Translations under genes and position numbers: made by a program
Virus record (IMG/VR): IMGVR_UViG_3300005436_000501
Span: 1-64,000 of that record
Length of the DNA stretch: 64,000 nucleotides
Direction: 5' to 3' (one strand)
Source of the DNA: a virus
Notes under the pieces: generated by a model
The model's input: the letters and a program-made list of their open reading frames with translations, nothing else
The model's database searches: none
Told to the model about the DNA's origin: nothing
In this document: piece by piece, positions 1-64,000 of the stretch
How the letters are laid out: the number at the start of each line of letters is the position of its first letter
Position numbering within the stretch: the first letter of the stretch is position 1

Positions 1-537
1 ATCGCGGTCATCACCGGCCGCCTGGACATGCCGCGGCTTTACAAGAGCGACCTGCGTCTGCTGCTGGCCACGCTCGACCGGTACGACGCCGTCGAGGAGT
101 CCGTGTTCGAGACCGCGCGGCAGGTAGCCGAATTCGCCGAACGCCACGGGCCGGTGCCGGACCGCGTGGAGGTCACCTACAGCGCGGCCCCTGTGCGGCG
201 AGGCGAGGGCGCCCCCAACCCGTACAGCGGCACACCGCAGGGGATCGTGCGGCGCGTCATCACGGACAAACGCGCGGGCGCATCCGACCAGGCGATCGCC
301 CGCAACGCCGTCACCGAGGCCCTGCACCTGATCACAGGCCACGACGGGGACGCGGCCGGCTGCGACACCTGCCGCGACGCCACGGACCGGGCGGTCCGTG
401 ACGTGCGCACCCCGCGCCCGTTCGACCCGACCGGATGCTCCATCGTCGTGCCGCAGGGCAACGGCGGCGGGGCGTGCACGTGCGCGCTGCGCGGCGTCCA
501 GGACTGCCCGTGCCTGACGGGCGACGCCGATGTGTGA
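1..537 (+). CDS. Cys-rich hypothetical protein, left edge open
   Basis: The frame is open to the first base of the window, so the true start may lie outside; the first ATG is at 28 and would give 169 aa. The C-terminal third carries a CDTC pair and a Cys cluster (ACTCA, DCPC) that suggests metal binding. No family recognised. The stop overlaps the next start (ATGTGTGA), so it is the first visible member of a tiled rightward operon. Confidence 0.65.
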   Translation: MAVITGRLDMPRLYKSDLRLLLATLDRYDAVEESVFETARQVAEFAERHGPVPDRVEVTYSAAPVRRGEGAPNPYSGTPQGIVRRVITDKRAGASDQAIARNAVTEALHLITGHDGDAAGCDTCRDATDRAVRDVRTPRPFDPTGCSIVVPQGNGGGACTCALRGVQDCPCLTGDADV

Positions 538-832
538 GACCTGCTGGGTCGAGCACGGCCGCCCCGACACCTGGAACCCCGACATCGCCCGCGCCCTCGA
601 ACTGATCCGCGCGATCTACGAGGTCGAACCCGTCGGCGCACCGCTGCACGTCGTCCTAGATGACTGGAACATCGAAGACGGACACATCAAGATCTGGCCC
701 GACCCCGAGACTGACCCGCAAGCCATGGCCGCAGCGGAGGAGTTGGTGCCGCTGCTGCGCCGCATGAGCGTCACGCAGCGTGCTGCGGCGCTCGCCTACC
801 ACGACGGACTCCTGGAGGTCCCGGCCACATGA
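530..832 (+). CDS. hypothetical protein, 100 aa
   Basis: Begins inside the end of the preceding gene and ends in an ATGA overlap with the next, so it is translationally coupled on both sides. Acidic and mostly helical, with an N-terminal CETC motif. Not recognised. Confidence 0.7.
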   Translation: MCETCWVEHGRPDTWNPDIARALELIRAIYEVEPVGAPLHVVLDDWNIEDGHIKIWPDPETDPQAMAAAEELVPLLRRMSVTQRAAALAYHDGLLEVPAT

Positions 833-1050
833 CCGCGCCGACGGCCCGTACCGACAATCCGTTCCCGGACAAGCCCTGTTACGTATGCGAAACGAAGGGC
901 CCGACGGCCTGTCGCGTGTGCGGCGACCGGTGTGCGCACCAGATCCGGGTCGTGGGCGACCGGGAGGTTCGCATGCACCGCGAACCGTGCGCGAGGCTGT
1001 TCTCGGACATCGTGCACATCGGCCTCTACGGGACGGACTTCCAGGCATGA
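829..1050 (+). CDS. small zinc-ribbon-like protein, 73 aa
   Basis: Two CxxC pairs (CYVC, CRVC) followed by further Cys/His in the middle suggest a treble-clef or zinc-ribbon fold. ATGA overlaps on both sides place it in the operon. Function unknown; DNA, RNA or protein binding is only an inference from the fold. Confidence 0.7.
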   Translation: MTAPTARTDNPFPDKPCYVCETKGPTACRVCGDRCAHQIRVVGDREVRMHREPCARLFSDIVHIGLYGTDFQA

Positions 1051-1613
1051 CCGACCTGCTCGGCGAGATCCGCGGCCGCGGCGCACGCCTGACCGGGTCC
1101 CATATCGACGACTGCGGCGAGAGCAGCGCCTACCGGGACCGGCGCACCCTGCTGCGGCTGCTCGACGTCACCCGCGAAGAACTCGCCGACACGATCGCCA
1201 GGGTCGACCGGGTGCGCACGATCCACAACCGCGCCGAGTGCTGCAACGTGCGCTGTGAGCTGGGCGGCTGGTGTATCGGCTGCGACCCGGACGGTGACGA
1301 GCCGTGCAGCGAACACCCCTGGCCGTGCCCGACCGTGCTCGCACTGGAACCGGACGCGAAACTGCCCGACCAGTACGCGGCGTGGGTGCTCAAGCGCGAC
1401 CACGACGCCGTGAAGGCTGAGCGTGACCGGGTCGTCGCCGAGAACCGGCTCCTGCGCGCTGCGCGACGACCCCCGCTCCGACGGCCAGTGCAGCCAGCGG
1501 TGTGGGCCCACGCCCCGCACCGCTGGCTGCCCAACCGTGTCGCCCTGGAGTGTCCGGGCATCCCCAAGCCAGGCGAAGCACGCGACGACCACGACGGAGA
1601 AGACGATGACTGA
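1047..1613 (+). CDS. Cys-rich hypothetical protein with C-terminal helix, 188 aa
   Basis: Start chosen at the ATG overlapping the previous stop. Residues about 70-100 hold a dense Cys/His region (ECCNVRC, WCIGC, CSEHPWPC), followed by a charged helical segment. No family recognised. Part of the tiled operon. Confidence 0.7.
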   Translation: MTDLLGEIRGRGARLTGSHIDDCGESSAYRDRRTLLRLLDVTREELADTIARVDRVRTIHNRAECCNVRCELGGWCIGCDPDGDEPCSEHPWPCPTVLALEPDAKLPDQYAAWVLKRDHDAVKAERDRVVAENRLLRAARRPPLRRPVQPAVWAHAPHRWLPNRVALECPGIPKPGEARDDHDGEDDD

Positions 1614-1884
1614 AACCGGCGCGGCCGCGCTCGATGGCCCGTACACCTGGGGCGAGTCGGTCACCTGGACCGCCGGACGGATCCTGGTGCCGCTGAACCG
1701 TGACGGCGCGAGCGTCGCGGACCTCGAACTCGACGAAGCCGGCGCGCGGGAACTCGCCGCGCACCTCACCGGCGTCCTCGAAGGCGACCTGTCGATCAAA
1801 CGCGGGCTCGTGCACTTCCCCGCCGACTGGACCGAGGGGCAGCGTGCCCGGTTCCGCGCCGCATGGGACGAGGCACAGCGGTGA
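1606..1884 (+). CDS. hypothetical protein, 92 aa
   Basis: Starts at an ATG inside the end of the previous gene (ATGACTGA overlap). Short beta-rich N-terminus followed by helices, no Cys motif. Not recognised. Confidence 0.65.
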   Translation: MTETGAAALDGPYTWGESVTWTAGRILVPLNRDGASVADLELDEAGARELAAHLTGVLEGDLSIKRGLVHFPADWTEGQRARFRAAWDEAQR

Positions 1885-2038
1885 GTGACGACGACGTGGA
1901 CGACCTCGACATCCTCAGCCGTGCGGACCTCGCGGAACTGTCCGGCCCCGCGTACTGCTCGCCGCCGAGGGCTGGCGCGTCACCCCGATCGACCCCGGGC
2001 CGCCGATCGGCGAACTACTGCCCCCGCCGACGGAGTGA
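1881..2038 (+). pseudogene. small gene with a one-base frameshift in a C run
   Basis: A GTG start overlaps the previous stop and codes for VSDDDVDDLDILSRAD. After the CCCC run at 1946-1949 the sensible continuation (RVLLAAEGWRVTPIDPG, ending LLPPPTE at the TGA at 2036) lies in another frame, while the original frame becomes Arg/Ser/Pro-rich and reads into the next gene. One extra C in the run would restore a clean gene of about 52 aa. This may be a sequencing error or a true indel. Confidence 0.55.
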
Positions 2039-2045
2039 GGACGCG

Positions 2046-2498
2046 ATGACCGACGACGTAGACGCGGCCGCCGAGGTGACCGAGTTCCTCGGCCTGTACG
2101 AGCAGCACGGCCACCCCGACCTGATCAGCCACCACATGCGGCCGAGTAAGCCCGGGTTCCTCGTGCCCCCGGCGGAACTTCGCGCCAGCCACCTGCGCGC
2201 GATCCTCGCGCAGAACGCGCGCATGCTCAGCCTCCTGCTCGGCCACCCGAAAGACCCGGATCCGGCGCCCTGGACCGACCCCGACAGCGGCGCCACGTTC
2301 GACCTGATGCGCCCGTTCACCGACGCGCACGGCGGCACGTGGGAACACGCCGGCTGGCTGCACCACCTCGGCCCCGACGCAGCCCCCGAACCCGTGCTCG
2401 TGCTACTCAGCGAAGACCCGCCGACCGAGGACACGTACGCGCGGATCAGCGGGCAATGGGGGCCGCTCACGCAGGCCGAACCCGAGGGGTCGTCGTGA
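2046..2498 (+). CDS. hypothetical protein, 150 aa
   Basis: Soluble, Pro- and acid-rich protein of unknown function. The ATG at 2046 is preferred because the open frame upstream of it belongs to the frameshifted neighbour. Ends in a GTGA overlap with a membrane protein gene. Confidence 0.7.
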   Translation: MTDDVDAAAEVTEFLGLYEQHGHPDLISHHMRPSKPGFLVPPAELRASHLRAILAQNARMLSLLLGHPKDPDPAPWTDPDSGATFDLMRPFTDAHGGTWEHAGWLHHLGPDAAPEPVLVLLSEDPPTEDTYARISGQWGPLTQAEPEGSS

Positions 2499-2722
2499 TC
2501 GTCGCCGTTCTGGTCGCCATCGGCGGGGCGCTGGGTGCTGGGATCATCATCGGCATCGCTGTCGGGCGCCCGGTCTGGAACCGGGTCGAGCGGTGGGTCA
2601 ACGACGTCCCGGACGTGACCAAGAACGGCCAGCAGTCGCCGAGGGGCGTGGACCGGCCGCCCGTGATCACCGTCCAGGGCGAGACGCCGCCACCCGTCCA
2701 CTACATCCCGGAGGGCCGATGA
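2495..2722 (+). CDS. single-pass membrane protein, 75 aa
   Basis: Residues about 2-24 form one hydrophobic helix rich in Val, Ile, Ala and Gly, followed by a charged, Pro-rich tail. GTG start overlaps the previous stop. A small inner-membrane protein; not a recognised holin. Confidence 0.7.
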   Translation: MIVAVLVAIGGALGAGIIIGIAVGRPVWNRVERWVNDVPDVTKNGQQSPRGVDRPPVITVQGETPPPVHYIPEGR

Positions 2723-3699
2723 CCTGGCGCGAACCAGAACCGGGCGGCTGGGGCGCCATCCCGGAGCGCACCGAAGCCCCGCGCTTCGACCAGGCACCGA
2801 CCCTGCGCCTCGTGGTCGACGAGAGAGTGCCACCCGGCACCGTGGCCATGATCGGCGCGGACGGCGCCGTGCACACGATCCGCAACATCGGCGCTGAGGC
2901 CGACGCGCGCTACCCGGACTGGATCGGTGTCGGCGACGGACCCGGCATCCCATGCCGTGTGCTCGGGATCGACTTCGCCCCGGACGGTGGCGGCCCGCCC
3001 GTCGTCGGCCACCGGGACGCGGACGGCGTGCTGCACATCGACAGCGCGGCCACCGCCCGGCGCCCGAGCCACGGCGAGATCGTCGCGCACTTCTCGCGCC
3101 TGCGCCCCGCCGCCGGTTTCCTGGTGGACATCAGCGCCCCGCCGAACAGTTGCGCCCGCTGCGGCACGGACCAGCGCGGCCACGACGGCGACCACGCCTA
3201 CACCCAGCCCGATGACGCGCTGCGGCTCGCCCGGATGAAGGAACGGCGCCGCGCCCGGCTCAACCCGCCGCCCACGGTCGCGGCACTGCCCGACGTGCTC
3301 GTGACGTTCGCTGTGGACACCACACGCCTCGCCGAGTCCATGCGGCGCCTAGGGGAGGCGATCAGCGGCGCGCTGCAACCCGCCGTCGCAGCCGAACGTG
3401 CCCGGCAGGCGGCCATCACGACCGGAGCCGCCGCGCCGGCCGAGTCCCCGGGCTACGAGGCGATGCGCCGCGCGATCCTGGCGCTGCCGACGTCCGGGCC
3501 GATCCTCGCGTCCGACGCGGACTGGGACGCGCAAGGCAGTGTGTGCGCGCACGTCTGCGGCGGTTCACCGGACCATGTGTGCGACGCCCGCGCGACCACC
3601 ACGATCCGGTACCGGCTGCCGTCCGGCGGAACCCGGGCGCTCCCGCTGTGTGCACCCTGTGCGGAGGCCGAAACCGCGGCGGCGGGCGTGGCATCCTGA
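2719..3699 (+). CDS. hypothetical protein with C-terminal zinc-binding motifs, 326 aa
   Basis: Largest gene of this block. A central CARCGTDQRGH motif and C-terminal Cys pairs (CAHVC, CAPCAE) suggest two small metal sites flanking a helical stretch. No enzyme family recognised. Start is the ATG in an ATGA overlap. Confidence 0.7.
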   Translation: MTWREPEPGGWGAIPERTEAPRFDQAPTLRLVVDERVPPGTVAMIGADGAVHTIRNIGAEADARYPDWIGVGDGPGIPCRVLGIDFAPDGGGPPVVGHRDADGVLHIDSAATARRPSHGEIVAHFSRLRPAAGFLVDISAPPNSCARCGTDQRGHDGDHAYTQPDDALRLARMKERRRARLNPPPTVAALPDVLVTFAVDTTRLAESMRRLGEAISGALQPAVAAERARQAAITTGAAAPAESPGYEAMRRAILALPTSGPILASDADWDAQGSVCAHVCGGSPDHVCDARATTTIRYRLPSGGTRALPLCAPCAEAETAAAGVAS

Positions 3700-3703
3700 A
3701 GCG

Positions 3704-3985
3704 GTGACCGCCAACCCGATGATTGACCAGCTCGCCGCCGAGGTGCGCAGACGCTCGGCGCACCGACCCGAAGCCGCCACCCGCATCGCCGAGTTCATCG
3801 CCAGCCGGCTGCGCAGCGAACTCGGCGACCAGCTCACCGACCAGCAGATCGGCGCCGTCCTGCTGTGCAGCGCGTGCGCCGCGATGTCGCTCGCCAAGGA
3901 GTTCGGTTTGAGCGGACGCGCGATCGCCAACGGGATCGCGGTCGCGGGCGAGCAGGTCTACCACCACCCGGTCGACCGTGGCTAA
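3704..3985 (+). CDS. small helical protein, paralogue of the gene at 8199
   Basis: 93 aa from GTG. The N-terminal QLAAEVRRRS and the following IGAVLLCSACAAMSLA segment match the gene at 8199 (ELAAEIRRRS, IGEVLLRAAVFASAVF), and both end near a YHHP or FHHP motif. The paralogy shows local duplication within the element. Function unknown. Confidence 0.7.
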   Translation: MTANPMIDQLAAEVRRRSAHRPEAATRIAEFIASRLRSELGDQLTDQQIGAVLLCSACAAMSLAKEFGLSGRAIANGIAVAGEQVYHHPVDRG

Positions 3986-4298
3986 CTCGATGGATGCCTG
4001 GCGCAGGTCCCGGCGCGACCTGTTGGAGATCGAGAACCCGGGCGCCCAGTGCGGGCACTGCGGCTTCGGAAACCGGCTCAAGGGTGCCTGGTCGGTGGAG
4101 GGCGGGCGGCTGGTGTTCCGTGCCGATGCGAACCCGCTGCGCTCCCGAGGCCCGGACTTCGAGTCGTGCGGCGAGTCGGACGAGATCGCCGAATTCCGGA
4201 AGATCACCGTCAATGGGGAGCCGCTCACACCCGAGCAGGTCGCTGAACTCCAGGCGGCTGCCCGCGCGGCCGACGGGACGGAGTTCGACGATGCCTGA
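3978..4298 (+). CDS. CxxC hypothetical protein, 106 aa
   Basis: GTG start overlaps the upstream gene. A CGHCGFGN motif near residue 26 and a later Cys suggest half of a zinc site. C-terminus is an acidic helix. Not recognised. Confidence 0.65.
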   Translation: MANSMDAWRRSRRDLLEIENPGAQCGHCGFGNRLKGAWSVEGGRLVFRADANPLRSRGPDFESCGESDEIAEFRKITVNGEPLTPEQVAELQAAARAADGTEFDDA

Positions 4299-4521
4299 TC
4301 TCGATGTCGCGCTTCTGCGCTCGGTTCCCGTCCCCGCTGCGATTACCGAAGTGGCCGGCTGTTCGTGCGGCGGCCTCGACTGGCACAAGCAGGACTGCAC
4401 CATCTGGTCGACGCCGGCCGACGACGCCATCGCGGCGGTAGAAGCCGCGCGCAGACGCGTGCGCGAGTACGGCGACGAACTCAACCGGCAGCTTCGCGCA
4501 GCCCTCGGAGGTCTGGCATGA
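4291..4521 (+). CDS. hypothetical protein, 76 aa
   Basis: Contains GCSCGGLDWH followed by an amphipathic C-terminal helix with many Arg and Glu. Short overlaps with its neighbours (ATGCCTGA upstream, ATGA downstream). Function unknown. Confidence 0.65.
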   Translation: MPDLDVALLRSVPVPAAITEVAGCSCGGLDWHKQDCTIWSTPADDAIAAVEAARRRVREYGDELNRQLRAALGGLA

Positions 4522-4646
4522 CGATAATGGGCTGCGACCAGCGGAAACAGCCCCCACCCTTAGCCGTGGCCGAGAAGATTTCGCGCCGAAACTTAAGGTT
4601 CCAGCGCGAGTGCTGGTTTTGCATCAGCGAGGTCGCCGATGCCTGA
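4518..4646 (+). CDS. very small basic protein, 42 aa
   Basis: ATG in an ATGA overlap, stop overlapping the next ATG, so the tiling supports a real gene despite its size. Base composition is clearly lower in GC than its neighbours. Contains CWFC near the end. Possibly a recently acquired or degenerating piece. Confidence 0.5.
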   Translation: MTIMGCDQRKQPPPLAVAEKISRRNLRFQRECWFCISEVADA

Positions 4647-5157
4647 CGACGCGACGGAACTGGTGCTGTTCGTCGAGGCGTGCCTCGCGCAGGACGAAGC
4701 CGCCGCGCTCGGCTGCCCCTCACACGACTGGGTCGCCTCCGGCGCGACCGTGCGCGGAGGGCCGCGTGTCCGGACGGCCGGACCGGGGCCACTCATGTCG
4801 CAGTTCGTCGGCGAGCCGTTCCCGGACACGGTGGCGGTGCCGCTGCCGCGCGAGCCGCGCCCAGACGACTTCTGGACGCAGGTCAACCTGCACGGCACGA
4901 CGGGCAAGTTCGAGTCGGAGATGCGCGTCGCCGAGTACATCGCCAGTTGGGACCCGTCGCGGGTGCTCGCCGAGGTGGAGGCGAAACGTGAGGTGCTGCG
5001 CCTGCATCACCGGATGAATCCGGGCGAGTGCGTCCGCTGCCACGAGATGATCGGGCCGGACCTCGTCAGCGAACGGTATCCGTGCAGGACACTGCGCGCG
5101 GTGATCTCCCTGTACGCGGGCAGTCCCGGGTTCCGGCCCGAGTGGGCGATGGCGTGA
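4639..5157 (+). CDS. DUF6221-like protein
   Basis: 172 aa. The N-terminal FVEACLAQDEAAA, the central YIASWDPSRVLAEVEAKR segment and the C-terminal YPCRTLRA resemble DUF6221 proteins that are common in Streptomyces and its mobile elements; the family has no known function. A CVRCHE motif sits between them. A shorter relative may lie at 42470. Confidence 0.65.
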   Translation: MPDDATELVLFVEACLAQDEAAALGCPSHDWVASGATVRGGPRVRTAGPGPLMSQFVGEPFPDTVAVPLPREPRPDDFWTQVNLHGTTGKFESEMRVAEYIASWDPSRVLAEVEAKREVLRLHHRMNPGECVRCHEMIGPDLVSERYPCRTLRAVISLYAGSPGFRPEWAMA

Positions 5158-5618
5158 CCTCTGAACCGCGGCCCACGCCCGGCCGCTGGGTTGATGAGCC
5201 GGTGCTGCCCGAACTGCCCACGGGCCCGCCGCCGCATCTGATCCGGGTGGAGGGCGCCCGGCTGATCCGGGTCATGAATGTGGACGCCCACAACCCCGCG
5301 TCCCGTGACGGCTACACCGAGGCTGTCGTCCTCGCGACCGCGCCCCTGGGCGGCGGCACAGGCGTGCTGGTAGCGTGGCTCGGAGGCTGGCAGGAGGGCC
5401 ACCGGGCGACCGGGAGAGGCCGCTACGCCTGGTGCCGGCTGCTCGAGGACCGGGTGCGCGAAGTGGCGCCGCCACGCGCCAAAATCGACGGCGCCGAATG
5501 GCACGGCCACCACGCCGAGGGCGAGTTCGCGGGGGCGGTGCGGCAGGCCGCGGAGCTGCTGCCCGAGGAGATGCGGGCGGCCGCGCTCACACCCAGGCCG
5601 GTCGACGGGTCGGCGTAA
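5154..5618 (+). CDS. hypothetical protein, 154 aa
   Basis: GTG start overlaps the upstream stop (GTGA). Mixed beta/alpha composition with no Cys motif or membrane segment. Last gene of the rightward block; it converges on a leftward gene 21 bp away. Confidence 0.65.
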   Translation: MTSEPRPTPGRWVDEPVLPELPTGPPPHLIRVEGARLIRVMNVDAHNPASRDGYTEAVVLATAPLGGGTGVLVAWLGGWQEGHRATGRGRYAWCRLLEDRVREVAPPRAKIDGAEWHGHHAEGEFAGAVRQAAELLPEEMRAAALTPRPVDGSA

Positions 5619-5639
5619 GCACACCGCACGCCCACACCC

Positions 5640-6647
5640 TCAGCGCCGCCACACGTTCACCCGCTCCGTCTCCAACAGCGGCGCCCCGTCCGGACCCTTC
5701 ACATACGACGGGATCCACGTCTGGCGCCGCAGCGACCGCGCCGGGCCGAACGCTTGATTTCGCCAATGCCCGGACACGACCCACCTATACCGGTAACGGC
5801 GCGCCGAACCCTCGCCGCCCTCCTCGTCGGGAACCTGCGGCCGGTACAGGCGCCGCAGGTCGATCAGGGTCACCGCCGGCTCCGGGCGCCCATCCCGCCG
5901 AGCGCGCCGGGCATCGTCCTTCGGCGCGTCCACGCGCGAGCGCTCGGCCAGCTTCGGCTGCTGCATCAGCGCCCACGCCGCCGCCATCGCCAGGCACACC
6001 GTCAGTAGCGCGGGTTCGTCGATCATCTCGGCGATCTCGGTCGCTGTGTGTGCGACGGGGTCGGCGGGCAGGTCCCAGCCCTGCATCGGCATCAGCGGGG
6101 GCATCGCGACCCCGCCGGGCAGCGGGACACGGCCCGGCAGCGCCGCCTCGATGCGGTCCCACCGCACCCAGCCGACCAGCAGCATCCCGCCCTCGCGGGG
6201 GCCCCAGGACACGGCGTCGAACGGCACACGCACACTGAGGCGCTCGGGCACCGTCCCGAGGGCCGTGTCGACGGTGCGCCCCCGGGTGTCGAACATCGAT
6301 CCCACGTCGAGGGACTGGCCGATGCCTCCGTCCCACACCAGTAGTCCGCTGGCGCTGGGCCGGTAGGCGTGCGCGAAGCACACCTCGGGCAGTGACGCCC
6401 CCGCGGCCATGGCCAGGGCGGACATGTCGGGTGTCGCCCAGTACAGCTCCGCGGTGGAGATCGAGGAGGCGGCGGTCGTGAAACGGGTCGCGTAGTCGGG
6501 GCGCAGCCGCTCGAGCGAGCCGTCGGTGAGCCTGCGCCAACTCTGCGTCCGGGTCCGCGGCAGCGCGGCGGGCGACCATCGGCGCGTCGGCGCGTGCGCG
6601 CCCGGCCCCTGCTGGCCCCGCGCTGCCGCAGCCCCGGGCCCGGTCAC
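5640..6647 (-). CDS. hypothetical protein, 335 aa
   Basis: Start taken as the GTG that overlaps the stop of the upstream membrane gene; longer readings add only Arg-rich shadow sequence. N-terminal 40 residues look disordered; the rest is a mixed soluble domain. No family recognised. Forms a two-gene leftward unit with the membrane protein. Confidence 0.65.
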   Translation of the reverse strand: MTGPGAAAARGQQGPGAHAPTRRWSPAALPRTRTQSWRRLTDGSLERLRPDYATRFTTAASSISTAELYWATPDMSALAMAAGASLPEVCFAHAYRPSASGLLVWDGGIGQSLDVGSMFDTRGRTVDTALGTVPERLSVRVPFDAVSWGPREGGMLLVGWVRWDRIEAALPGRVPLPGGVAMPPLMPMQGWDLPADPVAHTATEIAEMIDEPALLTVCLAMAAAWALMQQPKLAERSRVDAPKDDARRARRDGRPEPAVTLIDLRRLYRPQVPDEEGGEGSARRYRYRWVVSGHWRNQAFGPARSLRRQTWIPSYVKGPDGAPLLETERVNVWRR

Positions 6648-6919
6648 CGCCGTCTCGTCTCGCGCTCGATCTCCTGGTGCTTGCGCGTGAGGAACGCGTC
6701 GAAACGGGCCGCGCACTTCGGGGCGATTCGGTCCGCGGCTTTCAGCGCGGCCGCGGCGGGCAGCGCGGCCGGCCACAGGACCGCGGTGACCAGGTATGTC
6801 GCCGCGAAGAACAACCGGCCCTGCCCGCCGCGCCGGTCGGCGACCCACATCGCGCGCCCGATCAGCAAGGGCGCGAGGGGCGCGAGCACCGCGAAGTAGA
6901 CCACGACGAGGCTATGCAC
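6644..6919 (-). CDS. membrane protein, two helices, 91 aa
   Basis: Residues 3-23 and about 38-60 are hydrophobic; the tail is charged (RKHQEIERE). GTG start. Coupled to the 335-aa gene downstream. Function unknown. Confidence 0.65.
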   Translation of the reverse strand: MHSLVVVYFAVLAPLAPLLIGRAMWVADRRGGQGRLFFAATYLVTAVLWPAALPAAAALKAADRIAPKCAARFDAFLTRKHQEIERETRRR

Positions 6920-6967
6920 GGCCGTCTCCGTCTTCGGCGAACTTTGGCGCCGGGTGCTGTGCCTGGT

Positions 6968-7669
6968 TCATCCGCGGGGGTCCTCCGGGTATCCGGCGGC
7001 GCGCAGCCCGTCGCCGTGCTCGCCGCCGGCCCGTGTCGCGGACCGATAGCGCACCGCCGCGTCCAGGACCCCGGCGGCCTGCCTCGGCGTCCAGGCGCGT
7101 GCCGCGTCCAGCAGGTCCGGGTACACGGTAGTGCCGGTGACGTCGTCAGTGAGGTCGGCGATCTCGCCGAGCAGGAACCCGCGCGGGTCCTCGAGCGCGA
7201 CCTCGTCGACGAGGATGCCCTGAAGGACGTCGAGCAACTGACAGAACAGGGCGATCGGGAATGCGGGGATCACGGCCGGGGCCGTCGGCTCGGCGTAGAC
7301 GACGCAGGCGTCGGGCAGCAGGTCGCGCACGCGCGCCACGGCGGCGCGGTGCCAGGACGCGGGCAGTGCGCCCTGGGGGTCGTGTTCGCGGTAGTCCGCG
7401 TCGGTGCGGTAGGTCTCGATCAGCGGGGCCGGGCGGTCCGCGAGGCTGTCGGCGAGTTGGCGCACGAAGTCCGCGGTGTGCGTCTCGAGTTTGGCGATCT
7501 CGGTGGCGACGCCGCCGGGCACGGGGTATTTGCCCTCTTCCCAGTGGCGTACGGTGCGTCCGGACACGCGTAGGTGTGCGGCGAGGGCGTCGCCGGTCAG
7601 GCCGAGGTGTTCGCGGATGACGCGCAGTTCGGCGGCGTTCATCCGGTCGGGTTCGCGGGCGGTGGGCAT
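6968..7669 (-). CDS. XRE-type transcriptional regulator, 233 aa
   Basis: N-terminal helix-turn-helix (residues about 11-45: LRVIREHLGLTGDALAAHL then SGRTVRHWEEG) of the Cro/C1 class; the C-terminal 180 residues are an unassigned ligand or partner domain. A good ribosome site (AGGGAG, 8 nt spacing) supports the ATG. It lies downstream of a 100-aa gene whose promoter contains a perfect palindrome, the likely operator for autoregulation. Confidence 0.75.
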   Translation of the reverse strand: MPTAREPDRMNAAELRVIREHLGLTGDALAAHLRVSGRTVRHWEEGKYPVPGGVATEIAKLETHTADFVRQLADSLADRPAPLIETYRTDADYREHDPQGALPASWHRAAVARVRDLLPDACVVYAEPTAPAVIPAFPIALFCQLLDVLQGILVDEVALEDPRGFLLGEIADLTDDVTGTTVYPDLLDAARAWTPRQAAGVLDAAVRYRSATRAGGEHGDGLRAAGYPEDPRG

Positions 7670-7741
7670 GGGTGTGCTCCCTGGGCGTAGACGGGCGCGC
7701 CGCCGCGGAACGTGGTCCGGGCGGCGCGGCGCCGGGGTGCG

Positions 7742-8044
7742 TCAGATGCGCTCGACGGTGGCGACGTAGCCGGTGTCGACGCCGTCCCAGGGCTCGGCGA
7801 CGGACCAGCCGGCGTCGCGCAGCATCTTCTCTGCCTGGTGGATCAGTGCGTCGCGGTCGCCGTCGCGTGCGTCGATGTCGGTCTCGGCGTAGAACAGCGG
7901 GTCGCCGGTGGAGCCCCAGACGGGGGTTTCGTCGTTCTCGCCCTTGTAGCCGGTGATCTCGTCGGCGAGGACGGTGACGTCGATGTTGCCGTGGGGCAGT
8001 GCGCTGGCGTCGGTGGTGATCCACGCGGTGAAGTGCTCGCTCAT
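7742..8044 (-). CDS. hypothetical protein, 100 aa
   Basis: Acidic small protein, AAGGA ribosome site 8 nt before the ATG. First gene after the promoter at 8096-8124 and probably co-transcribed with the XRE regulator. No family recognised. Confidence 0.65.
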   Translation of the reverse strand: MSEHFTAWITTDASALPHGNIDVTVLADEITGYKGENDETPVWGSTGDPLFYAETDIDARDGDRDALIHQAEKMLRDAGWSVAEPWDGVDTGYVATVERI

Positions 8045-8095
8045 GGCCGGTTCCTTCCGGGTGGGTCTGGGGCTTTCCCCTGACCTCTTGACACC

Positions 8096-8124
8096 ATCAT
8101 AGCTTCCTAAAGTAGGAAGCGCAA
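8096..8124 (-). promoter_or_regulatory. sigma70-like promoter of the XRE unit
   Basis: Reading leftward: TTGCGC (-35), 17-nt spacer, TATGAT (-10). The spacer contains most of the palindromic operator, so a bound repressor would block RNA polymerase. On the other strand a TTGACA hexamer at 8088-8093 may drive the rightward operon at 8199, though its -10 is not convincing. Confidence 0.65.
8102..8120. promoter_or_regulatory. palindromic operator
   Basis: GCTTCCTA-AAG-TAGGAAGC, a perfect 8-bp inverted repeat with a 3-bp centre, sits in the divergent intergenic region inside the leftward promoter. The XRE protein encoded downstream is the obvious candidate ligand. Confidence 0.65.
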
Positions 8125-8198
8125 GGGTTCTGATAAACGATCACGCAGAGCTGCCACGACGTGGACAATGGCCGTGCAGCCACCGAACGGAGCACCAC

Positions 8199-8516
8199 GT
8201 GACCACACCCCAGATCGCGGAACTCGCCGCGGAGATCCGCCGCCGCAGCCGCGGCCAGTCCCCTGCGACGAAGAAGCAGACCCGCCAGTCCGCCGCCGAC
8301 TTCCATCGCGACCTTCCTGGTATCGGCGACGAGGTGATCGGCGAGGTGCTGCTGCGCGCCGCGGTGTTCGCGTCCGCCGTGTTCCAGGCCAGCCCGGGGG
8401 CGAGCGTCCGGGACCTGTCCAGCCTGCTCGGCGCGATCGGGCAGCACATGTTCCACCACCCGCAGGGCGCCGACACGGACTGCCCCGACGAGGCGGCCGA
8501 CGGTGGCCAAGCCTGA
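8199..8516 (+). CDS. small protein, paralogue of the gene at 3704
   Basis: 105 aa from GTG with GGAG 6 nt upstream. Shares the ELAAEIRRRS start and the IGEVLLRAA core with the 3704 gene. First gene of a three-gene rightward operon controlled from the divergent region with the palindrome. Confidence 0.65.
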   Translation: MTTPQIAELAAEIRRRSRGQSPATKKQTRQSAADFHRDLPGIGDEVIGEVLLRAAVFASAVFQASPGASVRDLSSLLGAIGQHMFHHPQGADTDCPDEAADGGQA

Positions 8517-9213
8517 GGACTGCGTCCACCCGTACCCCCGGCCCATGAGGGACGGGCAACGCTACTGCCCGTCCTGCCGCGCGAGACTGCCCGCACTCAC
8601 CCCGGATGAGACCGCCGAAGCGCACGACCAGCGCCAGGCGACCCGGCCGATGTCGCGATTTACCGGCTCCGGGCGCTGCGGGCACTGCGACACCACCGTG
8701 GGCCTCGACGAACGCCACCGCATCGGATTCCACTTCCAAGACGGCATCGCGGCCCCTTGCGCGGGCGTCGGCACCGACCCGCAAGCACCCAGCCCCTACG
8801 ACCGCGGCAGGCCGCTACGCGAACGCACGGTCACGTTCTGGCCCGGCGACCTGTCGGCGCTCATCGACGCCGTGGCGCACGGCCGCGAGTCGGTGTTCTG
8901 CGAGACGGCGCGCTGGCCGTGCGCAACCAGGCTGCACCCGATCTACCAGGTGCGCGCGGGCGGGCATCCGCGCGAGTTCCAGTTGGCGACCGACGGGCCG
9001 GACCGGTTGTTCGCTGACCCGGTGCTGTGGTCCGCCGGGCAGTCGATGGACACGGCGGCCCTGCTGTGGTGCCCGTGGACGCATTTCCCGGGGCGCGACT
9101 GCCGCTGCGAGACGCTGGCGCGGGAAGCGGCGCAGTGCAGTGCCCTGTCCACCGGGCTTCGACGCAGCGGCGCCTGCGAGGCGGAACTGTCCGCGCTGCG
9201 CGGTGAGGGATGA
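8503..9213 (+). CDS. Cys/His-rich hypothetical protein, 236 aa
   Basis: Contains CPSCRA, CGHCD and later Cys pairs, enough for two or three small metal sites. GTG start overlaps the previous gene by 14 bp. Not recognised; possibly nucleic-acid binding. Confidence 0.65.
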   Translation: MAKPEDCVHPYPRPMRDGQRYCPSCRARLPALTPDETAEAHDQRQATRPMSRFTGSGRCGHCDTTVGLDERHRIGFHFQDGIAAPCAGVGTDPQAPSPYDRGRPLRERTVTFWPGDLSALIDAVAHGRESVFCETARWPCATRLHPIYQVRAGGHPREFQLATDGPDRLFADPVLWSAGQSMDTAALLWCPWTHFPGRDCRCETLAREAAQCSALSTGLRRSGACEAELSALRGEG

Positions 9214-9219
9214 TGAAGC

Positions 9220-9576
9220 GTGACTGACGCCGATACCTGCCGCCCGGTGACGCTCCCGTCAGGCGAGACGATCCCGGTGCGCGGCCGCGGGGGTCTCGGT
9301 CCGGCCGGTGTCGCGGCGCTCGCCGAGGTCATTGAAGCGGCCCGCGCCAAGCACGCGGCCGAGCATCCGTCCGACCCCGGCGCCGAGGACCTGTACGGGC
9401 GCGTGGACGCCGTGTGCGGGCGACTACGGCTGCCCCGGTACCGGGCGGCCAAGGCGATCGGCGTGAGGCACAGCGTGCTTGTGCGGCTCGCGCAGGGGCG
9501 CATGCCGGGCGGTGCCGAACGGGCCGCGATCGAGACGTGGCTCGCCGCTCAGAACCCGCCGGCGCCCGGCACCTGA
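9220..9576 (+). CDS. putative DNA-binding protein, 118 aa
   Basis: Residues about 65-105 (YRAAKAIGVRHSVLVRLAQGR) have the spacing of a helix-turn-helix. GTG start. Its last 28 bp overlap the end of a convergent leftward gene. Family not recognised. Confidence 0.5.
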   Translation: MTDADTCRPVTLPSGETIPVRGRGGLGPAGVAALAEVIEAARAKHAAEHPSDPGAEDLYGRVDAVCGRLRLPRYRAAKAIGVRHSVLVRLAQGRMPGGAERAAIETWLAAQNPPAPGT

Positions 9577-9833
9577 CCCGCGTCCGGTCCCGACGTGGGC
9601 GCGTCCGCGGTGCTCGCCCGCATCAACGCCACCACCGCCTCCAACCGCGCGACCGCGTCCGACTCGAACTCGCCACTGCCCGTGAACGGCGAGATGCCGT
9701 GCCCCTGCAGGTCCCGCCACAGATCCGGCACGAACCGCCCCACCGCGATCCCGAACGGCGCCAGGGCGTCACGCAGCGCCGACACCACGTCGAGCAGCGG
9801 ATCCGTGCTGTCACGCCGCCCGTTGCCCGTCAC
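9549..9833 (-). CDS. hypothetical protein, 94 aa
   Basis: GTG start in a GTGA overlap with the gene upstream. Helical, no Cys motif. Last gene of the leftward XRE-TPR unit and convergent with a rightward gene. Confidence 0.6.
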   Translation of the reverse strand: MTGNGRRDSTDPLLDVVSALRDALAPFGIAVGRFVPDLWRDLQGHGISPFTGSGEFESDAVARLEAVVALMRASTADAPTSGPDAGQVPGAGGF

Positions 9834-10342
9834 GAGGCCCGCGCCGATGCGTCCTCGGCCGCACCCGCACCGAGCCGCCGGCGCACCTCGTCGGGCACCT
9901 CGTGCTCCGGCACCAGATGCACCCGCACCGCCGGACCCCGCAGCGACACCGGCGGCGCCAACGCCAGATCCATCCGGCCCGGGTAGAACACGAACCGCGT
10001 CTCGAGGTCCCCGTCGAAACCCTCCGTGCCCCGATACTCCTCGAACAGGGCCCGCGCGTCGGCCTCGGACACGAAATCCCCGGTTATCCCCGCCCGATCC
10101 ACGTAGTACACGCGCGCGAGCGGCAGCGGCGCCGGATACACCGCGTACACCCAGCGGGCACCCACCTGCGCCGCGACCAGGCCCGGCGCCGCCACATCGA
10201 TCGGACACAGCGCCCCCGCCGCCCGCTCCACCGTGTCGAACACCCACCGCGACGCCGCGGGCCGCTCACTCATCGCCTGGATCGCGGCGGCCGCGTCCTC
10301 GTCCGTGACGCCCCACACCACCACCCGCACCCGCGCGCTCAC
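9830..10342 (-). CDS. hypothetical protein, 170 aa
   Basis: Mixed alpha/beta, begins VSARVRVVVWGV at a GTG overlapping the stop of the recombinase-like gene. Unknown family; coupling suggests it acts with its neighbours. Confidence 0.65.
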   Translation of the reverse strand: MSARVRVVVWGVTDEDAAAAIQAMSERPAASRWVFDTVERAAGALCPIDVAAPGLVAAQVGARWVYAVYPAPLPLARVYYVDRAGITGDFVSEADARALFEEYRGTEGFDGDLETRFVFYPGRMDLALAPPVSLRGPAVRVHLVPEHEVPDEVRRRLGAGAAEDASARAS

Positions 10343-10761
10343 AGCGCACCGACCCGCAGCACGCACTGAAACCGGGACGCCTCCACCAGTCCGCGCCCCA
10401 CCCGCAGAACCCGGCCGCCGACCCGCGCCACCACCATGCGGCGGCACCCGCTGTACGCCGAGAGCCGGTCCGGATGCCACACCAGCAGCCACGTGTCCGC
10501 CCTCGACGCCCGCGCCACCGCGTCGCGCAGCGCCTCCCGTACCGCGGCGACGTCCAGCCAGCCGCCCGCGGTGCGCCCGTCGAGGGTCGCCGCATGCCCG
10601 TAGTCCACGCACACCGCCACCACCGCGCAGTCCTGTGTCGCGGCGTATTGGCGGCATTGGCGCAGCCGGTCCGCGAGCAGCGGGTCGTCGGGGGTCACGC
10701 ACCGGTCGTAGAGCACCACCGGCTGGCCCCGCCAGGGCGCGGTGTCGTTCTGTTTCGGCAT
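10339..10761 (-). CDS. degenerate serine-recombinase-like protein
   Basis: About 140 aa. The pattern YDRCVTPDD...RLRQCRQYA...VDYG...LLVWHPDRLSA follows the resolvase catalytic domain, including the late DRLS arginine, but the position of the nucleophile (YxRxS) is Val. It also lacks a DNA-binding C-terminal domain. Probably not a recombinase; may be a repurposed fold. The start is uncertain (ATG at 10761 or GTG at 10788). Confidence 0.45.
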   Translation of the reverse strand: MPKQNDTAPWRGQPVVLYDRCVTPDDPLLADRLRQCRQYAATQDCAVVAVCVDYGHAATLDGRTAGGWLDVAAVREALRDAVARASRADTWLLVWHPDRLSAYSGCRRMVVARVGGRVLRVGRGLVEASRFQCVLRVGAL

Positions 10762-10821
10762 GCGGTGACCGTAGAACCGTGCGGCCACGGCTTCACCAGC
10801 GTCACTGGTATCCGTGCGGGT

Positions 10822-12024
10822 TCACGCTTCCAAATGCATGCGGTCGGCGATGCGGCGCAGCCGTTCCCCGCTGCGGCGCTGGCGGGTGAGCAGTGCCCGC
10901 ACCGCGGAGCGGGCCATGGGATGGTTGCGCACCAGCAGCGGCGCGGTGCGCTCCGCGGTCTCCAACTCGGCCAGGGCCTGGTCGTAGGCGCCGTGGTAGA
11001 GGGCGCCGCGGGCGACGTCCAGGTGGTAGTGGCCGCGGCGCGACGGGGGCAGGGTGCGGGGCAGGTGGGTGGAGTCGGCGAGTTCCAGGGCGCGGGCGCC
11101 GTCGCGCATCTCCACCGCGACCGCGACCCCGTGGATCTGCACGTTCGCCTCGGAGAAGGTGAGTTCGTAGGGGTCGTATCCGGGGGGTGTGGCGGCGGCG
11201 GCCTCCTCGGCGAGGCTGATGCGGTCCCAGGCTTCCATGGCGTCGCAGGACCGTGCGGCGGTGATCGCGGCGCGCAGTTGCAGGCTGCCCCACACGGAGC
11301 GGTCCGCGGGCAGCGCTGCGGGGTCGAGGCGCCCGGCGGCGGCGTCGATCACGCCGAGGGCGTCGCTCCACAGGTCGAGCGACCACAGTTCGCGCACGCG
11401 CAGGTAGTCGCCGACGGCGGGCAGCCGCGGGTCCCCGGATTTCGCGGCGGCCCACCGGAACCGTTCGGTGGCGAGGGTGGACAGGTCGTCGTAGCCGAGG
11501 GCGTGCGCGACCGTGTCCGCCTCCTTGTACGCGGCGGCGAGCAGCCCGTACAACTCCTCGGCCGCAGCGCCCTGCGCGGCGGCGCAGGCGGCGTGCAGTT
11601 CCCGCAGCACGTCCGGTGCGGCCTCGCCGAGGTGCGCGTAGCGGGCGGCGCGCCGCAACCGGGTCAGCTCCCGCACCGACTCGCGCAGCGCCTGAACGGG
11701 CCGCGGTTCGATCGGCCAGTCCGGGGGCAGGTCGTAGCGTTGCACGACCCGGCGGATCGCGACGATCGCCGCATGGCCGCGGTCCTCGGTGGGGGATCCG
11801 GGGTTGTAGGGGCGGCCGGTGACCTCGTTGGGGTGGACGTTCAGGATGCGTGCGGCCCGGTTGATCAGGGTCACGGAGTCGATCTCGAGGTCGCCCTTCT
11901 CGACCGCGGACGCCCACTGCTGCGAGCGTTTCATCCGCTGCCCGAAGTCGGCCTGGGTCAGGCCGGCGCGTTTGCGCAGGCGGCGGATGCGGGCGCCGTC
12001 GGTTTCGGGCGTGTCAACGGTCAC
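10822..12024 (-). CDS. XRE-family regulator with TPR-like C-terminal domain
   Basis: 400 aa. Residues 12-66 are a Cro/C1 helix-turn-helix (LRKRAGLTQADFGQRM, SQQWASAVEKG); the rest is a long array of Ala- and Leu-rich helix pairs typical of TPR-containing actinobacterial XRE regulators that sense peptides or partner proteins. No ribosome site precedes the GTG, and a TACGTT element ends 6 nt upstream, so the message may be leaderless. Divergent from the flavoprotein. Confidence 0.8.
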   Translation of the reverse strand: MTVDTPETDGARIRRLRKRAGLTQADFGQRMKRSQQWASAVEKGDLEIDSVTLINRAARILNVHPNEVTGRPYNPGSPTEDRGHAAIVAIRRVVQRYDLPPDWPIEPRPVQALRESVRELTRLRRAARYAHLGEAAPDVLRELHAACAAAQGAAAEELYGLLAAAYKEADTVAHALGYDDLSTLATERFRWAAAKSGDPRLPAVGDYLRVRELWSLDLWSDALGVIDAAAGRLDPAALPADRSVWGSLQLRAAITAARSCDAMEAWDRISLAEEAAAATPPGYDPYELTFSEANVQIHGVAVAVEMRDGARALELADSTHLPRTLPPSRRGHYHLDVARGALYHGAYDQALAELETAERTAPLLVRNHPMARSAVRALLTRQRRSGERLRRIADRMHLEA

Positions 12025-12097
12025 TTTGTCAACGTAGTGTGGCGCAGGCGTGGCGTGGGAGGCTTTGGCCTGGTCGTTACACGGGGGGAGCAGCGGG

Positions 12098-12589
12098 ATG
12101 CCGGTTGTGTATCTGGTGGTGTGCGGTGCGCCCCCGGCCGCGCAGACCCCGGAGGCGGTTCAGGCGCTGCAGGGCGACGGCTGGGTGGTGTGTGTGGTGG
12201 CGACACCGTCGGCGCTGGCGTTCCTGGACGTCGAGGCGGTGGAGGCGCTGACGGCTCCGTATCCGGTGCGGTCGCATCCGCGGGCACCGGACCAGCCGGA
12301 CCCGCTCCCGCCGGCCGACGTGGTCGTTGTCGCGCCGCTGACGTTCAACACGGTCAACAAGTGGGCGGCGGGGGTCAGCGACACGCTCGCGCTCGGGCTG
12401 CTCAACGAGCTGCTGTGCTCGGGACTACCGGTGGTCGCGGGCGTGTGGGCGAAGGAGGCGTTGCGGCGGCATCCGGCGTATCCGCGCAGTGTGGAAGTGC
12501 TGCTGGGCGCGGGGGTGGTGTTCGTGGGCGAGGGGTCCGGGCCGGACGGGTTCCCGTGGGATCAGGTGCGCGCGGCGCTGCCGGGGTAG
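12098..12589 (+). CDS. flavoprotein, PPC decarboxylase-like fold
   Basis: 163 aa from the ATG preceded by GGGGAG. N-terminal VVYLVVCGAPPA, a VVVVAPLTFNTVNKWAAG segment and SDTLALGLLNELL match the HFCD flavoprotein family (FMN-binding, related to phosphopantothenoylcysteine decarboxylase). Divergent pairing with an XRE-TPR gene is, to my knowledge, recurrent in Streptomyces; substrate unknown. Confidence 0.75.
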   Translation: MPVVYLVVCGAPPAAQTPEAVQALQGDGWVVCVVATPSALAFLDVEAVEALTAPYPVRSHPRAPDQPDPLPPADVVVVAPLTFNTVNKWAAGVSDTLALGLLNELLCSGLPVVAGVWAKEALRRHPAYPRSVEVLLGAGVVFVGEGSGPDGFPWDQVRAALPG

Positions 12590-12765
12590 GCGCGCTAACC
12601 TGGTCGGCGGACTCCCACTAGGGGCGGCGCTGAGCGAGGGGTAGACCAGGCACAGCCCGTGGCTGCACGTCCTGGCCGGTTCCGCGAACCGAGACGCGGC
12701 GCTGCCGCCCCGCCCACCGAGAAGGGTCCGGCGTACGAACCACGGCCGGTCACCGGATCCGGTGC
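12590..12765. other. intergenic region with inverted repeats
   Basis: CCTGGTC (12599-12605) can pair with GACCAGG (12646-12652), and GGTTCCGCGAACC forms a short hairpin further right. No open frame with coding character on either strand. It may be the 3' end of the flavoprotein message. Confidence 0.4.
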
Positions 12766-12795
12766 ACGCCCCGCTCGCCCCCATGAGCGGGGCGT
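12766..12795 (-). terminator. terminator hairpin of leftward tRNA-like RNAs
   Basis: An 11-bp perfect stem (ACGCCCCGCTC / GAGCGGGGCGT) with an 8-nt loop directly follows the tRNA-like element at 12794-12883. No U-tract, as is common in high-GC actinobacteria. Confidence 0.6.
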
Positions 12796-12883
12796 TGCTC
12801 TGTCTGCGCCCGGGCGCGATTCGAACGCGCGTTGCCGCGACGGGAGCCACTGCCGCAAAGGGCTTCGCCGCACGCAGAGCAAC
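12794..12883 (-). ncRNA. tRNA-like RNA, possible Y RNA
   Basis: Ends pair over 9 bp (GTTGCTCTG / CAGAGCAAC), or alternatively CTGCG...CGCAG. Inside, a perfect T-arm (GCGCG-TTCGAAT-CGCGC) is present, but no regular 7-nt anticodon arm can be drawn. The 5' strand contains GGCGAAGCC, close to the GNCGAAN(0-1)CG consensus I recall for Ro60-binding Y RNAs. It lies in the Ro60 locus and ends at a strong hairpin. A degenerate tRNA is the alternative. Confidence 0.5.
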
Positions 12884-12886
12884 CTG

Positions 12887-12959
12887 CGCCGACAGGGGGC
12901 TCGATCCCCACCGCACGCGGTCTCCTAGGCCACTGGATGACCGGGCAACCGACTCGGCA
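12887..12959 (-). ncRNA. tRNA-like RNA with shrunken anticodon arm
   Basis: 73 nt, the size of a tRNA. Outer stem TGCCGA/TCGGCG, a D-arm-like GGTC...GACC with the CAGTGGCCTAGGA loop typical of tRNA-Glu, then only ACCG-CGTG-CGGT where the anticodon arm should be, then a T-arm-like GGGG-ATCGAGC-CCCC. A TATCCT -10 element lies at 12970-12975. It cannot decode; either a mimic or a decayed tRNA gene. Confidence 0.45.
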
Positions 12960-12969
12960 TGCCAGGAGC

Positions 12970-12993
12970 AGGATAGACGCGCCGGCCTAAACT
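12970..12993. promoter_or_regulatory. divergent -10 elements between tRNA-like RNAs
   Basis: Leftward TATCCT (12970-12975) and rightward TAAACT (12988-12993) each sit about 7-10 nt before the first base of the tRNA-like element they face. The -35 regions are weak. Their exact placement supports transcription of both RNAs. Confidence 0.45.
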
Positions 12994-12999
12994 GGGCCC

Positions 13000-13098
13000 G
13001 TTCCTGTGGTGCAATCGGCATGACTCGCCCCTCTGGACAACACGCGCAAGGGCGCCGTGAACTCTCTGCGGCTTGCGGGTTCGAATGCCGCCGGGAAC
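13000..13098 (+). ncRNA. tRNA-Gln-like RNA with expanded anticodon region
   Basis: Acceptor stem GTTCCTG/CGGGAAC (7 bp, one G-U) and a T-arm with loop TTCGAAT. The D region TGGTGCAATCGGCA matches actinobacterial tRNA-Gln. The expected CTCTGGA anticodon loop is present, but CGCCC pairs with a distant GGGCG, giving a 19-nt loop, and a further 20 nt separates it from the T-arm. Not a normal tRNA. A terminator hairpin follows. Confidence 0.5.
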
Positions 13099-13101
13099 GG
13101 C

Positions 13102-13138
13102 GAACGCCCCGACCGAGGAGCAGGCGGCCGGGGCGTTC
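13102..13138 (+). terminator. terminator hairpin after the tRNA-Gln-like RNA
   Basis: GAACGCCCCG pairs perfectly with CGGGGCGTTC across a loop that itself contains CG pairs. It starts 4 nt after the acceptor stem and shares its core sequence with the terminator at 12766. Confidence 0.6.
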
Positions 13139-13340
13139 CGCTTGTCACCGGGTAGCCTGGCGGCGAGATCTCACAAACCTCGGCGGGGTAGCCCCGTCGA
13201 GAGCGGGCGCCCCTGCGGCGCGAGCAACCGGCAGGCAGCGCCAGGACGAGCGGCTGACGCATCTGGCGTGTTGGGCGCGGCCCGCACCTTCGACTCCACG
13301 GCCCCGTAGGCGCGCGACCTCGGTTCCGAAGCCGGACACG
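13139..13340. other. unassigned structured intergenic sequence
   Basis: No convincing gene. Short hairpins such as CGGCGGGG/CCCCGTCG (about 13182-13200) and, on the minus strand, a GGAGTCGAAGG stretch that contains the GTCGAA core seen in the Y RNA candidates. Too weak to call an RNA. Confidence 0.3.
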
Positions 13341-13382
13341 CGCAGCGGCCCGCGGGGATCCTCGTTCCCGTGGGCCGCTGCG
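13341..13382. terminator. long bidirectional terminator-like hairpin
   Basis: A 16-bp stem (CGCAGCGGCCCGCGGG with CCCGTGGGCCGCTGCG, one G-U) and a 10-nt loop. Positioned downstream of the Ro60 transcript and facing the tRNA-like cluster; could terminate either strand. Confidence 0.55.
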
Positions 13383-13627
13383 TTGCCGTGCGGCATTGCC
13401 CAAACTCCGTCGCCCACGCTACCTCACCCGGGCGGGTCCGCGCGGCGTGCCCCGCGAACTCCGAAAAACCCGGACGACAGCGAGGAATCAAACACCCGCC
13501 AAGGACCAGCCGACGCCATCGGCGCAGGCCACGGGTGTTGAGACGTCGCCAACACCCCGCCGCACAGATCGCCCGTCAAGAAAACGGCGCGTCCCGCCGG
13601 GTCCCGTCCGGCGAAGCCGCGTCGAGA
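13383..13627. other. Ro60 downstream region with competing hairpins
   Basis: CGGGTGTTG at 13532-13540 can pair either with AACACCCG (13491-13498) or with CAACACCC (13550-13557), so two exclusive structures are possible in the 3' region of the Ro60 message. No coding frame with normal codon use. Confidence 0.4.
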
Positions 13628-15301
13628 TCAGCCGCGAATGAACCCGGTGACCAACTGCGGCAGCGACGCGTCGAACCCCGCGATGTTCAACGCCCCCGGA
13701 TCACCAGGATCCGCGATCGAACGACCCGTCGCCGTCATCGCCGCGACCACCGTGCGCGCATTCGGGTTCACCTGCGCCCGGTACGCCGCGAACTCCTGCA
13801 CCGGATGCGCCCGCCCCGCCCACGTCTCGTTGTCCGTGAGCACCAGCACCCCGTCGACGTTCAGCCGCTCGCGGCGCGCCCACGCATACGGCAGCGACAG
13901 ATCCGTGCCCCCGCCCGACGGGCTCCACGCCGCGACCTCGCGCAGGTTCGTGCGCCCCGTGACCCGCGACGGGCGCACTGCCGTGTCCACGTCGATCACA
14001 TGCACGTTGCCGCGCTCGATGCGCGCCATGATGACCGCCATCGCGCACCCGATCTCGTACGGCGACCCCAGCGGCGAACCGCCCACCGCGACCCGGGCAC
14101 CCCATGCGCCACCCATCGACCCGGACGAGTCCACCGCGACCAGCAGCCGCCGGCCGGAGGGCTGCACATTTCCGAACGACAACTCGTACGACTCCTCGAG
14201 GGCGTCGAGGACCGCCGGGACCGGCGCCCACGTCTGCACCTGCGCCCGCGGGTTCGGCTGGGCCCGCCCGGATGCGTACACCCGCAGCGCGAGGAACACG
14301 TCAAACGGGTGGATGCGCCCCTTGGCCAGCGACTGCGCGTCGGTGAGCCACCCTGCGGCGCGCCGGGTGGCGTCGCCCATGGGCCTGAGCGCCCCGATGC
14401 GGGTCATCCGCGCGAGGTTGCGGATCAGCGCGGTCATGCCGACGGTGTCGACCAGCGCCTCCCACACCTGCGGGGAGGTCAGGACAGCGTCGGGCAGGAA
14501 CTCCCACGGCACCTTCTGTTCCGTGACCACCCGCACCGCCTGCGCCGGGGTGGTGACGGACTTCGCGGCCAGGAACCGGTCGACGCTCGGCAGCGCGGCG
14601 CGCGCCTGCTCGTCGGCGACGTTTCCCGCGATCCACCCGAACAACGCGCGGCGCGCCTCGCTGTCGGCCTGCGGGTGGCCCAGGCGCAGCAGGTCGCGCA
14701 GCGCGAACGGCTCGCCGGTCGGGGTCTTGCGCGCCATGGCCTTGCACGCGGAGAACGCGATGTCGTCCGGCTCCCCGGCGAGCAGCAGGTCGCCGAGGGC
14801 GCCGCGCACGACCCGCCCGGTCTTCGGCGCGCTGCCGTTGCGCCCGGCGGGCTTGCCGTGCAGGTTCTTCCAGTAGCCGAAGAACGCGGCCCGGTGGTTG
14901 GTGGTGCGCGCGACCTTCGGCAGTGCGAGCCGCGCGGCGCGGCGGGTGTCGAGGTCGCCGCGGGTGATGGCGGCGGCGAGCAGGAACAGCGCGGGCTCGT
15001 TGCGCGGTGCGCGCGGCGGGCGGCTCGCGGAGACGTCCACGGCCAGGGCGACGGCGCGGGGGCCGTCCTGCGCGACGGCGCCGAACACGACGGGCACGTT
15101 GTCGAGGGTGAGTTCCTTCTCGCCGACGTAGTAGGTGCCGCCGGTGGTGCCGAGGATGAGGAAGTCTTCGAGGCGGGTGAAGGTGTCCTTGGCGAACACG
15201 TAGCCGCCTGCGGCGTTGGATACCTGGTCGGTGCGGCCGGGGATGGGCTGTGTCTGCGGGGTGCGCAGGGTGGTGACGTCCGCGAGCGGGTCACGGGGCA
15301 T
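13628..15301 (-). CDS. rsr: Ro60-family RNA-binding protein (TROVE plus vWA)
   Basis: 557 aa, close to the usual length of bacterial Rsr and human Ro60. The first about 340 residues are the HEAT-like TROVE ring; residues about 385-545 are a vWA domain with an intact MIDAS: DSSGSM (391-396), GGTDLS (464-469) and LTDN (488-491). Ro60 rings bind misfolded RNA ends in the pore and Y RNAs on the outside; in Deinococcus and Salmonella Y RNA tethers Ro60 to PNPase. GAAGGA lies 7 nt before the ATG. A YrlA-like element ends 47 nt upstream on the same strand. Phage-encoded Ro60 homologues are known. Confidence 0.92.
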   Translation of the reverse strand: MPRDPLADVTTLRTPQTQPIPGRTDQVSNAAGGYVFAKDTFTRLEDFLILGTTGGTYYVGEKELTLDNVPVVFGAVAQDGPRAVALAVDVSASRPPRAPRNEPALFLLAAAITRGDLDTRRAARLALPKVARTTNHRAAFFGYWKNLHGKPAGRNGSAPKTGRVVRGALGDLLLAGEPDDIAFSACKAMARKTPTGEPFALRDLLRLGHPQADSEARRALFGWIAGNVADEQARAALPSVDRFLAAKSVTTPAQAVRVVTEQKVPWEFLPDAVLTSPQVWEALVDTVGMTALIRNLARMTRIGALRPMGDATRRAAGWLTDAQSLAKGRIHPFDVFLALRVYASGRAQPNPRAQVQTWAPVPAVLDALEESYELSFGNVQPSGRRLLVAVDSSGSMGGAWGARVAVGGSPLGSPYEIGCAMAVIMARIERGNVHVIDVDTAVRPSRVTGRTNLREVAAWSPSGGGTDLSLPYAWARRERLNVDGVLVLTDNETWAGRAHPVQEFAAYRAQVNPNARTVVAAMTATGRSIADPGDPGALNIAGFDASLPQLVTGFIRG

Positions 15302-15348
15302 GGCTGTGTCCTTCGGTTCGACCCGCCGCGCGGCGGATGTGGGGTGGG

Positions 15349-15500
15349 CGCGGATGTGGGTGGTGACTGCCGGGTTTTACGCGCTCTATCCGCTGAGCTA
15401 CGGGAGCCATGTGGGGCTCCCGGCTGGATTCGAACTTGGACTCGGACCAAGATCTCTCGCTTAAGAGGCGATAACCGGCGCTCTTCGACCCGTCCCCGCG
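15349..15500 (-). ncRNA. YrlA-type Y RNA, circularly permuted tRNA mimic
   Basis: Read 5' to 3' leftward: end stem CGCGG and GGGT, the core GTCGAA, then GCCGG. Next come a side hairpin ending in the tRNA-Lys-like loop CTCTTAA, a T-arm-like hairpin CTTGG-TCCGAGT-CCAAG and TTCGAATCC. These are followed by an acceptor-like 8-bp stem CGGGAGCC/GGCTCCCG closed by CCACAT, a canonical D-arm GCTC-AGCGGATA-GAGC, and the returning CCGGC, ACCC and CCGCG. T-arm before acceptor before D-arm, with free ends where the anticodon stem should be, is the layout I recall for YrlA RNAs. Directly upstream of Ro60. Confidence 0.62.
15470..15491 (-). repeat. repeat copy 1, GTCGAA-containing
   Basis: Leftward GGGTCGAAGAGC followed by GCCGGTTATC, the 5' strand of the YrlA-like RNA. 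A second copy with one insertion and two substitutions is at 15581-15603. The shared block suggests a common Ro60-binding site. Confidence 0.6.
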
Positions 15501-15560
15501 TGTTCTCGCGTGACCCGCCGTCGGGAGCGGCCCGGATGTGTTGGCGCCGAAGCGGCCGAT

Positions 15561-15608
15561 GGACACCGGGGAATCAGCAAGATAACCGATGCTCGTTCGA
15601 CCCGGACC
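15561..15608 (-). ncRNA. second small Y-RNA-like hairpin
   Basis: CCGGG pairs with CCCGG around GTCGAACG (an exact fit to GNCGAAN(0-1)CG) and an inner hairpin ATCGG-TTATCTTG-CTGAT. The 5' strand is the second copy of the repeat found in the YrlA-like RNA. Lacks a T-arm or acceptor, so it would be a simple Y RNA beside the tRNA-like one. Confidence 0.45.
15581..15603 (-). repeat. repeat copy 2, GTCGAA-containing
   Basis: GGGTCGAACGAGC followed by ATCGGTTATC on the minus strand; compare copy 1 at 15470-15491. Distance between copies is about 110 bp. Confidence 0.6.
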
Positions 15609-15781
15609 ACACCCGGCGGCGGGTGTAGCGCTCACCGTAGCGACCCAGCGCCGCCTGGGCCAATCGGTTTGCGTGTGGGGCGCCCGGTTCGTTGCGTCCC
15701 GGCCGTCTTAAGCGGCGATCTGTTGCGCCGATCCGCGAATCGCGCACGATTCCGCCGCCTCGCTGCTGGCACACTGTGGCC
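15609..15781. other. promoter region between Y-RNA locus and rightward operon
   Basis: Contains a hairpin ACACCCG-gcgg-CGGGTGT (15609-15626), a leftward -10-like TACGGT (15634-15639) that could start the Y RNA-Ro60 transcript, and on the minus strand GCCG-CTTAAGA-CGGC, an anticodon-arm look-alike. The rightward promoter of the gene at 15782 must lie at the right end but is not obvious. Confidence 0.35.
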
Positions 15782-16030
15782 ATGTCCAAGCCGCCGCTCC
15801 CGTTGGCCGTCGAAGCCGAACCCCGCGACGTACACGAGATCGACCTCGCCGATCTGGCCGCCGGCACGTACTTCCGGATCGGCGGGCATCTGTTCATGGC
15901 GGTGCGCGTGAACGTGGAGACCACCGCGACACCGCCGCGCCTCGGCGGCGACGGCCCGCGGCGCGGCATCGACGAGATCAACATGCGGCTGGTGCACGCG
16001 GGCTGGCTGGGCTGCGATGGCCGACCGTGA
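15782..16030 (+). CDS. hypothetical protein, 82 aa
   Basis: First gene of the second rightward block, ATG start. Acidic, beta-rich, no Cys motif. Overlaps the next gene by 14 bp. Not recognised. Confidence 0.6.
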   Translation: MSKPPLPLAVEAEPRDVHEIDLADLAAGTYFRIGGHLFMAVRVNVETTATPPRLGGDGPRRGIDEINMRLVHAGWLGCDGRP

Positions 16031-16253
16031 TCCGCTGGCGCGGTGGCTCCAGGACGCCTACGGCATCCCGGACGACGTGTGGGCCGCGATGCAGGCGCTC
16101 TCCGACGCTGAGGCGCGCATCCGCGAGGCCGACCGGCTTCGGATGCTGGCGCACCTGCGCGATGTCGCCGCGTCGATGCCCGAGCGGCTGCGCGCCCTGG
16201 GCTACAACGTGCCCGACGGGGTGCGGTTCGAACTGGAGATGACCGATGCCTGA
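16017..16253 (+). CDS. small helical protein, 78 aa
   Basis: Almost entirely helical with heptad-like charge spacing between residues 25 and 60. Overlaps both neighbours. Function unknown. Confidence 0.65.
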   Translation: MADRDPLARWLQDAYGIPDDVWAAMQALSDAEARIREADRLRMLAHLRDVAASMPERLRALGYNVPDGVRFELEMTDA

Positions 16254-17037
16254 CCAGCCCACACCCGAGCAACTGGCCGAACGCGCACGACGACTCGGCG
16301 CGGGCGACGGCACGGAACAGGACATCCTCGACCTGATCCGCGACGCCGAGACGGGCGGCGCCGACCACATCGCGGCGGTCGCCGGGCAGGTCGTGAACTG
16401 GCCGGCGGGCGGCGCACCCCCGTCGATGTACGACGCCGCGACCGGGCGGCCCGCGTACCACGAGAGCAACGTGCTGATCGAGTGCCGCATCCGGGTGGAG
16501 GGCGAACTGGCCACGTTCCGCGAGGCGATCGACCCGTTCCTGTGGGCGGAGCGGTTCGCTGCGGATCAGGGCGAGTTCGACCGGTACATCGACTACGCGC
16601 TGACGCGGGCGTTCGGGCTGATGATGCGCGACCCGCGGCTGGGCCCGCTCATCCGGGCGAAGCTGTGGATCGTCAAGCCGGACGACGAACACGACTTCCA
16701 GCGCTGCGCCCAGTCCGAGCAGGAACCCCCGGCGTGGCAGGACCCGGGCATGATCGAGCCCGTCATGGCGGTCAAGGTGCCCGGCGGCCCGGTGCCGTAC
16801 TGCCACGAGGGTGTGATCGTGCAGCCGCCGGGGCAGCGCACCGTGAACGGCGTACGCAGGATGTACCCGGTCCACGATCCGCTGGGCGCCTGCCCGTGCC
16901 GCTGCCACCTGCGCGACGGGTCGTATGAGCGCGCCGAGATGCTGGTGCGGATGCACCGGCGCTTCCCGATGAACTGGGATCCGCGCGCGGCACGGTTCGA
17001 CGAGGACCAGCTTGACGAGGACGGGGCGCCCCGATGA
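16246..17037 (+). CDS. hypothetical protein, 263 aa
   Basis: ATG start in an ATGCCTGA overlap. The C-terminal part has CPCRCHL, a possible half zinc site; the rest is a soluble mixed domain. Not recognised. Confidence 0.65.
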   Translation: MPDQPTPEQLAERARRLGAGDGTEQDILDLIRDAETGGADHIAAVAGQVVNWPAGGAPPSMYDAATGRPAYHESNVLIECRIRVEGELATFREAIDPFLWAERFAADQGEFDRYIDYALTRAFGLMMRDPRLGPLIRAKLWIVKPDDEHDFQRCAQSEQEPPAWQDPGMIEPVMAVKVPGGPVPYCHEGVIVQPPGQRTVNGVRRMYPVHDPLGACPCRCHLRDGSYERAEMLVRMHRRFPMNWDPRAARFDEDQLDEDGAPR

Positions 17038-17462
17038 CTGAAGGCCCAGGCGAGTACGTGCTCACCCCGTCGCCCGAGCCGCCCGCGCCGCTGACGCTCA
17101 CGGAGATGACCGAACTCCTCGACCGGATCGAGGCGGCGAAGAAGACCATGGCGTGCGCGAGCGACGTGTATGAGCGGGTGCGCGACCAGGTGTACGGGTC
17201 GGGGCTCGGCGCGTACTTCCGGGTCGTGGAGCACGCGTTCCTGAAGGACGGCCAGGTGGTCGTGTTCGATCCGGCGCTGCTCGAGCCGCCGCCGTTCGAA
17301 CTGCCCGACGACTTCCTCGCACCCAAGTTCCGGTGCCTGAACTGCTGCGAGCCGATCCACGAGCCGGGGCACTGCCTGCGGTGCGCCCCGTTCGCGGCGG
17401 CGCGGCCCACGCGGATGACCGGGCCGCCCGGGTTCGTCGGCCTGGTGGTCGGCGATGTCTGA
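17034..17462 (+). CDS. zinc-ribbon-like protein, 142 aa
   Basis: Helical N-terminal half, then CLNCCEPIH...GHCLRC, a four-Cys arrangement consistent with a C-terminal zinc ribbon. ATGA overlap upstream. Function unknown. Confidence 0.65.
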   Translation: MTEGPGEYVLTPSPEPPAPLTLTEMTELLDRIEAAKKTMACASDVYERVRDQVYGSGLGAYFRVVEHAFLKDGQVVVFDPALLEPPPFELPDDFLAPKFRCLNCCEPIHEPGHCLRCAPFAAARPTRMTGPPGFVGLVVGDV

Positions 17463-18600
17463 GCGAAAGCCCGCGCCGCCGGCGCCGCCGGACGAGCGCG
17501 ACGACGAGTGGGAGCGCTGTCACCTGTACGCGCTGACCGCCGAGATCGGATGGTGCGGGTGCGGCTGGCCGGGTGCCGCCTACGACCTGGTGCGCGACCT
17601 GTTGGCGCACTTCCACGACCGCGACGGCCGCGACGTGGTTCAGATGGTCGGGTCCGAGGCTGCGGCGCAGATCGTGCTGTACCGGCTCCAGCAGGCGCAC
17701 CTGATCGACCACGGCACCTCAGTGACGAGTTCGTGGATGACGGACAAGGGCCGCTACGCCCTTTACCTGATGCGCAGGCACCCGCACGCGGAACTCGAGC
17801 AGGGCGCGGGGTTCCCGGCGTGTTTCGACTGGCGGGAGGGCACCGGCTGCCCGGACGAGTGCTGGGTGCCGGGCCCGGATGTGCCGCCGGAGCCGCCGCG
17901 GCGCACATTGGATGAACTAATGGCCGAGGCGAAGCGGGAGTCCGACGAGGTCCGTTCCCGGATGAGCCCGGCCGAGCGGGCGATGTGCGACCAGGTGGAC
18001 GCGCAGATGACGTCCATGATGCTGTGGGGTGCCCCGGTGCCGCCGCCGGACGCTGGCCCGTCGAAGTTCACCGGGTTCGCGGGACTGCTCGACGACATGG
18101 CCGCGCTGACTCCGCTGGTGAAGCCACAGCGGGACCGGCCGGCGGAGTCGACCGGTGGACAGTTGGACGCGGACGCGATCGACCGGGCGATGCGGGACAT
18201 GTGGAACTCTCCACTGTTCGGTCCGCCGCCGGATCCCCGACCGGCCACAGGGAGCACGGCCACGGGCCTGTTCGACGCCCTCGGCGGCGTCACTCCGGCA
18301 TCGAAGGCGTGGCCGGCCGGGCCTGACGCGTCGGCACGGGTGGTGGAGTGGGTGTTGCGCACCGACGAGGCCGCGAACGGTCCGCTCGGCCGCGCGAAGT
18401 GGGCGCCAGTGGACTGTATCTGTCCCTGGCCGTGGCCGACCGCCGACGGGCATGTGCGCCTGGACTGCCCGCGTTACGAGGCGCCGCCGAAACCGGTCGT
18501 CGGCCGTAACCCGTACACCGAGTGCCGCCGCGTCGACAACACATGGATCCATGCCAGCGTCCACACATGCCCGCTCCACGCGAGAGGCCAACGACGATGA
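17455..18600 (+). CDS. hypothetical protein, 381 aa
   Basis: Largest gene of this block. The N-terminal half has scattered Cys/His (CGCGWPG, CPDECW); the middle (about 150-280) is low-complexity, Pro- and Asp-rich; the C-terminus has another Cys/His cluster (CICPWPW, HTCPLH). No family recognised. Confidence 0.65.
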   Translation: MSERKPAPPAPPDERDDEWERCHLYALTAEIGWCGCGWPGAAYDLVRDLLAHFHDRDGRDVVQMVGSEAAAQIVLYRLQQAHLIDHGTSVTSSWMTDKGRYALYLMRRHPHAELEQGAGFPACFDWREGTGCPDECWVPGPDVPPEPPRRTLDELMAEAKRESDEVRSRMSPAERAMCDQVDAQMTSMMLWGAPVPPPDAGPSKFTGFAGLLDDMAALTPLVKPQRDRPAESTGGQLDADAIDRAMRDMWNSPLFGPPPDPRPATGSTATGLFDALGGVTPASKAWPAGPDASARVVEWVLRTDEAANGPLGRAKWAPVDCICPWPWPTADGHVRLDCPRYEAPPKPVVGRNPYTECRRVDNTWIHASVHTCPLHARGQRR

Positions 18601-18959
18601 CGACCCGCCTCGTAACCGAGGTACTGCGCCAGTACGACGAACGCTTCCCCGGCGCCAAGGGCGCCCGCGCGACCGACCAGTGGTCGTACTACTCGCGCTC
18701 CCTGCTCGGGCACGTGCTCGCCGCGGCCGACTGGGCGTTGGAGAACGAGGATGTCGACGAGCGGGCGCGCTACCGGGTGCTGGTCGCGATGGCGCTCGGC
18801 GGCCCGTCTCCGGTGGACGCGGAGTTGCGGCAGCAGCGGGAAGCCGAGTATCTGAGGCAGTACGAGACGCTGGCGGTGCCGCGGGCCACGGTCGTGTCGG
18901 CGGAGGTGTTCAACCGGCTCGCGGCCGAGGCCGACCAGCAGCGGGGCAGCGATGACTGA
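18597..18959 (+). CDS. hypothetical helical protein, 120 aa
   Basis: ATG in an ATGA overlap. Contains RYRVLVAMALGG and a charged C-terminal helix; no membrane segment. Not recognised. Confidence 0.65.
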   Translation: MTTRLVTEVLRQYDERFPGAKGARATDQWSYYSRSLLGHVLAAADWALENEDVDERARYRVLVAMALGGPSPVDAELRQQREAEYLRQYETLAVPRATVVSAEVFNRLAAEADQQRGSDD

Positions 18960-19458
18960 GCCCGCGGACGTGCTGCGGCGCCTGACGCTCGACCTGGAGT
19001 TTGCCCTGCGCGCCGAGGGCGTGCCCGCCGACGTCCGCGAGCGTGTCGTGTCCCGGGTCCTGTACGGCGAACCGGACGCGCCGCACCGCATCCACCACTA
19101 CCGGACCCTGCCGTACGGCACAGTGTTCGGGTTCCTCGCCGACTGGCTCGTGGCACACCGGGAGATCACCGCGGGCGGGCCGGCGCCGGCTGTGAGCGTT
19201 CCGCCGTGTCCCGGGTGCGGCGAACCCGCGACGATCCTGACCGCCGCCGCAGCGTTACCGGGCTGGTTTCAGGTGCGCCCCTGCGGGTGCCTGTTCGACG
19301 TGGCGCCAAGACCGATTCCGGAGCGCGACCCGCACAGCCCGTACCTGGCGAAAGAGACGACGTACGGCGTGCCCATCGCGCCGACGCTGTTACCGCCGAT
19401 GACGCGGCCGGAGCCGGACCGGACCTTCACCCGCGACGGGCGGCGCCGCGATGGCTGA
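18952..19458 (+). CDS. zinc-ribbon-like protein, 168 aa
   Basis: ATG in an ATGACTGA overlap. Residues about 85-120 hold CPGCGEP...CGCLFD, a likely metal site. Function unknown. Confidence 0.65.
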   Translation: MTEPADVLRRLTLDLEFALRAEGVPADVRERVVSRVLYGEPDAPHRIHHYRTLPYGTVFGFLADWLVAHREITAGGPAPAVSVPPCPGCGEPATILTAAAALPGWFQVRPCGCLFDVAPRPIPERDPHSPYLAKETTYGVPIAPTLLPPMTRPEPDRTFTRDGRRRDG

Positions 19459-19489
19459 GCGCCCGAACTTCCCGGACGAGCCAGCGTGA
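19451..19489 (+). CDS. 12-codon coupling ORF
   Basis: MAERPNFPDEPA: its ATG overlaps the stop of the gene before (ATGGCTGA) and its TGA overlaps the GTG of the gene after. The exact tiling on both sides suggests a translated coupling peptide or the remnant of a deleted gene. Confidence 0.45.
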   Translation: MAERPNFPDEPA

Positions 19490-19776
19490 GCGACGACCAC
19501 GGCTGGGGCGCTAAGTTCCTGCGACGCTGCGGCGTCGACCCGGACGACCCCGCCGACGTGCGCGCCGCCTACGAGGGCGCCCGTGAGGCGTACGGGCGCT
19601 GGCTGGCCGGCCACGGCGGGGAGATCGACGACGAGACCTACTACACGCTCGTGGGCGCGATCAAGGATCTGTACGGCTGGGCGATGTTCCCGTACGACTG
19701 GCCCGCGCCGACGCTGGTGCTGATGAACCAGCCGCTGCGCAACCTGCTGCCGCGTAAGCCTGCGGGATCGGCGTGA
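19486..19776 (+). CDS. hypothetical protein, 96 aa
   Basis: GTG start overlapping the 12-codon ORF. Acidic; Tyr- and Trp-containing. Not recognised. Confidence 0.65.
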   Translation: MSDDHGWGAKFLRRCGVDPDDPADVRAAYEGAREAYGRWLAGHGGEIDDETYYTLVGAIKDLYGWAMFPYDWPAPTLVLMNQPLRNLLPRKPAGSA

Positions 19777-20213
19777 GTTGGCCGACTCCGGGCGTGGACC
19801 CGTGCATGCGTCTGGCGTACCGGTGGCCCGTCCGGCGGTTCAACTGGGTGCGCGCCCTGGTCGCCCGGGTGCGGCGGCGCTGCTACGGCGAGCCGTACCC
19901 GTGCGGACTGCTGCACGGGCATCCGGGGCGCTGCGTGTGGTTCACGCCCGGCGAGTATCTGAAGCTCGCCGTACCGATCCTGCATCCGCTCGAGCCGCTG
20001 CCCGGGCCGCGCGTCGGCATGCCCGACTGCCCCGACTGCGGACGGGTGGTGTTCGGGGTCGAGTGCGTCGCCGAGGGGTGGGTGGTGCGCGACGCGAACA
20101 CCGTGGCCGTGTACGAGCGGCAGGTGCCGGGTGCGGTGTATGAGCGGTGGCTGCGGTTCGACCCGTGCGACTGCGAACGCCGCGTGATCGTCCCGGCGGC
20201 GCCTAACCCGTGA
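19773..20213 (+). CDS. Cys-rich hypothetical protein, 146 aa
   Basis: Basic N-terminus, then CPDCGRV and a final CDCE, consistent with a zinc ribbon split by a beta insert. GTGA overlap upstream. Its last 11 bp overlap the end of a convergent leftward gene. Confidence 0.65.
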   Translation: MSWPTPGVDPCMRLAYRWPVRRFNWVRALVARVRRRCYGEPYPCGLLHGHPGRCVWFTPGEYLKLAVPILHPLEPLPGPRVGMPDCPDCGRVVFGVECVAEGWVVRDANTVAVYERQVPGAVYERWLRFDPCDCERRVIVPAAPNP

Positions 20214-20916
20214 CCGTGAGCGGCGGCGCGGCATGCGCCAGCATCGGCGGGTGACCCCGCAACCGCCACCCGCGGCGCTCCTTCGCGAGACCACCGCAGT
20301 AGCAGCACCGGCAGTCCTGCTTGAGCCGGTGAGACCACGACCACCCGTCGCCGGGATGCCCGGCCTCGGTCACCTTCCGGTGGTCCCACGTGTACCGCCC
20401 GGTGACGAGCAGCGGCGCGCAGTCCTCGCACACATACCCGTCGTCGTTGATCCACGCGATGCCCGAACCTGGCTCGGGTTCCTCGCGCGGACCGCAGTGG
20501 CAGTACAGCACCGTGCCCTCGTGGCTGACCCAGTGGGTGCGGTGCCAGGACTTGTGCCACGCGTCCGCGTCCGGTTCGGGGCACACGCACAGGCCCTCAA
20601 TCCGGCGTCCCTCCCGCCGGTCGTCGCAGCGGATGAGCGGCTGGTTCGGGCAGTGCGGCAGCCGCACCACCGGATACGGGCAGTCGGGCCGGGCGGCCTG
20701 TTGTTCGCACCAGGCGCGCAGCACGACGTTGCGCCACTCCCATTCGAAGATCCCGAGATGTTGCGCGGCGGCACGGTCCTCGCCCCAGGCCAGAGAGTCG
20801 GCGGGATGCCAGACGCCGCGTTTAAGCCGGTCGAGCAGCCATGTGCAGCGCTCGGAGCGCTGCGGCGGGGCCTGCCAGGATGGGTGTTCGCCGACGTCGG
20901 CGGCTGGCGGCTTCAC
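20203..20916 (-). CDS. Cys/His-rich hypothetical protein, 237 aa
   Basis: Last gene of the long leftward early region. The GTG at 20916 overlaps the upstream stop and is preferred to an upstream ATG. At least four Cys pairs (CVCPE, CHCG, CEDC, CCYCG) suggest two zinc sites. Not recognised. Confidence 0.65.
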   Translation of the reverse strand: MKPPAADVGEHPSWQAPPQRSERCTWLLDRLKRGVWHPADSLAWGEDRAAAQHLGIFEWEWRNVVLRAWCEQQAARPDCPYPVVRLPHCPNQPLIRCDDRREGRRIEGLCVCPEPDADAWHKSWHRTHWVSHEGTVLYCHCGPREEPEPGSGIAWINDDGYVCEDCAPLLVTGRYTWDHRKVTEAGHPGDGWSWSHRLKQDCRCCYCGGLAKERRGWRLRGHPPMLAHAAPPLTVTG

Positions 20917-21254
20917 CCGTGCCACGTCGCCACCTGCGCCGTCCACCATTCACGCTGCTCGGCCAGTTCTGCGTCACTCGCCTGCACCGGATACCCGATG
21001 CGTTCGCACGCGGCCCGATACCTCTCCGAGAGCAGAAACGGGACGCTGATGTCGCGCCACGACGCCGGGCCGACCAGGTCTGAGATCGCCTTGACGCGTT
21101 CGAGCAGGTTCTCCTGACCCATCGACCAGGCTCCGGCGGGTGCGCGCGAGTCGCGGGACGCGTGCTCCAGGTCCGCCCACAGGGCGACGAGTTCCGTGCG
21201 CAGCGCGGACGCCAGGTCTTCGCGGGACACCTGTTCCCACGCGTCCGTACTCAC
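20913..21254 (-). CDS. hypothetical helical protein, 113 aa
   Basis: GTG start in a GTGA overlap. All-helical with Trp near both ends, no Cys. Function unknown. Confidence 0.65.
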   Translation of the reverse strand: MSTDAWEQVSREDLASALRTELVALWADLEHASRDSRAPAGAWSMGQENLLERVKAISDLVGPASWRDISVPFLLSERYRAACERIGYPVQASDAELAEQREWWTAQVATWHG

Positions 21255-21685
21255 GCCTTCGCCTCCGACTCCCGCAGCACCTGCGCGCGGTAGGCCCGCA
21301 ACTCGGCTTCGACCGGCGGTTCGAGCGGGTCACGCGGCACCCACGCCCGGTGTGCTCCCTTGGCGATGTTCCCGGCGCGGATGTCGGCACGCAAGGCCTC
21401 GACCGCTTGGCGAGCCGCGTCCTCGGCGTCGTCCTCGATGAGTCCGAGCGCGTACACGCTCCACCCGATCTCGATCGCGTCGCCGCTGCGCCGGAACCAG
21501 CTCGGCGATTCGAACCGGTCAGCCTGGATCAGCACGTACGGCCGCTCGACCAGGGTGTGCGCCTCGTCCACCGTCACGGCGACGCGGGTGAACGTCCAGG
21601 TTTCGGAGTCATCCATGTCGTAGAGGCTGACGGTCGTCGAGCAGCCGAACACCTCGACCGTGACGGGTGTTCTACGGGTGCGCAT
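21251..21685 (-). CDS. hypothetical protein, 144 aa
   Basis: Beta-rich first half and helical second half. Downstream coupling by GTGA overlap. Not recognised. Confidence 0.65.
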   Translation of the reverse strand: MRTRRTPVTVEVFGCSTTVSLYDMDDSETWTFTRVAVTVDEAHTLVERPYVLIQADRFESPSWFRRSGDAIEIGWSVYALGLIEDDAEDAARQAVEALRADIRAGNIAKGAHRAWVPRDPLEPPVEAELRAYRAQVLRESEAKA

Positions 21686-21688
21686 CTC

Positions 21689-22180
21689 TCAGTGGCCCGC
21701 ATCGTGTCGCCCCTGACGGCGCCCCTGCTCGTACGCAGCCGCGATATGACCCGGCCCGAATCCGGGTGGCTGCGCCGGCGTGCTCGGCGAACCCGCCATG
21801 TTGATCTGGATCGGGTTACGCCCGTCCACGCGCTGCCGCCACCGGCGCAGGCATGCTGTCGGGTCCCGCGCGTCGGCCGCCTCGTCGAGCATCTGCCACC
21901 GCTCGTCCACGCTCAGGCGCGCAGCCCACGGCAAGACCGCGAGTAGTGGGATCGACGCCTTTGACAGTGACGGATGCCCGTCCTGCATGACCGTGGTGCG
22001 CCAGAACCCGAACTCCGGATCCGGGCGGGGCGGCTCGGACGCATGTCCGCAGCGGCCCCACACGAGCGTGTGGGTTCCGGTCGTGCGGCAGTCGCGGGAG
22101 CAGCCGTCGAAGTCGCCGGAAGGCGGGGGTGCGGCGTCGGGCATGGCTCCGAGTGTTGCACGCCCCGCAACACGGCTCAC
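21689..22180 (-). CDS. hypothetical protein, 163 aa
   Basis: GTG in a GTGA overlap chosen as start; an internal ATG at 22144 is possible. A CSRDC pair near residue 28 and a Pro-rich tail. Function unknown. Confidence 0.6.
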   Translation of the reverse strand: MSRVAGRATLGAMPDAAPPPSGDFDGCSRDCRTTGTHTLVWGRCGHASEPPRPDPEFGFWRTTVMQDGHPSLSKASIPLLAVLPWAARLSVDERWQMLDEAADARDPTACLRRWRQRVDGRNPIQINMAGSPSTPAQPPGFGPGHIAAAYEQGRRQGRHDAGH

Positions 22181-22704
22181 AGCCCCCGGCGCTGCGGGAA
22201 GCGGCGTATGTGCACGCGCAGGAAGTCGGCCGGCCCGAGCTCGACGGGCGCGCTGAGCGGCACGAGGAAGCCCGATCCCGCGGCCACGGGCTCACCCCGG
22301 TACGCGACCGCGTCCAGTAGTTCCCCGAACCGCCCGGTGACGAGCAGGACTCTGCCGGGCCGGATCTCCCCGTCCCGGTACGCGCCCAGGGTTCGGGCGT
22401 GCGCGTTGGTGTTGTCGACGTGCTCGACGATCGCGACGTACGGCCAGCCGTGCGGCACGCGTCCGCCGACGCGCAACCCGAGGGTGGCGAGGGTCAGTGG
22501 CGGGAACGCTTTGCCCGCGCAGAACGCGTGGGCGGGCACGCCCCGGTAGCGGCTCGCGGCGGTCGGCGCCGGGTCCGACTCGCCGCACAGCGGGCACTGC
22601 CCCGGCGCGCACGGCCATGCGGCGGGTTCGGCGAGCCAGAGCCGGTGGCGCAGCAGCCGGTCACGGGACGCGCGCGGCGACAGGGTGAAGCCGGGGCGCA
22701 GCAT
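22177..22704 (-). CDS. hypothetical protein with CPLC motif, 175 aa
   Basis: CPLCGES near residue 37, then a beta-rich body. First gene after an 87-bp gap, so it may have its own promoter. Not recognised. Confidence 0.6.
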   Translation of the reverse strand: MLRPGFTLSPRASRDRLLRHRLWLAEPAAWPCAPGQCPLCGESDPAPTAASRYRGVPAHAFCAGKAFPPLTLATLGLRVGGRVPHGWPYVAIVEHVDNTNAHARTLGAYRDGEIRPGRVLLVTGRFGELLDAVAYRGEPVAAGSGFLVPLSAPVELGPADFLRVHIRRFPQRRGL

Positions 22705-22791
22705 GCTGTGACGGTATCGGGCGGCGGCGACGGTGCGCGGCGAGGTGACGTGACCGTGACCCGCAACCGGGGTGGCGCGGGCTGGCGCGGA

Positions 22792-22998
22792 TCAGGCTGC
22801 TTGCGTCCGGGCGCCAGGGCCGACCCAGCCGGCTTCCAGTTCCACGACCAGGCGCCGCAGCAGTCCCGGCACCCCGCATGAGCACGGGCCGGGCTCGTCC
22901 TCGTCGAACCGCTCGCACAGGTCGTGGTGACAGGACTCTGCGTCTTCGCCCGCGGCTATGAGGTCGGCGCGCAGGTCTGCGGACAGCTCGGTCGGCAC
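22792..22998 (-). CDS. small acidic Cys/His protein, 68 aa
   Basis: Begins VPTELSADLRADL at a GTG; longer readings add only Arg-rich shadow sequence. Contains CHHDLCE and CSCG, a likely metal site. Divergent from the FxSxx-like peptide operon. Confidence 0.55.
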   Translation of the reverse strand: MPTELSADLRADLIAAGEDAESCHHDLCERFDEDEPGPCSCGVPGLLRRLVVELEAGWVGPGARTQAA

Positions 22999-23310
22999 GC
23001 TCCTGTTGTACCCGTATCCGCCGACAGGCGCAGCGAAAACACCCGGACCGGTGCCGCGCCGCCAGAGCGCCACGGGGTGGGTGTGCTGGCCGGTGCGGGC
23101 GTGCGTCGCAGTGTTCGCGCCCGCCGACCGGGTGGCGAACGGCGGCGAACCCGCGCAGAGCACGCCACAGGGCGCGTGCGCCGCGCTACGCTGGGCCTGC
23201 GCGGCTCGATCTCCCCGGATCGCCGCGTGCCCCCCGAGGTCCGCACGCACGGACCCGCCGCCCCGGCCCAGCCCCGTGAGCCGGGGCGGCACCGCACCCG
23301 GAGGACTCTC
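22999..23310 (+). promoter_or_regulatory. leader region of the FxSxx-like peptide operon
   Basis: No coding signal. A TACGCT -10-like element lies near 23190. A 9-bp stem CCGCCCCGG/CCGGGGCGG (23258-23289) ends 11 nt before the ribosome site GGAGGA, so it could act as an attenuator or RNA switch. Confidence 0.4.
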
Positions 23311-23490
23311 GTGGACAGCCCCGCCGAAACCGCCGCAGACGCGGGCCGTGCGCTGGTGTCCGCGACCCTCGACGTGCGTGAGGTGCCGCTGGACCGGCTG
23401 CGCGGCGAGCACCAGAACCCCGCGCCAGCCGACAGCGGCGGCGCGACCCGCCCCGTGCTGCCCATGGCGGCGTTCAACGCGAGCCTCTAG
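23311..23490 (+). CDS. FxSxx-COOH-like RiPP precursor, variant tail
   Basis: 59 aa, GTG start with GGAGGA. DVREVPLDRL mid-peptide and the C-terminus PMAAFNASL resemble the FXSXX-COOH family, precursors of radical-SAM (FxsB-type) ring-forming maturases. Here the last five residues are FNASL, so Ser is one position later than in the family signature. No maturase is in the window. Its neighbour carries the exact motif. Confidence 0.6.
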   Translation: MDSPAETAADAGRALVSATLDVREVPLDRLRGEHQNPAPADSGGATRPVLPMAAFNASL

Positions 23491-23498
23491 GAGCACCC

Positions 23499-23672
23499 AT
23501 GAACCACGACACCGGGCGTGAGGCGTCCACGGTCGCAGACACGCGCACGGTGCCGCTGCGGACGCTGCTGACGCGCACGCGGGTGGGCGCCGGGTCGGAC
23601 GCTCCGGCGCGGGTCACGGGCGAAGGCGGCCCCGGGGTGCTCCCGAAGGCCGCCTTCACATCCGCGATCTGA
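23499..23672 (+). CDS. FxSxx-COOH RiPP precursor
   Basis: 57 aa, AGGAG 5 nt upstream. Shares the layout of the gene before it (DTRTVPLRTLL; PKAAFTSAI) and ends FTSAI, matching F-x-S-x-x-COOH exactly. In this family the C-terminal three-residue motif is the site of cyclophane crosslinking by a radical SAM enzyme; which would have to be supplied from outside the window. Neither peptide has a signal sequence. Confidence 0.7.
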   Translation: MNHDTGREASTVADTRTVPLRTLLTRTRVGAGSDAPARVTGEGGPGVLPKAAFTSAI

Positions 23673-23679
23673 CAGCCCC

Positions 23680-23782
23680 CTACGCGTCCGGGTCCACGAA
23701 CGTCGCGTACGTGTCGATGCTCTTCTGCCGCCCCGCGAACACGGCGCACACCTGCAATCTCGCGCCGCGTCGGCTTAGACAT
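23680..23782 (-). pseudogene. possible frameshifted small gene
   Basis: MSKPTRREIAG starts at an ATG overlapping the upstream stop (ATGTCTAA); a natural-looking C-terminus VCAVFAGRQKSIDTYATFV ending at a TAG at 23680 is in another frame. Length 103 nt is not a multiple of three. If real, it is broken by a one-base indel; otherwise chance. Confidence 0.3.
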
Positions 23783-24302
23783 CGGGAACCTCCGGTTCGC
23801 TCGCGGCGATGTCCGCGAGCACCTGCAACTCGCCCACGCCCTCGAAGTCGGCCATGTCCACCGCCGTCTCGGCGATGCGCTGCGCGTAGTCGCTGAACCG
23901 GGTCGAGTCCAACACCAGCACGAGCGAATGGTCCGCGTCCCAGCCGCGCCGGATCTTCGTGTCGTGGCGCCAGTGCGACGCCTCCGGGTACTGCTCGTGG
24001 AGCACCCAGCCGCGCGCCGCCAGATACGCCCGCAGCCGACCGGGGGAGTGCACGGCGGGGTCGATCAGCGGTTCGAGGCTGCGCGGCACGATCCGCAGCG
24101 ACCGGGCCTGGTCGAGCAGCGCCAGTACCGCCTCCATGTCGGTGCGGTCCAGCGCGTACACCCCGCGCGGCCACTCCTGCGAGCGGAACGCGTCATTGTG
24201 GACCAACTCGCTGCCGAGGTTGTGCACCTCGGGGCCGAGTTCGGCCAGCAGGGCACGGATGCGCTGCTCGGCGTGCACAGTGCCATGCCTGCGCTCAGCC
24301 AT
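23775..24302 (-). CDS. hypothetical protein, 175 aa
   Basis: Start ATG overlaps the upstream stop. Mixed alpha/beta, no Cys. Contains HWRHDTKIRRGWD. Not recognised. Confidence 0.65.
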   Translation of the reverse strand: MAERRHGTVHAEQRIRALLAELGPEVHNLGSELVHNDAFRSQEWPRGVYALDRTDMEAVLALLDQARSLRIVPRSLEPLIDPAVHSPGRLRAYLAARGWVLHEQYPEASHWRHDTKIRRGWDADHSLVLVLDSTRFSDYAQRIAETAVDMADFEGVGELQVLADIAASEPEVPDV

Positions 24303-24609
24303 TGACCGGCTCCGCTCCTATGGGAACCTCGACCCACTTCCCGACGTGGTGGACGCGGTGCGCGACCACCCACGCGCCGGCGGGCATGAGCGCGACGAAC
24401 TCGCGTGCGTCCGCCTCGTCGTCGCATGGTTTGTCCACGGCACTGCCGTCCGCTGCGCGATGCACCGCCGCCCATTCGATCGAGGGAGGCCCGAGCAAGT
24501 CGAGTAGCGCGTCGACCACGTCCGGGAGTTGCTCGCGCGCTTCGAGCCCGTCGGTGGTGTCCGCGCGGGCCGCAGCAGCCAAGGCACGCGCCCGCGCCGT
24601 GTCGATCAC
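24295..24609 (-). CDS. hypothetical protein, 104 aa
   Basis: GTG in a GTGA overlap with the MazG-like gene. Acidic; helical first half, beta-rich second half. Function unknown. Confidence 0.65.
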   Translation of the reverse strand: MIDTARARALAAAARADTTDGLEAREQLPDVVDALLDLLGPPSIEWAAVHRAADGSAVDKPCDDEADAREFVALMPAGAWVVAHRVHHVGKWVEVPIGAEPVNG

Positions 24610-25310
24610 TTCGCCGCCCCTTCCGGCCGGGCCGCGAACAGGATCGGCCGGTTGCCCATCACCGTGCGCTCCTCGACACCCCACCCGGCCTTACGCAGCG
24701 TCTCGGCGTAGGCCGCGGCGGCAGCGATCCGGGCCTCGCACCGCTCCTCGAAGTTCGCCCGGTTCGGGTCGGACAGGTCGGACTCGGGCAGCTTGTGCTC
24801 GACGCGCACCGCGCCGAGGCGGTTGGACGCTTCGACCTTGTAGCCGGGTGTCACGACGCTGCCGTACTCGTTGTAGCCCGCGGGTTCGTGCGCCGCGCCC
24901 CAGAGTTCGGCGGCGGCGTCGAGGATCAGCGCGCGCCCCCGCTCGTCGAGGTCGGCCATCACGCCACCGCTTCCACGCTCGGCCGCACGTCCGCGCGCGA
25001 CGATCCCCGCGACCTTCGCCGCGAGCACACCCCGGGTCACGTCCGCGTCCCGGGTGAAGTGCTGCATCGCGCACAGCGCCGTGAGCGCCACGTCCGCGAG
25101 CTCCGCCAGCAGGTCCGCCTGGGTGTGGGTGACGCCCTTGCGCGGATTCTGGCCCACCATCCCGATGTACGCGGCGGCGGCCTCCCCGGCTTCCTCGACC
25201 AGTTTCAGGACCCGCATGGAGTCCTCGTGCGGACTGTCCGGGTTGGAGCGGTCCAGCCACGCCGTGATGTCCGCGACATCCGCGAACAGGTCCCGGGTCT
25301 CGCCGTGCAT
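24606..25310 (-). CDS. MazG-like nucleotide pyrophosphohydrolase fusion
   Basis: 234 aa. The first about 105 residues have the all-alpha NTP-pyrophosphohydrolase pattern: KLVEEAGEAAAA (ExxE) and LAELADVALTAL (ExxD), which bind Mg and the triphosphate. Phages use such enzymes to adjust dNTP pools or alarmones. The remaining 115 residues, starting MADLDERGR with an in-frame Met, are an unassigned domain; no stop separates them, so this is a fusion or two genes merged by loss of a stop. Confidence 0.7.
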   Translation of the reverse strand: MHGETRDLFADVADITAWLDRSNPDSPHEDSMRVLKLVEEAGEAAAAYIGMVGQNPRKGVTHTQADLLAELADVALTALCAMQHFTRDADVTRGVLAAKVAGIVARGRAAERGSGGVMADLDERGRALILDAAAELWGAAHEPAGYNEYGSVVTPGYKVEASNRLGAVRVEHKLPESDLSDPNRANFEERCEARIAAAAAYAETLRKAGWGVEERTVMGNRPILFAARPEGAAK

Positions 25311-25666
25311 CACTCGCTCCCCTCGCCGGCCGCCGCGACGACCCCGGCCGCGCGCAACCGCCGGGTTCGTTCGCGCGCCTCCGCACTCGCGTCATGCCTA
25401 GTGCACCCGCAGCCGCCCACGTCACGGCCCTGCTTCGCCGCCGCGATCGACTCGCGCGAACGCTTGCCGCCCCAATGGCAGCGGCCCTCCACGCAGTCCC
25501 CGCACGTGGCCTCGATGTCCAGCCACATGAGCGCCTCGAGCAGCGCCGTGCGCTTGGGCTCGTAGTCGCCAAGTTCCGGGTCGAGCAGCACCTCGCCGAG
25601 CGCCTCGGCAGCCGCTTCACACCTGAGCTGGTAGGCGTCCATGCGGGCGCCGATGTCGCCGGTCAT
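25310..25666 (-). CDS. Cys-rich hypothetical protein, 118 aa
   Basis: ATG in a TGATG overlap with GGGAG 6 nt upstream. CGDCVEGRCHWGG and CGCTRH suggest a zinc site. Not recognised. Confidence 0.6.
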   Translation of the reverse strand: MTGDIGARMDAYQLRCEAAAEALGEVLLDPELGDYEPKRTALLEALMWLDIEATCGDCVEGRCHWGGKRSRESIAAAKQGRDVGGCGCTRHDASAEARERTRRLRAAGVVAAAGEGSE

Positions 25667-26058
25667 CACTCGCTCCCTTCGGGCCAGGCCAGTCGCGGCT
25701 TCACGGTAACGACATCCCGGCCGCGCACCAGGTACCGCGACGGCGGCTCACCGAACCCCGGATCCCAGTCCACCTGGATGTGGCCCGCGAACTCGTGGTC
25801 GCCCGCGAACAACTCGACGAGCGCCCTGATCTGCGCCTCGACCTCGTGGCCGCTGCACGCCTGCTCGGGGCCGACGATCGCGTCCGCGGTGTACACCACC
25901 AGCGTTCCGGCGTCGGTTTCGGTTTCGCGCCGGTCGATACGCAGGTGCGCGTCCCATGCGGCGCTTGCGCCGACACCGCCGGGGGCGCGGCGGATCTCGG
26001 CGGCGGTCAGTAGCGGCGTGATGGTGATCGCGCCGCTGTAACGGTTCTCATAACTCAC
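25666..26058 (-). CDS. DUF6205-like protein
   Basis: 130 aa. The MSYENRYSGAITITPLLTAAEIR start and WPEGSE end resemble Streptomyces DUF6205 proteins, whose function is unknown. Beta-rich. Family match is from memory of conserved ends. Confidence 0.55.
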   Translation of the reverse strand: MSYENRYSGAITITPLLTAAEIRRAPGGVGASAAWDAHLRIDRRETETDAGTLVVYTADAIVGPEQACSGHEVEAQIRALVELFAGDHEFAGHIQVDWDPGFGEPPSRYLVRGRDVVTVKPRLAWPEGSE

Positions 26059-26060
26059 GG

Positions 26061-26195
26061 TCAGTGTCCTGTCTTGTCGGTGTTCGCTGGTGCTTGCTGT
26101 TCGCGGTCCTGGATGCGCTGGCCGAGCAGGACCCGCGCGGCGGCACGGTCGCCCACGGCCAGGGCTTTGAGGATCGCGTGCTCGGCGGCGGTCAC
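26061..26195 (-). CDS. small hypothetical protein, 44 aa
   Basis: VTAAEHAILKALAVGD..., GTG in a GTGA overlap with the coiled-coil gene. Helical. Longer readings upstream are shadow sequence. Confidence 0.5.
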   Translation of the reverse strand: MTAAEHAILKALAVGDRAAARVLLGQRIQDREQQAPANTDKTGH

Positions 26196-26635
26196 GACGC
26201 GGACCCGGCCCGCTTGGCGAGCAACGCGGCGAGTTCGCGCGCCGCCGGACTCCCAGCCTCGGCGAGCGCCGCCCACAACTCGTCGGCGAACACGAACTTC
26301 TTACGGTCCTCGTTGGTCCACACCCTCAGCGCCTCGACACGGCGCACGGCCTCGCGGGTCTCCTTGACCTCCCGGCTCAGCCGCTCGTTCGCCTTTACCT
26401 GCGCGTCGAGTTGGCGGCGCAGTTCACGGATCAGGCCCTCGTGGCGCTGCTCCTGGCGTGCTGCTGCGGCACGTACTTCCGCGATGCGTGCGTCTGCGTC
26501 TCCCTCGACGGCGCGGATCTGCGGTTCGGCGATCTCCTGTGCGCGCCGCTGGATGTACCCGCCCAGGTTCTGCGTGGCCACGGCCAGGTTCTCGGCCGCC
26601 TCCGCGAGCAGGTACGGCGCCGGATCGGCGGCCAT
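26192..26635 (-). CDS. coiled-coil protein, 147 aa
   Basis: Residues about 30-105 are a continuous charged helix (RRAQEIAEPQIRAVEGD to KETREAVRRVEAL) predicted to form a coiled coil. ATG in a TGATG overlap. Likely a scaffold or oligomeric small protein; unknown. Confidence 0.65.
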   Translation of the reverse strand: MAADPAPYLLAEAAENLAVATQNLGGYIQRRAQEIAEPQIRAVEGDADARIAEVRAAAARQEQRHEGLIRELRRQLDAQVKANERLSREVKETREAVRRVEALRVWTNEDRKKFVFADELWAALAEAGSPAARELAALLAKRAGSAS

Positions 26636-27066
26636 CACTCGTCGTCCGTTCGCGGCGTCGGCCACCGCTCGCGGCACGCAGCCTTGTTCGCGCACTCGGT
26701 CATGCTGCGCGCGGACACGACAACCTTCCCGTCGTGGATCACGTCGCCGTCCGGGAACGCCACGAACCCGCGCGTCCCGGTCCGCCCGCACTGGTGGCAG
26801 CGCCGCTGCGCGTCCGCGTCGACCGGGACGCGCTCGATCTCGACCCCGGTGGGCCACGCCTGCTCGCCGTCGTCCGCGACCTGCCGCAGCCGGCCCGTGG
26901 CCTCGTCGCGGGAGTAGGTGTAGGCGTAGCACTCGGTGTCGCCACAGAACTGGGCGTGCTGCCTGTACGCGTCCACGGCCGCAGTCTTCGCGGCGCGCAG
27001 CAGCGGCTTGTGGGCGAACACCACACCGGTCTTCGGGTGCGTCACACGCCAGAGCATCGCGGTCAC
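26635..27066 (-). CDS. zinc-ribbon-like protein, 143 aa
   Basis: GTG in a GTGA overlap. CHQCGRTG plus an upstream CGDTEC give a plausible zinc site; the N-terminus LWRVTHPKTG is beta-rich. Not recognised. Confidence 0.65.
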   Translation of the reverse strand: MTAMLWRVTHPKTGVVFAHKPLLRAAKTAAVDAYRQHAQFCGDTECYAYTYSRDEATGRLRQVADDGEQAWPTGVEIERVPVDADAQRRCHQCGRTGTRGFVAFPDGDVIHDGKVVVSARSMTECANKAACRERWPTPRTDDE

Positions 27067-27434
27067 CGGGACGCCGCCTTCAATTCGTCGCGGATCTCGT
27101 TCAGGGCCGTGTCGAGCCGGTCGAGCTCCGCGGCCCACGGCGACGACTCGGGCAGCGCCTCACCCGCGTCGATCGAGCACGCCGCTTCCACGGCGTCGGC
27201 CAGGGTCTCGAACGCGGTACGCCAGCGGTCGCAACTGCCGCCGAGGGCCACGACGGCGCGGGTCGCGGCATCCAACTTCGCAGTGAGATCGTCCCGTTCC
27301 TTGAGCGTGAAACGCAGGTCGCCGTACGTCAGGTCGTAGCCGACCACGTCGTACACGGGCGTGTCGTCTCCGCCTGCACCGTTGGCTTCCTCGCAGTCAA
27401 GGAAGCTGCGCAGGCGGTCGGATCCGGTGGTCAT
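27063..27434 (-). CDS. hypothetical helical protein, 123 aa
   Basis: Acidic, helical, with a possible coiled coil between residues 45 and 70. ATG start. Unknown. Confidence 0.65.
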   Translation of the reverse strand: MTTGSDRLRSFLDCEEANGAGGDDTPVYDVVGYDLTYGDLRFTLKERDDLTAKLDAATRAVVALGGSCDRWRTAFETLADAVEAACSIDAGEALPESSPWAAELDRLDTALNEIRDELKAASR

Positions 27435-27446
27435 GTACTGCTCCTT

Positions 27447-27788
27447 CTATTGCGGTTCGGTGATGGTGACGACGATGCGGTCCTCGTCCTTCTCCAGGAC
27501 CGCGGCGGTGTACGCGAACACCGGGGTCAGGCGCCCGTGGGCGACGGCCCAGCCGGTGCGGGCGGGCTCGGTGCCGTGCTCGGCGCGGTACACCTTCGCG
27601 GCGACCCTCCCGAAGCTCGACGAGAACCGGCGCCGGAACTCGCTGTCGGCGCCGAGCGCGGCGAGGTAGTCGGCGGCGGTCAGGACGGCGCGGTTGCGGT
27701 AGGCGGCGATGGCGCGCAGCCAGTGGGTGCCGGGCTTGGTGCTGCGGGTGCGCGGCGCCTTGCGCTGGTGGTCCATCGGCTGCTTCAT
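27447..27788 (-). CDS. hypothetical basic protein, 113 aa
   Basis: Start at the ATG 8 nt after GGGGG; another ATG at 27806 is possible. Basic N-terminus, helical middle. Divergent from the HTH protein across a region with three operator-like sites, so probably controlled by it. Confidence 0.6.
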   Translation of the reverse strand: MKQPMDHQRKAPRTRSTKPGTHWLRAIAAYRNRAVLTAADYLAALGADSEFRRRFSSSFGRVAAKVYRAEHGTEPARTGWAVAHGRLTPVFAYTAAVLEKDEDRIVVTITEPQ

Positions 27789-27814
27789 CTCGGTCGCCCC
27801 CTGCATAGATCTGA

Positions 27815-27918
27815 CTCTACGGATTCTGTAGAGGTTTGGCTCTAGCTCAACTGTAGACCCATACCTATACTGACTGCAAGGCGTTCCGATGAAATCCAAC
27901 CGAAGAGATTTGGCTCTA
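27815..27918. promoter_or_regulatory. operator cluster and rightward promoter
   Basis: Three sites: CTCTAC-n7-GTAGAG (27815-27833), TAGAG-n6-CTCTA (27829-27844) and AAGAG-n6-CTCTA (27903-27918). The last two share a 15-bp element AGAG(G/A)TTTGGCTCTA with one mismatch. A TATACT -10 lies at 27866-27871. Probably the binding region of the HTH protein at 27921. Confidence 0.55.
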
Positions 27919-27920
27919 CA

Positions 27921-28241
27921 ATGCAGACCATGGTCAAGAAGCCCGCGAGCCGACTGGACGACGCCCTCGACGCACTGGAGGCGATCCCCGACGCGGCCAA
28001 ACGCTGGGAAGCCGCCAACGACATGACCGACGCCGTGCGCAAGGCCACCTCGCGCGTAGCCCAGGTCAGATCCGGGATCGTGCGCGAACTGCGTGGACGC
28101 GGAATGACGTACCGGGCGATCGGCGACCTGCTCGGCGTGCACTTCACTCGCGTGAAGCAACTCGAATCGGGCGAGCCCGCGACCCGCTGGGGCAAGTCCG
28201 CGCCCGGTGACGACGAGCCCGCGATCCCGACCGAGGATTGA
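27921..28241 (+). CDS. HTH DNA-binding protein, 106 aa
   Basis: Lone rightward gene. Helical N-terminus and a C-terminal sigma-like helix-turn-helix (GMTYRAIGDLLGVHFTRVKQLESGE, residues about 71-95). Little ribosome-site signal, two candidate ATGs (27921, 27930). Divergent from the 113-aa gene; likely autoregulatory repressor. Confidence 0.65.
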   Translation: MQTMVKKPASRLDDALDALEAIPDAAKRWEAANDMTDAVRKATSRVAQVRSGIVRELRGRGMTYRAIGDLLGVHFTRVKQLESGEPATRWGKSAPGDDEPAIPTED

Positions 28242-28246
28242 CCCGC

Positions 28247-28390
28247 TCACCGCAGCCCCACGAGCCGCAGTAGCACAGCGACACCCTCGGAGCCGAGGAC
28301 CGCGGCGGCGGCGAGCGTGGCCGGCAGTGCGAGCACGGTCACCGGCCACGGCACGCGGCGGCGCCTGCGGCGGGTCACAGGAAGGTCCAT
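28247..28390 (-). CDS. small membrane protein, 47 aa
   Basis: MDLPVTRRRRRR followed by one hydrophobic helix. Overlaps the previous gene by 16 bp. A basic cytosolic tail plus single helix; unknown role. Confidence 0.5.
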   Translation of the reverse strand: MDLPVTRRRRRRVPWPVTVLALPATLAAAAVLGSEGVAVLLRLVGLR

Positions 28391-28533
28391 CCGAGTGCGA
28401 TGGCGCACACGCCCACGGACCCGGCGAGGCACCCGAGCATGAACGTGCTCGCGAGCAGGCACGCGGTCAGGCGCCGGATGTTGCGCTCGTGCCCGCCGCG
28501 GGGCCCGGCCCGGCCGCACATCGGGCACCTCAC
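28375..28533 (-). CDS. small CxxC membrane protein, 52 aa
   Basis: GTG in a GTGA overlap. CPMC near the start and a hydrophobic helix at about 23-50. Supported by overlap on both sides. Unknown function. Confidence 0.55.
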   Translation of the reverse strand: MRCPMCGRAGPRGGHERNIRRLTACLLASTFMLGCLAGSVGVCAIALGWTFL

Positions 28534-28991
28534 GGCGCACCGCCGGACTCGAACACCCGCACCGGGATCCCCGCCGCTTTCGCCCGGCGCACGCAGTCCA
28601 TGGTCCCCGCCGACGACCCCACCGGATACGCCATGACGAGCCGGTGGGGCACGTCCGCGAGCACGTCCACCATCCGCTGATTACGCAGCGGCCCGGCGGC
28701 GCGCCCGAACCGGGTCCAGTCGGCCGGACGCGGGTCGGTGGGGTGGCCGGCGGACAGTGCCCAGCGGTGCGCCTGCCAGTCCGCGCCGAGCAGCCGGTCC
28801 GGGTGGATCCCGCAATCCCCGGCCCGGTCCCAGCGAATGACGCGTTTGGTGTCGGGGTGACGCGGGTCGCACTGCCCGTGCACGACCATCAGGTGCTCGC
28901 ACAGTTCCGCGGCGAGCGCGTCGAGGGTCGCGGGCAGCAGCCCGTCGGCGGGCAGGAACCTCGATCCGGTGACGAGCACGAACGCGGTCAT
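28530..28991 (-). CDS. SLOG-like (DUF2493/YpsA-type) nucleotide-binding protein
   Basis: 153 aa. FVLVTGSRF at the start, HGQCDPRHPDT, GPLRNQRMVD and YPVGSSAGTMDCVRRAK follow the YspA/YpsA-related SLOG Rossmann pattern. Such proteins are thought to bind nucleotide-derived ligands; they are common on phages and near defence genes. ATGA overlap upstream. Confidence 0.7.
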   Translation of the reverse strand: MTAFVLVTGSRFLPADGLLPATLDALAAELCEHLMVVHGQCDPRHPDTKRVIRWDRAGDCGIHPDRLLGADWQAHRWALSAGHPTDPRPADWTRFGRAAGPLRNQRMVDVLADVPHRLVMAYPVGSSAGTMDCVRRAKAAGIPVRVFESGGAP

Positions 28992-29482
28992 CCGGCTTCC
29001 TCTTCGTCGGCCTGCGCGACACGCGCCTCCCACTCGCGGCGTGCGCCGTCGATGCCGAGCCACACCGCCGCCGGGGTGCCCGTGGCGTGCGCGAACTTCA
29101 CCGCGACATCCGGGCTCAGACCGACCTTGCCGCTGATGACCTGGTTGACGTGCTTGGCTGTGAGTCCGGTGATCCGGGCGAGCATGATCTGTGTCATGCC
29201 GAGCGACCTGAGGGTGCGCGCGATCGCGTCGCCCACGGTCGGCGGCGGGGGTGGCGGCTTGGGCGTCTCGGTGCGGGTCGCGGCGATCACGATCCGCGCC
29301 AAAACCTCGGCCGAGCCGTGGACGTGCGTGTCGCCTGCGACCTTCGCGGACCAGTTGACCGGGTGCGTGGTCCAGCATTCGTCTTCGGGTGGCCCGCAGT
29401 CGCCGTCGCACTGGTAGGCCGCTTGCCGCAGGGCTTCGGCACCGATTGCGGCGAGCGCGGTGGGGACTTCGTCGGGGGTCAT
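28988..29482 (-). CDS. HigA-like XRE antitoxin-type protein
   Basis: 164 aa. Residues about 92-150 (LRSLGMTQIMLARITGLTA, HVNQVISGK, TGTPAAVWLGID) match the HigA antidote type of Cro/C1 fold. The N-terminal 90 residues hold a CDGDCGP motif and are unassigned. No HigB-like toxin is adjacent, so it may be an orphan regulator. Confidence 0.65.
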   Translation of the reverse strand: MTPDEVPTALAAIGAEALRQAAYQCDGDCGPPEDECWTTHPVNWSAKVAGDTHVHGSAEVLARIVIAATRTETPKPPPPPPTVGDAIARTLRSLGMTQIMLARITGLTAKHVNQVISGKVGLSPDVAVKFAHATGTPAAVWLGIDGARREWEARVAQADEEEAG

Positions 29483-29838
29483 CGTTCGCCCTCCGTGTCC
29501 CGGATCATCAGGTCGACCAGGTCGCCCGGGATGCCGCGTTCGATCGCGTCGGCGCGGTGCTCGGTGAGCCAGTCGCGCCGCTGCTCGGGCGTGTACCGCC
29601 GCCACAGGTCCGAGGCGTTGGGCGGCAGGATGACCAGGCCGCCGGTGCTGTCGGCCTGCGCCTGGAGCCACAGGCGGTGCAGCCGGGCCATCTCCGGGTC
29701 GGACTTGGGCGTGATCGCCAGGAGCGGCGGGCACTGCGTGTCGAGCACGGCCATGACTGCGTCCGCCTGCGCGTCCGGGGTGAGGGTGCGGCAGTCGTCG
29801 AGCACGGTGCGAATACGGGCGCGCAGGTCGTCAGTCAT
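29479..29838 (-). CDS. hypothetical protein, 119 aa
   Basis: ATG in an ATGACTGA overlap. Helical with a Trp-rich segment (DLWRRYTPEQRRDWL). Unknown. Confidence 0.6.
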   Translation of the reverse strand: MTDDLRARIRTVLDDCRTLTPDAQADAVMAVLDTQCPPLLAITPKSDPEMARLHRLWLQAQADSTGGLVILPPNASDLWRRYTPEQRRDWLTEHRADAIERGIPGDLVDLMIRDTEGER

Positions 29839-30451
29839 CGCGACCACCCTCGGTGCCGGGCTCGTCGGCGGGTCCGTCGAGGGTTTCGTGCAGGATCCGG
29901 CTCGCCTCCTGGCGCAGCGTGCCGTCGGGCGACGCCGACCAGGTGATCGCGAGTTGCCGGACGCGGGCGACGGTGTCCGTGGCGACGCGCAGGCGGCGTT
30001 CGATCTCGTCGCGCTGCGGGTCGACGCGTTCGTGGATCGCGGCGAGGAACGCGTCCATCTCCTCCGGCGGCACGTCGGCCGGCCCGGCGAGCTCGTCGAT
30101 CGACTCGATCGGGGACACGCCCTGCTCGGCGGCCAGGTCCTCGAGCGTCCGGGTGCGCATCTGGACCTCGATCGTCGAGATCCCGACGGGGAACGGCGAC
30201 CAGGGGACGCGCGCCCACACCCCGCGCCCCAGGTGCGTGTACCCGGCCGTGGTGACCGTGACGTGTTCGCCTGTCTCGTCGGGGTCGTGGCGGGGGCAGT
30301 AGTGCTTGCCGTCGCGGGTGGACCACCCGGCTTCCGCGAGTGCCACCTCGACGGTCTCGGGACTGGGGTCGTCGGGGGTGAGGGTCGGGCAGGCGCCGGC
30401 GAGGGCGTGGGCGGCGCGTTCGCAGGTCACGGTGACGCGGTGCGTGATCAC
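29831..30451 (-). CDS. hypothetical protein, 206 aa
   Basis: GTG in a GTGA overlap. Beta-rich first half with CPRHD, coiled-coil-like second half. Not recognised. Confidence 0.65.
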   Translation of the reverse strand: MITHRVTVTCERAAHALAGACPTLTPDDPSPETVEVALAEAGWSTRDGKHYCPRHDPDETGEHVTVTTAGYTHLGRGVWARVPWSPFPVGISTIEVQMRTRTLEDLAAEQGVSPIESIDELAGPADVPPEEMDAFLAAIHERVDPQRDEIERRLRVATDTVARVRQLAITWSASPDGTLRQEASRILHETLDGPADEPGTEGGRDD

Positions 30452-30930
30452 AGCGCGGCCTCGGTCTCGGCCGGTTCGGTCGCGGCGTCGGCGCACTGCT
30501 CGAGCCACGAATGCCCGCAGGTGCGGCACGCCCGCACCACATGCTCCGGATGGCCGGGATCCGCGGTGAACCCACCGCCGGACCACGCCGGGCGGAACTC
30601 GACGGTCGGTGCACGGTTCGCCTCGCCGCACTTCGAGCAGGGGACGTTGCCCCGGCTGAACGGCGGCAGGTCCGGGTGTTCGCCGAAGGTCAGGAGCGCC
30701 GCCGCAGTGGTCAGCGCCCCGGACCAGCCGGGGCGGTCCAGGGTCTCGATCTCCCGGGCGCAGAGCCCCCGCGTCGCCTGCTCGACGACGGCGGCGACGG
30801 CGTGGGCGAGTTCACTGCGCTGCCAGGTGGTGCGGCGCAGCCGGAACTGCCACCAGCGCCACGGGAACCGTTCGAGGGCGATCAGGGCGGCGCCGAGCGC
30901 CTCACTGGAGGGTTCGCGGTCGGTGGTCAC
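30448..30930 (-). CDS. C-terminal zinc-ribbon protein, 160 aa
   Basis: Helical N-terminus rich in Trp/Arg, then CSKCGEAN and CRTCGHSW about 35 residues apart, a typical two-knuckle zinc ribbon. GTG in a GTGA overlap. Possibly nucleic-acid binding. Confidence 0.65.
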   Translation of the reverse strand: MTTDREPSSEALGAALIALERFPWRWWQFRLRRTTWQRSELAHAVAAVVEQATRGLCAREIETLDRPGWSGALTTAAALLTFGEHPDLPPFSRGNVPCSKCGEANRAPTVEFRPAWSGGGFTADPGHPEHVVRACRTCGHSWLEQCADAATEPAETEAAL

Positions 30931-31295
30931 AGGGCTCCGTTCAGGGTCGCGGCCGGCTGCCCGGCCTGGTCGGGTTCGAGGGCCGCGCGCAGTTGCGCGA
31001 TCACCCATGCGCCGCCCTGCGCGTACAGGGAGCCGGGTCCGTCCGGGTCGGGCAGCGTCCGCTCGGCCCGGGCGAGTTCGGCACGCACCACCTGGACCAG
31101 GGCGACGGCGGCTTCCCGCTGGGCGGCCTCACCCCGCCAGATGCGGGCCTGGTCGCTCTCCGTCTCGGCGCGGGCGACCGCGCAGTCCAGGGCGCGGGTG
31201 ACGGCCTGGGCGGTGTCGCCGGGCAGGTTCGCGCGCACCCACCGCAGCTCGGCGGCCAGGGTGCGGTGCGCCGGGGGCGCCTGCGTCTCGGTCAC
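30927..31295 (-). CDS. hypothetical helical protein, 122 aa
   Basis: All-helical with heptad character. GTGA overlaps on both sides. Unknown. Confidence 0.6.
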   Translation of the reverse strand: MTETQAPPAHRTLAAELRWVRANLPGDTAQAVTRALDCAVARAETESDQARIWRGEAAQREAAVALVQVVRAELARAERTLPDPDGPGSLYAQGGAWVIAQLRAALEPDQAGQPAATLNGAL

Positions 31296-31525
31296 CGGGC
31301 ACCCCCGAACAGCACGCCGTGCTCCGCCCACGCGTTGGCCACGGTGGGCCGGTCCAGCCACGGCCCGGACACGTGGTCGTGGCACGGGCACACCCACACC
31401 CAGCGGGCACGCTCGACGAAAGCGCCGCCCTCGAACACGGTGAACGTGCGCGCCTCGACCCGCATCGCGTCCGGGTGCGCCGCGGCGAGACCGGGCGCAG
31501 TAGCGAGGTTCAGCGGCCCGGTCAC
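31292..31525 (-). CDS. hypothetical protein, 77 aa
   Basis: Beta-rich, with VCPCHDH near residue 50. GTGA overlaps. Unknown. Confidence 0.55.
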   Translation of the reverse strand: MTGPLNLATAPGLAAAHPDAMRVEARTFTVFEGGAFVERARWVWVCPCHDHVSGPWLDRPTVANAWAEHGVLFGGAR

Positions 31526-32043
31526 CGTGCGTCCCCGCCGTGCCGGGTGACGCCCAGCGCCCCGCACCCGAAACCGCGGTGCACCAGGTTCGGGCGGTTC
31601 ACCGCCGAGAAGTCCGCCATCAGCTTGCCCAGGTGCCACTTGACGGTGTTCGGCACGAGATACATCTCCCGGGCGATCTGCGGGTTCGTCAACCCGCCGG
31701 CGGCCAGGTCGAGGATCTGCGCGCGCCGCGGCGTCAAAGCCACGGCGGGGCCCGGTTCGGCGTGCAGCAGGCCGCGGTGGTGGGCGAGCGCGACGCCGTG
31801 GGCGCTGTTGGACGCGCCGAGCGCGCGCAGCGCCCGGTACAGGTGGGCTTTGACGGCGTCGGCGCTCGAGTCGAGGCGGCGGGCGGCGCCGGCGGCGGTG
31901 TGGCCGTGGGCGAGCAGGGTCAGGATCTCGGTTTCGCGGGGTGTCAGGTCGCGGGCGCGGTGTCCGAGCGGGCCGAGCGCCAGCGCGAGGGTGGGGGCGT
32001 TCAGGCGCAGCGGCGCGCCCGGACGCTCCAGGGTGGCGGTCAC
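31522..32043 (-). CDS. tandem LuxR-type HTH protein without sensor domain
   Basis: 173 aa. Two copies of the LuxR/GerE helix-turn-helix: LTPRETEILTLLAHGHTAAGAARRL at about residue 30 and LTPRRAQILDLAAGGLTNPQIAREM at about 102, the second followed by TVKWHLGKLMADF. There is no receiver or ligand domain. Two HTHs in one chain could bind direct repeats alone. Next to FDXHR and WhiB genes. Confidence 0.75.
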   Translation of the reverse strand: MTATLERPGAPLRLNAPTLALALGPLGHRARDLTPRETEILTLLAHGHTAAGAARRLDSSADAVKAHLYRALRALGASNSAHGVALAHHRGLLHAEPGPAVALTPRRAQILDLAAGGLTNPQIAREMYLVPNTVKWHLGKLMADFSAVNRPNLVHRGFGCGALGVTRHGGDAR

Positions 32044-32435
32044 TTCGAGGCCTTGCGGCGGGCCAGCGCGGCGGAGTCGCCCGGGTAGACCCAGAGTTCC
32101 CCCCACGGCTCCTCGCGGGCGACCATGCCCACCGCGCCGGGCGACACGCACTTGCCGTCCTTCTGGTGCGCGTCGAAGCCCGTGACGCTGCTGATCGTCT
32201 CGTGGCAGGAGCCGCAGTGGTTGCGGTCCCGGCCGGTCCACCACCGCCCGCATGCGCCGTGGCGGATCACCTCGTCCCGGGCGACGCCGAGCGACGCGGG
32301 GTCGGGCTGTGCCCCGGAATGGCCCCGGGAAGCTCCCGGGCGAGCGGATAGAGCGCCTGAGGGGGTCGGGTGCGAGGGATTTTGCATCGGGGGCTCCTGT
32401 CGGTCGTTGGCGGTCTGGTCGTGGAGGTCGGTCAC
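32040..32435 (-). CDS. FDXHR-type zinc-binding protein
   Basis: 131 aa. HCGSCHETISSVTGFDAHQ...GKC matches the FDXHR putative zinc-binding family of actinobacteria and their phages (FDAHQ here). The N-terminal 50 residues are low-complexity. Role unknown. Confidence 0.65.
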   Translation of the reverse strand: MTDLHDQTANDRQEPPMQNPSHPTPSGALSARPGASRGHSGAQPDPASLGVARDEVIRHGACGRWWTGRDRNHCGSCHETISSVTGFDAHQKDGKCVSPGAVGMVAREEPWGELWVYPGDSAALARRKASK

Positions 32436-32800
32436 GGGGTGCTCTTCGCGGTCTTCTGGCGTTCGCGGGCGGCGCGGCGCTTGAGTGCGCGGCGCTCGTC
32501 CTCGCTCATCCCGCCCCACACACCCGCGTCCTGGCCGGACTCCAGAGCCCACTGCAAGCACTGGTCGATCACGTCACAGCGGCGGCACACCGCCTTCGCG
32601 TCCTCGATCTGCAGCAGTGCCGGCCCGGTGTTCCCGATCGGGAAGAACAGCTCCGGGTCCTCATCGCGGCACGCGGCGCGGTGGCGCCAGTCCCGGTCGC
32701 CCGCCGGGTCCGGGTTGGTGAACCCGGGGCGCAGCACGGCCGCCACACGCCGGGCGGTGACCGCGGACGCCATCGCCGCGAGACCCTTCGCCTGCGTCAC
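32432..32800 (-). CDS. WhiB-family iron-sulfur regulator
   Basis: 122 aa. Four Cys (44, 72, 75, 81) in the C-x27-C-x2-C-x5-C pattern for a [4Fe-4S] cluster and the GVWGG turn (93-97), followed by a basic tail. Wbl proteins bind the principal sigma factor region 4 and redirect transcription; actinophage Wbl proteins can interfere with host Wbl function. GTG (GTGA overlap) taken as start; ATG at 32773 is an alternative. Confidence 0.88.
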   Translation of the reverse strand: MTQAKGLAAMASAVTARRVAAVLRPGFTNPDPAGDRDWRHRAACRDEDPELFFPIGNTGPALLQIEDAKAVCRRCDVIDQCLQWALESGQDAGVWGGMSEDERRALKRRAARERQKTAKSTP

Positions 32801-33375
32801 GACGCACCGCCGGTCGCGTGGCCGCGCAGCAGCTCGGCCGTGAGGTCCTGAATCTCGGCCGCCGCCTCGTGCTGCGCGCGGGACTTCACGCACGCCGGGT
32901 CGGTGCACTCCGCCTCCGGGCCCGGGTGGGTCGGCTCGTCCTGTCCGGGCGCCGGGTGCGGGCCGACCGCGCGCTGGCGGCGCACCACGTCCAGCAGCGA
33001 CTCGGGCGCTGCTGGCGCGGGCTTGATCTCGATGTCGTCCTGGTCGCGGCCCCGCCACCACACCGGGAACGGTGAGACGCGCACCTCGAAGTCGGCGGTG
33101 TCCGGCGCCCACAACTCGTCGTTCTGCCACGTGGACGCGATCTCGGCGAGTACGCACCGGTCCAGGGCCGGGCCGGGGCCGACCAGGTTCCCGTTGTCGT
33201 CGTACTCGTCGGCGTCGCGGCGGCACGCGGGCACGTCGCCGATCGGCAGCACCGTCAGGTCGCGGGTGTCGTGGGGGCAGAGGATCTCGGCGACGAGGGC
33301 GCGGTCCTGCAGGCGCACGCGGGCGGTGTGCCCGTCGTCGAGCCATTCGGTGTCGGACTCGGTGGGGACGGTCAT
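32797..33375 (-). CDS. hypothetical protein, 192 aa
   Basis: Beta-rich first two thirds, then a Cys pair (CTDPACVK) and a helical tail. ATGA overlap upstream. Not recognised. Confidence 0.65.
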   Translation of the reverse strand: MTVPTESDTEWLDDGHTARVRLQDRALVAEILCPHDTRDLTVLPIGDVPACRRDADEYDDNGNLVGPGPALDRCVLAEIASTWQNDELWAPDTADFEVRVSPFPVWWRGRDQDDIEIKPAPAAPESLLDVVRRQRAVGPHPAPGQDEPTHPGPEAECTDPACVKSRAQHEAAAEIQDLTAELLRGHATGGAS

Positions 33376-33593
33376 GCTGCTGCGCTCCTGATGGGTGCGG
33401 GGACGGGGTTGGGCGGGCACAGGTCGGCGACCTCGGGCAGGCCAGCCGTGGCGGACGGCGAGTGCGCCGAGCACCACCAGCCCGCTGGGTAGGGCCGCAC
33501 GGGGCCCTCGCATTCGCGGTCGGGCCGGGTGGCGTACCCGCACGGGCCGGTGAAGGCCCGGCGGATACGCGGCGCGCGGAGGTCGGCGGTCAC
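33372..33593 (-). CDS. hypothetical protein, 73 aa
   Basis: Small basic protein with four Cys (CGYAT, CEGP, WWCSAH, LCPP) spaced for a possible metal site. GTGA and ATGA overlaps. Unknown. Confidence 0.6.
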   Translation of the reverse strand: MTADLRAPRIRRAFTGPCGYATRPDRECEGPVRPYPAGWWCSAHSPSATAGLPEVADLCPPNPVPAPIRSAAA

Positions 33594-34003
33594 GGGGTCG
33601 CCGTCGCGGGGATCTCGAGTTGACCCGGGACCGGCTCCTGCGGCTCGCCGTCCTCGGGCAGGTCGTCGTTGGCGTCCCCGATCCAGTCCAGGCCGGAGTT
33701 CAGCGCCTCGGACACGATGCGGGCCATTCGCGCGGCCAGGATCGGCCCGGCCGGGTGGTCCGACTCCTGTGCGACCCGCAGCACCGCGGCGAGGGTGAAG
33801 GTGAACACGTTCCCCGCGACCAGACCCTCGGCGGCGTCGCGGATGGCGCGCTCGTGCGGGGGAGTCGGCGCGGCGGCGGGGACGACGAACTGGGCGACGT
33901 AGGGCTGGCTCTGGTCGTACATCCGGTTCGACAGGTTCACGAGGCGGTGGCGCACCTTCGTGACGCCCGGGGCGGCGGCCTGGGTGGTCGTGGTGTCGGT
34001 CAC
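33590..34003 (-). CDS. hypothetical protein, 137 aa
   Basis: Helical; GTG start in the recurring cGTGAcc junction. No motif recognised. Confidence 0.6.
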   Translation of the reverse strand: MTDTTTTQAAAPGVTKVRHRLVNLSNRMYDQSQPYVAQFVVPAAAPTPPHERAIRDAAEGLVAGNVFTFTLAAVLRVAQESDHPAGPILAARMARIVSEALNSGLDWIGDANDDLPEDGEPQEPVPGQLEIPATATP

Positions 34004-34293
34004 GGGTTCTCCTCGGTGTCGTGGCGGGTGTCGGTCAGGTCGGTGAGGGCTTCGCGGATCGCGGCGTCCCACGTGCGGCGGCTGGTGTGGTGGGTGCGCC
34101 CGGTGTCGGCGCGGCGGTCCGCGTCGAGCAGGACCGCGCGGCGCCGGGTGATCTCGTCGGGGGTGTCGGTGAACGGCGGCGCCCAACCCGCCGAAGCCGT
34201 CGGGCGCGACACGGGCAGCACCGGCTCGACGACGGGCTGCGGCGGCAGGCGTCGGCCCGGGCGGCGGGTGAGTGGGGTCGTCGGGCGCGTCAC
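34000..34293 (-). CDS. hypothetical protein, 97 aa
   Basis: Pro/Arg-rich N-terminus, helical C-terminus. GTGA overlaps on both sides. Unknown. Confidence 0.55.
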   Translation of the reverse strand: MTRPTTPLTRRPGRRLPPQPVVEPVLPVSRPTASAGWAPPFTDTPDEITRRRAVLLDADRRADTGRTHHTSRRTWDAAIREALTDLTDTRHDTEENP

Positions 34294-34352
34294 GCCGCAC
34301 CCTGCGGGACCAGGTCGCGCACCAGCTTCGGCAGCGACGCGTCGGCGTTCAC
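34290..34352 (-). pseudogene. 20-codon remnant with KLVRD motif
   Basis: VNADASLPKLVRDLVPQGAA: tiled between neighbours by GTGA overlaps. KLVRDLVP resembles the start of many phage phosphohydrolase-like proteins (KLVRDKIPE). It looks like the 5' stump of such a gene, kept because translation is coupled. Confidence 0.4.
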
Positions 34353-34798
34353 CGGGCACCACCCGGCGCGAGCGGTGCAGCCTCTTCGTCGGCCGACCAT
34401 GCCAGGATCTCCAGGTCGGCGGGGTTGACCTGGTCGAGGCGTTGCGCGCCCGCGAGCTCGTCGACCATGGCGCCCAGGGCGGCTCGGCTGTTCCTGGCGA
34501 AGTACAACTCCTGGGCGAGGTTCGGGCGCCCGGCCAGGCCGAGCAGCTCGCTGGCGGCGCTCGGGATCTCGCGGACGCCGTCCGGGGTCGCGGCCAGCGC
34601 TGAGCCGGGGTTGAGGTGGTAGCCGCCCAGGTGGCACGCCCACCCGGCGAAGCACATCGCGGTGCCGCAGTCGGTCTTGCTGGTCCAGCGGGCCTGGTTC
34701 CACAGGTGGGGTTGCGCGTCGATGGCGGTGAGGATCTGGCGGGCGAGGGTGGCGTTGAACGGGTTGAGGGGCTCGGCGGTTTCGGTTGCGGCGCTCAC
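34349..34798 (-). CDS. hypothetical phage-type protein, 149 aa
   Basis: Contains KTDCGTAMCFAGWACHLGG, a CFAGW motif that recurs in actinophage hypotheticals, then helices. GTG in a GTGA overlap. Function unknown. Confidence 0.6.
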   Translation of the reverse strand: MSAATETAEPLNPFNATLARQILTAIDAQPHLWNQARWTSKTDCGTAMCFAGWACHLGGYHLNPGSALAATPDGVREIPSAASELLGLAGRPNLAQELYFARNSRAALGAMVDELAGAQRLDQVNPADLEILAWSADEEAAPLAPGGAR

Positions 34799-35331
34799 CG
34801 GGCACCCCCGGTCCCGGCGCACTCGGGGCAGTTGCCGGGCTGGCCGATGTTCAGACCCGTGCCCTGGCACGGCTCGCAGTCACCGGACGCGGCGAGCGTG
34901 ACGGGCGGACCGGTGTACGTCGCGCCGCAGTCGCAGTTGCCGGGCGCGGTCAGGGAACCGTGCGGGGGCTGGATCGGGAACGAGTGCTCGTGCGGGGCGG
35001 CCGGCCGCGTCTCGACCAGGACGCCGCGGTGGAACACGTTCGGGACCAGGTCGTCGGTGTAGCACGGCTTCTGCCCGAACTTCGCCCGGTACCAGGCGTT
35101 GAACCGGTGGATCGAGTCGGCCAGCGCCCACGCGGTCTGCTCGGTCAGGGGCGCGCCGTCGGGGTTGTGCTCGCCCTGGGCGTCGGGCTCGTTGGTGTGC
35201 ACGTCGTCGGGGCCGATGACGTGCACGGCCCATTCGGTGTCGGCGTACTCGCGGGCGAACCAGGCGAGTTCGTCGGGGGTGTAGCCGGTCCAGCCGGTCG
35301 TGGCGGTTTGGGTGGCGGTCTGGTCGTTCAT
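34795..35331 (-). CDS. DnaJ-type zinc-finger protein, 178 aa
   Basis: Residues about 140-177 contain CDCG, CEPCQGTG and CPECAGTG, the CxxCxGxG repeats of the DnaJ cysteine-rich domain, but no J domain. The N-terminal half is soluble and unassigned. First gene after a 117-bp gap. Confidence 0.65.
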   Translation of the reverse strand: MNDQTATQTATTGWTGYTPDELAWFAREYADTEWAVHVIGPDDVHTNEPDAQGEHNPDGAPLTEQTAWALADSIHRFNAWYRAKFGQKPCYTDDLVPNVFHRGVLVETRPAAPHEHSFPIQPPHGSLTAPGNCDCGATYTGPPVTLAASGDCEPCQGTGLNIGQPGNCPECAGTGGAR

Positions 35332-35393
35332 TGGCGAGGGTTCCTTCCGGTTGGGGTGCGTGGTCGGTGTCGGATGGGGTGCGGTTCGTCCCG

Positions 35394-35408
35394 TTTCATG
35401 ATCAAAAC
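35394..35408. repeat. TTCATGATCA repeat, copy 1
   Basis: TTTCATGATCAAAAC. A 13/15 match lies at 35968-35982 on the other side of the XF1762-like gene. Contains the TGATCA palindrome; possible regulatory or recombination site. Confidence 0.4.
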
Positions 35409-35448
35409 TGCGCCGGTTGGTGGCTCAAATGCGCCAGGTCGAGGCCGT

Positions 35449-35925
35449 TCACGCCGCCTCCCACAGGAAGCGCTGCACGCCGCCCGTGCCGCGGTCCTCA
35501 CGGGGCCGCGATGGCATGTCCCAACCCGGCCGCGCCCTGCGCTCCGCGATCACCCGCCACCCCGCGGCGCGCAGGCTCGACCCGGACTCGCCGTCCTGCG
35601 TGTACGTGACCAGGCGGCTGTAGCCCAGCGCCTTCGCGGCGCGCCACGCCGCCCCGTACAGGCACGAGTTCGCGTTCGCGGTCGCGTCGGTGGCCGTGCG
35701 GATCACCTCGAGCGTGTAGCCGTCGTCCAGGTGCCGGGCGACGGGGCGCCCGACGATCGCGACGCCGCGCAGGACCTTGTCGGCGGTGGCGACGCCCATG
35801 CAGAACTTCATCCCGGGCGGTGGGCGGTGGTGGCGGTGGTGTTCGGCGATGAACGTGCAGGCGTCGTTGAAGGAGACCGGGACCAGGTGCAGGGCTGGCT
35901 TGTCTGGTGCGCTGGTGGCGGTCAC
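35449..35925 (-). CDS. XF1762-family (GNAT-like) protein
   Basis: About 158 aa. HLVPVSFNDACTFIAEHH, VGRPVARHLDDGYTLEVIR and NSCLYGAAWRAAKALGY resemble the XF1762 family found on phages, predicted to be an acetyltransferase-like fold possibly linked to DNA base modification. GTG at 35925 follows AAGGAGG closely; an ATG at 35973 is an alternative. Confidence 0.6.
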   Translation of the reverse strand: MTATSAPDKPALHLVPVSFNDACTFIAEHHRHHRPPPGMKFCMGVATADKVLRGVAIVGRPVARHLDDGYTLEVIRTATDATANANSCLYGAAWRAAKALGYSRLVTYTQDGESGSSLRAAGWRVIAERRARPGWDMPSRPREDRGTGGVQRFLWEAA

Positions 35926-35967
35926 GGCGGCCTCCTTCGGCGGGGTGTCGGGTGGTGTCCGGGCGGG

Positions 35968-35982
35968 ATTCATGATCAGAAC
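35968..35982. repeat. TTCATGATCA repeat, copy 2
   Basis: ATTCATGATCAGAAC; overlaps the stop of the SSB gene. See copy 1 at 35394. Confidence 0.4.
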
Positions 35983-36494
35983 GGGGGGCTGCCGTCGGCC
36001 GCCGTGCCGCCCCATCCGCCGTTCCCGGCCCCGCCGCCCGCCCACGGGTCGCCCTGCTGGCTGCCGCGGGTGGCCTGCCCGCCGCCGGGCCGCTGCGTGG
36101 ACGGGGCGCCCCCGCGGTTGCTGTTGCCGGTCGCCTTCGTGACCTTGGCTGTGGCGTATTTGAGGCTCACGCCGATCTCCTCGACGTCGAGTTCGACGAC
36201 GGTGCGCTTCTCGCCCTCACGGGTCTCGTAGGAGCGCTGCTTGAGGCGCCCGGTGACGACGACCCGGCAGCCCTTCTCGAGTCCGCTCTCGGCCAGGTTC
36301 TCGGCGGGCTGGCGCCACAGGGAGCAGCGCATGTAGAGAACGTCAGAGTCTTTCCACTCACTGGCCTGCTTATCGAAGACCCGCGTCGTGGACGCCACCG
36401 TGAACGACGCGACCGCCGCGCCGCTCGGGGTAAAGCGCAGTTCGGGAGCGTCCGTCAGCCCGCCGACAATCGTGATCAAGGTTTCACCGGACAT
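35976..36494 (-). CDS. ssb: single-stranded DNA-binding protein
   Basis: 172 aa. OB fold over residues 1-115 ([38 protein letters not shown]), a Gly/Gln-rich linker, and the acidic tip DGSPPF that normally recruits replication proteins. Lies downstream of the helicase and primase genes. ATG start. Confidence 0.9.
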
Positions 36495-36497
36495 GGG

Positions 36498-37084
36498 TCA
36501 CGCTGCTTTCGGAGTCGGGTCGGACGGGATGGAGGGGCTGGCGAGTCCTGCGTCCACGACCTCGCGCAGCCGCTGGCAGGCGTCACGGGCCTGCTCGGGG
36601 CTCAGGTACATGGCCATCAGCGCGGCGGCCCCGTCGACGAGGGTGCGCAGGTACGTCGCGGCGGCTTCCCGGGCGTCGTGTGTGCCGGGCCATCCGTCGC
36701 GGTTGTAGATCGCCCAGTAGGCGGCGTCGAGGTTGCGCAGGTCGTGCAGGGCGCCGTACGCGGCTGGGTCGGCGCTGTTCGCGCAGTGGTCGCAGACGGT
36801 GGCGGCTTGGTCGTCGGCGAGGGCGAACACGGCGGTGTTGAGCTCTTCGGGGATCTCGCCGTCACAGACGGCGCAGGGCGAGGTGAAGGGGCGGGCTGCG
36901 ATCCGCAGCGGGGTTGGGGGAGCGGGCATGGCGAGGCTCATTTCGGGTTGGGGTTCGTCGGGGTTGCGGTCCCGGGTCGGCGGGGCGGCGCAGGGGTGTG
37001 CGGCCTCGATCCGTTCGGCGAGAGCGGTGAGGCGGTCGATGGGTGCGTGGAGGGCTCCGAGGACGTGGCATTCGACGGCCGCAC
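36498..37084 (-). CDS. hypothetical protein with two CxxC pairs, start uncertain
   Basis: Coding character is clear from about 37080 leftward. CAVCDGE and CDHCANS suggest a zinc finger, followed by helices. The only clear ATG is at 36941 (147 aa), but good codon use extends upstream to about 37084; the longest frame begins at 37316 and would run through the GGGAACA array with atypical codons. True start unresolved. Confidence 0.5.
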
Positions 37085-37097
37085 GGGGGGCTTCGGC

Positions 37098-37291
37098 TGT
37101 TCCCGTGCTGCGGACTGTTCCCTCCTTCTGAGGGAAGGACGGAGGGAACAATCCACAGCCATACACCCGGGAACAGGCGCCCCATGCGGCGGGAACAGGC
37201 GTGACCTGCTGTTCCCCGATTCCGGGGAACACTGTTCCCAAGATCGAGGAACAGTCGCCCCAAGAAGGGCTGCTCCCAAGATCAGGGAACA
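37098..37291. promoter_or_regulatory. GGGAACA iteron-like array
   Basis: Ten copies of TGTTCCC/GGGAACA within 195 bp (starts 37098, 37116, 37144, 37169, 37191, 37210, 37225, 37233, 37047 excluded, 37285; plus a one-mismatch AGGAACA at 37247). Two pairs form palindromes: TGTTCCCC-n6-GGGGAACA (37210-37231) and GGGAACA-C-TGTTCCC (37225-37239). Codon use across it is unlike neighbouring genes. Next to helicase and SSB, so candidate replication origin or multi-site operator. Confidence 0.6.
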
Positions 37292-37320
37292 AAAATCTCG
37301 GCTGAAAGTCGGACATAATT

Positions 37321-38406
37321 TCAGGCCGCCTTCGCCGCTTTGAGCGCCCTGGCGATGTCCGCCAGAACGGGTGCCTTGCCGGGCAGCGGGACCTTGTTGG
37401 CGGCAGCCCACTCGCGCAACTTGTCGCGACCCAGACCGCCCGGCGCCCCAGCCGCCACGAGGGCGTCTACGTGCCGCTGGATCGTCGCGTGGTGATCCAT
37501 CAGCGGACCGGGATCGGTCAACTCGTGGTTGGTACATCCCGGCAGCCATCCGCCGCCGCCCATCTCGCGTACTGCGCGGCGAGTGATGTCAAAGCTGTCC
37601 TGGCCGAGTCCTGACCGTGAGTGGGTTCGGCGCATCTTCAGGTTGGTGATGATCGTCTCTAGGCCGGCCTCGCGGTCGTATTCGTGACGCGGATCCTCAG
37701 CGGTAAACGTGAGTTCCCAGACCTGGTCGACGTCCTGCGCCTTGGCGGATGACCCGCGGGAGCCCTTCTCCTCGTCCTTGCCCATATGGTCGAGGCGGAT
37801 CCCGGCGACCCCGAGCCGCTTGAGCGGCGCGTGCACGAGCCGGTAGAACGACAGCCACGTGTCCGAGTCGTTCTCTTTCCCCGCGATGAACCGGGAGATC
37901 GTGTCGAAGACGACCAGGTCGGGCTTGCTCTGCTCGACGATGTCGAGCAGTTCGGCAACCGCGATGGCCGACTGATCGAGCGCGCCGCTGAAACTCGGGA
38001 AGAGCCGGTAGTCGAGCCCTTCCAGCTCGCGAGGTACGGCGCCGAAGCTGACCATGCGCGTGACGACGTCGCGCAGGTTGTTCTCGCGGTCGAAGTAGAG
38101 GACGCGCAGCGGTTCGTGGCGTTCGTCGGACAGGAATCGCCGTCCGGTGACGATGCGCCAGATCCAATCGTGGACGAGCAGGGTCTTGCCGACCTTCCCG
38201 CCGCCGACGAGCGCCGTTTGCTGGCCGTGTTCCATGAACTTGCCTGGGAGCCAGTTGACCTCGCTGAAGTCCGTGGCGAACGCGGACTCCCAATCGATGC
38301 GCGGGAATCGTTCCCGCTTCTCGTCTTCGGAGACGGGCGGGTCGATCTCCCGCCACGGGTCTTCGTCGGGCGGGAGGCCGGTGTTCGGGATGGCCTGCAT
38401 GGTCAC
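37321..38406 (-). CDS. RepA/DnaB-like replicative helicase ATPase
   Basis: 361 aa. Walker A GGGKVGKT (68-75), Walker B PDLVVFDT (162-169), then RLDHMGKD and GSRGSSAK, the order seen in RSF1010-RepA type (AAA_25) helicases. A short winged or helical C-terminus (DALVAAGAPGGLGRDKL) follows. GTG in a GTGA overlap with the primase gene; ATG at 38400 is possible. Acts with the adjacent prim-pol. Confidence 0.82.
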   Translation of the reverse strand: MTMQAIPNTGLPPDEDPWREIDPPVSEDEKRERFPRIDWESAFATDFSEVNWLPGKFMEHGQQTALVGGGKVGKTLLVHDWIWRIVTGRRFLSDERHEPLRVLYFDRENNLRDVVTRMVSFGAVPRELEGLDYRLFPSFSGALDQSAIAVAELLDIVEQSKPDLVVFDTISRFIAGKENDSDTWLSFYRLVHAPLKRLGVAGIRLDHMGKDEEKGSRGSSAKAQDVDQVWELTFTAEDPRHEYDREAGLETIITNLKMRRTHSRSGLGQDSFDITRRAVREMGGGGWLPGCTNHELTDPGPLMDHHATIQRHVDALVAAGAPGGLGRDKLREWAAANKVPLPGKAPVLADIARALKAAKAA

Positions 38407-39395
38407 CGGCCACCGGCCTTGGCCATGGCGGTGCGCCACGCGTCGTCGATCTCGCGGCTGTCGCGCCCGGCCGTGTATCCGGCGTCGCGGATCGCGTCGA
38501 GCGCCTGATCCTCGGTAACCCGGCCGTCCGCGACGAGATGCGCCGCCGCGGTCGTGGCGGTGCACAGTTGGGCGTGACGGGTGCCCTCGGGTTCGACTGC
38601 GAGCCGCTGGGCGATGCCGTCGAGGATGCGCAGCCCCGCCCCGTCGTCGGCTTCGGCCCGCGGCCGGTAGTCGCGTCTGGCGCGGGGTTCGGGCATGTGC
38701 CCGGTGGCCTTGAGGTGGTGAAGGAGCCATTCGGGCGCCCGCGCGGGTTCGGTGACGTCGCCGAGGCGGGTGTAGCGCCCGGCCGGTTTGGCGGAGGTGG
38801 GGGCGACGATGAACGCGCCCGCGCTCTTGACGTCGACGAGCGGGCCGAACGCCCCGGCGAGGGACTTGATGGTCAGTCCGCGCGGGATGCGCCAGTACAG
38901 GTGCAGTCCCCCGGAGGGTGTGGCGACCATCATCGTGTCGTCCGGCCAGGGCAGCGATGCGCGGTCGGGGGTGCGGTAGCGGATCAGGGCGAGCGCGAAG
39001 ATGTCGTAGCCGTCGTTGACGCCTTCGATCTGACAACTGGGGTCTTCGATCTTGCCGTGGCTATTCGTGTCGAGGTCGATGACGAGCAGGTGGGCCGGGC
39101 CGGTGGCGATGCCGAGGTTCATCTGCGGGAACCGCTCGCACCAGGTTTCGAAGCGGTCGTGGTCGAGGGTTCCGGCGCGCCAGCCGTGGCAGTAGTCCAG
39201 CGGGTGCGGGCAGTCTTCGGGTCCGACGTGCGGGACGCGCTTGGGGGACTTGCTGCTGCACAGTTCGCAGGCCATGGGCCGGGACTGGCCGGGGACGAGG
39301 GGCAGCACGGGCCAGCCTCGTTGGATGAAGGCGTGACCGGCCCGCCTACGGCGCTCGTGGTCGCTGGCGGGCCGGGTGTCTGCGGGGTCGGTCAC
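38403..39395 (-). CDS. bifunctional primase-polymerase (prim-pol)
   Basis: 330 aa. N-terminal prim-pol domain: FIQRGWPVLPLVPG, catalytic VIDLDT (DxD, 107-109), SGGLHLYW (His at 165) and KSAGAFIVAP. Four Cys at 43, 46, 62 and 69 form a zinc insertion common in this family. A C-terminal helical region follows. Primes and possibly extends DNA for the neighbouring helicase. GTG chosen because GGAG lies 8 nt upstream. Confidence 0.85.
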   Translation of the reverse strand: MTDPADTRPASDHERRRRAGHAFIQRGWPVLPLVPGQSRPMACELCSSKSPKRVPHVGPEDCPHPLDYCHGWRAGTLDHDRFETWCERFPQMNLGIATGPAHLLVIDLDTNSHGKIEDPSCQIEGVNDGYDIFALALIRYRTPDRASLPWPDDTMMVATPSGGLHLYWRIPRGLTIKSLAGAFGPLVDVKSAGAFIVAPTSAKPAGRYTRLGDVTEPARAPEWLLHHLKATGHMPEPRARRDYRPRAEADDGAGLRILDGIAQRLAVEPEGTRHAQLCTATTAAAHLVADGRVTEDQALDAIRDAGYTAGRDSREIDDAWRTAMAKAGGR

Positions 39396-39478
39396 GGACG
39401 GACGCTCCATGCCTGGTGCTCGTGGGTGGACGGGTGGGTCGCGGGCCGGAGCGGTCTCCGGGTGGGTATTTCGCGGCC

Positions 39479-39811
39479 TCAGTCCGTCGCGTTGTCCGTG
39501 GTCGGCTTGCGTGGGTATCGGTCGGCGAGCGCGCAGGCTTCGGCGATCTGGGCGATGACCAGGCGCGCACGCGCGGGGGAGACGCTGCCGCGCAGGCAGA
39601 AGTCGGCAAAGGAGACCTGCGCCGGGTGGCCGTCGCGCTGCACCACGCAGAGCCCATCCGGGCCGAAGTAGTCCACGGGGGTGTTGTGCTCGGTGTCGGT
39701 CGAGCGGTCGAGGTGCCCGACGCAGAAAGCGGGGTCGGTGGGCAGCCGCTCGTACCAGTCGTCGAACGAGTCGCGCGAGGCGTAGGCGCGGAGGCCTGTA
39801 CCATCCGGCAT
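39479..39811 (-). CDS. hypothetical protein, 110 aa
   Basis: ATG with GGGAG 8 nt upstream. Contains DSFDDWYERLP and a Cys pair around residue 75; beta-rich. First gene of the primase-helicase unit, starting from a divergent region. Unknown. Confidence 0.6.
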   Translation of the reverse strand: MPDGTGLRAYASRDSFDDWYERLPTDPAFCVGHLDRSTDTEHNTPVDYFGPDGLCVVQRDGHPAQVSFADFCLRGSVSPARARLVIAQIAEACALADRYPRKPTTDNATD

Positions 39812-40008
39812 TGGATTCACTCCCGGTCAGATCGGGTGATGGGTCCGGGCCCCCGGCTGGTGTTCGCGCACCGGTTGGGGGCCACTTCGCTTTGGGCCGA
39901 TTTAGAGCCGCCGGGACTACCCCCGCCGACTTTCGCTCGGCCACGATGCATACTATCATTGCAACATGACTGAGCATAGGCAAGCGACGCGTCGGCCCGG
40001 AGGGAGGC

Positions 40009-40062
40009 ATGACTTGGTTGCATTCCACCGATGCACCCCGGCGTGCGATCATTCCCCCGTGA
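40009..40062 (+). CDS. 17-aa leader peptide
   Basis: MTWLHSTDAPRRAIIPP, preceded by a near-perfect GGAGGGAGG ribosome site. Its TGA overlaps the GTG of the next gene, which lacks a ribosome site of its own, so translation of that gene probably depends on this leader. Confidence 0.55.
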   Translation: MTWLHSTDAPRRAIIPP

Positions 40063-40346
40063 CCGACTACGACCCCGAGATCGAGGCCGCTGCGCTGGCC
40101 GAGCTCGACCGACTCGCAGCCGATTTCAAGGCCGCCACGGACGTCGCAGAGGAGAAGCGCGCAGCGCTCCACGAGGCGATCATCAGGCACCAGCGCGAGC
40201 GCAACGCCCCGCCCGGGAAGATCGCCGAACATGTCCCGTACGACCGCAACCACGTGCGGCGCCTCGCCGACGCGGCTGGCGTCCCGCCCCTGCGCACACC
40301 GACCGTGCAGCCGATCAAGCGGTCGCGGAAGCCGAAGGCGAGCTGA
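40059..40346 (+). CDS. putative HTH protein, 95 aa
   Basis: VTDYDPEIEAA...: long charged helix, then GKIAEHVPYDRNHVRRLADAAGV, which has helix-turn-helix spacing. Basic tail. Rightward gene between two leftward units; possible regulator of the divergent primase unit. Confidence 0.55.
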   Translation: MTDYDPEIEAAALAELDRLAADFKAATDVAEEKRAALHEAIIRHQRERNAPPGKIAEHVPYDRNHVRRLADAAGVPPLRTPTVQPIKRSRKPKAS

Positions 40347-40408
40347 CCGGTGCCGACAATCAACGATGCAGCCTCTGCTTCCTCGATGCTGAGCGCATCT
40401 GATTGGTG

Positions 40409-41017
40409 TCACGCCGCCTCCTCGTGCTCGAAGCGGGCGGAACGAGCAGCCTGGTACGCGTACGACACGCCGCCGTCACGCGGCACGAACGGCGCCAACG
40501 CCTCCTTCGGCGCAGTCAACTCCGCGTCCAACGCCCACCGGAACTCCTCATCCGAGGACCGCGAGCGCACCAGCCGCGCCCGGTGCTGCATGTGGCGCAC
40601 GAACGCCCAGCGGCTCTCCACCGCGTACGGCTCGATGTCGTACGCCGGATCCTGGTACGGGTCGAGCCCCAACCAGGTCCACGCATGGTCGGCGGGCCGC
40701 GGGATCGGGCCGAGCAGCAGCAGCCGCGGACCCGGCGTGGGTGCGGGCATCTCGGGCAGGCTGATCGCGGCGGCTTCGAGCCGGCGGCGGTCGAGGTCCG
40801 CGTCGGAGCCCTTTATCTCGGCCCAGGTGCCGTGGTCGGTGAGCAGGAAGTCGGGCAGGTAGAGGCTTGTGGAGCCGGAGCGGTCTTCGATGGCGAATCC
40901 CTGGGGTTCGTATTCCCAGCGGATGCGCAGGGCGTCGAAGCAGGTCGCCCATCGTGCTTCGAGCCGGGAGCGGAACCGGCAGCCGGCGTACTTGGTCTCG
41001 ACCGGTTGAATCTTCAC
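40409..41017 (-). CDS. PD-(D/E)XK nuclease-like protein, 202 aa
   Basis: FRSRLEARWATCF (Glu20), YLPDFLL (Asp56) and AEIKG (Glu67, Lys69) fit the restriction-endonuclease-like core. Similar small nucleases are common on actinophages and may cut host or branched DNA. GTG in a GTGA overlap. Confidence 0.65.
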   Translation of the reverse strand: MKIQPVETKYAGCRFRSRLEARWATCFDALRIRWEYEPQGFAIEDRSGSTSLYLPDFLLTDHGTWAEIKGSDADLDRRRLEAAAISLPEMPAPTPGPRLLLLGPIPRPADHAWTWLGLDPYQDPAYDIEPYAVESRWAFVRHMQHRARLVRSRSSDEEFRWALDAELTAPKEALAPFVPRDGGVSYAYQAARSARFEHEEAA

Positions 41018-41220
41018 CCGGCACCGCCCGAATAACAGTCCCCGAGGTATTCGGCCAGCAGGTCGGACGACCATCGGTGGCGGCAGCGCGGGCACCGGTA
41101 TTCGCACCTGATCCACGCGCCGATCTGGACTCTCGACGCGGGCAGTACGAACCGCGCGCTCTCGCAGGCGTAGCAGCGGTCCGAGAACGGGGGAGCGGGC
41201 AGCGCGACCAGGCTCGTCAT
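41014..41220 (-). CDS. small zinc-ribbon protein, 68 aa
   Basis: CYACES and CEYRCPRCRHRW form a two-knuckle zinc ribbon. Coupled to the nuclease-like gene by GTGA. Unknown role. Confidence 0.6.
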   Translation of the reverse strand: MTSLVALPAPPFSDRCYACESARFVLPASRVQIGAWIRCEYRCPRCRHRWSSDLLAEYLGDCYSGGAG

Positions 41221-41639
41221 GACGGGTCAGCCGCCCTCGGCGGCCGGAATGCGCTACAGGTCTCGTCTCCCGCGATGTCCCAGGTCATCCCGTCGAAGTC
41301 GACGCCGACGGGTTGCGTGCGGCCGTTGTCGTAGACGAGCCACATATGGACGGGCAGTCGCTCTTTGTAGCCATCCCGCTTGAAGGTCCAGCCGCCGCCC
41401 GGGAGTGCTGCGACCACCCGGGGTCCCGCGGTATCCGGTGGGGTCGTCCGCGCGCCGACAGGCTGGGCCGCGTCGGCGATTGCGTCGATCAGGTCGTCCG
41501 TGTGGTCGTCGAGCCACACGCTGAACGCCGTCCCGAGTGCCTTGGTGATGAGTTCCGGGATGCTGACGGGGTGTTCGTTGAGCCAGTCGCTCCACGCCCC
41601 GGCCACACCCTCAGCGGTCGCGTCGCCTTTGCTGGTCAT
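41217..41639 (-). CDS. hypothetical protein, 140 aa
   Basis: Helical first half with repeated Trp, beta-rich second half. ATGA overlap downstream. Not recognised. Confidence 0.65.
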   Translation of the reverse strand: MTSKGDATAEGVAGAWSDWLNEHPVSIPELITKALGTAFSVWLDDHTDDLIDAIADAAQPVGARTTPPDTAGPRVVAALPGGGWTFKRDGYKERLPVHMWLVYDNGRTQPVGVDFDGMTWDIAGDETCSAFRPPRAADPS

Positions 41640-41941
41640 GGTCGTCTACTCCTTGTCTTGTCGGCGGTGTCTGGTATCGCGAAGAGCGAGTCCTGCCCGG
41701 GCGGCCCGTTGGGCTCCGGCCGGGAGGTGCCGCGCGTCCTGGCTCGCGCCGCTCCGGTGGCGCACTTGTGCCGGTGGTGGCCGAGGTGCCCCTGCGGGGT
41801 GCGCCACGCCGCGACGACCTCGGCCTTGGTGAACCCGGTCCCGTCCGCTTTGAGCACGCCGAGGCGTGTCGGGTCCGGGTCGAGCAGCCCCGATGGGGTC
41901 GCGAGGACCGGGGCGGCGCAGGACGGGCAGGCGTCAGGCAT
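41636..41941 (-). CDS. CxxC hypothetical protein, 101 aa
   Basis: MPDACPSCAAP start in an ATGCCTGA overlap; a later HLGHHRHKC completes a possible zinc site. Disordered tail. Unknown. Confidence 0.6.
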   Translation of the reverse strand: MPDACPSCAAPVLATPSGLLDPDPTRLGVLKADGTGFTKAEVVAAWRTPQGHLGHHRHKCATGAARARTRGTSRPEPNGPPGQDSLFAIPDTADKTRSRRP

Positions 41942-42473
41942 CCGGGTCACCCCCGAGGTCCAGCGCCCCGCGAACCCGCCGCGCACACGCGTCGAAGCCC
42001 GCCTGCCAGGCGTCAATGCCCGCGCCGTCGTCCGCGTCAAGCCACGCCAGCAGCGGCATCCCGACCCACACGGTCAACGCGAGCAGCGAGCACAGGTCCG
42101 GCGCGATCGCACCGGTCTCGATGCGGCTGATGGTGGTGTCCGCCTGGCAATACCGGTGCAAGTCCCCCGCCTCGCCCGGACCCGACGCCCGCTGCGCGTG
42201 CCAGCACGACGTGGACAGGTAGGCGTGGCCCCGCTTGGGCGCGCCCTCGTCGGGCACGATCCAGCCCTCGAAGGTGCGCACGATCCACTCCTGGTCGACC
42301 GCGAGCGCGAGCAGCGCGAACGTGTTCGCCACCCCCGCGCGCTCACAGGCGCGTTGTAAACGCCGGTACAGCCCGTCCTGCGAGGTCCCGTCGCGGCTGG
42401 CGACCGCCCTGAGCGGCTGCCCGTCGGCGATGCGGGCCGGGTTCCAGCGGTCCCGCATGATCGGTGCGGTCAT
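41934..42473 (-). CDS. XRE-like hypothetical protein, 179 aa
   Basis: The segment DTTISRIETGAIAPDLCSLLAL near residue 120 resembles the recognition half of a Cro/C1 helix-turn-helix, followed by MPLLAWL. The first half is unassigned. ATGA overlap upstream. Confidence 0.5.
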   Translation of the reverse strand: MTAPIMRDRWNPARIADGQPLRAVASRDGTSQDGLYRRLQRACERAGVANTFALLALAVDQEWIVRTFEGWIVPDEGAPKRGHAYLSTSCWHAQRASGPGEAGDLHRYCQADTTISRIETGAIAPDLCSLLALTVWVGMPLLAWLDADDGAGIDAWQAGFDACARRVRGALDLGGDPDA

Positions 42474-42868
42474 GGCCGCTCCCCGAGGTAGGCGCGGGCG
42501 GCCGCGAGTGTCGCGGTCCATTCGTCGCGCACGCCGACCAGGCATTGCAGTACCCGGCCGTGCTCGTCCTCGTAGGCGCTCCAGTGGGCCATCTCGCGGG
42601 CGGCGGCGTCCCACTGGTCGGCGATGAGCAGTGCGACGCCCGGGTGCATCCCGGCGATGTGCTCGGCGTCGGCGCGCTCATGAACGTCGCTGCCGATCCA
42701 TCGGTACTCGGTTCGCGGTCTTGCGGGCGGGCTCTGGTCGGCGCGCACCTCGTAGAAGTCCCACTCGGGCAGGGTGATGGACTCCCAGCGGCCCGATGTC
42801 GCGGCGGCGGCGCGGTCCCGCATGAGTGCTGCGGCGCGCCTGATCGTGTCGTGCGGCGCCTCAACCAT
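42470..42868 (-). CDS. DUF6221-related protein, 132 aa
   Basis: ERADAEHIAGMHPGVALLIADQWDAAA resembles the helical half of DUF6221; similar layout in the 4639 and 50831 genes (VTRAAKLMHERAD there, RRAAALMRDRA here). Unknown function, but repeated in the element. Confidence 0.5.
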   Translation of the reverse strand: MVEAPHDTIRRAAALMRDRAAAATSGRWESITLPEWDFYEVRADQSPPARPRTEYRWIGSDVHERADAEHIAGMHPGVALLIADQWDAAAREMAHWSAYEDEHGRVLQCLVGVRDEWTATLAAARAYLGERP

Positions 42869-43091
42869 GGTCGGCCTCGCACTGGGCGAGCAGGCTCAGC
42901 CGCGCGGCCTCACAGGTGTCCGTGGTGATGGCGTCGAGCGCTTCGTAGACCTCGCCGAGGCTCGTCCCGCACTGACCGGCGGGCCAGTCGTTGCCGTCCA
43001 CCCGCCACCCGGTCTGCCCGTCGAACGGGTCGGGCGGCGGCGGGAGCGCCGCGGCGAGCCGGTCGGCGATACGGCGCAGGAATCTAGGCAT
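42861..43091 (-). CDS. hypothetical protein, 76 aa
   Basis: Basic amphipathic N-terminal helix, Pro-rich linker, helical tail with three Cys. Overlaps both neighbours by 8 bp. Unknown. Confidence 0.55.
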   Translation of the reverse strand: MPRFLRRIADRLAAALPPPPDPFDGQTGWRVDGNDWPAGQCGTSLGEVYEALDAITTDTCEAARLSLLAQCEADHG

Positions 43092-43425
43092 GGGTGTTCT
43101 CCCGTCGTGTGGCGAACGCCCGTTCGGGGCTGAGCGCCCCGGGGCGGCGGAACGCGAGCGCGGAGCGGACCTCGGGCCGGCCGTGGCCGCGCAACCGGAC
43201 CCGCTCGATCACCAGCCAGAAGCGGGCGCCCGGCCGGACGAGCGGCGCGTCCCGGTCCGACACGAGCGCCAGATCGACGTAGTCGCGCCGCCGCTCGCCC
43301 CGAACGCGCGCCGAGAAGAAGCCGTCGAACACGGCCGTGACCGTGCCCTCGCGGATCTCGCGGCGGGCCACCACCGCGCCGTCGGGGGTGCCCGTAAGCC
43401 ACGACGGGCCGAGGTCTTCGGTCAC
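43084..43425 (-). CDS. hypothetical beta-rich protein, 113 aa
   Basis: Alternating hydrophobic strands (FDGFFSARVRG, YVDLALVSD, RFWLVIERVRL). GTGA overlap upstream. Not recognised. Confidence 0.6.
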   Translation of the reverse strand: MTEDLGPSWLTGTPDGAVVARREIREGTVTAVFDGFFSARVRGERRRDYVDLALVSDRDAPLVRPGARFWLVIERVRLRGHGRPEVRSALAFRRPGALSPERAFATRRENTHA

Positions 43426-43712
43426 GACACGCCCCCGATCTCGGGAGCGAAGAATTCCGGCAACGGCTCCGGCCCCGAGTAACGCACGCAGGCGCAGGCG
43501 GCGTATCCGTCCAGCACTTCCTCGCTCCCGTTGTACCTGTACGTCTTCACCCGCGCGTTGCAGCGGCCGGTGGCGGGGTCGTGGGTGTGGATTCCGTGCG
43601 TGCAGCCGCAGATCGGCTTGGCCGGCTTCGGTGGTTTCGGGTGTTTGCGCCGGCTGGGCAGGAACCGGCCGATCAGGACACCGGCCAGGGCGATCAGGGC
43701 GCCTTCGAGCAT
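43422..43712 (-). CDS. N-anchored membrane protein, 96 aa
   Basis: Residues 3-18 form one hydrophobic helix, followed by a basic Lys/Pro linker and a Cys/His segment (CGCTHGIHTHD, CNAR, CACVRY) that could bind metal. Unknown. Confidence 0.6.
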   Translation of the reverse strand: MLEGALIALAGVLIGRFLPSRRKHPKPPKPAKPICGCTHGIHTHDPATGRCNARVKTYRYNGSEEVLDGYAACACVRYSGPEPLPEFFAPEIGGVS

Positions 43713-43772
43713 CGGGGGATCTCCTACGTGCCGAAGGCGCGGCGCCCACCCGGGACGCCGCGCCCGGGTGGG

Positions 43773-44381
43773 CTACTTCTGCAACTGGGGGATGTTCGCG
43801 TACACCGGGATCACGGCGTTGCTCACCAGGAACGGCATGTCCGTCTCGACCAATGCGCCGCCCGCTGTGCGGAAGAACACCCCGAACGATCCGCCCTCGT
43901 CCGGACCGTAGGAGCCGTCGTCACCGGGCGCGAGGTTCGTGCATGAGGTGTTGTTCGCGCAGTTCACGTTGACGTCGGTGCTGGTCATCTGCGAGCCGGT
44001 CGAGGAGACCTTGCCCTGGATGACGTAGTAACCGACCGGTGTCCCGCCGAAGGTGAAGATGTAGACGAAGTTTGTTGATCCGCGGGAGTTGTAAGCCTGG
44101 AGCCGGAACGCGAGGTTCTTCAATTCCAGCGGGTCGGACGGCGGATTGGGGGCACAGTTCCCGGCGCTGTCGCAGTTCGCGAACGGATACGGCACCGCCG
44201 CGTCGAACTCGGCCGCGATCGTGCCGGACTTGTTGTTCTGGAACGTCTGGTTCTTGCTCGCGCTGTTCGAACTGGAGTGGTTGCACGCCGCGAGCGTGAC
44301 GACCAGGCCCAGGCCGATCAGCGCGGACGCGGCCAGGGAGACGATGCGCCGGCGGCGCGAAACAGCACGGGCCTTGTTCAC
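43773..44381 (-). CDS. lipoprotein, 202 aa
   Basis: Basic N-terminus, hydrophobic stretch and lipobox LAAC (Cys33), followed by an Asn/Ser-rich linker and a beta-rich domain with DUF4352-like character not confirmed. Predicted outer face of the cytoplasmic membrane. Lipoproteins on prophages can act in superinfection exclusion; that is only an inference here. GTG in a GTGA overlap. Confidence 0.7.
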   Translation of the reverse strand: MNKARAVSRRRRIVSLAASALIGLGLVVTLAACNHSSSNSASKNQTFQNNKSGTIAAEFDAAVPYPFANCDSAGNCAPNPPSDPLELKNLAFRLQAYNSRGSTNFVYIFTFGGTPVGYYVIQGKVSSTGSQMTSTDVNVNCANNTSCTNLAPGDDGSYGPDEGGSFGVFFRTAGGALVETDMPFLVSNAVIPVYANIPQLQK

Positions 44382-44833
44382 GGGGTGACCAGCCTTGTCG
44401 GGTCGGTGGAGCACACGGATGCGGGATCGAGGTGCTGCTTCGGGTAGCCGTCGGGCACGACCGCGAGCGCGTTGTCCAGGTCGCTGTTCCAGGTGGCGAC
44501 GTCGGTGTCGCAGTTCTGCTGGACGCCCTCGAGGTTGACCGCGTCCTGCTTGTCCGCGCCCGGCGCGGCGGCGGCTTTCGTGGCGACCTGGATGTTCTGC
44601 TGGTCGGCCTGCAACTGGGCGTACAGGCCCGTGAAGGTCGCGGACCAGTGCTCGCGGTTGGCGGCGCTACCGCGGTCCTTGCGGACGTCGCCGGTGCCCT
44701 TGACGCTGGCGCTGAACACGCCGAACGCCCACAGGCACAACGGCAGGGCGACGAACAGCAGCAACGCGGCCAGGCAGCCGTACGCCCAGACGCGTTTGGG
44801 GCGCAGGTCGCCGTCGGCGGTGAACACGGACAT
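44378..44833 (-). CDS. single-pass membrane protein, 151 aa
   Basis: One helix at about 17-40 (AYGCLAALLLFVALPLCLW), then a periplasm-like helical domain with two Cys. Coupled to the lipoprotein, so the two probably act together at the envelope. Confidence 0.7.
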   Translation of the reverse strand: MSVFTADGDLRPKRVWAYGCLAALLLFVALPLCLWAFGVFSASVKGTGDVRKDRGSAANREHWSATFTGLYAQLQADQQNIQVATKAAAAPGADKQDAVNLEGVQQNCDTDVATWNSDLDNALAVVPDGYPKQHLDPASVCSTDPTRLVTP

Positions 44834-44848
44834 GGGTGTGAGGTCTCC

Positions 44849-45064
44849 TTAGGTGGTGGTGTCGGGTTTGCGCAGGCCCCGGAAGGGGCGCACATCGGTG
44901 CTGCCATCGCCGCGGCGGATCATGACGTTGCGGGGCCCGTGTGCCTTGGTGCGCACCAGGGGCAGCAGCCCGGTCAGGTTGGGCAGGTCGCGTACAGCGC
45001 CGTTCCACGCCGCGACGACGGTGACGGGTTCGCCCCGCTCGAGATACGTGCTCCCGGTGATCAC
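44849..45064 (-). CDS. hypothetical protein, 71 aa
   Basis: Small basic beta-rich protein; GTG in a GTGA overlap. Unknown. Confidence 0.55.
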   Translation of the reverse strand: MITGSTYLERGEPVTVVAAWNGAVRDLPNLTGLLPLVRTKAHGPRNVMIRRGDGSTDVRPFRGLRKPDTTT

Positions 45065-45621
45065 GGGGCCACCGCCTGTCGGGCGACCGGCCGCACCTTC
45101 ACGACCTGCCCCTTGAAGGCGCAGCCGTTCACGTTGCCGACGGTGAGCGGCCCCGGCTCCCTGATCCCGATCGCATAGGAGCGCACCCAGACCCGGAACC
45201 AGGCGTCGGCCGGTTTGCCCGCGACGTGGCTCTGATCGCTCGTCCACCCGCCGCACCCGCAGCCCGGGTCGCCGCACGGCTTGCCGGTCACGTCGTGCGG
45301 CGCCTTGTTGTAGGTCGCCATCGCTCCGGCGACCATCGGGCACGCCGCAACGGAGTAGGCGGCGCACTCCGGGTGTAGCGCCGGCTCGGACGAGAACCCC
45401 TCGTCGATCATCGACTGCGTGGCGAGGAACAGGTACGGCGGCGGGTCCAGGCGCTGCCCGCAGATCTGGCAGAGGTAGTGCGCGACGCACTCGGCGACGC
45501 GTTTGCCGTGGGTGCCGCCCAGGTGTGTGCGGCCCTCGGCGACCAGGCTGATGTACGGCACGACCAGGCCGCCGAGCAGGGGGCGGCGGGCGCAGCGCGC
45601 GGGGATCGGCGGGGCGGTCAC
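45061..45621 (-). CDS. Cys-rich hypothetical protein, 186 aa
   Basis: CQICGQRLD, HPECAAY and CGDPGCGCGG suggest two metal sites, the first HNH- or ribbon-like. GTGA overlap upstream. Family not recognised. Confidence 0.6.
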   Translation of the reverse strand: MTAPPIPARCARRPLLGGLVVPYISLVAEGRTHLGGTHGKRVAECVAHYLCQICGQRLDPPPYLFLATQSMIDEGFSSEPALHPECAAYSVAACPMVAGAMATYNKAPHDVTGKPCGDPGCGCGGWTSDQSHVAGKPADAWFRVWVRSYAIGIREPGPLTVGNVNGCAFKGQVVKVRPVARQAVAP

Positions 45622-46163
45622 GGGGTCGCCTCCGGCAGGTGCGCGCCTTCCCGCGCCCCGCTCTCGGCGTCGGCACCGGATGCGGGCTCGCCGTCGGGGA
45701 CCTCGTCGTCGGTCGCCGCCCGTTTGGCGTGCACGTCGCGCACCCCGCAGCGCGGGCACGGGAGCACAGCAACCCTGTCTCCGGCGCGGAAAAGCATCAG
45801 GATCGGCCCGGACGTGCAGTTGTAACAGGACCCGACCATGCGGTAGATCCCGCAGCCGCCGTGCTGTTCGCATCTGGCGCAGGTGCACACGCCGCTGACG
45901 GTGAGCATCGATTCCTCCTGGATTTCAGGTGGCAGGACGATGGATGCGGCGGGTAGCCCGGTCAGGAACGCGCGCGTCACGCCGCGCGGCACGACCACCA
46001 GGCGCTCCCCGTCGCCGACCGACACCCCGGCGGGCAGCGTCAGCCACGTCTCGGGGCTGGGCTCGTAGCCCACGACCGCGTAGTCACCCGACGGCAGCTC
46101 GGCGATGAGAGGGCAGTTGCCCGACGACGTGCACGCCGCGGCCGGTCCCGGACCGCGGTTCAC
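45618..46163 (-). CDS. hypothetical protein with internal zinc domain, 181 aa
   Basis: The first about 85 residues are a small beta domain; the second part starts MLTVSGVCTCARCEQHGGCG, with its own AGGAGGA ribosome site 6 nt before an in-frame ATG at 45907, and contains CYNC and CPRCG. Two products, long and short, or a fusion of two genes, are both possible. Confidence 0.6.
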   Translation of the reverse strand: MNRGPGPAAACTSSGNCPLIAELPSGDYAVVGYEPSPETWLTLPAGVSVGDGERLVVVPRGVTRAFLTGLPAASIVLPPEIQEESMLTVSGVCTCARCEQHGGCGIYRMVGSCYNCTSGPILMLFRAGDRVAVLPCPRCGVRDVHAKRAATDDEVPDGEPASGADAESGAREGAHLPEATP

Positions 46164-46429
46164 GGCCGCCTCCCGTCGCGCACAGGCGGCCGCACCAGCA
46201 GCCAGCCGAACCCCGACACCACGGCCACCGAGGCGGCGAGCCCGGCGGACGGGTACTCGGCGGGAAACAGCAGCACGACCGCGATCAGGAAGCACACCCA
46301 CCCGGCCGTGGCCAGCGCCGCGGCGACCATGCCGCGCAGCCACCACGCCCGGTCGAACGCGGCCAGCAGCAGCGCGGCGAGCACACCCGCCACGGCTGCG
46401 GCGGTGGAGACCGGTTCACGGCGGGTCAC
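46160..46429 (-). CDS. membrane protein, three helices, 89 aa
   Basis: Hydrophobic segments near residues 8-25, 31-52 and 57-78. GTG in a GTGA overlap. Size and topology would suit a small membrane effector; not identified. Confidence 0.6.
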   Translation of the reverse strand: MTRREPVSTAAAVAGVLAALLLAAFDRAWWLRGMVAAALATAGWVCFLIAVVLLFPAEYPSAGLAASVAVVSGFGWLLVRPPVRDGRRP

Positions 46430-46854
46430 CGCGACCACCGCAGCCACCGGCCCCACCCGCGCGCCCCGGCCGATGCCGCTTCCGGGCGGACCGGCTTGGG
46501 TTCGTCGCCGCCGCTGCGGCAGTCCGGCCCGCATACGTGTGCTGCGCCCTCGTCGTCATCCGCGTCCTCGGCGGTCTCCCGGTCGATGCGCTCGACCATC
46601 CGCAGCGCCGCATCGTCGCGGCCCGCGGCGGCCTGCGCGCGGCGAAGCTGTCCGATCACGGCCTTCTGGTTGGCGACGCGCCTGCGCAGCGCGCCGGCCT
46701 CGATTTCGAGTTCGGCGACGCGTCGGCGCGCCGCGGTCAGGTCGCCGGCCATGCGCAGCACGCCCACACCGAACAGGTGCCGCCCCTCCTCGTCGAGGTC
46801 GAACGGGTCGACGGCCGCTGCGGTGTGCGCGGGGTCGGCGGTGACAGGGTTCAA
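46426..46854 (-). CDS. coiled-coil protein, 142 aa
   Basis: Charged helix at about 40-90. TTG start with AAAGGAG 7 nt upstream. C-terminus has HVCGPDCRSG. Unknown. Confidence 0.6.
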   Translation of the reverse strand: MNPVTADPAHTAAAVDPFDLDEEGRHLFGVGVLRMAGDLTAARRRVAELEIEAGALRRRVANQKAVIGQLRRAQAAAGRDDAALRMVERIDRETAEDADDDEGAAHVCGPDCRSGGDEPKPVRPEAASAGARGWGRWLRWSR

Positions 46855-46879
46855 CGGGTTCTCCTTTGGGTGCGGGCAG

Positions 46880-47272
46880 TCAGTGGCGGCGCGGCGGACG
46901 GCGCCAGGAGGGGCGCCGTACGGGCCGCTGCGGGGCGTCAGGGATGCTCGGCGGCACGGGCTCCGCGGTGCCGGACTGGGGTGCCTGGAGAGCCTTCTGC
47001 GCGTCGGCGAGCCGGCCGCGCAGTCCCCGGATCTCCGCGTCGCGCGCCCGGATCACGTTGTCCATGGCCACGCCGTACGACTCGCCGAGGTCGGCCCGAT
47101 GTCGGGCGTCGGCGAGATCCTCAGTGGCCTGCGCGAGCCGGATGCGGGCGTCGTCGCGTTCGGCGACGACGCGGCGCACGGTCTTCTCAAGCCCCTGGAT
47201 CTGATCGAGGATGCTCGGCTCGCGCACGGTTACGGGCGGCGCGGTAACGGTTTCTTCGGTGGTGGTGCTCAA
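46880..47272 (-). CDS. coiled-coil protein, 130 aa
   Basis: Residues 20-95 are one long charged helix (LDQIQGLEKTVRRVVAERDD). TTG start, AAGG upstream; basic tail. Possibly a paralogue in style of the previous gene. Unknown. Confidence 0.6.
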   Translation of the reverse strand: MSTTTEETVTAPPVTVREPSILDQIQGLEKTVRRVVAERDDARIRLAQATEDLADARHRADLGESYGVAMDNVIRARDAEIRGLRGRLADAQKALQAPQSGTAEPVPPSIPDAPQRPVRRPSWRRPPRRH

Positions 47273-47317
47273 CGGTGTGCCTTGCTGTTCGATACCGGTT
47301 GACGGACTGTAGTGGAT

Positions 47318-47807
47318 CTAGATGTTCGGTGGCTGATCACCGGGTGTGGTGAGCGGATCCACAGGCGGGAGGGGTTGCGCGGCTATGTCCGCGAGGACCA
47401 CGGCGAGCGCGACGAGATGCTGGCGGTCCCACCCGGCCAGCGCGCCCCGCGCCGCGTCCGCATCCCGGCCGGCGACCGCCGAGACGAGGTCCTCGGCGGG
47501 CCCGGTCATCGTCAGGGCCAGCAGGTCCGCGGCGAGACCGGGTAGGTTGCGGCGGCGCTTCGCGATCCGGTCGTCCAGGCTCGACCTCGAGATCCCGAGC
47601 CCCGCCGCGGTTATCTCGCGGTCCAGGCCGTCGAGGTCGGCGATCACGATCAAGGCGCCGCGTTCCAGCTCGGTCAGCGTGACCGGGTCGCCGAGCAGCG
47701 CCCGGCGGATCGCCCCCCCCGTCGACGAGGTGCACCGCGCGCTCGTGGCGCTGCGCGGCGAGGTCCCGGATCGTGCGCCGGGTCGTCTCGCCCGGGCGGT
47801 CGGTCAC
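47318..47807 (-). pseudogene. gene frameshifted at a C8/G8 tract
   Basis: VTDRPGETTRRTIRDLAAQ starts in a GTGA overlap; at the run of eight C (about 47713-47720) the natural continuation AIRRALLGDPVTLTELERG and IVIADLDGLDREI shifts frame. Seven bases would restore about 160 aa. The C-terminal half has ITAAGLGISRSSLDDRIAKRRR, possibly HTH-like. Sequencing error, decay or phase variation. Confidence 0.6.
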
Positions 47808-48334
47808 GCCGCACCGCCCACGGCCGTAAAGTGCAGGACCAGCTGCGAGCCCTTGACCGGCTCGCCCAGTGTGTACGTGGTGCTCAGGACGTACCGCTCG
47901 TCGTCCCCGGGTAGGTAGCCGGCGACGACGATGCCGTCGATACATGCCTTGACCGTGGGCTGGACATTGTCCGAGTCCTGATGCCTGCGGTCGCGGGGGT
48001 GCAGGACTGCGGTGACGCGGACGCGCTCCAGCTTCGGCAGCCGGTGGGCGCGCGCCATCAGGGCGGCGTCGGCGCGGATCTGCTTGACGATGCGCGCCTT
48101 GGCGCGGAAGTCGTGCCGGTCGTTGGCGGACAGGAGGTCGTAGCCGGCGGGCAGTGCGACGGTGTAGGTGGTGCTCTCCCCGTCCGCACGTGCCGCACAC
48201 CGGTGCGGACGGGGAGAGCCTGGGTCCGGGCCGGCCGTGGGGACCGGCCCGGGGATCGTGGCGGCGAGGAGTTCGTCGAGCGCCGCGCGCGGACAGGCGT
48301 CGACCGGGATCACGGTCTGCTCCGGGGCGCTCAC
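47804..48334 (-). CDS. RusA-like Holliday junction resolvase
   Basis: 176 aa; the C-terminal 120 residues have the RusA pattern: LLSANDRHDFRAKA, DSDNVQPTVKACIDG and YLPGDDERYV, including the paired acidic residues that bind metal. The first 45 residues are disordered. Resolves recombination or replication junctions together with the RecT-like system. GTG in a GTGA overlap. Confidence 0.8.
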   Translation of the reverse strand: MSAPEQTVIPVDACPRAALDELLAATIPGPVPTAGPDPGSPRPHRCAARADGESTTYTVALPAGYDLLSANDRHDFRAKARIVKQIRADAALMARAHRLPKLERVRVTAVLHPRDRRHQDSDNVQPTVKACIDGIVVAGYLPGDDERYVLSTTYTLGEPVKGSQLVLHFTAVGGAA

Positions 48335-48873
48335 GACGCCGTCCCGTGCTGCTCGAGCACCGCAGCGAGCGCGGCCGGCTGCGGGCGCCAGAACCCGAGC
48401 GCGCCACGGCATGCCACGGGCTGGGCCAACGCGAACCGCCGGCCGAGCCGCACATGCCAGGCGCCCTGCTCGGCCCACTCGGAGCAGTCGCCGTCGCACC
48501 GGTGGCAGTCCTCGATCACCGCCGCCCCGACGACCGCCCCGGTGGGCATCGTGGACGGAGTGGCGGATCCGGAGGTGAGCCACTGGCACATCACCCAGGA
48601 GCGCGACGCGGCGTCGAGGTCGTAGCGCAAGCCGGCGTGGATGAGGACCAGTCCGCGACGGTTGACCCTGGTTGTCCTGTTCTCGACGGACTTGGGGCCG
48701 CCGTTGCCGCCGGGCTGGCCGACAATCGCGGACGCCCACGGCTGCCGCACGGTCCATGCGCGCAGGTCCACGCGGGCGGCGTCGGCGAGCGCCCGGGTGT
48801 CGATCGGGGGCGCGGGGTGCGCGTCGGCGTCCGCCGCGGCGATACCGGCGAGCAGTTCGGTGTCGGTCGTCAC
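48331..48873 (-). CDS. ASCH-domain-like protein, 180 aa
   Basis: WTVRQPWASAIVG, SVENRTTRV, LVLIHAG and TGAVVGAAVIEDCH follow the ASCH beta-barrel, a fold linked to RNA or modified-nucleotide binding. A CHRCDGDC insert is present. Coupled to RusA-like gene. Confidence 0.68.
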   Translation of the reverse strand: MTTDTELLAGIAAADADAHPAPPIDTRALADAARVDLRAWTVRQPWASAIVGQPGGNGGPKSVENRTTRVNRRGLVLIHAGLRYDLDAASRSWVMCQWLTSGSATPSTMPTGAVVGAAVIEDCHRCDGDCSEWAEQGAWHVRLGRRFALAQPVACRGALGFWRPQPAALAAVLEQHGTAS

Positions 48874-49742
48874 GACGCACCGCCCGACTGTTCGGCGTCG
48901 ATAGCCTTGCGCGCGTCAGCGATAGCGGAGCGCAGCAACCGCTCGGTGTCCTCCATGCGCTCCAACGCCTCGGCCGCGGCCTTCACCGCCCGCCCCTTGG
49001 CGATCAACTCCCGCAGCGCAGAGCCCAGAACTTCAGGCGAGACGTACTCGCCGAAGTCGTAGCTGTCCAACTGGAACCCGCAGGACTTCTCCAACTCCTC
49101 CAACCGCTTGAGGCGGCGGTGCGTCTCGGCCGAGCCGGGGGCGGTGGCCTGCCGCCGAAGCGCCTGCATCTGCTTGTGGTGCTCGTTGACGAGGCGGTTG
49201 CGCTGCCGCTCGACTTCTTTGTTGCGGTCGGTTTCCATCGACACCAGCAGCGCCGCGAGTAGAGCCGTGGTGGGGCGCAGTTCGCGGCGCTCGGCCGGGG
49301 TGACCACCTTGAAGCGGCGCGCCTTGCCGGGCACCATCAGGCCCCAGCCGGGCGGCAGCAACTGCGGCGGCGCGACCATGGTGTTCGGGGCGACGATCCA
49401 GAACGTGTTGCTGTGCGCCCACCACGCCTCGGCCTTGTCGGGCTGGTCGAGTTCCCGTTGGAAGTCGGCGCGGCCGGTCTTAAGCTCGCACACGTCCACC
49501 GTGTAGCCCCGGCTCGCCCACAGTCCGACGTGGACAGCGTCCGCACGGTGGATGCGGTCGGGCGCGGTGACCTCGGTGAGGAACACGGCGCCAGGCCGGG
49601 ACTGGCCGGGCATCAGGTAGTGGTCGCGCAGCGCCTCGAGCAACTGCGCCGTGTTCGCCGGTGTCGGTGTGGACTCAGCCTCGGTGACGGCCGACACGCC
49701 GACCGGGGCGGGAAGGTCGAGTTGGGTCTGCGTCTCGGTCAT
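48870..49742 (-). CDS. MmcB-like PD-(D/E)XK nuclease-type protein
   Basis: 290 aa. HRADAVHVGLW (Asp68), VCELKTGRADF (Glu86, Lys88) and KAEAWWAHSNTFWIVAP resemble the MmcB/RecB-like restriction-endonuclease fold used in DNA repair. The second half is a long coiled coil (KEVERQRNRLVNEHHKQ). Possible DNA-end or mutagenic-repair factor. Confidence 0.6.
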   Translation of the reverse strand: MTETQTQLDLPAPVGVSAVTEAESTPTPANTAQLLEALRDHYLMPGQSRPGAVFLTEVTAPDRIHRADAVHVGLWASRGYTVDVCELKTGRADFQRELDQPDKAEAWWAHSNTFWIVAPNTMVAPPQLLPPGWGLMVPGKARRFKVVTPAERRELRPTTALLAALLVSMETDRNKEVERQRNRLVNEHHKQMQALRRQATAPGSAETHRRLKRLEELEKSCGFQLDSYDFGEYVSPEVLGSALRELIAKGRAVKAAAEALERMEDTERLLRSAIADARKAIDAEQSGGAS

Positions 49743-50251
49743 CGGGCACCCCGCCACAGCGTCATCGGCGTGTTCCCCGCGACGTACAGCGGGTGCTTGG
49801 GCGCCCCGGACTTGGTCACGCCGAGGCAGTGCAGGTGCCCCACGCCCGGCTGACGCCCGATCAGGGCCAGCACCTGCGCGACCCGGTCCGGCTTCGCGTT
49901 CGCGCCCCACGCCGCGATCACCTCGTGGCATGAGACGGCGTCGGCGATGTGCCGGTCGTTGTCCGGGCCCACCGGGTCCGCGGCGGTCCACAACTGGGCC
50001 GGGTCCGTGGCGCGTAGCGCGTACAGGTTCGCGACGATCAGCCGCCCGAACCCCCAGCCCCGCGAGAAGACGCTGATCCGGCGGAGGGTCTGGTCGTCGG
50101 TGTCCGCGTCAGCCGTAGACGGGTTCAGCATGATCCAGGCGACGGCGGGGCCGCCGCCCCAACGCCGCTCCAACAGGTACCGGTACACGCCGTCGGGTGA
50201 GATGACCGCGGACCGGGTCACGCCCACGTCGAGGGACTGCTGGCCGGTCAC
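49739..50251 (-). CDS. DUF1643 family protein
   Basis: 170 aa. WIMLNPSTADADTDDQTLRR and GFGRLIVANLYALRATDP are the conserved DUF1643 segments, common on phages and plasmids; biochemical role not established. GTG in a GTGA overlap. Confidence 0.82.
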   Translation of the reverse strand: MTGQQSLDVGVTRSAVISPDGVYRYLLERRWGGGPAVAWIMLNPSTADADTDDQTLRRISVFSRGWGFGRLIVANLYALRATDPAQLWTAADPVGPDNDRHIADAVSCHEVIAAWGANAKPDRVAQVLALIGRQPGVGHLHCLGVTKSGAPKHPLYVAGNTPMTLWRGAR

Positions 50252-50463
50252 CGGGTCTCACCGCCCGGCGGGACGATCGTGACGCCGCGCGACGCGAACA
50301 GCGCCACGATCGACGCGTCATCCCGGTACCGCTTGACCGACAGCATCGGCACGCCGACCACGTCCATCGTCGCGGCCAGGATGTGCGTCTTGATCCGGTC
50401 CGAGGCGCCCACACGCACCAGCGCGTCGGCCACGGCCTCGAAGGTCTCGGTGTCGCCGGCCAT
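50248..50463 (-). CDS. hypothetical protein, 71 aa
   Basis: ATG in a TGATG overlap. Mixed helix/strand small domain ending RGVTIVPPGG. Unknown. Confidence 0.55.
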   Translation of the reverse strand: MAGDTETFEAVADALVRVGASDRIKTHILAATMDVVGVPMLSVKRYRDDASIVALFASRGVTIVPPGGETR

Positions 50464-50834
50464 CAGGACGCCCCACCTTCGAGCACGGCCCGCGCCAGCC
50501 TCACCGCGGCGGGCTCCGGGTGCTCCCACGACAGCGCCAACGCGAGACACCAGCGGCAGTGGTGGTGCCCGTCCTCGTCGACGAACCCCTCGTCGAGCTC
50601 GGTCGGACACTTGTACTTCGGCGCGCTACGCGAGGGGCACTTGCGGCCGGGACAGTGGTCGGCGCCGTGCTCGCCCTGGGTCTCCTCGTCAAGCAGGTCG
50701 GCGACGGCGGAGGCGAGCGGGGAGGTGTCAGTCATGCGCAGCCGGAAGGAGGCGCGGCCCATCAGGTCGGCCCAGGTGCGGATCCCGGCGGGGCCGGCGT
50801 CCACGTGGACGCTCGCAGCGGTCGGCGGCGTCAC
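50463..50834 (-). CDS. CxxC hypothetical protein, 123 aa
   Basis: CPGRKCPSRS and HHCRWCLAL give a plausible zinc site. GTG in a GTGA overlap. Unknown. Confidence 0.6.
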   Translation of the reverse strand: MTPPTAASVHVDAGPAGIRTWADLMGRASFRLRMTDTSPLASAVADLLDEETQGEHGADHCPGRKCPSRSAPKYKCPTELDEGFVDEDGHHHCRWCLALALSWEHPEPAAVRLARAVLEGGAS

Positions 50835-51403
50835 GGGGTCACCGCCGGGGCGTCCTCGCGCAGGTACTCGAGCGCCGCCTCGACCGTGGCCGTCCAGTCG
50901 TAGTGCGTGGACTCGCGCTCATCCGCGACGGCCCAAGTCTGCGTACCGTCCACCCGGTCGACCGGGTGGAAGTGGGCGAGCGCCCCGGTCATGTCGTCGG
51001 CCTGGTGCTCCCAGGCGTTCGCGATCGCGTGGGCGGCCTTCGGGGCGAGGCTCGCGACGTATGCGGCCGCGAGTTCGAGCATGTCCCCGACCGCTTCCCA
51101 GGCGGTGCCGCCGGTGTCGGTGGTGAACTCGCCGATCACGCGGTGCGTGTAGCCGTGCGGCTGCGGGTCGCGGACCTCCAGGACGAACCAGGAACCGCGG
51201 GGCGCGTCGTCGGCGCGCTCGTGCATCAGCTTGGCGGCGCGGGTCACGATCCCGGCCGGGCTGTCCGGCAGGATCGGGTTGTCGCTCGCGTACTCGGCGC
51301 GCAACTCGACGAGGTGAGTCGGGTCGAAGCCGAACGGGTCGGGCCTGGGGCCATTACTGACGGCGCTCGGGTCGGGCTTGTGGTCGGTCTGGTACTCGGG
51401 CAT
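50831..51403 (-). CDS. hypothetical protein, 190 aa
   Basis: ATG with GGGGGA upstream, after an intergenic hairpin, so probably the first gene of a sub-unit. Helical; the VTRAAKLMHERAD segment resembles the 42470 gene. Unknown. Confidence 0.6.
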   Translation of the reverse strand: MPEYQTDHKPDPSAVSNGPRPDPFGFDPTHLVELRAEYASDNPILPDSPAGIVTRAAKLMHERADDAPRGSWFVLEVRDPQPHGYTHRVIGEFTTDTGGTAWEAVGDMLELAAAYVASLAPKAAHAIANAWEHQADDMTGALAHFHPVDRVDGTQTWAVADERESTHYDWTATVEAALEYLREDAPAVTP

Positions 51404-51460
51404 CGGTTCCCCCAAAGGAATCGGCGGTCGGGATGAGAGGTGGTGCGGTGTTGTCCCCCG

Positions 51461-51491
51461 GGCCGGGGCCGCCTGGTGCACGGCCCCGGCC
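51461..51491. terminator. strong hairpin in a gap of the leftward operon
   Basis: GGCCGGGGCCG pairs with CGGCCCCGGCC (11 bp, 9-nt loop). It sits in a 149-bp gap, one of the few breaks in the tiled operon; a terminator or RNA processing site. Confidence 0.55.
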
Positions 51492-51552
51492 GTGCCGCCC
51501 TGGCCTAGGGCGGCTACCGCGACGGTTGGGGGAGCCCGCCGCGGAACCTGAG

Positions 51553-51807
51553 CTACGGAACCCGCTGCGACGCGGGGAACGCCTCACGCACCCGCGCGAG
51601 ACACATCACGCCGAACTTGCGGATCTTGAGCAGTTGCCGGTCGGACAGCGCCGCGACCTGATCCCGTGTCCGGTAACCCGCGCGACAGAGCGCGTTGCGG
51701 GCCTGATGCCCGACACCGTCGTGGCCGAGCAGGTCGTCCAGCTCGGTCGGGGAAAGGCGGCACGAGCCGTTACGGCAGCCGGGCACGGCGGGGTCGTCCT
51801 CAGCCAT
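51553..51807 (-). CDS. RNA polymerase alpha-CTD-like helix-hairpin-helix protein
   Basis: 84 aa. LDDLLGHDGVGHQARNALCRAGYRTRDQVAALS, DRQLLKIRKFGVMCL and VREAFP follow the alpha-subunit C-terminal domain order (RAxNxL...T...L...FG...L). A free-standing alpha-CTD could contact DNA UP elements or host sigma/activators. ATG in an ATGGCTGA overlap. Confidence 0.62.
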   Translation of the reverse strand: MAEDDPAVPGCRNGSCRLSPTELDDLLGHDGVGHQARNALCRAGYRTRDQVAALSDRQLLKIRKFGVMCLARVREAFPASQRVP

Positions 51808-52069
51808 GAGTGACCGCCAGGACTTCGGTGAGCAGCGCCTGGAACTCCGGGCCGTCGATGTCCGCCGCAGTCCACGGCCCAACTGCGTCGGTCACCCGGG
51901 GCCGGCGCTTCATCGGGTGCTTCTCGGCGAGGTGACCGAGCAGATCCGGATCGGCAGCCCCAGCCGGCGTCGGGTCGACGCGCTCGCAGTGGCGCAACGC
52001 GGCCACCCCGACCGCGGCGAGCGCCGCGAGGATCAGCAGCAGGACCATGCCGTGCAGCAGATGCGTCAC
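51800..52069 (-). CDS. N-anchored membrane protein, 89 aa
   Basis: One N-terminal helix (MVLLLILAALAAVGVAAL), then a soluble tail. GTG in a GTGA overlap. Unknown. Confidence 0.6.
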   Translation of the reverse strand: MTHLLHGMVLLLILAALAAVGVAALRHCERVDPTPAGAADPDLLGHLAEKHPMKRRPRVTDAVGPWTAADIDGPEFQALLTEVLAVTHG

Positions 52070-52611
52070 GTGGCACCGCCCTGCGCGGCCTCACGGGTGA
52101 ACCGGGTCGCCAGTGTGAGGACCTGCACGACCGCCTCGGAGATTTGCGCGTCGCTCGGCGGGCCACCGAACAAGTCCACCCCGGGCGGATCGATCGGCTC
52201 GGGCAGCACCTCCGCGGGCACATGACTGTCCCGGCCACGGTGCGGCATCAACCAGCCGGGATGCGTCGGCCCGAACACCTCCGACACGGTCACCGGGCCA
52301 AGGTCCGGGTCGAACCAGGGCGCGTCGCCGTCGAAAGGCTCGGCAGCGAGCAGATCCGCAGGCTCGACGCACAGCACCGGATCGGGGAGCGTGGCGGCCA
52401 CCGGCTGCACGTCGCGGTCCCGAGTCAGGTAGCACCAGGCCGCGAACCGCAGCCACGGACCCACCCGGCGGCGCACACCCGCAGCCACGGACACACCCAG
52501 GTTCGACAGCGTCCACAGGCCCGCGCCGAACACGACCACGGCGAGCCCGACACCTGCCTTTGCGGCGGCCGGCAGCGTCCCGGCCTCGTGGAGAGCATGC
52601 GAGAACGTCAC
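52066..52611 (-). CDS. membrane-associated hypothetical protein, 181 aa
   Basis: Hydrophobic segment at about 15-42 (AGVGLAVVVFGAGLWTLSN), then a soluble Pro/Asp-rich region. Flanked by two other single-helix membrane genes, suggesting a membrane sub-module. Confidence 0.6.
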   Translation of the reverse strand: MTFSHALHEAGTLPAAAKAGVGLAVVVFGAGLWTLSNLGVSVAAGVRRRVGPWLRFAAWCYLTRDRDVQPVAATLPDPVLCVEPADLLAAEPFDGDAPWFDPDLGPVTVSEVFGPTHPGWLMPHRGRDSHVPAEVLPEPIDPPGVDLFGGPPSDAQISEAVVQVLTLATRFTREAAQGGAT

Positions 52612-52763
52612 GGCGCACCGTCGCCCGGGCCGGAGGACTCCGTGAAGTGCTGCCTGGTGACCTCGTCGGCGTGCTTCGAGGCGCGGCCCATACCGAGCGC
52701 GAGCACCAAACCGGCGCAGGCCAGGACGGCGACGACGATGACGGCGATCCACGCGGCGCTCAC
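52608..52763 (-). CDS. small single-pass membrane protein, 51 aa
   Basis: WIAVIVVAVLACAGLVLALG forms the helix; short charged tail. GTGA overlaps on both sides. Unknown. Confidence 0.6.
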   Translation of the reverse strand: MSAAWIAVIVVAVLACAGLVLALGMGRASKHADEVTRQHFTESSGPGDGAP

Positions 52764-53416
52764 GACGCCACCGCCTCGTTGGCGCCGCTCTTGAGCACCC
52801 GCGCGCGCTCGGCGAGCAGCATGTCCAGCGACGACCAGCGCAGCACGTGGCCCGGCGTCACCTCGTCCGCGATCTCGACCTGCACCGTCGGGCTGACCAC
52901 GTACGCCGACAGCGCCCGTGTGCGCTGGCGGAGATACGCCTCGACGTTCGCCCACGCCTCATCGACCGTCGTGGACGGGCCGTCGGCCGCGAGATCCGAG
53001 TAGCCGATGAAGCTCTCGCCCTCCCGTGGCACGGTGCGCTGCACACGCGTCGGGATGTGCCGCGGGAACAGGAAACGCACGACACGCAGGAACTCGGCCA
53101 GGTGCCGCGTGTCCGCCTCGCTCGGCTCGAAACCGAAGTAGGCGGCGAACTCAGCCCGCCGCTCCTGCGCGGTCCAGCGCCAACTCGCCTTCTCGATCTG
53201 CGACCACAAGTCGTCGTCGGTCGCCGCCCGCTCGGCCTCGTCCGTCGTTGCCGTGTCGGGGCGCTGGGATGCGGTCAGCGCCAGCGTCGCGTACGCCTGC
53301 GCGATCCCGGCCGCCACCTCCGAGATCCGCATGTCGCGCGGGTCCTCGGTCAGGTGGCGGGCAGCGGTGTCCGCGAACTTCTCGGCCTGCTGGCCGTACC
53401 AGGTCGCGTCCGCCAT
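52760..53416 (-). CDS. hypothetical protein, 218 aa
   Basis: ATG in a TGATG overlap with the Cas4-like gene. Helical with a FLRVVRFLFPRH segment. Coupled to the recombination genes; role unknown. Confidence 0.62.
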   Translation of the reverse strand: MADATWYGQQAEKFADTAARHLTEDPRDMRISEVAAGIAQAYATLALTASQRPDTATTDEAERAATDDDLWSQIEKASWRWTAQERRAEFAAYFGFEPSEADTRHLAEFLRVVRFLFPRHIPTRVQRTVPREGESFIGYSDLAADGPSTTVDEAWANVEAYLRQRTRALSAYVVSPTVQVEIADEVTPGHVLRWSSLDMLLAERARVLKSGANEAVAS

Positions 53417-54333
53417 CACGCACCCGCCTTCGCTGTCTTGCGCGGACCGGAGACGAAGTACAGTGAGTACCGGTCCGGGAAGTCCGGGCTCGGCCGGAAA
53501 TCCAGCACCCGATCCCCGCACTGCACCCGACCGCCCTCATCCGGGCGCAGACCGTCGAGCGCGCCCTTCAGGCGGCTGGACCTGTCGGTCAGCTCCTTGA
53601 TCTGCTTGCGGACCTGCCACAACTCCTCGGCGAACTTCGCCGCGTCCGGGTCCTCCACGAGCAGCACGGACAGCCGATCCCGCTCGGGAACGTGCCCCTG
53701 CCAGCAGATCCCGCCGTCCTCACCCCCGAACGGGCAGCCGCGGCAGAACACCGAATCCGGGTCGTGGTCGCGCGGCAGCATCCCCAGCTCGGTGTCGCGG
53801 ATCTGCGCGAGCCACGTGAACGCGTCCCGCACGTGCCGAACGTCGAACGGCCCGGACCACACCCACTCCTCGCCCGTGTCGCGGGCGAGGTAGTCCAGCT
53901 GGACGCGCTCAACCGGGTGTCCCTCGGCGATCAGCGCGGCGCCGTAGCAGTTGACCTGCCACATGTGACTGATCTCCGGGCCGTTGAGCATGATGTGCTC
54001 AAGCCAGCGCGACGAGGTGGTCTTCGTGTCTGCGACCTTGCGCTCCGCGGCCTCGTACCGGTCGAGGTGGCCGAGGACTCCCGCGAAGCGCACCTCGTGC
54101 TCGACGAGGTCGTGCGGCCCCTTGGTGTCCTTGAGTACGTCGGCGACCATGTCGTGGATCGCCGACCCCATGACGGCCTGCACGCTGCCGGACGGGTTGA
54201 CCGGCTCGGTGCCGGCGAGCTTGTAGCCCACGCGGCGACGGCACGAACCGAGATCGGACATCCCGATCTCGCGCTGACGGCTGCGCGGCCGCCGCTGGTC
54301 GGCGATCAGCAGGAGCTCTGCGGTGGTCGTCAC
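53416..54333 (-). CDS. Cas4/RecB-like PD-(D/E)XK nuclease with iron-sulfur-type Cys cluster
   Basis: 305 aa. Cys31 (DLGSC), His60, GHLDRYEA (Asp91), VADTKT (Asp102, Lys104), then CRGCPFG and GGIC (Cys197, 200, 210): the four-Cys layout that holds an Fe-S cluster in Cas4/AddB-type exonucleases. Directly downstream of the RecT-like gene, so it probably supplies the ssDNA that RecT anneals. GTG in a GTGA overlap. Confidence 0.78.
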   Translation of the reverse strand: MTTTAELLLIADQRRPRSRQREIGMSDLGSCRRRVGYKLAGTEPVNPSGSVQAVMGSAIHDMVADVLKDTKGPHDLVEHEVRFAGVLGHLDRYEAAERKVADTKTTSSRWLEHIMLNGPEISHMWQVNCYGAALIAEGHPVERVQLDYLARDTGEEWVWSGPFDVRHVRDAFTWLAQIRDTELGMLPRDHDPDSVFCRGCPFGGEDGGICWQGHVPERDRLSVLLVEDPDAAKFAEELWQVRKQIKELTDRSSRLKGALDGLRPDEGGRVQCGDRVLDFRPSPDFPDRYSLYFVSGPRKTAKAGA

Positions 54334-55226
54334 GGCGCGTCGCCGATCGTGCCCTGGACGCCGCCCATGGCCGGGTCGTGCTCGTCGTCGTAGTGGCCGG
54401 TCTGGCCGCATTCGGTGCACACGTTCATCTCGCGCGCCGGGTCGGCGGTCTGGGTCTGCTGCGTGAAGTCGAACTCCTCGGCGATGCGCCCGACTTCCGC
54501 GCGCGCGGCCGCCGGCTCGACGAGTTCGGCCTCTTCGATCACTGTCGCCGCAGGCGCGGCTGGCGTCGGGTCGGCGGTGTGGAACACGCCGGGGGCGTCC
54601 TCCCCCTGCTCGTCGTCGAGTTCCTCGCCTTCGGCGTAGAAACCCATCGCGACCTCGGGGCAAATGAACCTCGCGCAGTTCGAAACCGCACGGGCGAGGG
54701 TCATACGGCGCGGGTGCGCCTTCCAGATGTCCTTGTTCGCCAGCCCGGCGGTCTTCGCGTCGTCGAGGTCGAACTTCTCCGTGTGCATCGCGCCGGTGTC
54801 GCCGCGCACGATCGTCATACGGCAGTGCCGCTCGTCGTGGTCCGGCTCATACCGGTGGTCGGCGCGCGAGCCGCCCGGCTGGTGCTCCTCGCCGGCGCCG
54901 TCGCACGTCTTGCACGGAACGAACGCGCGGTGGCCGGCGCGGCGCAGCAACGCCAGCCATGTCTGTGCGGCGAGCGTGGGGCGGCTGTTGACGACGTAGA
55001 TGCCCTGGATCGACTGCATCGGGGCCAGACCGACTTCCTGCCCGTAGAGCAGGATCGCGAGCACGTCGGAGGGCTTGCCGCGCAAGTCCTTAGGCATGAG
55101 CCCGGCCATGGCGAGCGCCTGGGAGAGCCGGTAGGCCTCGTCGAGGCCCCTGAGGGGAACTCCGACATTGACGGCGATCTTCTTCGGTTGACGGGTGGCG
55201 ACTTCGGTGCTGGTAGGCGTGCTCAC
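54330..55226 (-). CDS. recT: RecT-family single-strand annealing protein
   Basis: 298 aa. LSQALAMAGLMPKDLRGKPSDVLAILLYGQEVGLAPMQSIQ followed by IYVVNSRPTL is the RecT core; DIWKAHPRRMTLARAVSNC and CPEVAMGFY are the second conserved block. A CKTCDGAGEE insert is unusual, and the C-terminus carries CTECGQTGHYDDEH, a zinc-knuckle-like tail. Anneals complementary ssDNA during phage recombination. Confidence 0.85.
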   Translation of the reverse strand: MSTPTSTEVATRQPKKIAVNVGVPLRGLDEAYRLSQALAMAGLMPKDLRGKPSDVLAILLYGQEVGLAPMQSIQGIYVVNSRPTLAAQTWLALLRRAGHRAFVPCKTCDGAGEEHQPGGSRADHRYEPDHDERHCRMTIVRGDTGAMHTEKFDLDDAKTAGLANKDIWKAHPRRMTLARAVSNCARFICPEVAMGFYAEGEELDDEQGEDAPGVFHTADPTPAAPAATVIEEAELVEPAAARAEVGRIAEEFDFTQQTQTADPAREMNVCTECGQTGHYDDEHDPAMGGVQGTIGDAP

Positions 55227-55558
55227 AGCGACGCCTCCTTCCTTCGTTGGGAGGCGGCCCGCTGGGCGGAGCCGGGGATGGTGAACACGCCGAGCGGTTC
55301 GGCGTTCTTCGCGTCGACTTCGAGGGCGTACATCTCAACGTCGAGCGACAGGCCGGCGAGCGCCTCGTCCAGGGTCGCCAACGCGGACTCCGCGACGGCG
55401 GGCCGCGCGTCCGGGCCGCAGGACTGGGCCCGCGACATGTCGTCCTGTGCGTCACGTGCGACCCGCGCCAGATCCAGCAGTTCCGCGAGCCCCTCCGGGC
55501 AGTGCGCGAGCGCCAGTTCCAGCACCTGCAACGCGACCTTCGCGGTGATCTCGCTCAC
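55223..55558 (-). CDS. hypothetical helical protein, 111 aa
   Basis: GTGA overlaps with RecT-like gene downstream and another upstream. Acidic helices, one Cys-containing. Possibly part of the recombination unit; unknown. Confidence 0.6.
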   Translation of the reverse strand: MSEITAKVALQVLELALAHCPEGLAELLDLARVARDAQDDMSRAQSCGPDARPAVAESALATLDEALAGLSLDVEMYALEVDAKNAEPLGVFTIPGSAQRAASQRRKEASL

Positions 55559-55848
55559 GGGGCCACCGCCTGCGGGTCGTACACCGCGCGGTAACCGGCG
55601 AACTGGCCGAAACTACGGGTCGCGGTGAACCGGCCGCCGATCCCGGCAACCGGAGTCACCCCTAGGCGGTGCGCGATCTGCGCAACCATCTGGAACCCGT
55701 CCAGGTCGGTCTGCGCCGTGACCCGGTACTCCACGACGACCCGGTGCGGCAACGGAACCTGCGACTGCGCCACGGCCGCGAGCAGGTCCAGGACGTCACG
55801 CACCCGCGGACCCTGCGCAGCGATCTCCGTCTCCGGGGCCAGCGTCAC
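55555..55848 (-). CDS. hypothetical protein, 97 aa
   Basis: Mixed alpha/beta with HRVVVEYRVTAQ. GTGA overlaps. Unknown. Confidence 0.6.
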   Translation of the reverse strand: MTLAPETEIAAQGPRVRDVLDLLAAVAQSQVPLPHRVVVEYRVTAQTDLDGFQMVAQIAHRLGVTPVAGIGGRFTATRSFGQFAGYRAVYDPQAVAP

Positions 55849-56159
55849 AGCGCACCCCCGGCGGACCCGCCGAGCGCGACGACGATCAGGGCGTCCGCGA
55901 GCTGCCAACACCACACCCGGTCGCCGAACAGCACCGCCCCGCCGACCGTCTCCACCCGGCCGGCGTGCGCCTGCGCGACCCGCAGCCACACGTCCCCGGC
56001 CGACTCGCCGCCGCACAGCACGTAATCGCCGGGCAGTACCTGCGTCGGGTTGAGCGGCACCAGGTCGCCGTGCAACGGCTCGTCCAGGGCCGTGTCCACC
56101 GCCGCAGGCATCGAGTCCGGCAGGTGCAGCGCCGCAGGGGTCTCGTCGAGGGCGGTCAC
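55845..56159 (-). CDS. hypothetical beta-rich protein, 104 aa
   Basis: VLPGDYVLCGGES and VGGAVLFGDRVWCW suggest a small beta barrel. GTGA overlaps. Unknown. Confidence 0.6.
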   Translation of the reverse strand: MTALDETPAALHLPDSMPAAVDTALDEPLHGDLVPLNPTQVLPGDYVLCGGESAGDVWLRVAQAHAGRVETVGGAVLFGDRVWCWQLADALIVVALGGSAGGAL

Positions 56160-57037
56160 CGGGGCTCACCGCCCTCGGCCGGCTCGTCCGAGACGCGGCG
56201 CCCGCCGATACACCCGGGCGCCGTGTCGTCCCCGTCGGGCCCGTTCTGAGCGCCCTCCGGGTCGGCGGGGACACGACGCGGCAACGGCTCGGCCGCGGCA
56301 GGCGCCTCGTCGGGCATCGGGGGAGCGGAACCGCCGCCATCCGGGTGCACCGGGGACGCAGGGGCTGCAACACCGTCGGCGATCACGGAACCGCCGCCCG
56401 GTCCGACCGCACCCTGCGCCCGCGAACGGGACCGCGCACGCGGGTCCGGCATGTCATCGGTGATCCTCGGCAGGCCGACCAGGGTCTTCTCGCTCAGGTC
56501 GTGCGCGTTCACCCACACCGCGCCGACGCTCTGCCCCAACTGCTCGGGATCCAGGCCCACCTTCACGCCGGTGATGTCCTCGACCTTCACGGCCGCCTCG
56601 ATCGCCGCCGCCGCCTGCCCGGCCGTGCGCTGCGCCTCCCGCCTGCGCCGCTCGATCGCCGCCTCCTGCGCGGCCTCGGCGTTGGCGCCCTTACTGAACC
56701 CGTCCAGTTCGGCGCGCAACCGGTCAAGGCACTTGCGGTAGTCGAGCGTGTGGTCGTCCTGCAGGTCGAGCACCGTGCGGGCCAGGCGCCGCAGTTCGTA
56801 GGCGGGGTGCGAACCGGCCGGGGTGCGCGGCGCCGAAGCCGCCTGCGCCTTGTCGGGGCGGGTCAGGTGGCGGACCTCGGCACGCAGCGCCGAGAGCAGC
56901 CAGCGGGCCTGCTGGTCCGGGATGAACTCGTCGCGGCGGCGGCGGAACAGTCCCCGCCTGGCCTGCGGTTTGGGCTCTTCAGCGAACGCGTGTTTGTGCG
57001 AGCCCTGACGATCGGATACGGTTGGTTGTGAAACCAC
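56156..57037 (-). CDS. coiled-coil protein with disordered tail, 293 aa
   Basis: Basic start, helical domain (35-190) with a coiled-coil at about 110-145, then a Pro/Gly-rich disordered third. GTG with GGGGG 9 nt upstream. First gene of the main early block after the immunity genes; unknown function. Confidence 0.62.
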   Translation of the reverse strand: MVSQPTVSDRQGSHKHAFAEEPKPQARRGLFRRRRDEFIPDQQARWLLSALRAEVRHLTRPDKAQAASAPRTPAGSHPAYELRRLARTVLDLQDDHTLDYRKCLDRLRAELDGFSKGANAEAAQEAAIERRRREAQRTAGQAAAAIEAAVKVEDITGVKVGLDPEQLGQSVGAVWVNAHDLSEKTLVGLPRITDDMPDPRARSRSRAQGAVGPGGGSVIADGVAAPASPVHPDGGGSAPPMPDEAPAAAEPLPRRVPADPEGAQNGPDGDDTAPGCIGGRRVSDEPAEGGEPR

Positions 57038-57081
57038 CGGTTAAACCCCCTTTTGATCCTGATGTGCTGGTGGTTGGATCG

Positions 57082-57120
57082 CCGCCTCGCCCGGGCTGCC
57101 TCCGGGCCTGGCGGTTTTTT
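57082..57120 (+). terminator. rightward intrinsic terminator
   Basis: CCGCC and GCCCGG pair with CCGGGC and GGCGG, followed by six T. It terminates rightward transcripts, although both adjacent genes run leftward, so it may stop antisense transcription into the immunity region. Confidence 0.7.
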
Positions 57121-57126
57121 CGTGCG

Positions 57127-57342
57127 CTACGCGGCGCGCGGGACTCCGCTTGCCGCCGCCTCCTCGGCCTCGCGCCGCATCAGGCGCGCCGCGGCCGGAG
57201 CCCACAGTTGGCGCATCCGCTCGACCAGATCGGTTGACGGCTCCGGCGCCTCGTCCACGCTGCGCGTGACGTCCGCGACCACCTCGGGGCCCAGCAGGGC
57301 CAGGAAGTACTCGTCGGAGAAGTCGCAGTCCGGGGTGCTCAC
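57127..57342 (-). CDS. small acidic protein, 71 aa
   Basis: GTG in a GTGA overlap with the Cro-like gene. Helical; no motif recognised. Early gene directly behind the switch. Confidence 0.6.
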   Translation of the reverse strand: MSTPDCDFSDEYFLALLGPEVVADVTRSVDEAPEPSTDLVERMRQLWAPAAARLMRREAEEAAASGVPRAA

Positions 57343-57656
57343 GCGACCACGGCCTTGCGCGGCGTGGCCGCAGGTTCGCGGACGTCGACTAGGTCGAACA
57401 GGGCGTTTTCCGCGTCGGCGCGGCTGTGGCCCCGCTGCATCAGCAGGTCGGTCAGCGCGGCCTTGACCCAGATGGACAGGCCGATCTGCCCGTTGACGAT
57501 CTGCAGCAGGGTGGTGGAGTCGAGTCCGGCGGCCAGGCTGATCGCGGATGCGTTGGGCTTGCCGGTGCTGCGGGTGCGCAGCGCGGGCTCGTCGCCCGCG
57601 AGGATCTCGAGCGCGTCGGACTGCAAGACGTACATCTTGCGTCTGATGGCTGCCAT
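57339..57656 (-). CDS. Cro-like DNA-binding protein, 105 aa
   Basis: SAISLAAGLDSTTLLQIVNGQIGLS at about residues 38-62 has helix-turn-helix spacing. The ATG at 57656 is preferred over 57671 because AAGGGG lies 6 nt upstream. Divergent from the repressor-like gene, with two 19-bp palindromes in front; likely first gene of the lytic transcript. Confidence 0.62.
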   Translation of the reverse strand: MAAIRRKMYVLQSDALEILAGDEPALRTRSTGKPNASAISLAAGLDSTTLLQIVNGQIGLSIWVKAALTDLLMQRGHSRADAENALFDLVDVREPAATPRKAVVA

Positions 57657-57673
57657 GACCTGCCCCTTCATCG

Positions 57674-57692
57674 CTGAACTGATTCAGTTCAG
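57674..57692. promoter_or_regulatory. operator O2
   Basis: CTGAACTGA-T-TCAGTTCAG, a perfect 9-bp inverted repeat with one central base. Identical to O1 except for the centre; lies in the 5' leader of the Cro-like gene. Confidence 0.75.
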
Positions 57693-57707
57693 TTCCGACT
57701 CTAGCAC

Positions 57708-57726
57708 CTGAACTGAATCAGTTCAG
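57708..57726. promoter_or_regulatory. operator O1
   Basis: CTGAACTGA-A-TCAGTTCAG, perfect palindrome, 34 bp from O2 (about three helical turns). A leftward TAGAGT -10-like element lies between O1 and O2. Confidence 0.75.
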
Positions 57727-57894
57727 CAACTAGGCCGAGGCTGTGTGTTGCGAATCGGTAACGGGACGCAAGCGGCGCGCCAGGGCGGCCGGGACGTTTT
57801 CGCGCCACTTCGGCCGCACTCTCTGGCGCGCACGTCAGCCGTCTGTGACACTGCCCGCGCAAGGGGGAGTGCTCCGACCGCGCGCGGCGCCCGC

Positions 57895-57918
57895 TAGACT
57901 GACTGAACAGTTTCAGTC
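57895..57918 (+). promoter_or_regulatory. repressor promoter -10 and operator O3
   Basis: TAGACT (57895-57900) is followed directly by GACTGAA-CAGT-TTCAGTC (57901-57918), an inverted repeat sharing the ACTGAA/TTCAGT half-site with O1 and O2. Position over the start of transcription suggests autorepression. Confidence 0.65.
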
Positions 57919-57953
57919 GGTGGCCGCCGCGCACCCGATGGCCAGCGCTCAGA

Positions 57954-58505
57954 ATGGGACGAACGATGCCCCCAGAGGCACGAGACCGACGCAGGGCGAA
58001 ACGCGGCGAGATCGCACAGCAATGGGCCCGCTGGCTCAAAGACGCACTCGCCGCACACCAGCCGCCCATGGCCGCCGCCGACCTCGCCCGCAAATCCGGC
58101 GGAGCCCTCGACACCGGCAAGATCACCCACTGGACCAACGGCGACAACACCGCCGCCCCCGACAGCGCCATCCTCGTCGCCCGGCTGCTCTGCCGGGACC
58201 CCGTCGACGCGCTGCGCGCCGCCGGACACCAGGAGATCGCGTCACTCGCCGAAGACCTGCGCCGCGACGCCCTGACCGCCTACATGAACCGCCAGGAAGC
58301 CGACATCGAGGACGACCCCTGGCTGCGCTGGCTCGACCAGGAGCTCGAACAGGGCGCCATCCCCAAGCCCGAATACGACCGGCTGCGCGAAGATTTCCTG
58401 GCGCGCAAACGCGAGAGCATCAGGCTCATGCGAGCCGACTACGCGGCAGCGCTGGTCCGCATACAACCCGAGGTGAACGGCGACGACGACCGGGCGGCAC
58501 GCTGA
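57954..58505 (+). CDS. immunity-repressor-like HTH protein
   Basis: 183 aa from ATG 57954 (ATG 57966 also possible). N-terminal HTH (ADLARKSGGALDTGKITHWTNG, about 37-58) and a charged helical C-terminus (DDPWLRWLDQELEQG). Divergent from the Cro-like gene with three shared-half-site operators between them, the layout of a lysogeny switch. Confidence 0.72.
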   Translation: MGRTMPPEARDRRRAKRGEIAQQWARWLKDALAAHQPPMAAADLARKSGGALDTGKITHWTNGDNTAAPDSAILVARLLCRDPVDALRAAGHQEIASLAEDLRRDALTAYMNRQEADIEDDPWLRWLDQELEQGAIPKPEYDRLREDFLARKRESIRLMRADYAAALVRIQPEVNGDDDRAAR

Positions 58506-58699
58506 CACCAAGGCTCTGACGCGTGGTCACACAATCGGGTGACGCCACTCCCGTTTGCGCCACCCGGAGCCTACTGTGACCAGTTGGTGACTAACCGTCC
58601 GACCGCGTCCGACACCCCAGTCCCCGGTGCCAGCGCCGTGTCATACTGGGCCGCCCGGCGGGCCGGCCCATCACCGCGGGAGCGAAGGGGAGAGCACTG
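58506..58699. other. intergenic region left of the membrane gene
   Basis: Contains GTCAC-n8-GTGAC (about 58527-58544) and a nearby TGTGACCAGTTGGTGAC. The rightward gene at 58700 has a good ribosome site (GGGGAG). No gene seen; the dyads could be regulatory. Confidence 0.35.
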
Positions 58700-59173
58700 A
58701 TGCGCGACCGAGCGGCCGACATGCCGACACAACCACTACCCGTGATCAGGCCCCACACCGAGTGCTGGCCGGGCAGCGGCGTGCTCGCGTTCCTCGCCGG
58801 CGAGGCATGGCTGGCCGCGGGAATCCTGCTCGCCGCGCAGGGCACCGTGACCGCCGCCGCGCCGGGTGGCGTACGCGTCGCGGTCTGGGTCAGCGTGTGC
58901 GCCTGCCTCCTGGTCGGGCTGCTCTGCGCAGGCGCCTGCATGGCATCGCTCGCCCTGAGCGCGATCCGCGCGGCCAAGCGCCCCCGGCGCCGGCCCCGCC
59001 TGGTACCCCCGCCCAGGGAGCAGTCCCTGGCCGCCTACCGGGACGAGTGCCGGGATCTCGCCGAGCGCGCAGCGCGCCTGCACGCCGAACCCGGCAGCCA
59101 GCAGCCCTACACCGGGCCCCGCCTGGTCGACGCCCGGCAGGTGCGCGACGAACACCAGGGCGCGGCGGGCTGA
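58700..59173 (+). CDS. two-helix membrane protein, 157 aa
   Basis: Helices at about 26-50 and 58-86, then a basic Pro/Arg linker and a soluble tail. Between repressor and integrase, so probably expressed in the lysogen; superinfection exclusion is a possibility only. Confidence 0.65.
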   Translation: MRDRAADMPTQPLPVIRPHTECWPGSGVLAFLAGEAWLAAGILLAAQGTVTAAAPGGVRVAVWVSVCACLLVGLLCAGACMASLALSAIRAAKRPRRRPRLVPPPREQSLAAYRDECRDLAERAARLHAEPGSQQPYTGPRLVDARQVRDEHQGAAG

Positions 59174-59175
59174 GC

Positions 59176-60681
59176 TCAGCGCAGCCAGTCGAACTCGTAC
59201 CGCTGCGGGGTGACCGCGCGCATCCCCTTGCCCCCCGGGAACAGGGTCACCCGCACCAGCCCCCGGATCGCCGCACGCCGCTGACGCATGTCGAACTCGT
59301 CACGCCACACCGTGCGCGCCCCCGGTCCCGCCAGCCGGCGCAGCACCACCGGCACCGTCGCGTCCCGCGCCCGCTCCCGCGCCGCCTCGATCAGCGGCGT
59401 CAGATGCGCCTGCAACGCCATGAACTCGCCGACCGGCAACGCCATCCGCCCGTCCCTCACCGTCGCCGCGAGCACCCGCGCCTGCGCAAGCTGATCCTCC
59501 ATCGCCGCCGCGTCCGCGAGCGCCGCCCGCACCGCGTCGCCGCCGTCCGCGGGCGCCAGCGACGCCGCGAACCCCGGCTGCTCCACCCGCTTGAACACCG
59601 CCATCGTCACCAGCGCGTCCAGGGCCGGCTCCCGCATCGACACCCGGTAGCACTTCCGGCACGTGTACGACCACCCGGCCGCCGACCGGGTGGGGCGCAA
59701 CACCCGCACCGGCTCCTCCGAACCCGGGGCCCGCGTCGCGGCGCACACCCCGCACAGCACCAGCGCGGACAGCAGGTGCGTGACGTCCGAGTCACGGTTC
59801 ACCCGCCGTCCGTCCGCCGTCAGGACCCTGCGCAGACCGTAGTAGGTGACCTCGTCGAGGATCGGCTCCCACGTCGCGTCGACCATGGTCTGGTGGTGCT
59901 GGCGTTTGCCGACGTTCGACAGCCGCAGCAGCAGTCCGCGCACCGCGAGCTGCGACCACTCTTTCGCGTGCGGCGCCGGCACGGCGCGCGCGTTGAGATC
60001 CTTCGCGATCGAGTACATCGACTCGCCCGCGAGGACCCGCGCCGCGCAGTCGCGCACCACCGCGGCCTGCTCCTCGTGCAGGACCTGGCGCAGCAGCGCG
60101 CCCGTGTCCGGGTCGTACTCGCGCCGCCACCCGTACGCGATCCGGCCGTGCGGGCGGCCGCGTTCCGCGTTCAGGCGCACGGTGCGCAGGTTGTTGTCGC
60201 GGATGCGGTCCACGTCGCGTTCCGCGAGCAGCGCGTCGAGGTGTGCGGTGAACCGGTCGTCGGAGCACTCCATGTCGAGCAGGCGCCCGTTGATGCACAG
60301 CAGGATCCCGCGCCGCTCGCACAGGTCTTGCAGCACCAGGTAGGAGCGGGTGTTGCGGTTGGCGCGGGAGGACTCCCACACCACCACCACGTCGCATTCG
60401 CGGACCTCGTCGTCGACGTCCAGGCGCCGGACCATCTCCTCGTAGTCCGGGCGGCCCCGTTTCGCGTAGCGGGACGCGGAGCGTCCCGGGTCTTCGAAGG
60501 TGTCGGCGACGACCCATCCGTGCGCCTCGCACAGGCGCCGGTTCTCCAGGTCCTGGTCGCGGATCGAGGTTCCGCCGCGCGGGTTCAGGCGCGAGTTGCG
60601 GTCGTAGATGAACGCCCGCAGCGGGGTGCCCGGTGCCGGGCGGGCGGCGGCGCCGGGGCGCCGGGTTCGCGGTTTCGCCAT
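59176..60681 (-). CDS. int: large serine recombinase (phage integrase)
   Basis: 501 aa. Catalytic domain with YDRNS (Ser30 nucleophile), DPGRSAS, VVVVWESSRANRN (the paired Arg) and RGRPHGRIAYGWRRE recombinase domain, then the zinc ribbon CGVC...CRKC and a coiled-coil C-terminus. Such enzymes insert phage DNA between attP and attB without other factors in one direction. Convergent with the membrane gene; attP is expected next to it. Confidence 0.92.
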   Translation of the reverse strand: MAKPRTRRPGAAARPAPGTPLRAFIYDRNSRLNPRGGTSIRDQDLENRRLCEAHGWVVADTFEDPGRSASRYAKRGRPDYEEMVRRLDVDDEVRECDVVVVWESSRANRNTRSYLVLQDLCERRGILLCINGRLLDMECSDDRFTAHLDALLAERDVDRIRDNNLRTVRLNAERGRPHGRIAYGWRREYDPDTGALLRQVLHEEQAAVVRDCAARVLAGESMYSIAKDLNARAVPAPHAKEWSQLAVRGLLLRLSNVGKRQHHQTMVDATWEPILDEVTYYGLRRVLTADGRRVNRDSDVTHLLSALVLCGVCAATRAPGSEEPVRVLRPTRSAAGWSYTCRKCYRVSMREPALDALVTMAVFKRVEQPGFAASLAPADGGDAVRAALADAAAMEDQLAQARVLAATVRDGRMALPVGEFMALQAHLTPLIEAARERARDATVPVVLRRLAGPGARTVWRDEFDMRQRRAAIRGLVRVTLFPGGKGMRAVTPQRYEFDWLR

Positions 60682-60822
60682 GTCTCAGAGGGTAGCGCGC
60701 ACCTATGCGGGATCATTGGCTTCTCGGTCGAGAGCCGATGTATTGCGCGGTTCTGGTCGTGGGGTGCGTGCACCGATATCCGAACGGCCGCTGTTTCCGC
60801 TGGTCAGTGGCCTGGGAACACG
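60682..60822. other. integrase upstream region, possible attP
   Basis: No gene. A TACCCT -10-like element (leftward) lies at 60690-60695. GGCTTCTC-n-GAGAGCC (60717-60736) is an imperfect dyad of the sort seen in serine-integrase attP sites. No core duplication can be tested within the window. Confidence 0.3.
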
Positions 60823-60874
60823 AAAAAGCGCGCCCGTCCCCGCTCGCGCACGTGGCGCAAGGGGGACGGGCGCG
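60823..60874 (-). terminator. intrinsic terminator of the lysis cassette
   Basis: Leftward transcript: 13-bp perfect stem (CGCGCCCGTCCCC / GGGGACGGGCGCG on the plus strand) followed by five U. Ends the cassette transcribed from the right. Confidence 0.8.
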
Positions 60875-60909
60875 TGGCTCGTCGAGCTAACGGAGTGGTC
60901 GGGTCGTGC

Positions 60910-61389
60910 TCAGTGGTGCGTCAACGCGACGATCATGGCGACGATCGCGCCGAGCATCAGCACCACGGACACCGCGACCGTCCAGCCGGCGTTGAGCCCG
61001 GTGCTGCGGCCCTCGGTGCGGTCGATCCGCGTGGCCAAAGCGTCGATCTTGTCGGCGTTGGTCTGGATCTGCAGCAGCGCTTCGGCGCGGGAGATGAACG
61101 TCGCGGCCTGGTCGGACAGTTGCCCGCGGAACTCGTTGACCCCCTCGAATCTACGTTCTGCCGCGAGTTCGGCTTTGCTCACGGCCCGGTCGGCGGCCGT
61201 GAGCGCCGCGGCGACGGCCTCTTTCTGTGCGGCGAGCGCCGCGGTGACCGCGATCTGCTGGTCTGCGAAGCGCCGCTCGTTGAGTTTCTCGGCGGCTTCG
61301 ATCGCGAGCCTGCTGACTTCGGCGGCGTGTTGGATCGCGGCGTCGGCGTAGACGCGCAGGGTGTCCAGGGTCCAGCCGTCGTCCGGCAC
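60910..61389 (-). CDS. C-anchored membrane protein, holin-like, 159 aa
   Basis: Long helical domain with coiled-coil character (20-125), then one C-terminal membrane helix (TVAVSVVLMLGAIVAMIVAL). Next to a lysin-like gene; similar topology occurs in the 62368 gene. Holin or tail-lysis accessory role is an inference. Confidence 0.6.
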   Translation of the reverse strand: MPDDGWTLDTLRVYADAAIQHAAEVSRLAIEAAEKLNERRFADQQIAVTAALAAQKEAVAAALTAADRAVSKAELAAERRFEGVNEFRGQLSDQAATFISRAEALLQIQTNADKIDALATRIDRTEGRSTGLNAGWTVAVSVVLMLGAIVAMIVALTHH

Positions 61390-61411
61390 GGCACCCCCGT
61401 CCGGGTGGTGG

Positions 61412-62365
61412 TCAGTCCAGGCGCCGGATGAGCGCGGGCAGGTTGAGGCCGAGCAGGGAAGCGCCGCCTGAGGGTGCGGGCACCGGGGTTCCCGGTGTGG
61501 CGGGTGTCGCCGCGTCGGCCGGGGGCCGGGCCGGGCGGCCGGGGTTTCGGTGCAGGGACTGCGGCGGCGGGGCCGGGGTCGTGCCGGGTGCGGCGGTGGG
61601 CGTGCTCGCGGACGGGGTGGGCGTCGGGGACGCGGGCGTGCAGGTGTAGTGCGGTGCGGGTGTCTGGCCGTCGGGGGCGCACGAGTACTGGTTGCCGCTG
61701 GGGTCGGTCCACGACCATCCGGCGGGCGCGCTGCCGGGGGCGCCCGCGGGTCCGGCGGGCCCTTGTGGGCCGGCGGGCCCTTGTGGGCCGGCGGGCCCTT
61801 GTGGGCCGGCGGGCCCCGGGGCTCCGTCCTGCCCGTTGCCGCCCGGGCTGCCGGGGGCGCCGGACGGTGCGGGGTTCGCGGCCATGTACGCCGCGACGGC
61901 CGCGGCGACCTGCGCGTCGCTCGGCGGCGGCCCGGGTGCGGGGGGGTGCGCGGCCAGGTACTCGGTCACGGCCGCGTCGATGACCGGGGTGGGTACGGTG
62001 CCCGCCGGGGGGTGCTGGCCGAGGTACACGTCGACGGCGGCCTGCACCTGTGCGTCGGACGGGCCCGGGCCCTGCTCGCCCTGGGGGCCGGGCGGTCCGG
62101 CCTGCGCGATGATCGACGCCGGGGGTGGCGCCGACGGGGAGATGCCGTGCGCTTTGAGTTGCTGCTCGGTCGTGCCCAGGGCCGCCGCCAACTGGGCGAT
62201 CGCGGTGCTCTGGACGCTGATCTGCTGGCCTTGCGCGTCCAACTGGTCGCTCGCGGCGCCGAGCCGGGTCACCATCCACACCAGCACCAGCACCGCGAGC
62301 AGCGCGAGCAGCCACACCGACGTCCACAGTCCGCGGCGCCGCACGACATCGCTGACCGGCCTCAT
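61412..62365 (-). CDS. membrane-anchored collagen-like protein, 317 aa
   Basis: N-terminal helix ([18 protein letters not shown]), a heptad region, two SDAQV...AAV.AY repeats, and Gly-X-Y collagen-like runs ([15 protein letters not shown] repeats) that should trimerise. The DNA under the second run is an 18-bp tandem repeat. Ser/Thr/Pro-rich tail. Phages use collagen-like segments in fibres; the membrane helix is unusual for a fibre. ATG shortly after the upstream TAG. Confidence 0.65.
61753..61817. repeat. 18-bp tandem repeat in the collagen-like gene
   Basis: CGGCGGGCCCTTGTGGGC occurs three times exactly from 61753 to 61806, with a partial fourth. Encodes GPAGPQ units; repeat number may vary between isolates. 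Confidence 0.85.
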
Positions 62366-62367
62366 CG

Positions 62368-62787
62368 CTAATGGATCCCCTTCGATGCGGCGAGCGCGGC
62401 CACGATCACCCCCGCGAGCGCGACCGCCACCGCCAGCAATCCGACCGCGCGCTGCCACGTGAATTCGCTGCGTTTCTCCCGCTCCGCCTTGAGCGCCGCG
62501 ATCTGCGCGCGGTTCTCGGCGCGCGCCTGCTCGATCTCCTTGTCGAGGTCCTCGCGCAGTTCCTTGACGTCGCGTTCGTGGGCGGTGCGCAGGTCGCCGA
62601 CGGCGCGTTCGATGCGTTCGCGGTCCACCACGGACTGCGCGATGTGGTCGGCGAGTGCTTTCTGTAGCGCCTGGTGCGCGGTCTCGTAGAGCCGCGCGGG
62701 TACGGAGTCCGTGGCGAGTTGCCGCTGGGCCTTGTCGAGGCGGTCGAGGTTGCGGGCGAGTTCGCCCAGAGTCAGGTCGTCGGCCAC
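62368..62787 (-). CDS. coiled-coil, C-anchored membrane protein, 139 aa
   Basis: Charged coiled coil (45-105) followed by a membrane helix ([22 protein letters not shown]). Topology parallels the 60910 gene. Probably envelope-directed; exact role unknown. Confidence 0.62.
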
Positions 62788-62838
62788 GGGCGGCCTCTCT
62801 CGTTCGGCCGGGGTCCGGGGCCGACGGGTGGCGCGTGC

Positions 62839-63753
62839 TCAGTTCTTCGCGGCGGCGCTCAGGGCGGCGCCGAGGTGCTGCTCGAGGGTCACGGCGAACT
62901 GGTCGGCGGTCAGTTGCACACCCTGCGCCGCGGCGGTCTCAAGTGCGGGGCCGAGGGTGGATGCGAGCGCCGCGGCGAGCGCGGCGACGTCCACGGCGGG
63001 CGGCGAGGACAGGGCGGCGACCGTCTTGTTGAGGTTCGCGAGCGCCGAGGCGAGCGCCGCGGTGCCCGTCTTGCCGTCGTTCGTCGCGACCCACGCGCCG
63101 TGGGCGAGCTGCCCGAGCGGCACGTTGTGGCCGGTGCTGCCGTCGGGGAAGGTGACGTCCTCGCGGCCGTAGTTGTAGACCGCCGCGGCGACGGCGGCGA
63201 TGTCCTGTTGTGTGAGCGGCATGTCTGCTCCTCGGGTGTCCCACAGGGGTGTGTCGGCGGCCACGACGGACAGGTCCCAGGGGTGCCCGAGTTGCGTGTC
63301 GCCGGCGTATTGGCGCGCCGCCCACCCGGACGCGAGCCGGGTCGCGGCGGCGTCGCGGTCCCAGTTCGCGACCCAGTAGCCGCCGGAGGGGCGCGGGTTG
63401 CCCAGGACCGTGGACTGCTGCCCGTACACGGCCACGAGCCACCCGGCGGCGTGTACCGCGGTGTCGTAGGCGCGCAGGTATATCGGGTCGACGCGGTCTT
63501 CGAAGTCGAGCGCGGTCAATGTGCCCGCCGGCTGGCCGTGGGCGCGGCACCAGGCGATCAGCGCGGCGGCGTCTTTCGCGGGGTCGCCGCCGATGTTGCG
63601 GGTCAGGATCGGCAGCCGGTAGCGGCAGGGGATCGCCGCGACTTCCTCGTCGGTCCACACGTGGGGGGTGTCGCCGTGGACGTAGAACGCCCAGGCGTCG
63701 ACCTTCGGGTAGGCGGCGGGCGGGTTTGCCGAGTCACCCATGATCGGGTTCAC
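62839..63753 (-). CDS. GH25-like / DUF1906 glycoside hydrolase, putative lysin
   Basis: 304 aa. VDAWAFYVHGD, CRYRLPILTRNIGG, LTALDFEDR and YWVANWDRD follow the Rv2525c/DUF1906 and GH25-like TIM barrel, with Asp/Glu in LDFED as likely catalytic pair. The C-terminal 130 residues are Ala-rich helices (ALASALANLNKTVAAL). No signal peptide. Peptidoglycan-degrading lysin or tail lysin. GTG in a GTGA overlap. Confidence 0.7.
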   Translation of the reverse strand: MNPIMGDSANPPAAYPKVDAWAFYVHGDTPHVWTDEEVAAIPCRYRLPILTRNIGGDPAKDAAALIAWCRAHGQPAGTLTALDFEDRVDPIYLRAYDTAVHAAGWLVAVYGQQSTVLGNPRPSGGYWVANWDRDAAATRLASGWAARQYAGDTQLGHPWDLSVVAADTPLWDTRGADMPLTQQDIAAVAAAVYNYGREDVTFPDGSTGHNVPLGQLAHGAWVATNDGKTGTAALASALANLNKTVAALSSPPAVDVAALAAALASTLGPALETAAAQGVQLTADQFAVTLEQHLGAALSAAAKN

Positions 63754-63998
63754 GGCGTGTCTCCGTCGCCCGTGCGCTGCGGATGTGCGTCGAGGTGTTC
63801 GCGCAGGTCGGCGAGTTGCGCCCGGGTCTGTTCGGCGAGGTCGCGCTGCGCGGCGAGTTCGGACAGCAGTTGCGCGTGGCGTTTCGCCGCGGCGGTGTCG
63901 ACGCGCCTGGACACGGCGCGCCACGCCGCGGTGGGGATCGCTGCGGCGGTGAGCGCGGTCAGGGCCGTGCGGACGCGGGCGGTGTCGGGTCGGCTCAT
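63750..63998 (-). CDS. hypothetical helical protein, 82 aa
   Basis: N-terminal hydrophobic-leaning helix (TALTALTAAAIPTAAW), then a coiled coil (KRHAQLLSELAAQRD). Complete at the right edge of the window. Coupled to the lysin-like gene by GTGA. Confidence 0.6.
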   Translation of the reverse strand: MSRPDTARVRTALTALTAAAIPTAAWRAVSRRVDTAAAKRHAQLLSELAAQRDLAEQTRAQLADLREHLDAHPQRTGDGDTP

Positions 63999-64000
63999 CG

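What the first reader, a model, noticed from the sequence alone, without database searches (positions are those of the whole stretch)
15349..15500. Circularly permuted tRNA mimic upstream of a phage-type Ro60 gene
The sequence folds by eye into T-arm, loop-closed acceptor-like 8-bp stem, canonical D-arm, and a long end stem with GTCGAA. This order is that of a permuted tRNA, as reported for YrlA RNAs that bind Ro60 and mimic tRNA. It lies 47 nt before the Ro60 start codon on the same strand. The element would be a mobile Ro60 RNP.
Basis: partly seen in the sequence, partly recalled or inferred. Interest (0 to 1): 0.85.

Follow-up and report, generated by a model that had tools for sequence, protein, structure and literature searches.

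The report
Phage Ro60 with tRNA-mimic Y RNA
A viral genome carries the ring protein Ro60 together with a small RNA that imitates a rearranged tRNA, and just before the protein's start codon it repeats the RNA's protein-docking site, as if the protein switched off its own production.

Summary
On the minus strand at 15491-15352 lies a YrlA-type bacterial Y RNA. A covariance model built from 34 relatives, without this sequence, finds it at 68.9 bits (E 4.5e-16), and 18 of 21 predicted pairs show two-sided changes in the relatives. The adjacent gene (15301-13628) is a full-length Ro60. YrlA near Ro60 is a known kind, phages included, so that part is a new member. This copy has a disturbed T-arm (about 12 nt inserted).

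Two further features surfaced.

(1) Between the YrlA and the Ro60 start codon (15341-15318), a hairpin repeats the Y RNA's Ro60-binding helix in swapped order, CAC[AUCCGCC]gcgc[GGCGGGU]CGAA, ending just before the Shine-Dalgarno sequence. Such hairpins precede Ro60 in many lineages (38/147 leaders versus 10/910 control leaders), including Streptomyces phages whose Y RNA lies elsewhere. They covary, and their variants track the same locus's Y RNA. I propose Ro60 represses its own translation through this mimic.

(2) Most YrlAs carry an anticodon-like arm with a variable triplet (34 triplets). In all 11 loci with several such copies, the triplets differ.

I found neither described, but the primary Y RNA papers were not readable here. 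No RNA or binding data exist.

The parts
13628..15301 (-). Ro60 (Rsr) gene, 557 aa, full-length ring protein with TROVE and vWA (MIDAS D391xS393xS395) regions
   Evidence: PF25045 1.4e-38, PF05731; 2NVO 1.9e-79; 1YVP 8e-65; phrog_850
15318..15341 (-). Leader hairpin CAC[AUCCGCC]gcgc[GGCGGGU]CGA(A), copying both strands of the Y RNA Ro60-binding helix in swapped order; followed by the Shine-Dalgarno-like GAAGGA and the ATG at 15301
   Evidence: family-wide tests
15352..15491 (-). YrlA-type Y RNA (permuted tRNA mimic with Ro60-binding end stem)
   Evidence: cmsearch 68.9 bits, E 4.5e-16 with a model that excludes it; alignment covariation
15483..15491 (-). 5' Ro60-binding box GGGUCGAAG of the YrlA
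   Evidence: sequence; conserved in relatives
15457..15471 (-). Anticodon-like arm UCGC-CUCUUAA-GCGA (triplet CUU)
   Evidence: 36 of 60 YrlAs versus 0.3 expected
15424..15451 (-). T-arm region, disturbed: CUUGG-UCCGAGU-CCAAG plus a second T-loop-like UUCGAAUCCAG
   Evidence: sequence; alignment shows the extra bases
15401..15422 (-). Acceptor-like stem closed by a loop: CGGGAGCC-CCACAU-GGCUCCCG, 8 bp
   Evidence: fold, covariation, coordinates
15383..15400 (-). D-arm UAGCUCAGCGGAUAGAGC
15352..15358 (-). 3' Ro60-binding box CACAUCC of the YrlA
   Evidence: sequence
15529..15608 (-). Probable second Y RNA without a tRNA-like domain: GGUCCGGGUCGAACGAGCAUCGGUUAUC...CACAUCCGGGCC
   Evidence: box and outer-helix match; weak model match 13.0 bits in a 451-base search; fold -35.6 kcal/mol; coordinates

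Best explanation
This is a viral Ro60-Y RNA module with built-in feedback. The YrlA (15491-15352, minus) binds Ro60 through its end helix (GGGUCGAAG/CACAUCC) and presents a four-armed, circularly permuted tRNA mimic (anticodon-like, T, acceptor and D arms) to a partner, as in known Ro60-YrlA-PNPase particles. A second, tRNA-less Y RNA probably lies next to it. The leader of the Ro60 mRNA carries the same Ro60-binding helix as a hairpin that ends a few bases before the Shine-Dalgarno sequence. Ro60 not occupied by Y RNA would bind it and block initiation on its own mRNA, so that Ro60 supply matches Y RNA supply, as ribosomal proteins repress their mRNAs by mimicry of rRNA. Shown: sequence, covariation, lineage spread and linkage to Ro60. 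Inferred: transcription, binding, repression. My estimates: YrlA identity 0.95; leader hairpin is a Ro60 site 0.7; autorepression 0.55.
For: YrlA. Ro60. Leader: in 134 non-redundant leaders the best hairpin is followed directly by YGR (the bulge box) in 41, shuffles 5.9 (maximum 12 of 200); held-out loci 5 of 13 versus 0.38 in shuffles; strict definition 38/147 Ro60 leaders versus 10/910 other ORF leaders, odds ratio 31. The base before the 5' arm, able to pair with the G after the bulge, is a pyrimidine in all 41 hits listed. Covariation in 23 distinct Streptomyces-phage leaders: 93.9% of cells paired versus 86.5% shuffled, 9 two-sided changes versus 4.0, 0/500 shuffles as high; outermost pair GC, AU and UA. 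Leader and Y RNA boxes agree within a locus (bulge base 48/49, closing base 40/49), including UUGA variants in both (L004, L008) and AAGU in both (L060). In Streptomyces phages the Y RNA lies about 700-800 nt upstream beyond other ORFs, yet the hairpin still sits directly before Ro60. The longer Streptosporangiales form of the pattern occurs 5 times in IMG/VR, 4 of them directly before Ro60. Known determinants of Ro60 binding (helix, bulged C, opposite bulge): PMC4726728.
Against: Most Ro60 leaders lack the strict hairpin (109 of 147), so it is optional. The leader copy lacks the inner helix on the other side of the bulge, which may matter for affinity. In the window the 53-nt leader has an alternative fold slightly better than the hairpin, and its energy is not better than shuffles. 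Lineages are related, so the P-values overstate independence, and the Y RNA/leader agreement is partly phylogeny. The A/G position after the bulge does not agree better than chance. The short pattern form also precedes non-Ro60 sequence (27 of 35 hits). No expression, binding or reporter data.
Confidence: 0.68

Rival explanations
1. Ordinary viral YrlA plus Ro60 only; the leader hairpin is a passive remnant of a collapsed tandem Y RNA array (3' box of one copy joined to the 5' box of the next).
For: Tandem arrays give exactly this order of boxes at each junction, and several Streptosporangiales loci have 2-4 copies.
Against: The hairpin keeps pairing, bulge base and position 12-25 nt before the start across distant lineages, and exists in Streptomyces phages where the Y RNA is separated by other ORFs. 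A remnant should decay. Origin from a junction and present function are compatible.
Confidence: 0.2
2. The hairpin is a plain RNA-stability or attenuator structure, or a terminator for the Y RNA, unrelated to Ro60 binding.
For: GC-rich hairpins before start codons are common, and the pairing alone could serve stability.
Against: No U-run and no terminator call. The single-stranded YGR box and the pyrimidine opposite it are conserved, which stability alone does not require.
Confidence: 0.1
3. The leader hairpin brings Ro60 and its PNPase partner to its own mRNA and controls decay rather than initiation.
For: Ro60-Y RNA-PNPase (RYPER) degrades structured RNA (PMC8394870).
Against: The hairpin has no tRNA-like effector domain, and its position beside the Shine-Dalgarno sequence favours an effect on initiation.
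Confidence: 0.15
4. The tRNA-like part with its variable anticodon loop is a decoy for host anticodon nucleases, and the Ro60 module is a counter-defence.
For: 34 different triplets, all 11 multi-copy loci use different ones. Competitive inhibition of an anticodon nuclease was proposed for Salmonella YrlA, which itself is not cleaved (PMC7790460).
Against: Chromosomal bacteria have them too. Triplet diversity could merely reflect descent from different tRNAs. No data on nucleases.
Confidence: 0.2

Closest known systems
YrlA RNAs of Salmonella, Mycobacterium smegmatis and other bacteria and phages (Chen et al. 2014; structure PDB 6CU1, Wang et al. 2018)
   Same: Ro60-binding end stem, permuted T-acceptor-D order, loop-closed acceptor stem, position next to Ro60
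   Different: This copy has a disturbed T-arm. An anticodon-like arm with variable triplet is present in most of the set; the review I could read names only D, T and acceptor arms (PMC8394870).
Deinococcus radiodurans Rsr with Y RNA and PNPase (RYPER)
   Same: Ro60 protein (2NVO, E 1.9e-79) with Y RNA
   Different: Carried by a virus; a partner nuclease was not sought; Ro60 leader hairpin described here
Autogenous repression of ribosomal protein operons (for example L1, S8, S15), in which the mRNA leader mimics the rRNA site
   Same: An RNA-binding protein whose own mRNA leader copies its RNA target beside the ribosome-binding site (works-like comparison, own knowledge)
   Different: The target here is a noncoding Y RNA and the protein is Ro60; repression not yet shown
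Salmonella rsr-yrlBA-rtcBA RNA repair operon
   Same: Ro60 with YrlA
   Different: No RtcB in this 127-kb record; Y RNAs upstream rather than downstream; no sigma-54 control examined

Membership tests
YrlA-type bacterial Y RNA | Encoded next to a Ro60 gene | tested here: met
   Ro60 gene 13628-15301 same strand
YrlA-type bacterial Y RNA | Long stem from the two ends with the GNCGAA-type Ro60 box and bulged C | tested here: met
   GGGUCGAAG 15491 and CACAUCC 15352. The outer helix in this copy is short.
YrlA-type bacterial Y RNA | Permuted tRNA order T-arm, acceptor with loop, D-arm | tested here: met
   68.9-bit match to the family model
YrlA-type bacterial Y RNA | Canonical T-arm able to be a TruB substrate (a property reported for YrlA; not needed for recognition by the family model) | tested here: inconclusive
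   The T-arm of this copy carries about 12 extra nt, and the better-paired arm has UCCGAGU instead of UUCGANN (sequence), while relatives are canonical. Whether the enzyme still acts cannot be tested here.
YrlA-type bacterial Y RNA | Stable small RNA bound to Ro60 | not testable with these tools
   No RNA-seq or binding data
Ro60 (TROVE plus vWA ring protein) | Full-length homology to solved Ro60 proteins and MIDAS motif | tested here: met
   invariant D391, S393, S395, T466, D490
Autogenously repressed RNA-binding protein (works-like) | mRNA leader copies the protein's RNA site beside the ribosome-binding site | tested here: met
Autogenously repressed RNA-binding protein (works-like) | Protein lowers its own translation through that site | not testable with these tools
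   needs a reporter assay

The most novel reading that the evidence does not exclude
Bacterial and phage Ro60 is under autogenous translational control by a Y-RNA-mimicking leader hairpin that coevolves with the Y RNAs, and the YrlAs are four-armed permuted tRNAs whose anticodon triplet varies between copies in a locus, so that an array displays a set of anticodon loops, possibly as decoys for tRNA-cleaving host defences.
Probability: 0.3. Interest if true: 0.85.

Novelty: new variant of a known kind. Interest (0 to 1): 0.62.

Why it matters
How bacteria balance Ro60 against its Y RNA partners is, as far as I know, an open question. A Y-RNA-like operator in the Ro60 leader makes it directly testable with a reporter and a gel shift. 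The variable anticodon-like arm gives the tRNA mimicry of YrlA a concrete, testable purpose and would be of interest to work on RNA repair and phage defence.

Tried and rejected
Rfam at gathering and permissive thresholds gave nothing for this locus, and ARAGORN no tRNA, as expected for a permuted molecule. A simple terminator or promoter reading failed: none found. RtcB was sought in the record and not found, so the RNA-repair-operon reading is not supported here. A sample of 296 actinobacterial genomes gave only 3 Ro60 matches, so held-out leaders were taken from viral contigs instead. A loose motif-first test of the leader was replaced by hairpin-first tests, because selecting on pairing biases covariation counts. 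The shared-neighbour analysis found no conserved flanking genes except among Herbidospora species and two or three small sets of close loci. Chen 2014, Wang 2018 and the Wolin reviews were not held, so priority for the leader hairpin and the anticodon-like arm could not be checked.

Full report
What is there. The window is part of a 127,094-base viral record. On its minus strand a Ro60 gene (15301-13628) encodes 557 aa that match Deinococcus Rsr and vertebrate Ro60 over nearly their whole length. I collected Ro60 loci from viral contigs, bacterial genomes and annotated phages. A simple scan found T-loop, hairpin and D-arm units upstream of Ro60 in most of them, often several in tandem (its tally of 95 loci includes some ordinary tRNAs).

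The YrlA. A model built from 34 relatives without the window matches the window at 15491-15352 minus with 68.9 bits and E 4.5e-16, and nowhere else in the record. In the alignment 18 of 21 consensus pairs keep pairing through two-sided changes: T-arm, acceptor, D-arm and inner helix. The window copy deviates in the T-arm, where about 12 extra nucleotides create two T-loop-like pieces; the better-paired one has C in place of the usual U55. A second box pair upstream (15608-15529) with a strong outer helix is probably a Y RNA without the tRNA-like part. It is less certain.

The anticodon-like arm. Right after the conserved GUUA the YrlAs form a short stem with a 7-nt loop of the form [C/U/A]U-NNN-[A/G]A. 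This holds for 36 of 60 non-redundant copies, against 0.3 in shuffled sequence, with ten different stem pairings. The window has CUCUUAA. Over all loci 34 triplets occur, and in every one of 11 loci with more than one such copy the triplets differ (L029 and L030 are near-identical loci). The molecule is thus a four-armed tRNA opened between D-arm and anticodon arm, where the Ro60 stem is attached. A review I could read names only D, T and acceptor arms (PMC8394870).

The leader hairpin. Printing the leaders of all Ro60 genes showed CAC[AUCCGCC]gcgc[GGCGGGU]CGAACCGAAGGACACAGCC-AUG in the window and look-alikes elsewhere. This is the Ro60-binding helix of the Y RNA with its two strands in the opposite order, closed by a loop where the Y RNA has its free ends. 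Known Ro60 sites need the helix, the single bulged C and the opposite bulge (PMC4726728). Tests: best-hairpin-first in 134 non-redundant leaders, 41 followed by YGR versus 5.9 in shuffles; held-out set 5 of 13 versus 0.38; strict form 38/147 versus 10/910 other ORF leaders; covariation in Streptomyces-phage leaders, which were not chosen for pairing; agreement of leader and Y RNA boxes within loci. It occurs in Streptosporangiales and their viruses, Myxococcota, Nocardia, Streptomyces phages and several unrelated large viral contigs. In Streptomyces phages the Y RNA is separated from Ro60 by other genes, so the hairpin is not simply the end of a Y RNA array. The longer pattern form finds Ro60 directly downstream in 4 of 5 places in all IMG/VR contigs; the short form also hits other sequence (27 of 35), as a short motif should. 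In leaders without the hairpin, the last Y RNA often ends within about 20-45 nt of the start codon, so a Ro60 site near the ribosome-binding site may be even more common. This is only a trend.

How it most likely works. Y RNA binds Ro60 and offers the tRNA mimic to a partner nuclease or tRNA enzyme, as in the known particles (established for other species; inferred here). Ro60 in excess of Y RNA binds the leader hairpin, covers the Shine-Dalgarno sequence and lowers its own synthesis (inferred). The portable module then keeps its protein and RNA in proportion in any host. Portability is suggested by the viral record with a serine integrase and RecT and by the lack of shared neighbours among related loci.

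Limits. No transcription or binding data. P-values ignore shared ancestry. In the window the leader can also fold otherwise. The key Y RNA papers were not readable, so novelty of the leader hairpin and of the anticodon-like arm rests on not finding them in the papers searched and on my own knowledge. That YrlA RNAs occur next to Ro60 in phages as well as bacteria is from my memory of Chen et al. 2014.

Noticed in passing
window 15424-15451 minus: The T-arm of this YrlA holds two T-loop-like pieces (UCCGAGU and UUCGAAU), about 12 nt longer than in relatives; partial duplication or decay.
   Followed up: partly
YrlAs of L004, L008, L022, L029, L081, L082, L101, L162, L169, L190: Tandem YrlAs of one locus carry different anticodon-like triplets (for example GUU, CGU and UCC in L004).
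   Followed up: partly
L233, L257, L265: A hairpin of the same form (AAUGCCC-acgtca-GGGCCGAAAGGA) precedes a gene starting MPREKLEPDSS, whose N-terminus looks like a DNA polymerase clamp loader; chance or a second Ro60 target.
   Followed up: no
window 59179-60681 minus and 54333-55226 minus: Serine integrase and RecT-like protein, so a temperate phage is likely.
   Followed up: partly
window 10822-12589: HTH_31 regulator next to a flavoprotein gene, a pair I know from actinobacterial chromosomes; the left part of the record could include host DNA or cargo.
   Followed up: no
L003, L004, L006, L008: These viruses have U instead of C at the bulge of the Ro60 box in their Y RNAs; L004, L006 and L008 have it in the leader too.
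   Followed up: partly

What the first reader, a model, noticed from the sequence alone, without database searches (positions are those of the whole stretch)
23311..23672. Tandem FxSxx-COOH-like RiPP precursors inside the early region, without a maturase
Two peptides of 59 and 57 aa share VPL.RL/L segments and end AAFNASL and AAFTSAI. The second fits the FXSXX-COOH signature; the first places Ser one residue later. They are transcribed against the surrounding operon, behind a hairpin leader. A mobile element supplying substrates to a host radical-SAM (FxsB-type) enzyme would be unusual.
Basis: partly seen in the sequence, partly recalled or inferred. Interest (0 to 1): 0.75.

Follow-up and report, generated by a model that had tools for sequence, protein, structure and literature searches.

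The report
Phage-borne orphan FxSxx peptide precursors
A soil bacteriophage of Streptomyces-like bacteria, and at least sixteen other viral records, carry small genes that look like the raw material of a bacterial ring-forming peptide pathway but lack its ring-forming enzyme, which about 80% of host-family species carry; this suggests the phages feed, mimic or jam a host peptide system linked to immune-type proteins.

Summary
Two adjacent plus-strand ORFs (23311-23490 and 23499-23672) are coding-like, each has a Shine-Dalgarno sequence, and they end AAFNASL and AAFTSAI. They are divergent homologues of FxsA, the FxSxx-COOH cyclophane RiPP precursor. In the 127-kb phage record, only 2 of 1,821 frames have an FxSxx-like tail and only 10 a VPLxxL leader; the overlap is exactly these two adjacent ORFs. 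A profile from these two alone ranks bacterial FxsA genes beside FxsB as 17 of its top 20 among 2,795 frames. Nineteen such peptides (18 complete) occur in 17 viral records. A profile of 17 phage peptides, searched in 200 Streptomycetaceae genomes, gives 93 hits, 76 within 1 kb of FxsB. None of the 17 records has FxsB; 161 of 200 host-family genomes do. Two phage peptides exceed the TIGR04268 cut-off; the window's own do not, and peptide 1 has Ala where 50 of 50 bacterial FxsA have the crosslinked Ser. A phage pair shows 5 synonymous to 1 nonsynonymous change. Most likely these are orphan precursors or decoys for host FxsB and its TIR-NB-ARC-TPR partner. Modification and anti-immune function are inferred, not shown.

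The parts
23311..23490 (+). Peptide 1, 59-aa FxsA-like precursor ending F-N-A-S-L (Ala at the i+2 position)
23499..23672 (+). Peptide 2, 57-aa FxsA-like precursor ending F-T-S-A-I (fits FxSxx-COOH)
23383..23400 (+). Leader motif VPLDRL of peptide 1 (VPLxxL, shared with bacterial FxsA)
23550..23567 (+). Leader motif VPLRTL of peptide 2
23473..23487 (+). Predicted core FNASL of peptide 1
23655..23669 (+). Predicted core FTSAI of peptide 2
23300..23304 (+). Shine-Dalgarno GGAGG of peptide 1
23489..23493 (+). Shine-Dalgarno AGGAG of peptide 2, overlapping the TAG stop of peptide 1 (likely translational coupling; same arrangement in phage G003)
23257..23290 (+). Leader hairpin: arms 23257-23270 and 23277-23290, 93% complementary

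Best explanation
The two ORFs are a translationally coupled pair of FxsA-type (FxSxx-COOH) cyclophane RiPP precursors carried by a temperate actinobacteriophage that has no maturase. Shown by sequence: leader (VPLxxL) and C-terminal FxSxx-like core homologous to bacterial FxsA, coding character, recurrence in other phages without FxsB, and FxsB present in most genomes of the host family. Inferred: on expression in an FxsB-positive host the leader is bound by host FxsB and peptide 2 (F-T-S) receives the Phe-Ser cyclophane, while peptide 1, with Ala at i+2, is modified differently or blocks the enzyme. Most speculative: the peptides compete with the host's own FxsA and so jam the FxsB / TIR-NB-ARC-TPR (FxSxx_TPR) system, a counter-defence decoy. 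My estimates: FxsA homology 0.95; acting through host FxsB 0.7; interference with the host FxSxx system 0.4. The confidence below is for 'phage-borne orphan FxsA precursors acting through host FxsB'.
For: FxSxx-like tail and VPLxxL leader coincide in exactly these two adjacent frames of 1,821 in the record. An HMM of bacterial plus other phage peptides, with the window pair left out, ranks peptide 2 first among frames it was not trained on (E 0.0014); peptide 1 is fourth of that group (E 0.2), behind peptide 2, a bacterial FxsA and one chance frame, out of 27,015 frames. An HMM of the two window peptides alone puts FxsA frames in 17 of its top 20 of 2,795. A profile of 17 phage peptides hits 77 of 200 Streptomycetaceae genomes, with 76 of 93 hits within 1 kb of FxsB and 14 more within 20 kb. 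Homologues without FxsB in 16 other viral records. G024 and G025 peptides exceed the TIGR04268 cut-off. Purifying selection in the G024/G026 pair, 5 synonymous to 1 nonsynonymous. FxsB in 161 of 200 host-family genomes, and in Actinacidiphila, which carries a phage with 84% capsid identity. The host FxSxx_TPR protein there has TIR, NB-ARC and TPR domains. FxSxx peptides are described in actinobacterial conflict systems (PMC7159879). MscB-type enzymes join Phe to Ser at i+2 (PMC11002830).
Against: The window peptides give no TIGR04268 or Pfam hit even at E 10. Peptide 1 has Ala at i+2, where 50 of 50 bacterial FxsA have Ser. No genome was found that carries both a peptide-bearing phage and FxsB; the prophage sequence fetched from G018-G021 showed no such peptide, and G019 and G021 lack FxsB. 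No cultured phage in INPHARED or plasmid in PLSDB gave a convincing match, though tblastn is weak for 55-aa peptides. No promoter-like site was found. PADLOC does not recognise the host FxSxx_TPR or hydroxylase as defence proteins.
Confidence: 0.72

Rival explanations
1. Lysogenic conversion: the host FxsB matures the phage peptide and the product benefits the lysogen (signal, antibiotic or superinfection exclusion) rather than jamming a host system.
For: The record has a serine-recombinase-type integrase, so the phage is probably temperate; peptide 2 and most phage homologues keep the full FxSxx core; 80% of host-family genomes have FxsB.
Against: No exporter or immunity gene was recognised among the neighbours tested with Pfam. 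The Ala substitution in peptide 1 is hard to explain if a working product is the aim.
Confidence: 0.2
2. The peptides act unmodified, as ligands of a TPR protein (a phage regulator or the host FxSxx_TPR sensor), for example in lysis-lysogeny signalling similar in principle to arbitrium.
For: Host FxSxx_TPR has TPR repeats and sits with FxsB. In phages G013 and G023 a 450-aa regulator-like protein family lies within 3 kb of the peptide, and a homologue is about 7 kb away in G008.
Against: That protein has no Pfam match and is absent near the other peptides, including the window's. The strict conservation of F and Ser is what a crosslinking enzyme would require.
Confidence: 0.12
3. Captured host genes without a current role, decaying in this phage.
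For: Peptide 1 deviates from the core motif; both window peptides score below the profile.
Against: Both ORFs are intact, in tandem, with good SD sites and codon usage; another phage, G003, has the same coupled pair; purifying selection in the G024/G026 pair.
Confidence: 0.06
4. Chance ORFs in high-GC DNA that happen to resemble FxsA.
For: Peptides are short and single-sequence scores are weak.
Confidence: 0.02

Closest known systems
FxSxx-COOH cyclophane RiPP precursors (TIGR04268, FxsA) with radical SAM/SPASM maturase FxsB (TIGR04269)
   Same: Length 42-62 aa; VPLxxL or SLAxLA leader; C-terminal A-F-x-S-[SA]-[ILV]; reciprocal profile matches.
   Different: In phage records, no FxsB; often tandem; window peptides below the TIGR04268 cut-off; peptide 1 is FxASx instead of FxSxx.
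SjiA family (NF040585), FXSXX-COOH family cyclophane-modified RiPP
   Same: Weak matches for several phage homologues (G008, G016a, G022, G024, G025).
   Different: All far below the 75-bit cut-off; no match for the window peptides.
FxSxx peptide-processing modules of actinobacterial conflict systems (Kaur et al. 2020, PMC7159879)
   Same: Same peptide type, proposed there as a toxin or signal that amplifies a conflict system with TIR/AP-ATPase/TPR effectors.
   Different: Here the precursor alone is on a phage; the authors describe bacterial loci.
Phage anti-immune decoys in general
   Same: The working hypothesis is a decoy or competitor aimed at a host immune-type system.
   Different: No decoy made of an orphan RiPP precursor was found in the papers searched; function here is untested.

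Membership tests
FxSxx-COOH (TIGR04268) | C-terminal F-x-S-x-x-COOH in peptide 2 | tested here: met
   FTSAI
FxSxx-COOH (TIGR04268) | C-terminal F-x-S-x-x-COOH in peptide 1 | tested here: not met
   FNASL, Ala at i+2; Ser in 50 of 50 bacterial FxsA
FxSxx-COOH (TIGR04268) | Score over the curated cut-off (28 bits) | tested here: not met
   No hit for either window peptide. Phage homologues G024 30.5 and G025 29.5 bits pass; a bacterial peptide beside FxsB (L190) scores only 14.1, so the cut-off is strict
FxSxx-COOH (TIGR04268) | Leader with VPLxxL / SLAxLA motif | tested here: met
   VPLDRL and VPLRTL; same in bacterial FxsA
FxSxx-COOH (TIGR04268) | Homology to FxsA genes adjacent to FxsB | tested here: met
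FxSxx-COOH / FxsB system | FxsB maturase encoded nearby | tested here: not met
   No TIGR04269 match in the record or in 16 other peptide-bearing viral records
FxSxx-COOH / FxsB system | FxsB available in the likely host | tested here: inconclusive
   161 of 200 host-family genomes and 2 of 4 hosts of capsid relatives; the window phage's own host is unknown
FxSxx-COOH / FxsB system | Phe-Ser (i, i+2) cyclophane in the product | not testable with these tools
   Needs co-expression and mass spectrometry

The most novel reading that the evidence does not exclude
Actinobacteriophages have evolved a family of orphan RiPP precursors that exploit a host radical-SAM maturase: one peptide (FxSxx) is crosslinked by host FxsB, and a paired Ser-to-Ala peptide (FxASx) acts as an uncrosslinkable inhibitor, together disarming the host FxsB / TIR-NB-ARC-TPR immune-type system. 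This would be counter-defence by substrate mimicry of a RiPP pathway.
Probability: 0.3. Interest if true: 0.92.

Novelty: new variant of a known kind. Interest (0 to 1): 0.74.

Why it matters
FxSxx peptides and FxsB are widespread (FxsB in about 80% of sampled Streptomycetaceae genomes), in the examined loci next to TPR proteins with immune-type domains, yet their role is unknown. Finding that many phages carry only the substrate ties the system to phage-host conflict or lysogeny and gives a direct test: phages with and without the peptide on hosts with and without FxsB. It would also be, as far as I could find, the first family of phage-borne orphan RiPP precursors that rely on a host maturase, and the FxASx variants are ready-made mechanistic probes of the enzyme.

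Tried and rejected
Profile search of the window peptides with NCBIfam and Pfam: nothing relevant. tblastn of either peptide against plasmids and of peptide 2 against phages: no match or chance matches; the Nonomuraea hit was read out and rejected as chance. The search for related loci with peptide 2 or with neighbouring genes 23775-24302 and 22177-22704: no relatives. The search for related loci with the first peptide alignment: not conserved enough. Exact pattern for the FNASL end of peptide 1 in viral contigs: none. Two of eleven FNSS/FQSS pattern hits (L093, L097) have no VPLxxL-type leader and were rejected. A conserved neighbour gene for all peptide loci: none found; only G003, G011 and G013 share the end of an FtsK operon. 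A lysogen with both peptide and FxsB: not found in G018-G021. PADLOC match for the host FxSxx system: none of note. Literature on phage-borne FxSxx or orphan RiPP precursors: none found; most subscription papers are not held. Rfam over the window: none. Structure prediction was not run, because a monomer model of a 57-aa precursor would not be informative.

Full report
What was checked. The window is part of a 127,094-bp viral record. It is a phage: terminase large subunit, tape measure and an integrase match PHROGs, and a 424-aa protein matching an unnamed PHROG family, which I take to be the capsid protein, has relatives in phage and prophage contigs. The two ORFs named in the finding exist at the stated coordinates. 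They were chosen without prompting by a codon-model gene caller, have GC3 of 0.92 and 0.90, and outscore all or 98.6% of wrong-frame windows. Each has a Shine-Dalgarno site; the second overlaps the stop codon of the first, so the two are probably translationally coupled. The called flanking genes are on the other strand, and a strong inverted repeat lies just upstream.

Are they FxsA-like? The standard profile TIGR04268 does not see the window peptides, so membership by the curated cut-off fails. That profile is strict: a bacterial peptide lying beside FxsB (L190) also fails it with 14.1 bits. I therefore tested homology in three other ways. First, relatives: capsid and MazG-like-gene relatives of the phage carry similar small ORFs, including a coupled tandem pair in G003 (FNSSL and FQSSI), single genes in G008, G011, G013 and G014, and a tandem pair in G015/G016. 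Second, reciprocal profiles. An HMM from bacterial FxsA and other phage peptides, leaving out the window pair, finds peptide 2 at E 0.0014, the best frame outside its training set among 27,015; peptide 1 follows at E 0.2, behind a real bacterial FxsA and one chance frame. An HMM from the two window peptides alone, run on 2,795 frames of 60 bacterial loci, puts FxsA in 17 of its top 20. A profile of 17 phage peptides, run over 200 Streptomycetaceae genomes, gives 93 hits in 77 genomes; 76 lie within 1 kb of a listed FxsB and 14 more within 20 kb. Third, coincidence of motifs: in the whole record 2 of 1,821 frames end FxSxx-like, 10 contain VPLxxL, and the two that have both are these adjacent ORFs. 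The motif patterns were written after seeing the peptides, so this last number is descriptive; the reciprocal profile tests carry the weight.

How widespread is it? DNA-pattern scans of IMG/VR for FNSS and FQSS tails added nine more FxSxx peptides out of eleven hits. In all, 17 viral records carry the gene type, and none of the 17 has a match to FxsB. Head, packaging or tail genes were confirmed by PHROGs in G000, G011, G014, G016, G022, G024 and G025, and by homology to this phage in G003, G008 and G013; the four last-found records were not checked. Two of the peptides pass the TIGR04268 cut-off (G024, G025). The G024 and G026 copies differ by five synonymous and one nonsynonymous substitutions, which points to purifying selection on a translated product. 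In G003, G011 and G013 the gene lies at the end of an FtsK-type operon; in the window it does not.

Is a maturase available? FxsB over the cut-off is present in 161 of 200 genomes drawn from the family of Actinacidiphila, the organism whose 101-kb contig carries the nearest cultured-host capsid relative (84% identity). Its genome has FxsB, a peptide beta-hydroxylase and an FxSxx_TPR protein with TIR, NB-ARC and TPR domains. No FxsA ORF is evident in the roughly 500 bp upstream of that FxsB. Published analysis places FxSxx peptides in actinobacterial conflict systems with such effectors (PMC7159879), and intracellular lanthipeptides already act against phages in Streptomyces (reviewed in PMC12360287). 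Of the four sequenced hosts of capsid relatives, two have FxsB and two do not, and the prophage sequence fetched from them showed no FxSxx peptide, so I have no example of peptide and maturase in one genome.

Peptide 1. The enzyme type that handles FxSxx joins Phe to the Cbeta of Ser two residues on (MscB; PMC11002830; that MscB belongs to the FxsB family is from my own knowledge). Peptide 1 has Ala at that place, as does the G014 peptide, whereas 50 of 50 bacterial FxsA found beside FxsB have Ser. With two of 17 phage peptides this is suggestive only. It could mean a different crosslink, loss of function, or an inhibitor.

Mechanism. The sequence evidence shows homologous, coding, conserved precursors in phages that lack the maturase. 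That they use the host FxsB is the natural inference. What they do next is open: jamming the host FxSxx system (preferred), giving the lysogen a product, or acting as ligands. I put the decoy reading at about 0.4 and keep it apart from the homology claim, which I hold at 0.95.

Comparison with the known. These are relatives of FxSxx-COOH precursors, not filed as canonical members: peptide 1 fails the tail motif, both fail the curated cut-off, and the defining partner gene is absent. They work, on the evidence, like FxsA. I found no published report of phage-borne FxSxx precursors or of any orphan RiPP precursor family in phages that depends on a host maturase, within an open-access library only.

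Noticed in passing
window 13628-15301 (-): A Ro60-type protein (TROVE domain plus Ro60 vWA domain) encoded by the phage; an 80% identical homologue in G013 and more distant ones in G008 and G014. A possible Y-RNA nearby was not pursued beyond an empty Rfam scan of the window.
   Followed up: partly
G018 contig C22:79034-85026 (L125, L126): Actinacidiphila acididurans has FxsB, a peptide beta-hydroxylase and TIR-NB-ARC-TPR FxSxx_TPR in a row, with no FxsA ORF evident in about 500 bp upstream of FxsB: a maturase locus that may lack its own nearby precursor.
   Followed up: partly
G018 contig C22:71692-72099 (L125:11692-12099): A YxD-tail cyclophane peptide (NF041709) next to a SAV_2336-type protein, a MoxR-like ATPase and a trypsin-like protein, resembling the ternary conflict systems of PMC7159879.
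   Followed up: no
G013:20063-21451 and G023:53845-55206: A 450-aa regulator-like protein family with no Pfam match, 51% identical between the two phages, lies near FxSxx peptides in both; a third copy is in G008 at 41017-42396.
   Followed up: partly
record positions 103554-109402 and window 38403-39308: The phage carries plasmid-like genes: an FtsK-like protein, a DUF2637-like membrane protein and primase/polymerase-like proteins (my reading of the translations; only the G003 FtsK relative was confirmed by Pfam), so it may combine phage and conjugative-element traits.
   Followed up: no
record positions 65832-67007 (-): An SGNH-type hydrolase with a signal peptide lies in the tail gene region (reading of the translation).
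   Followed up: no
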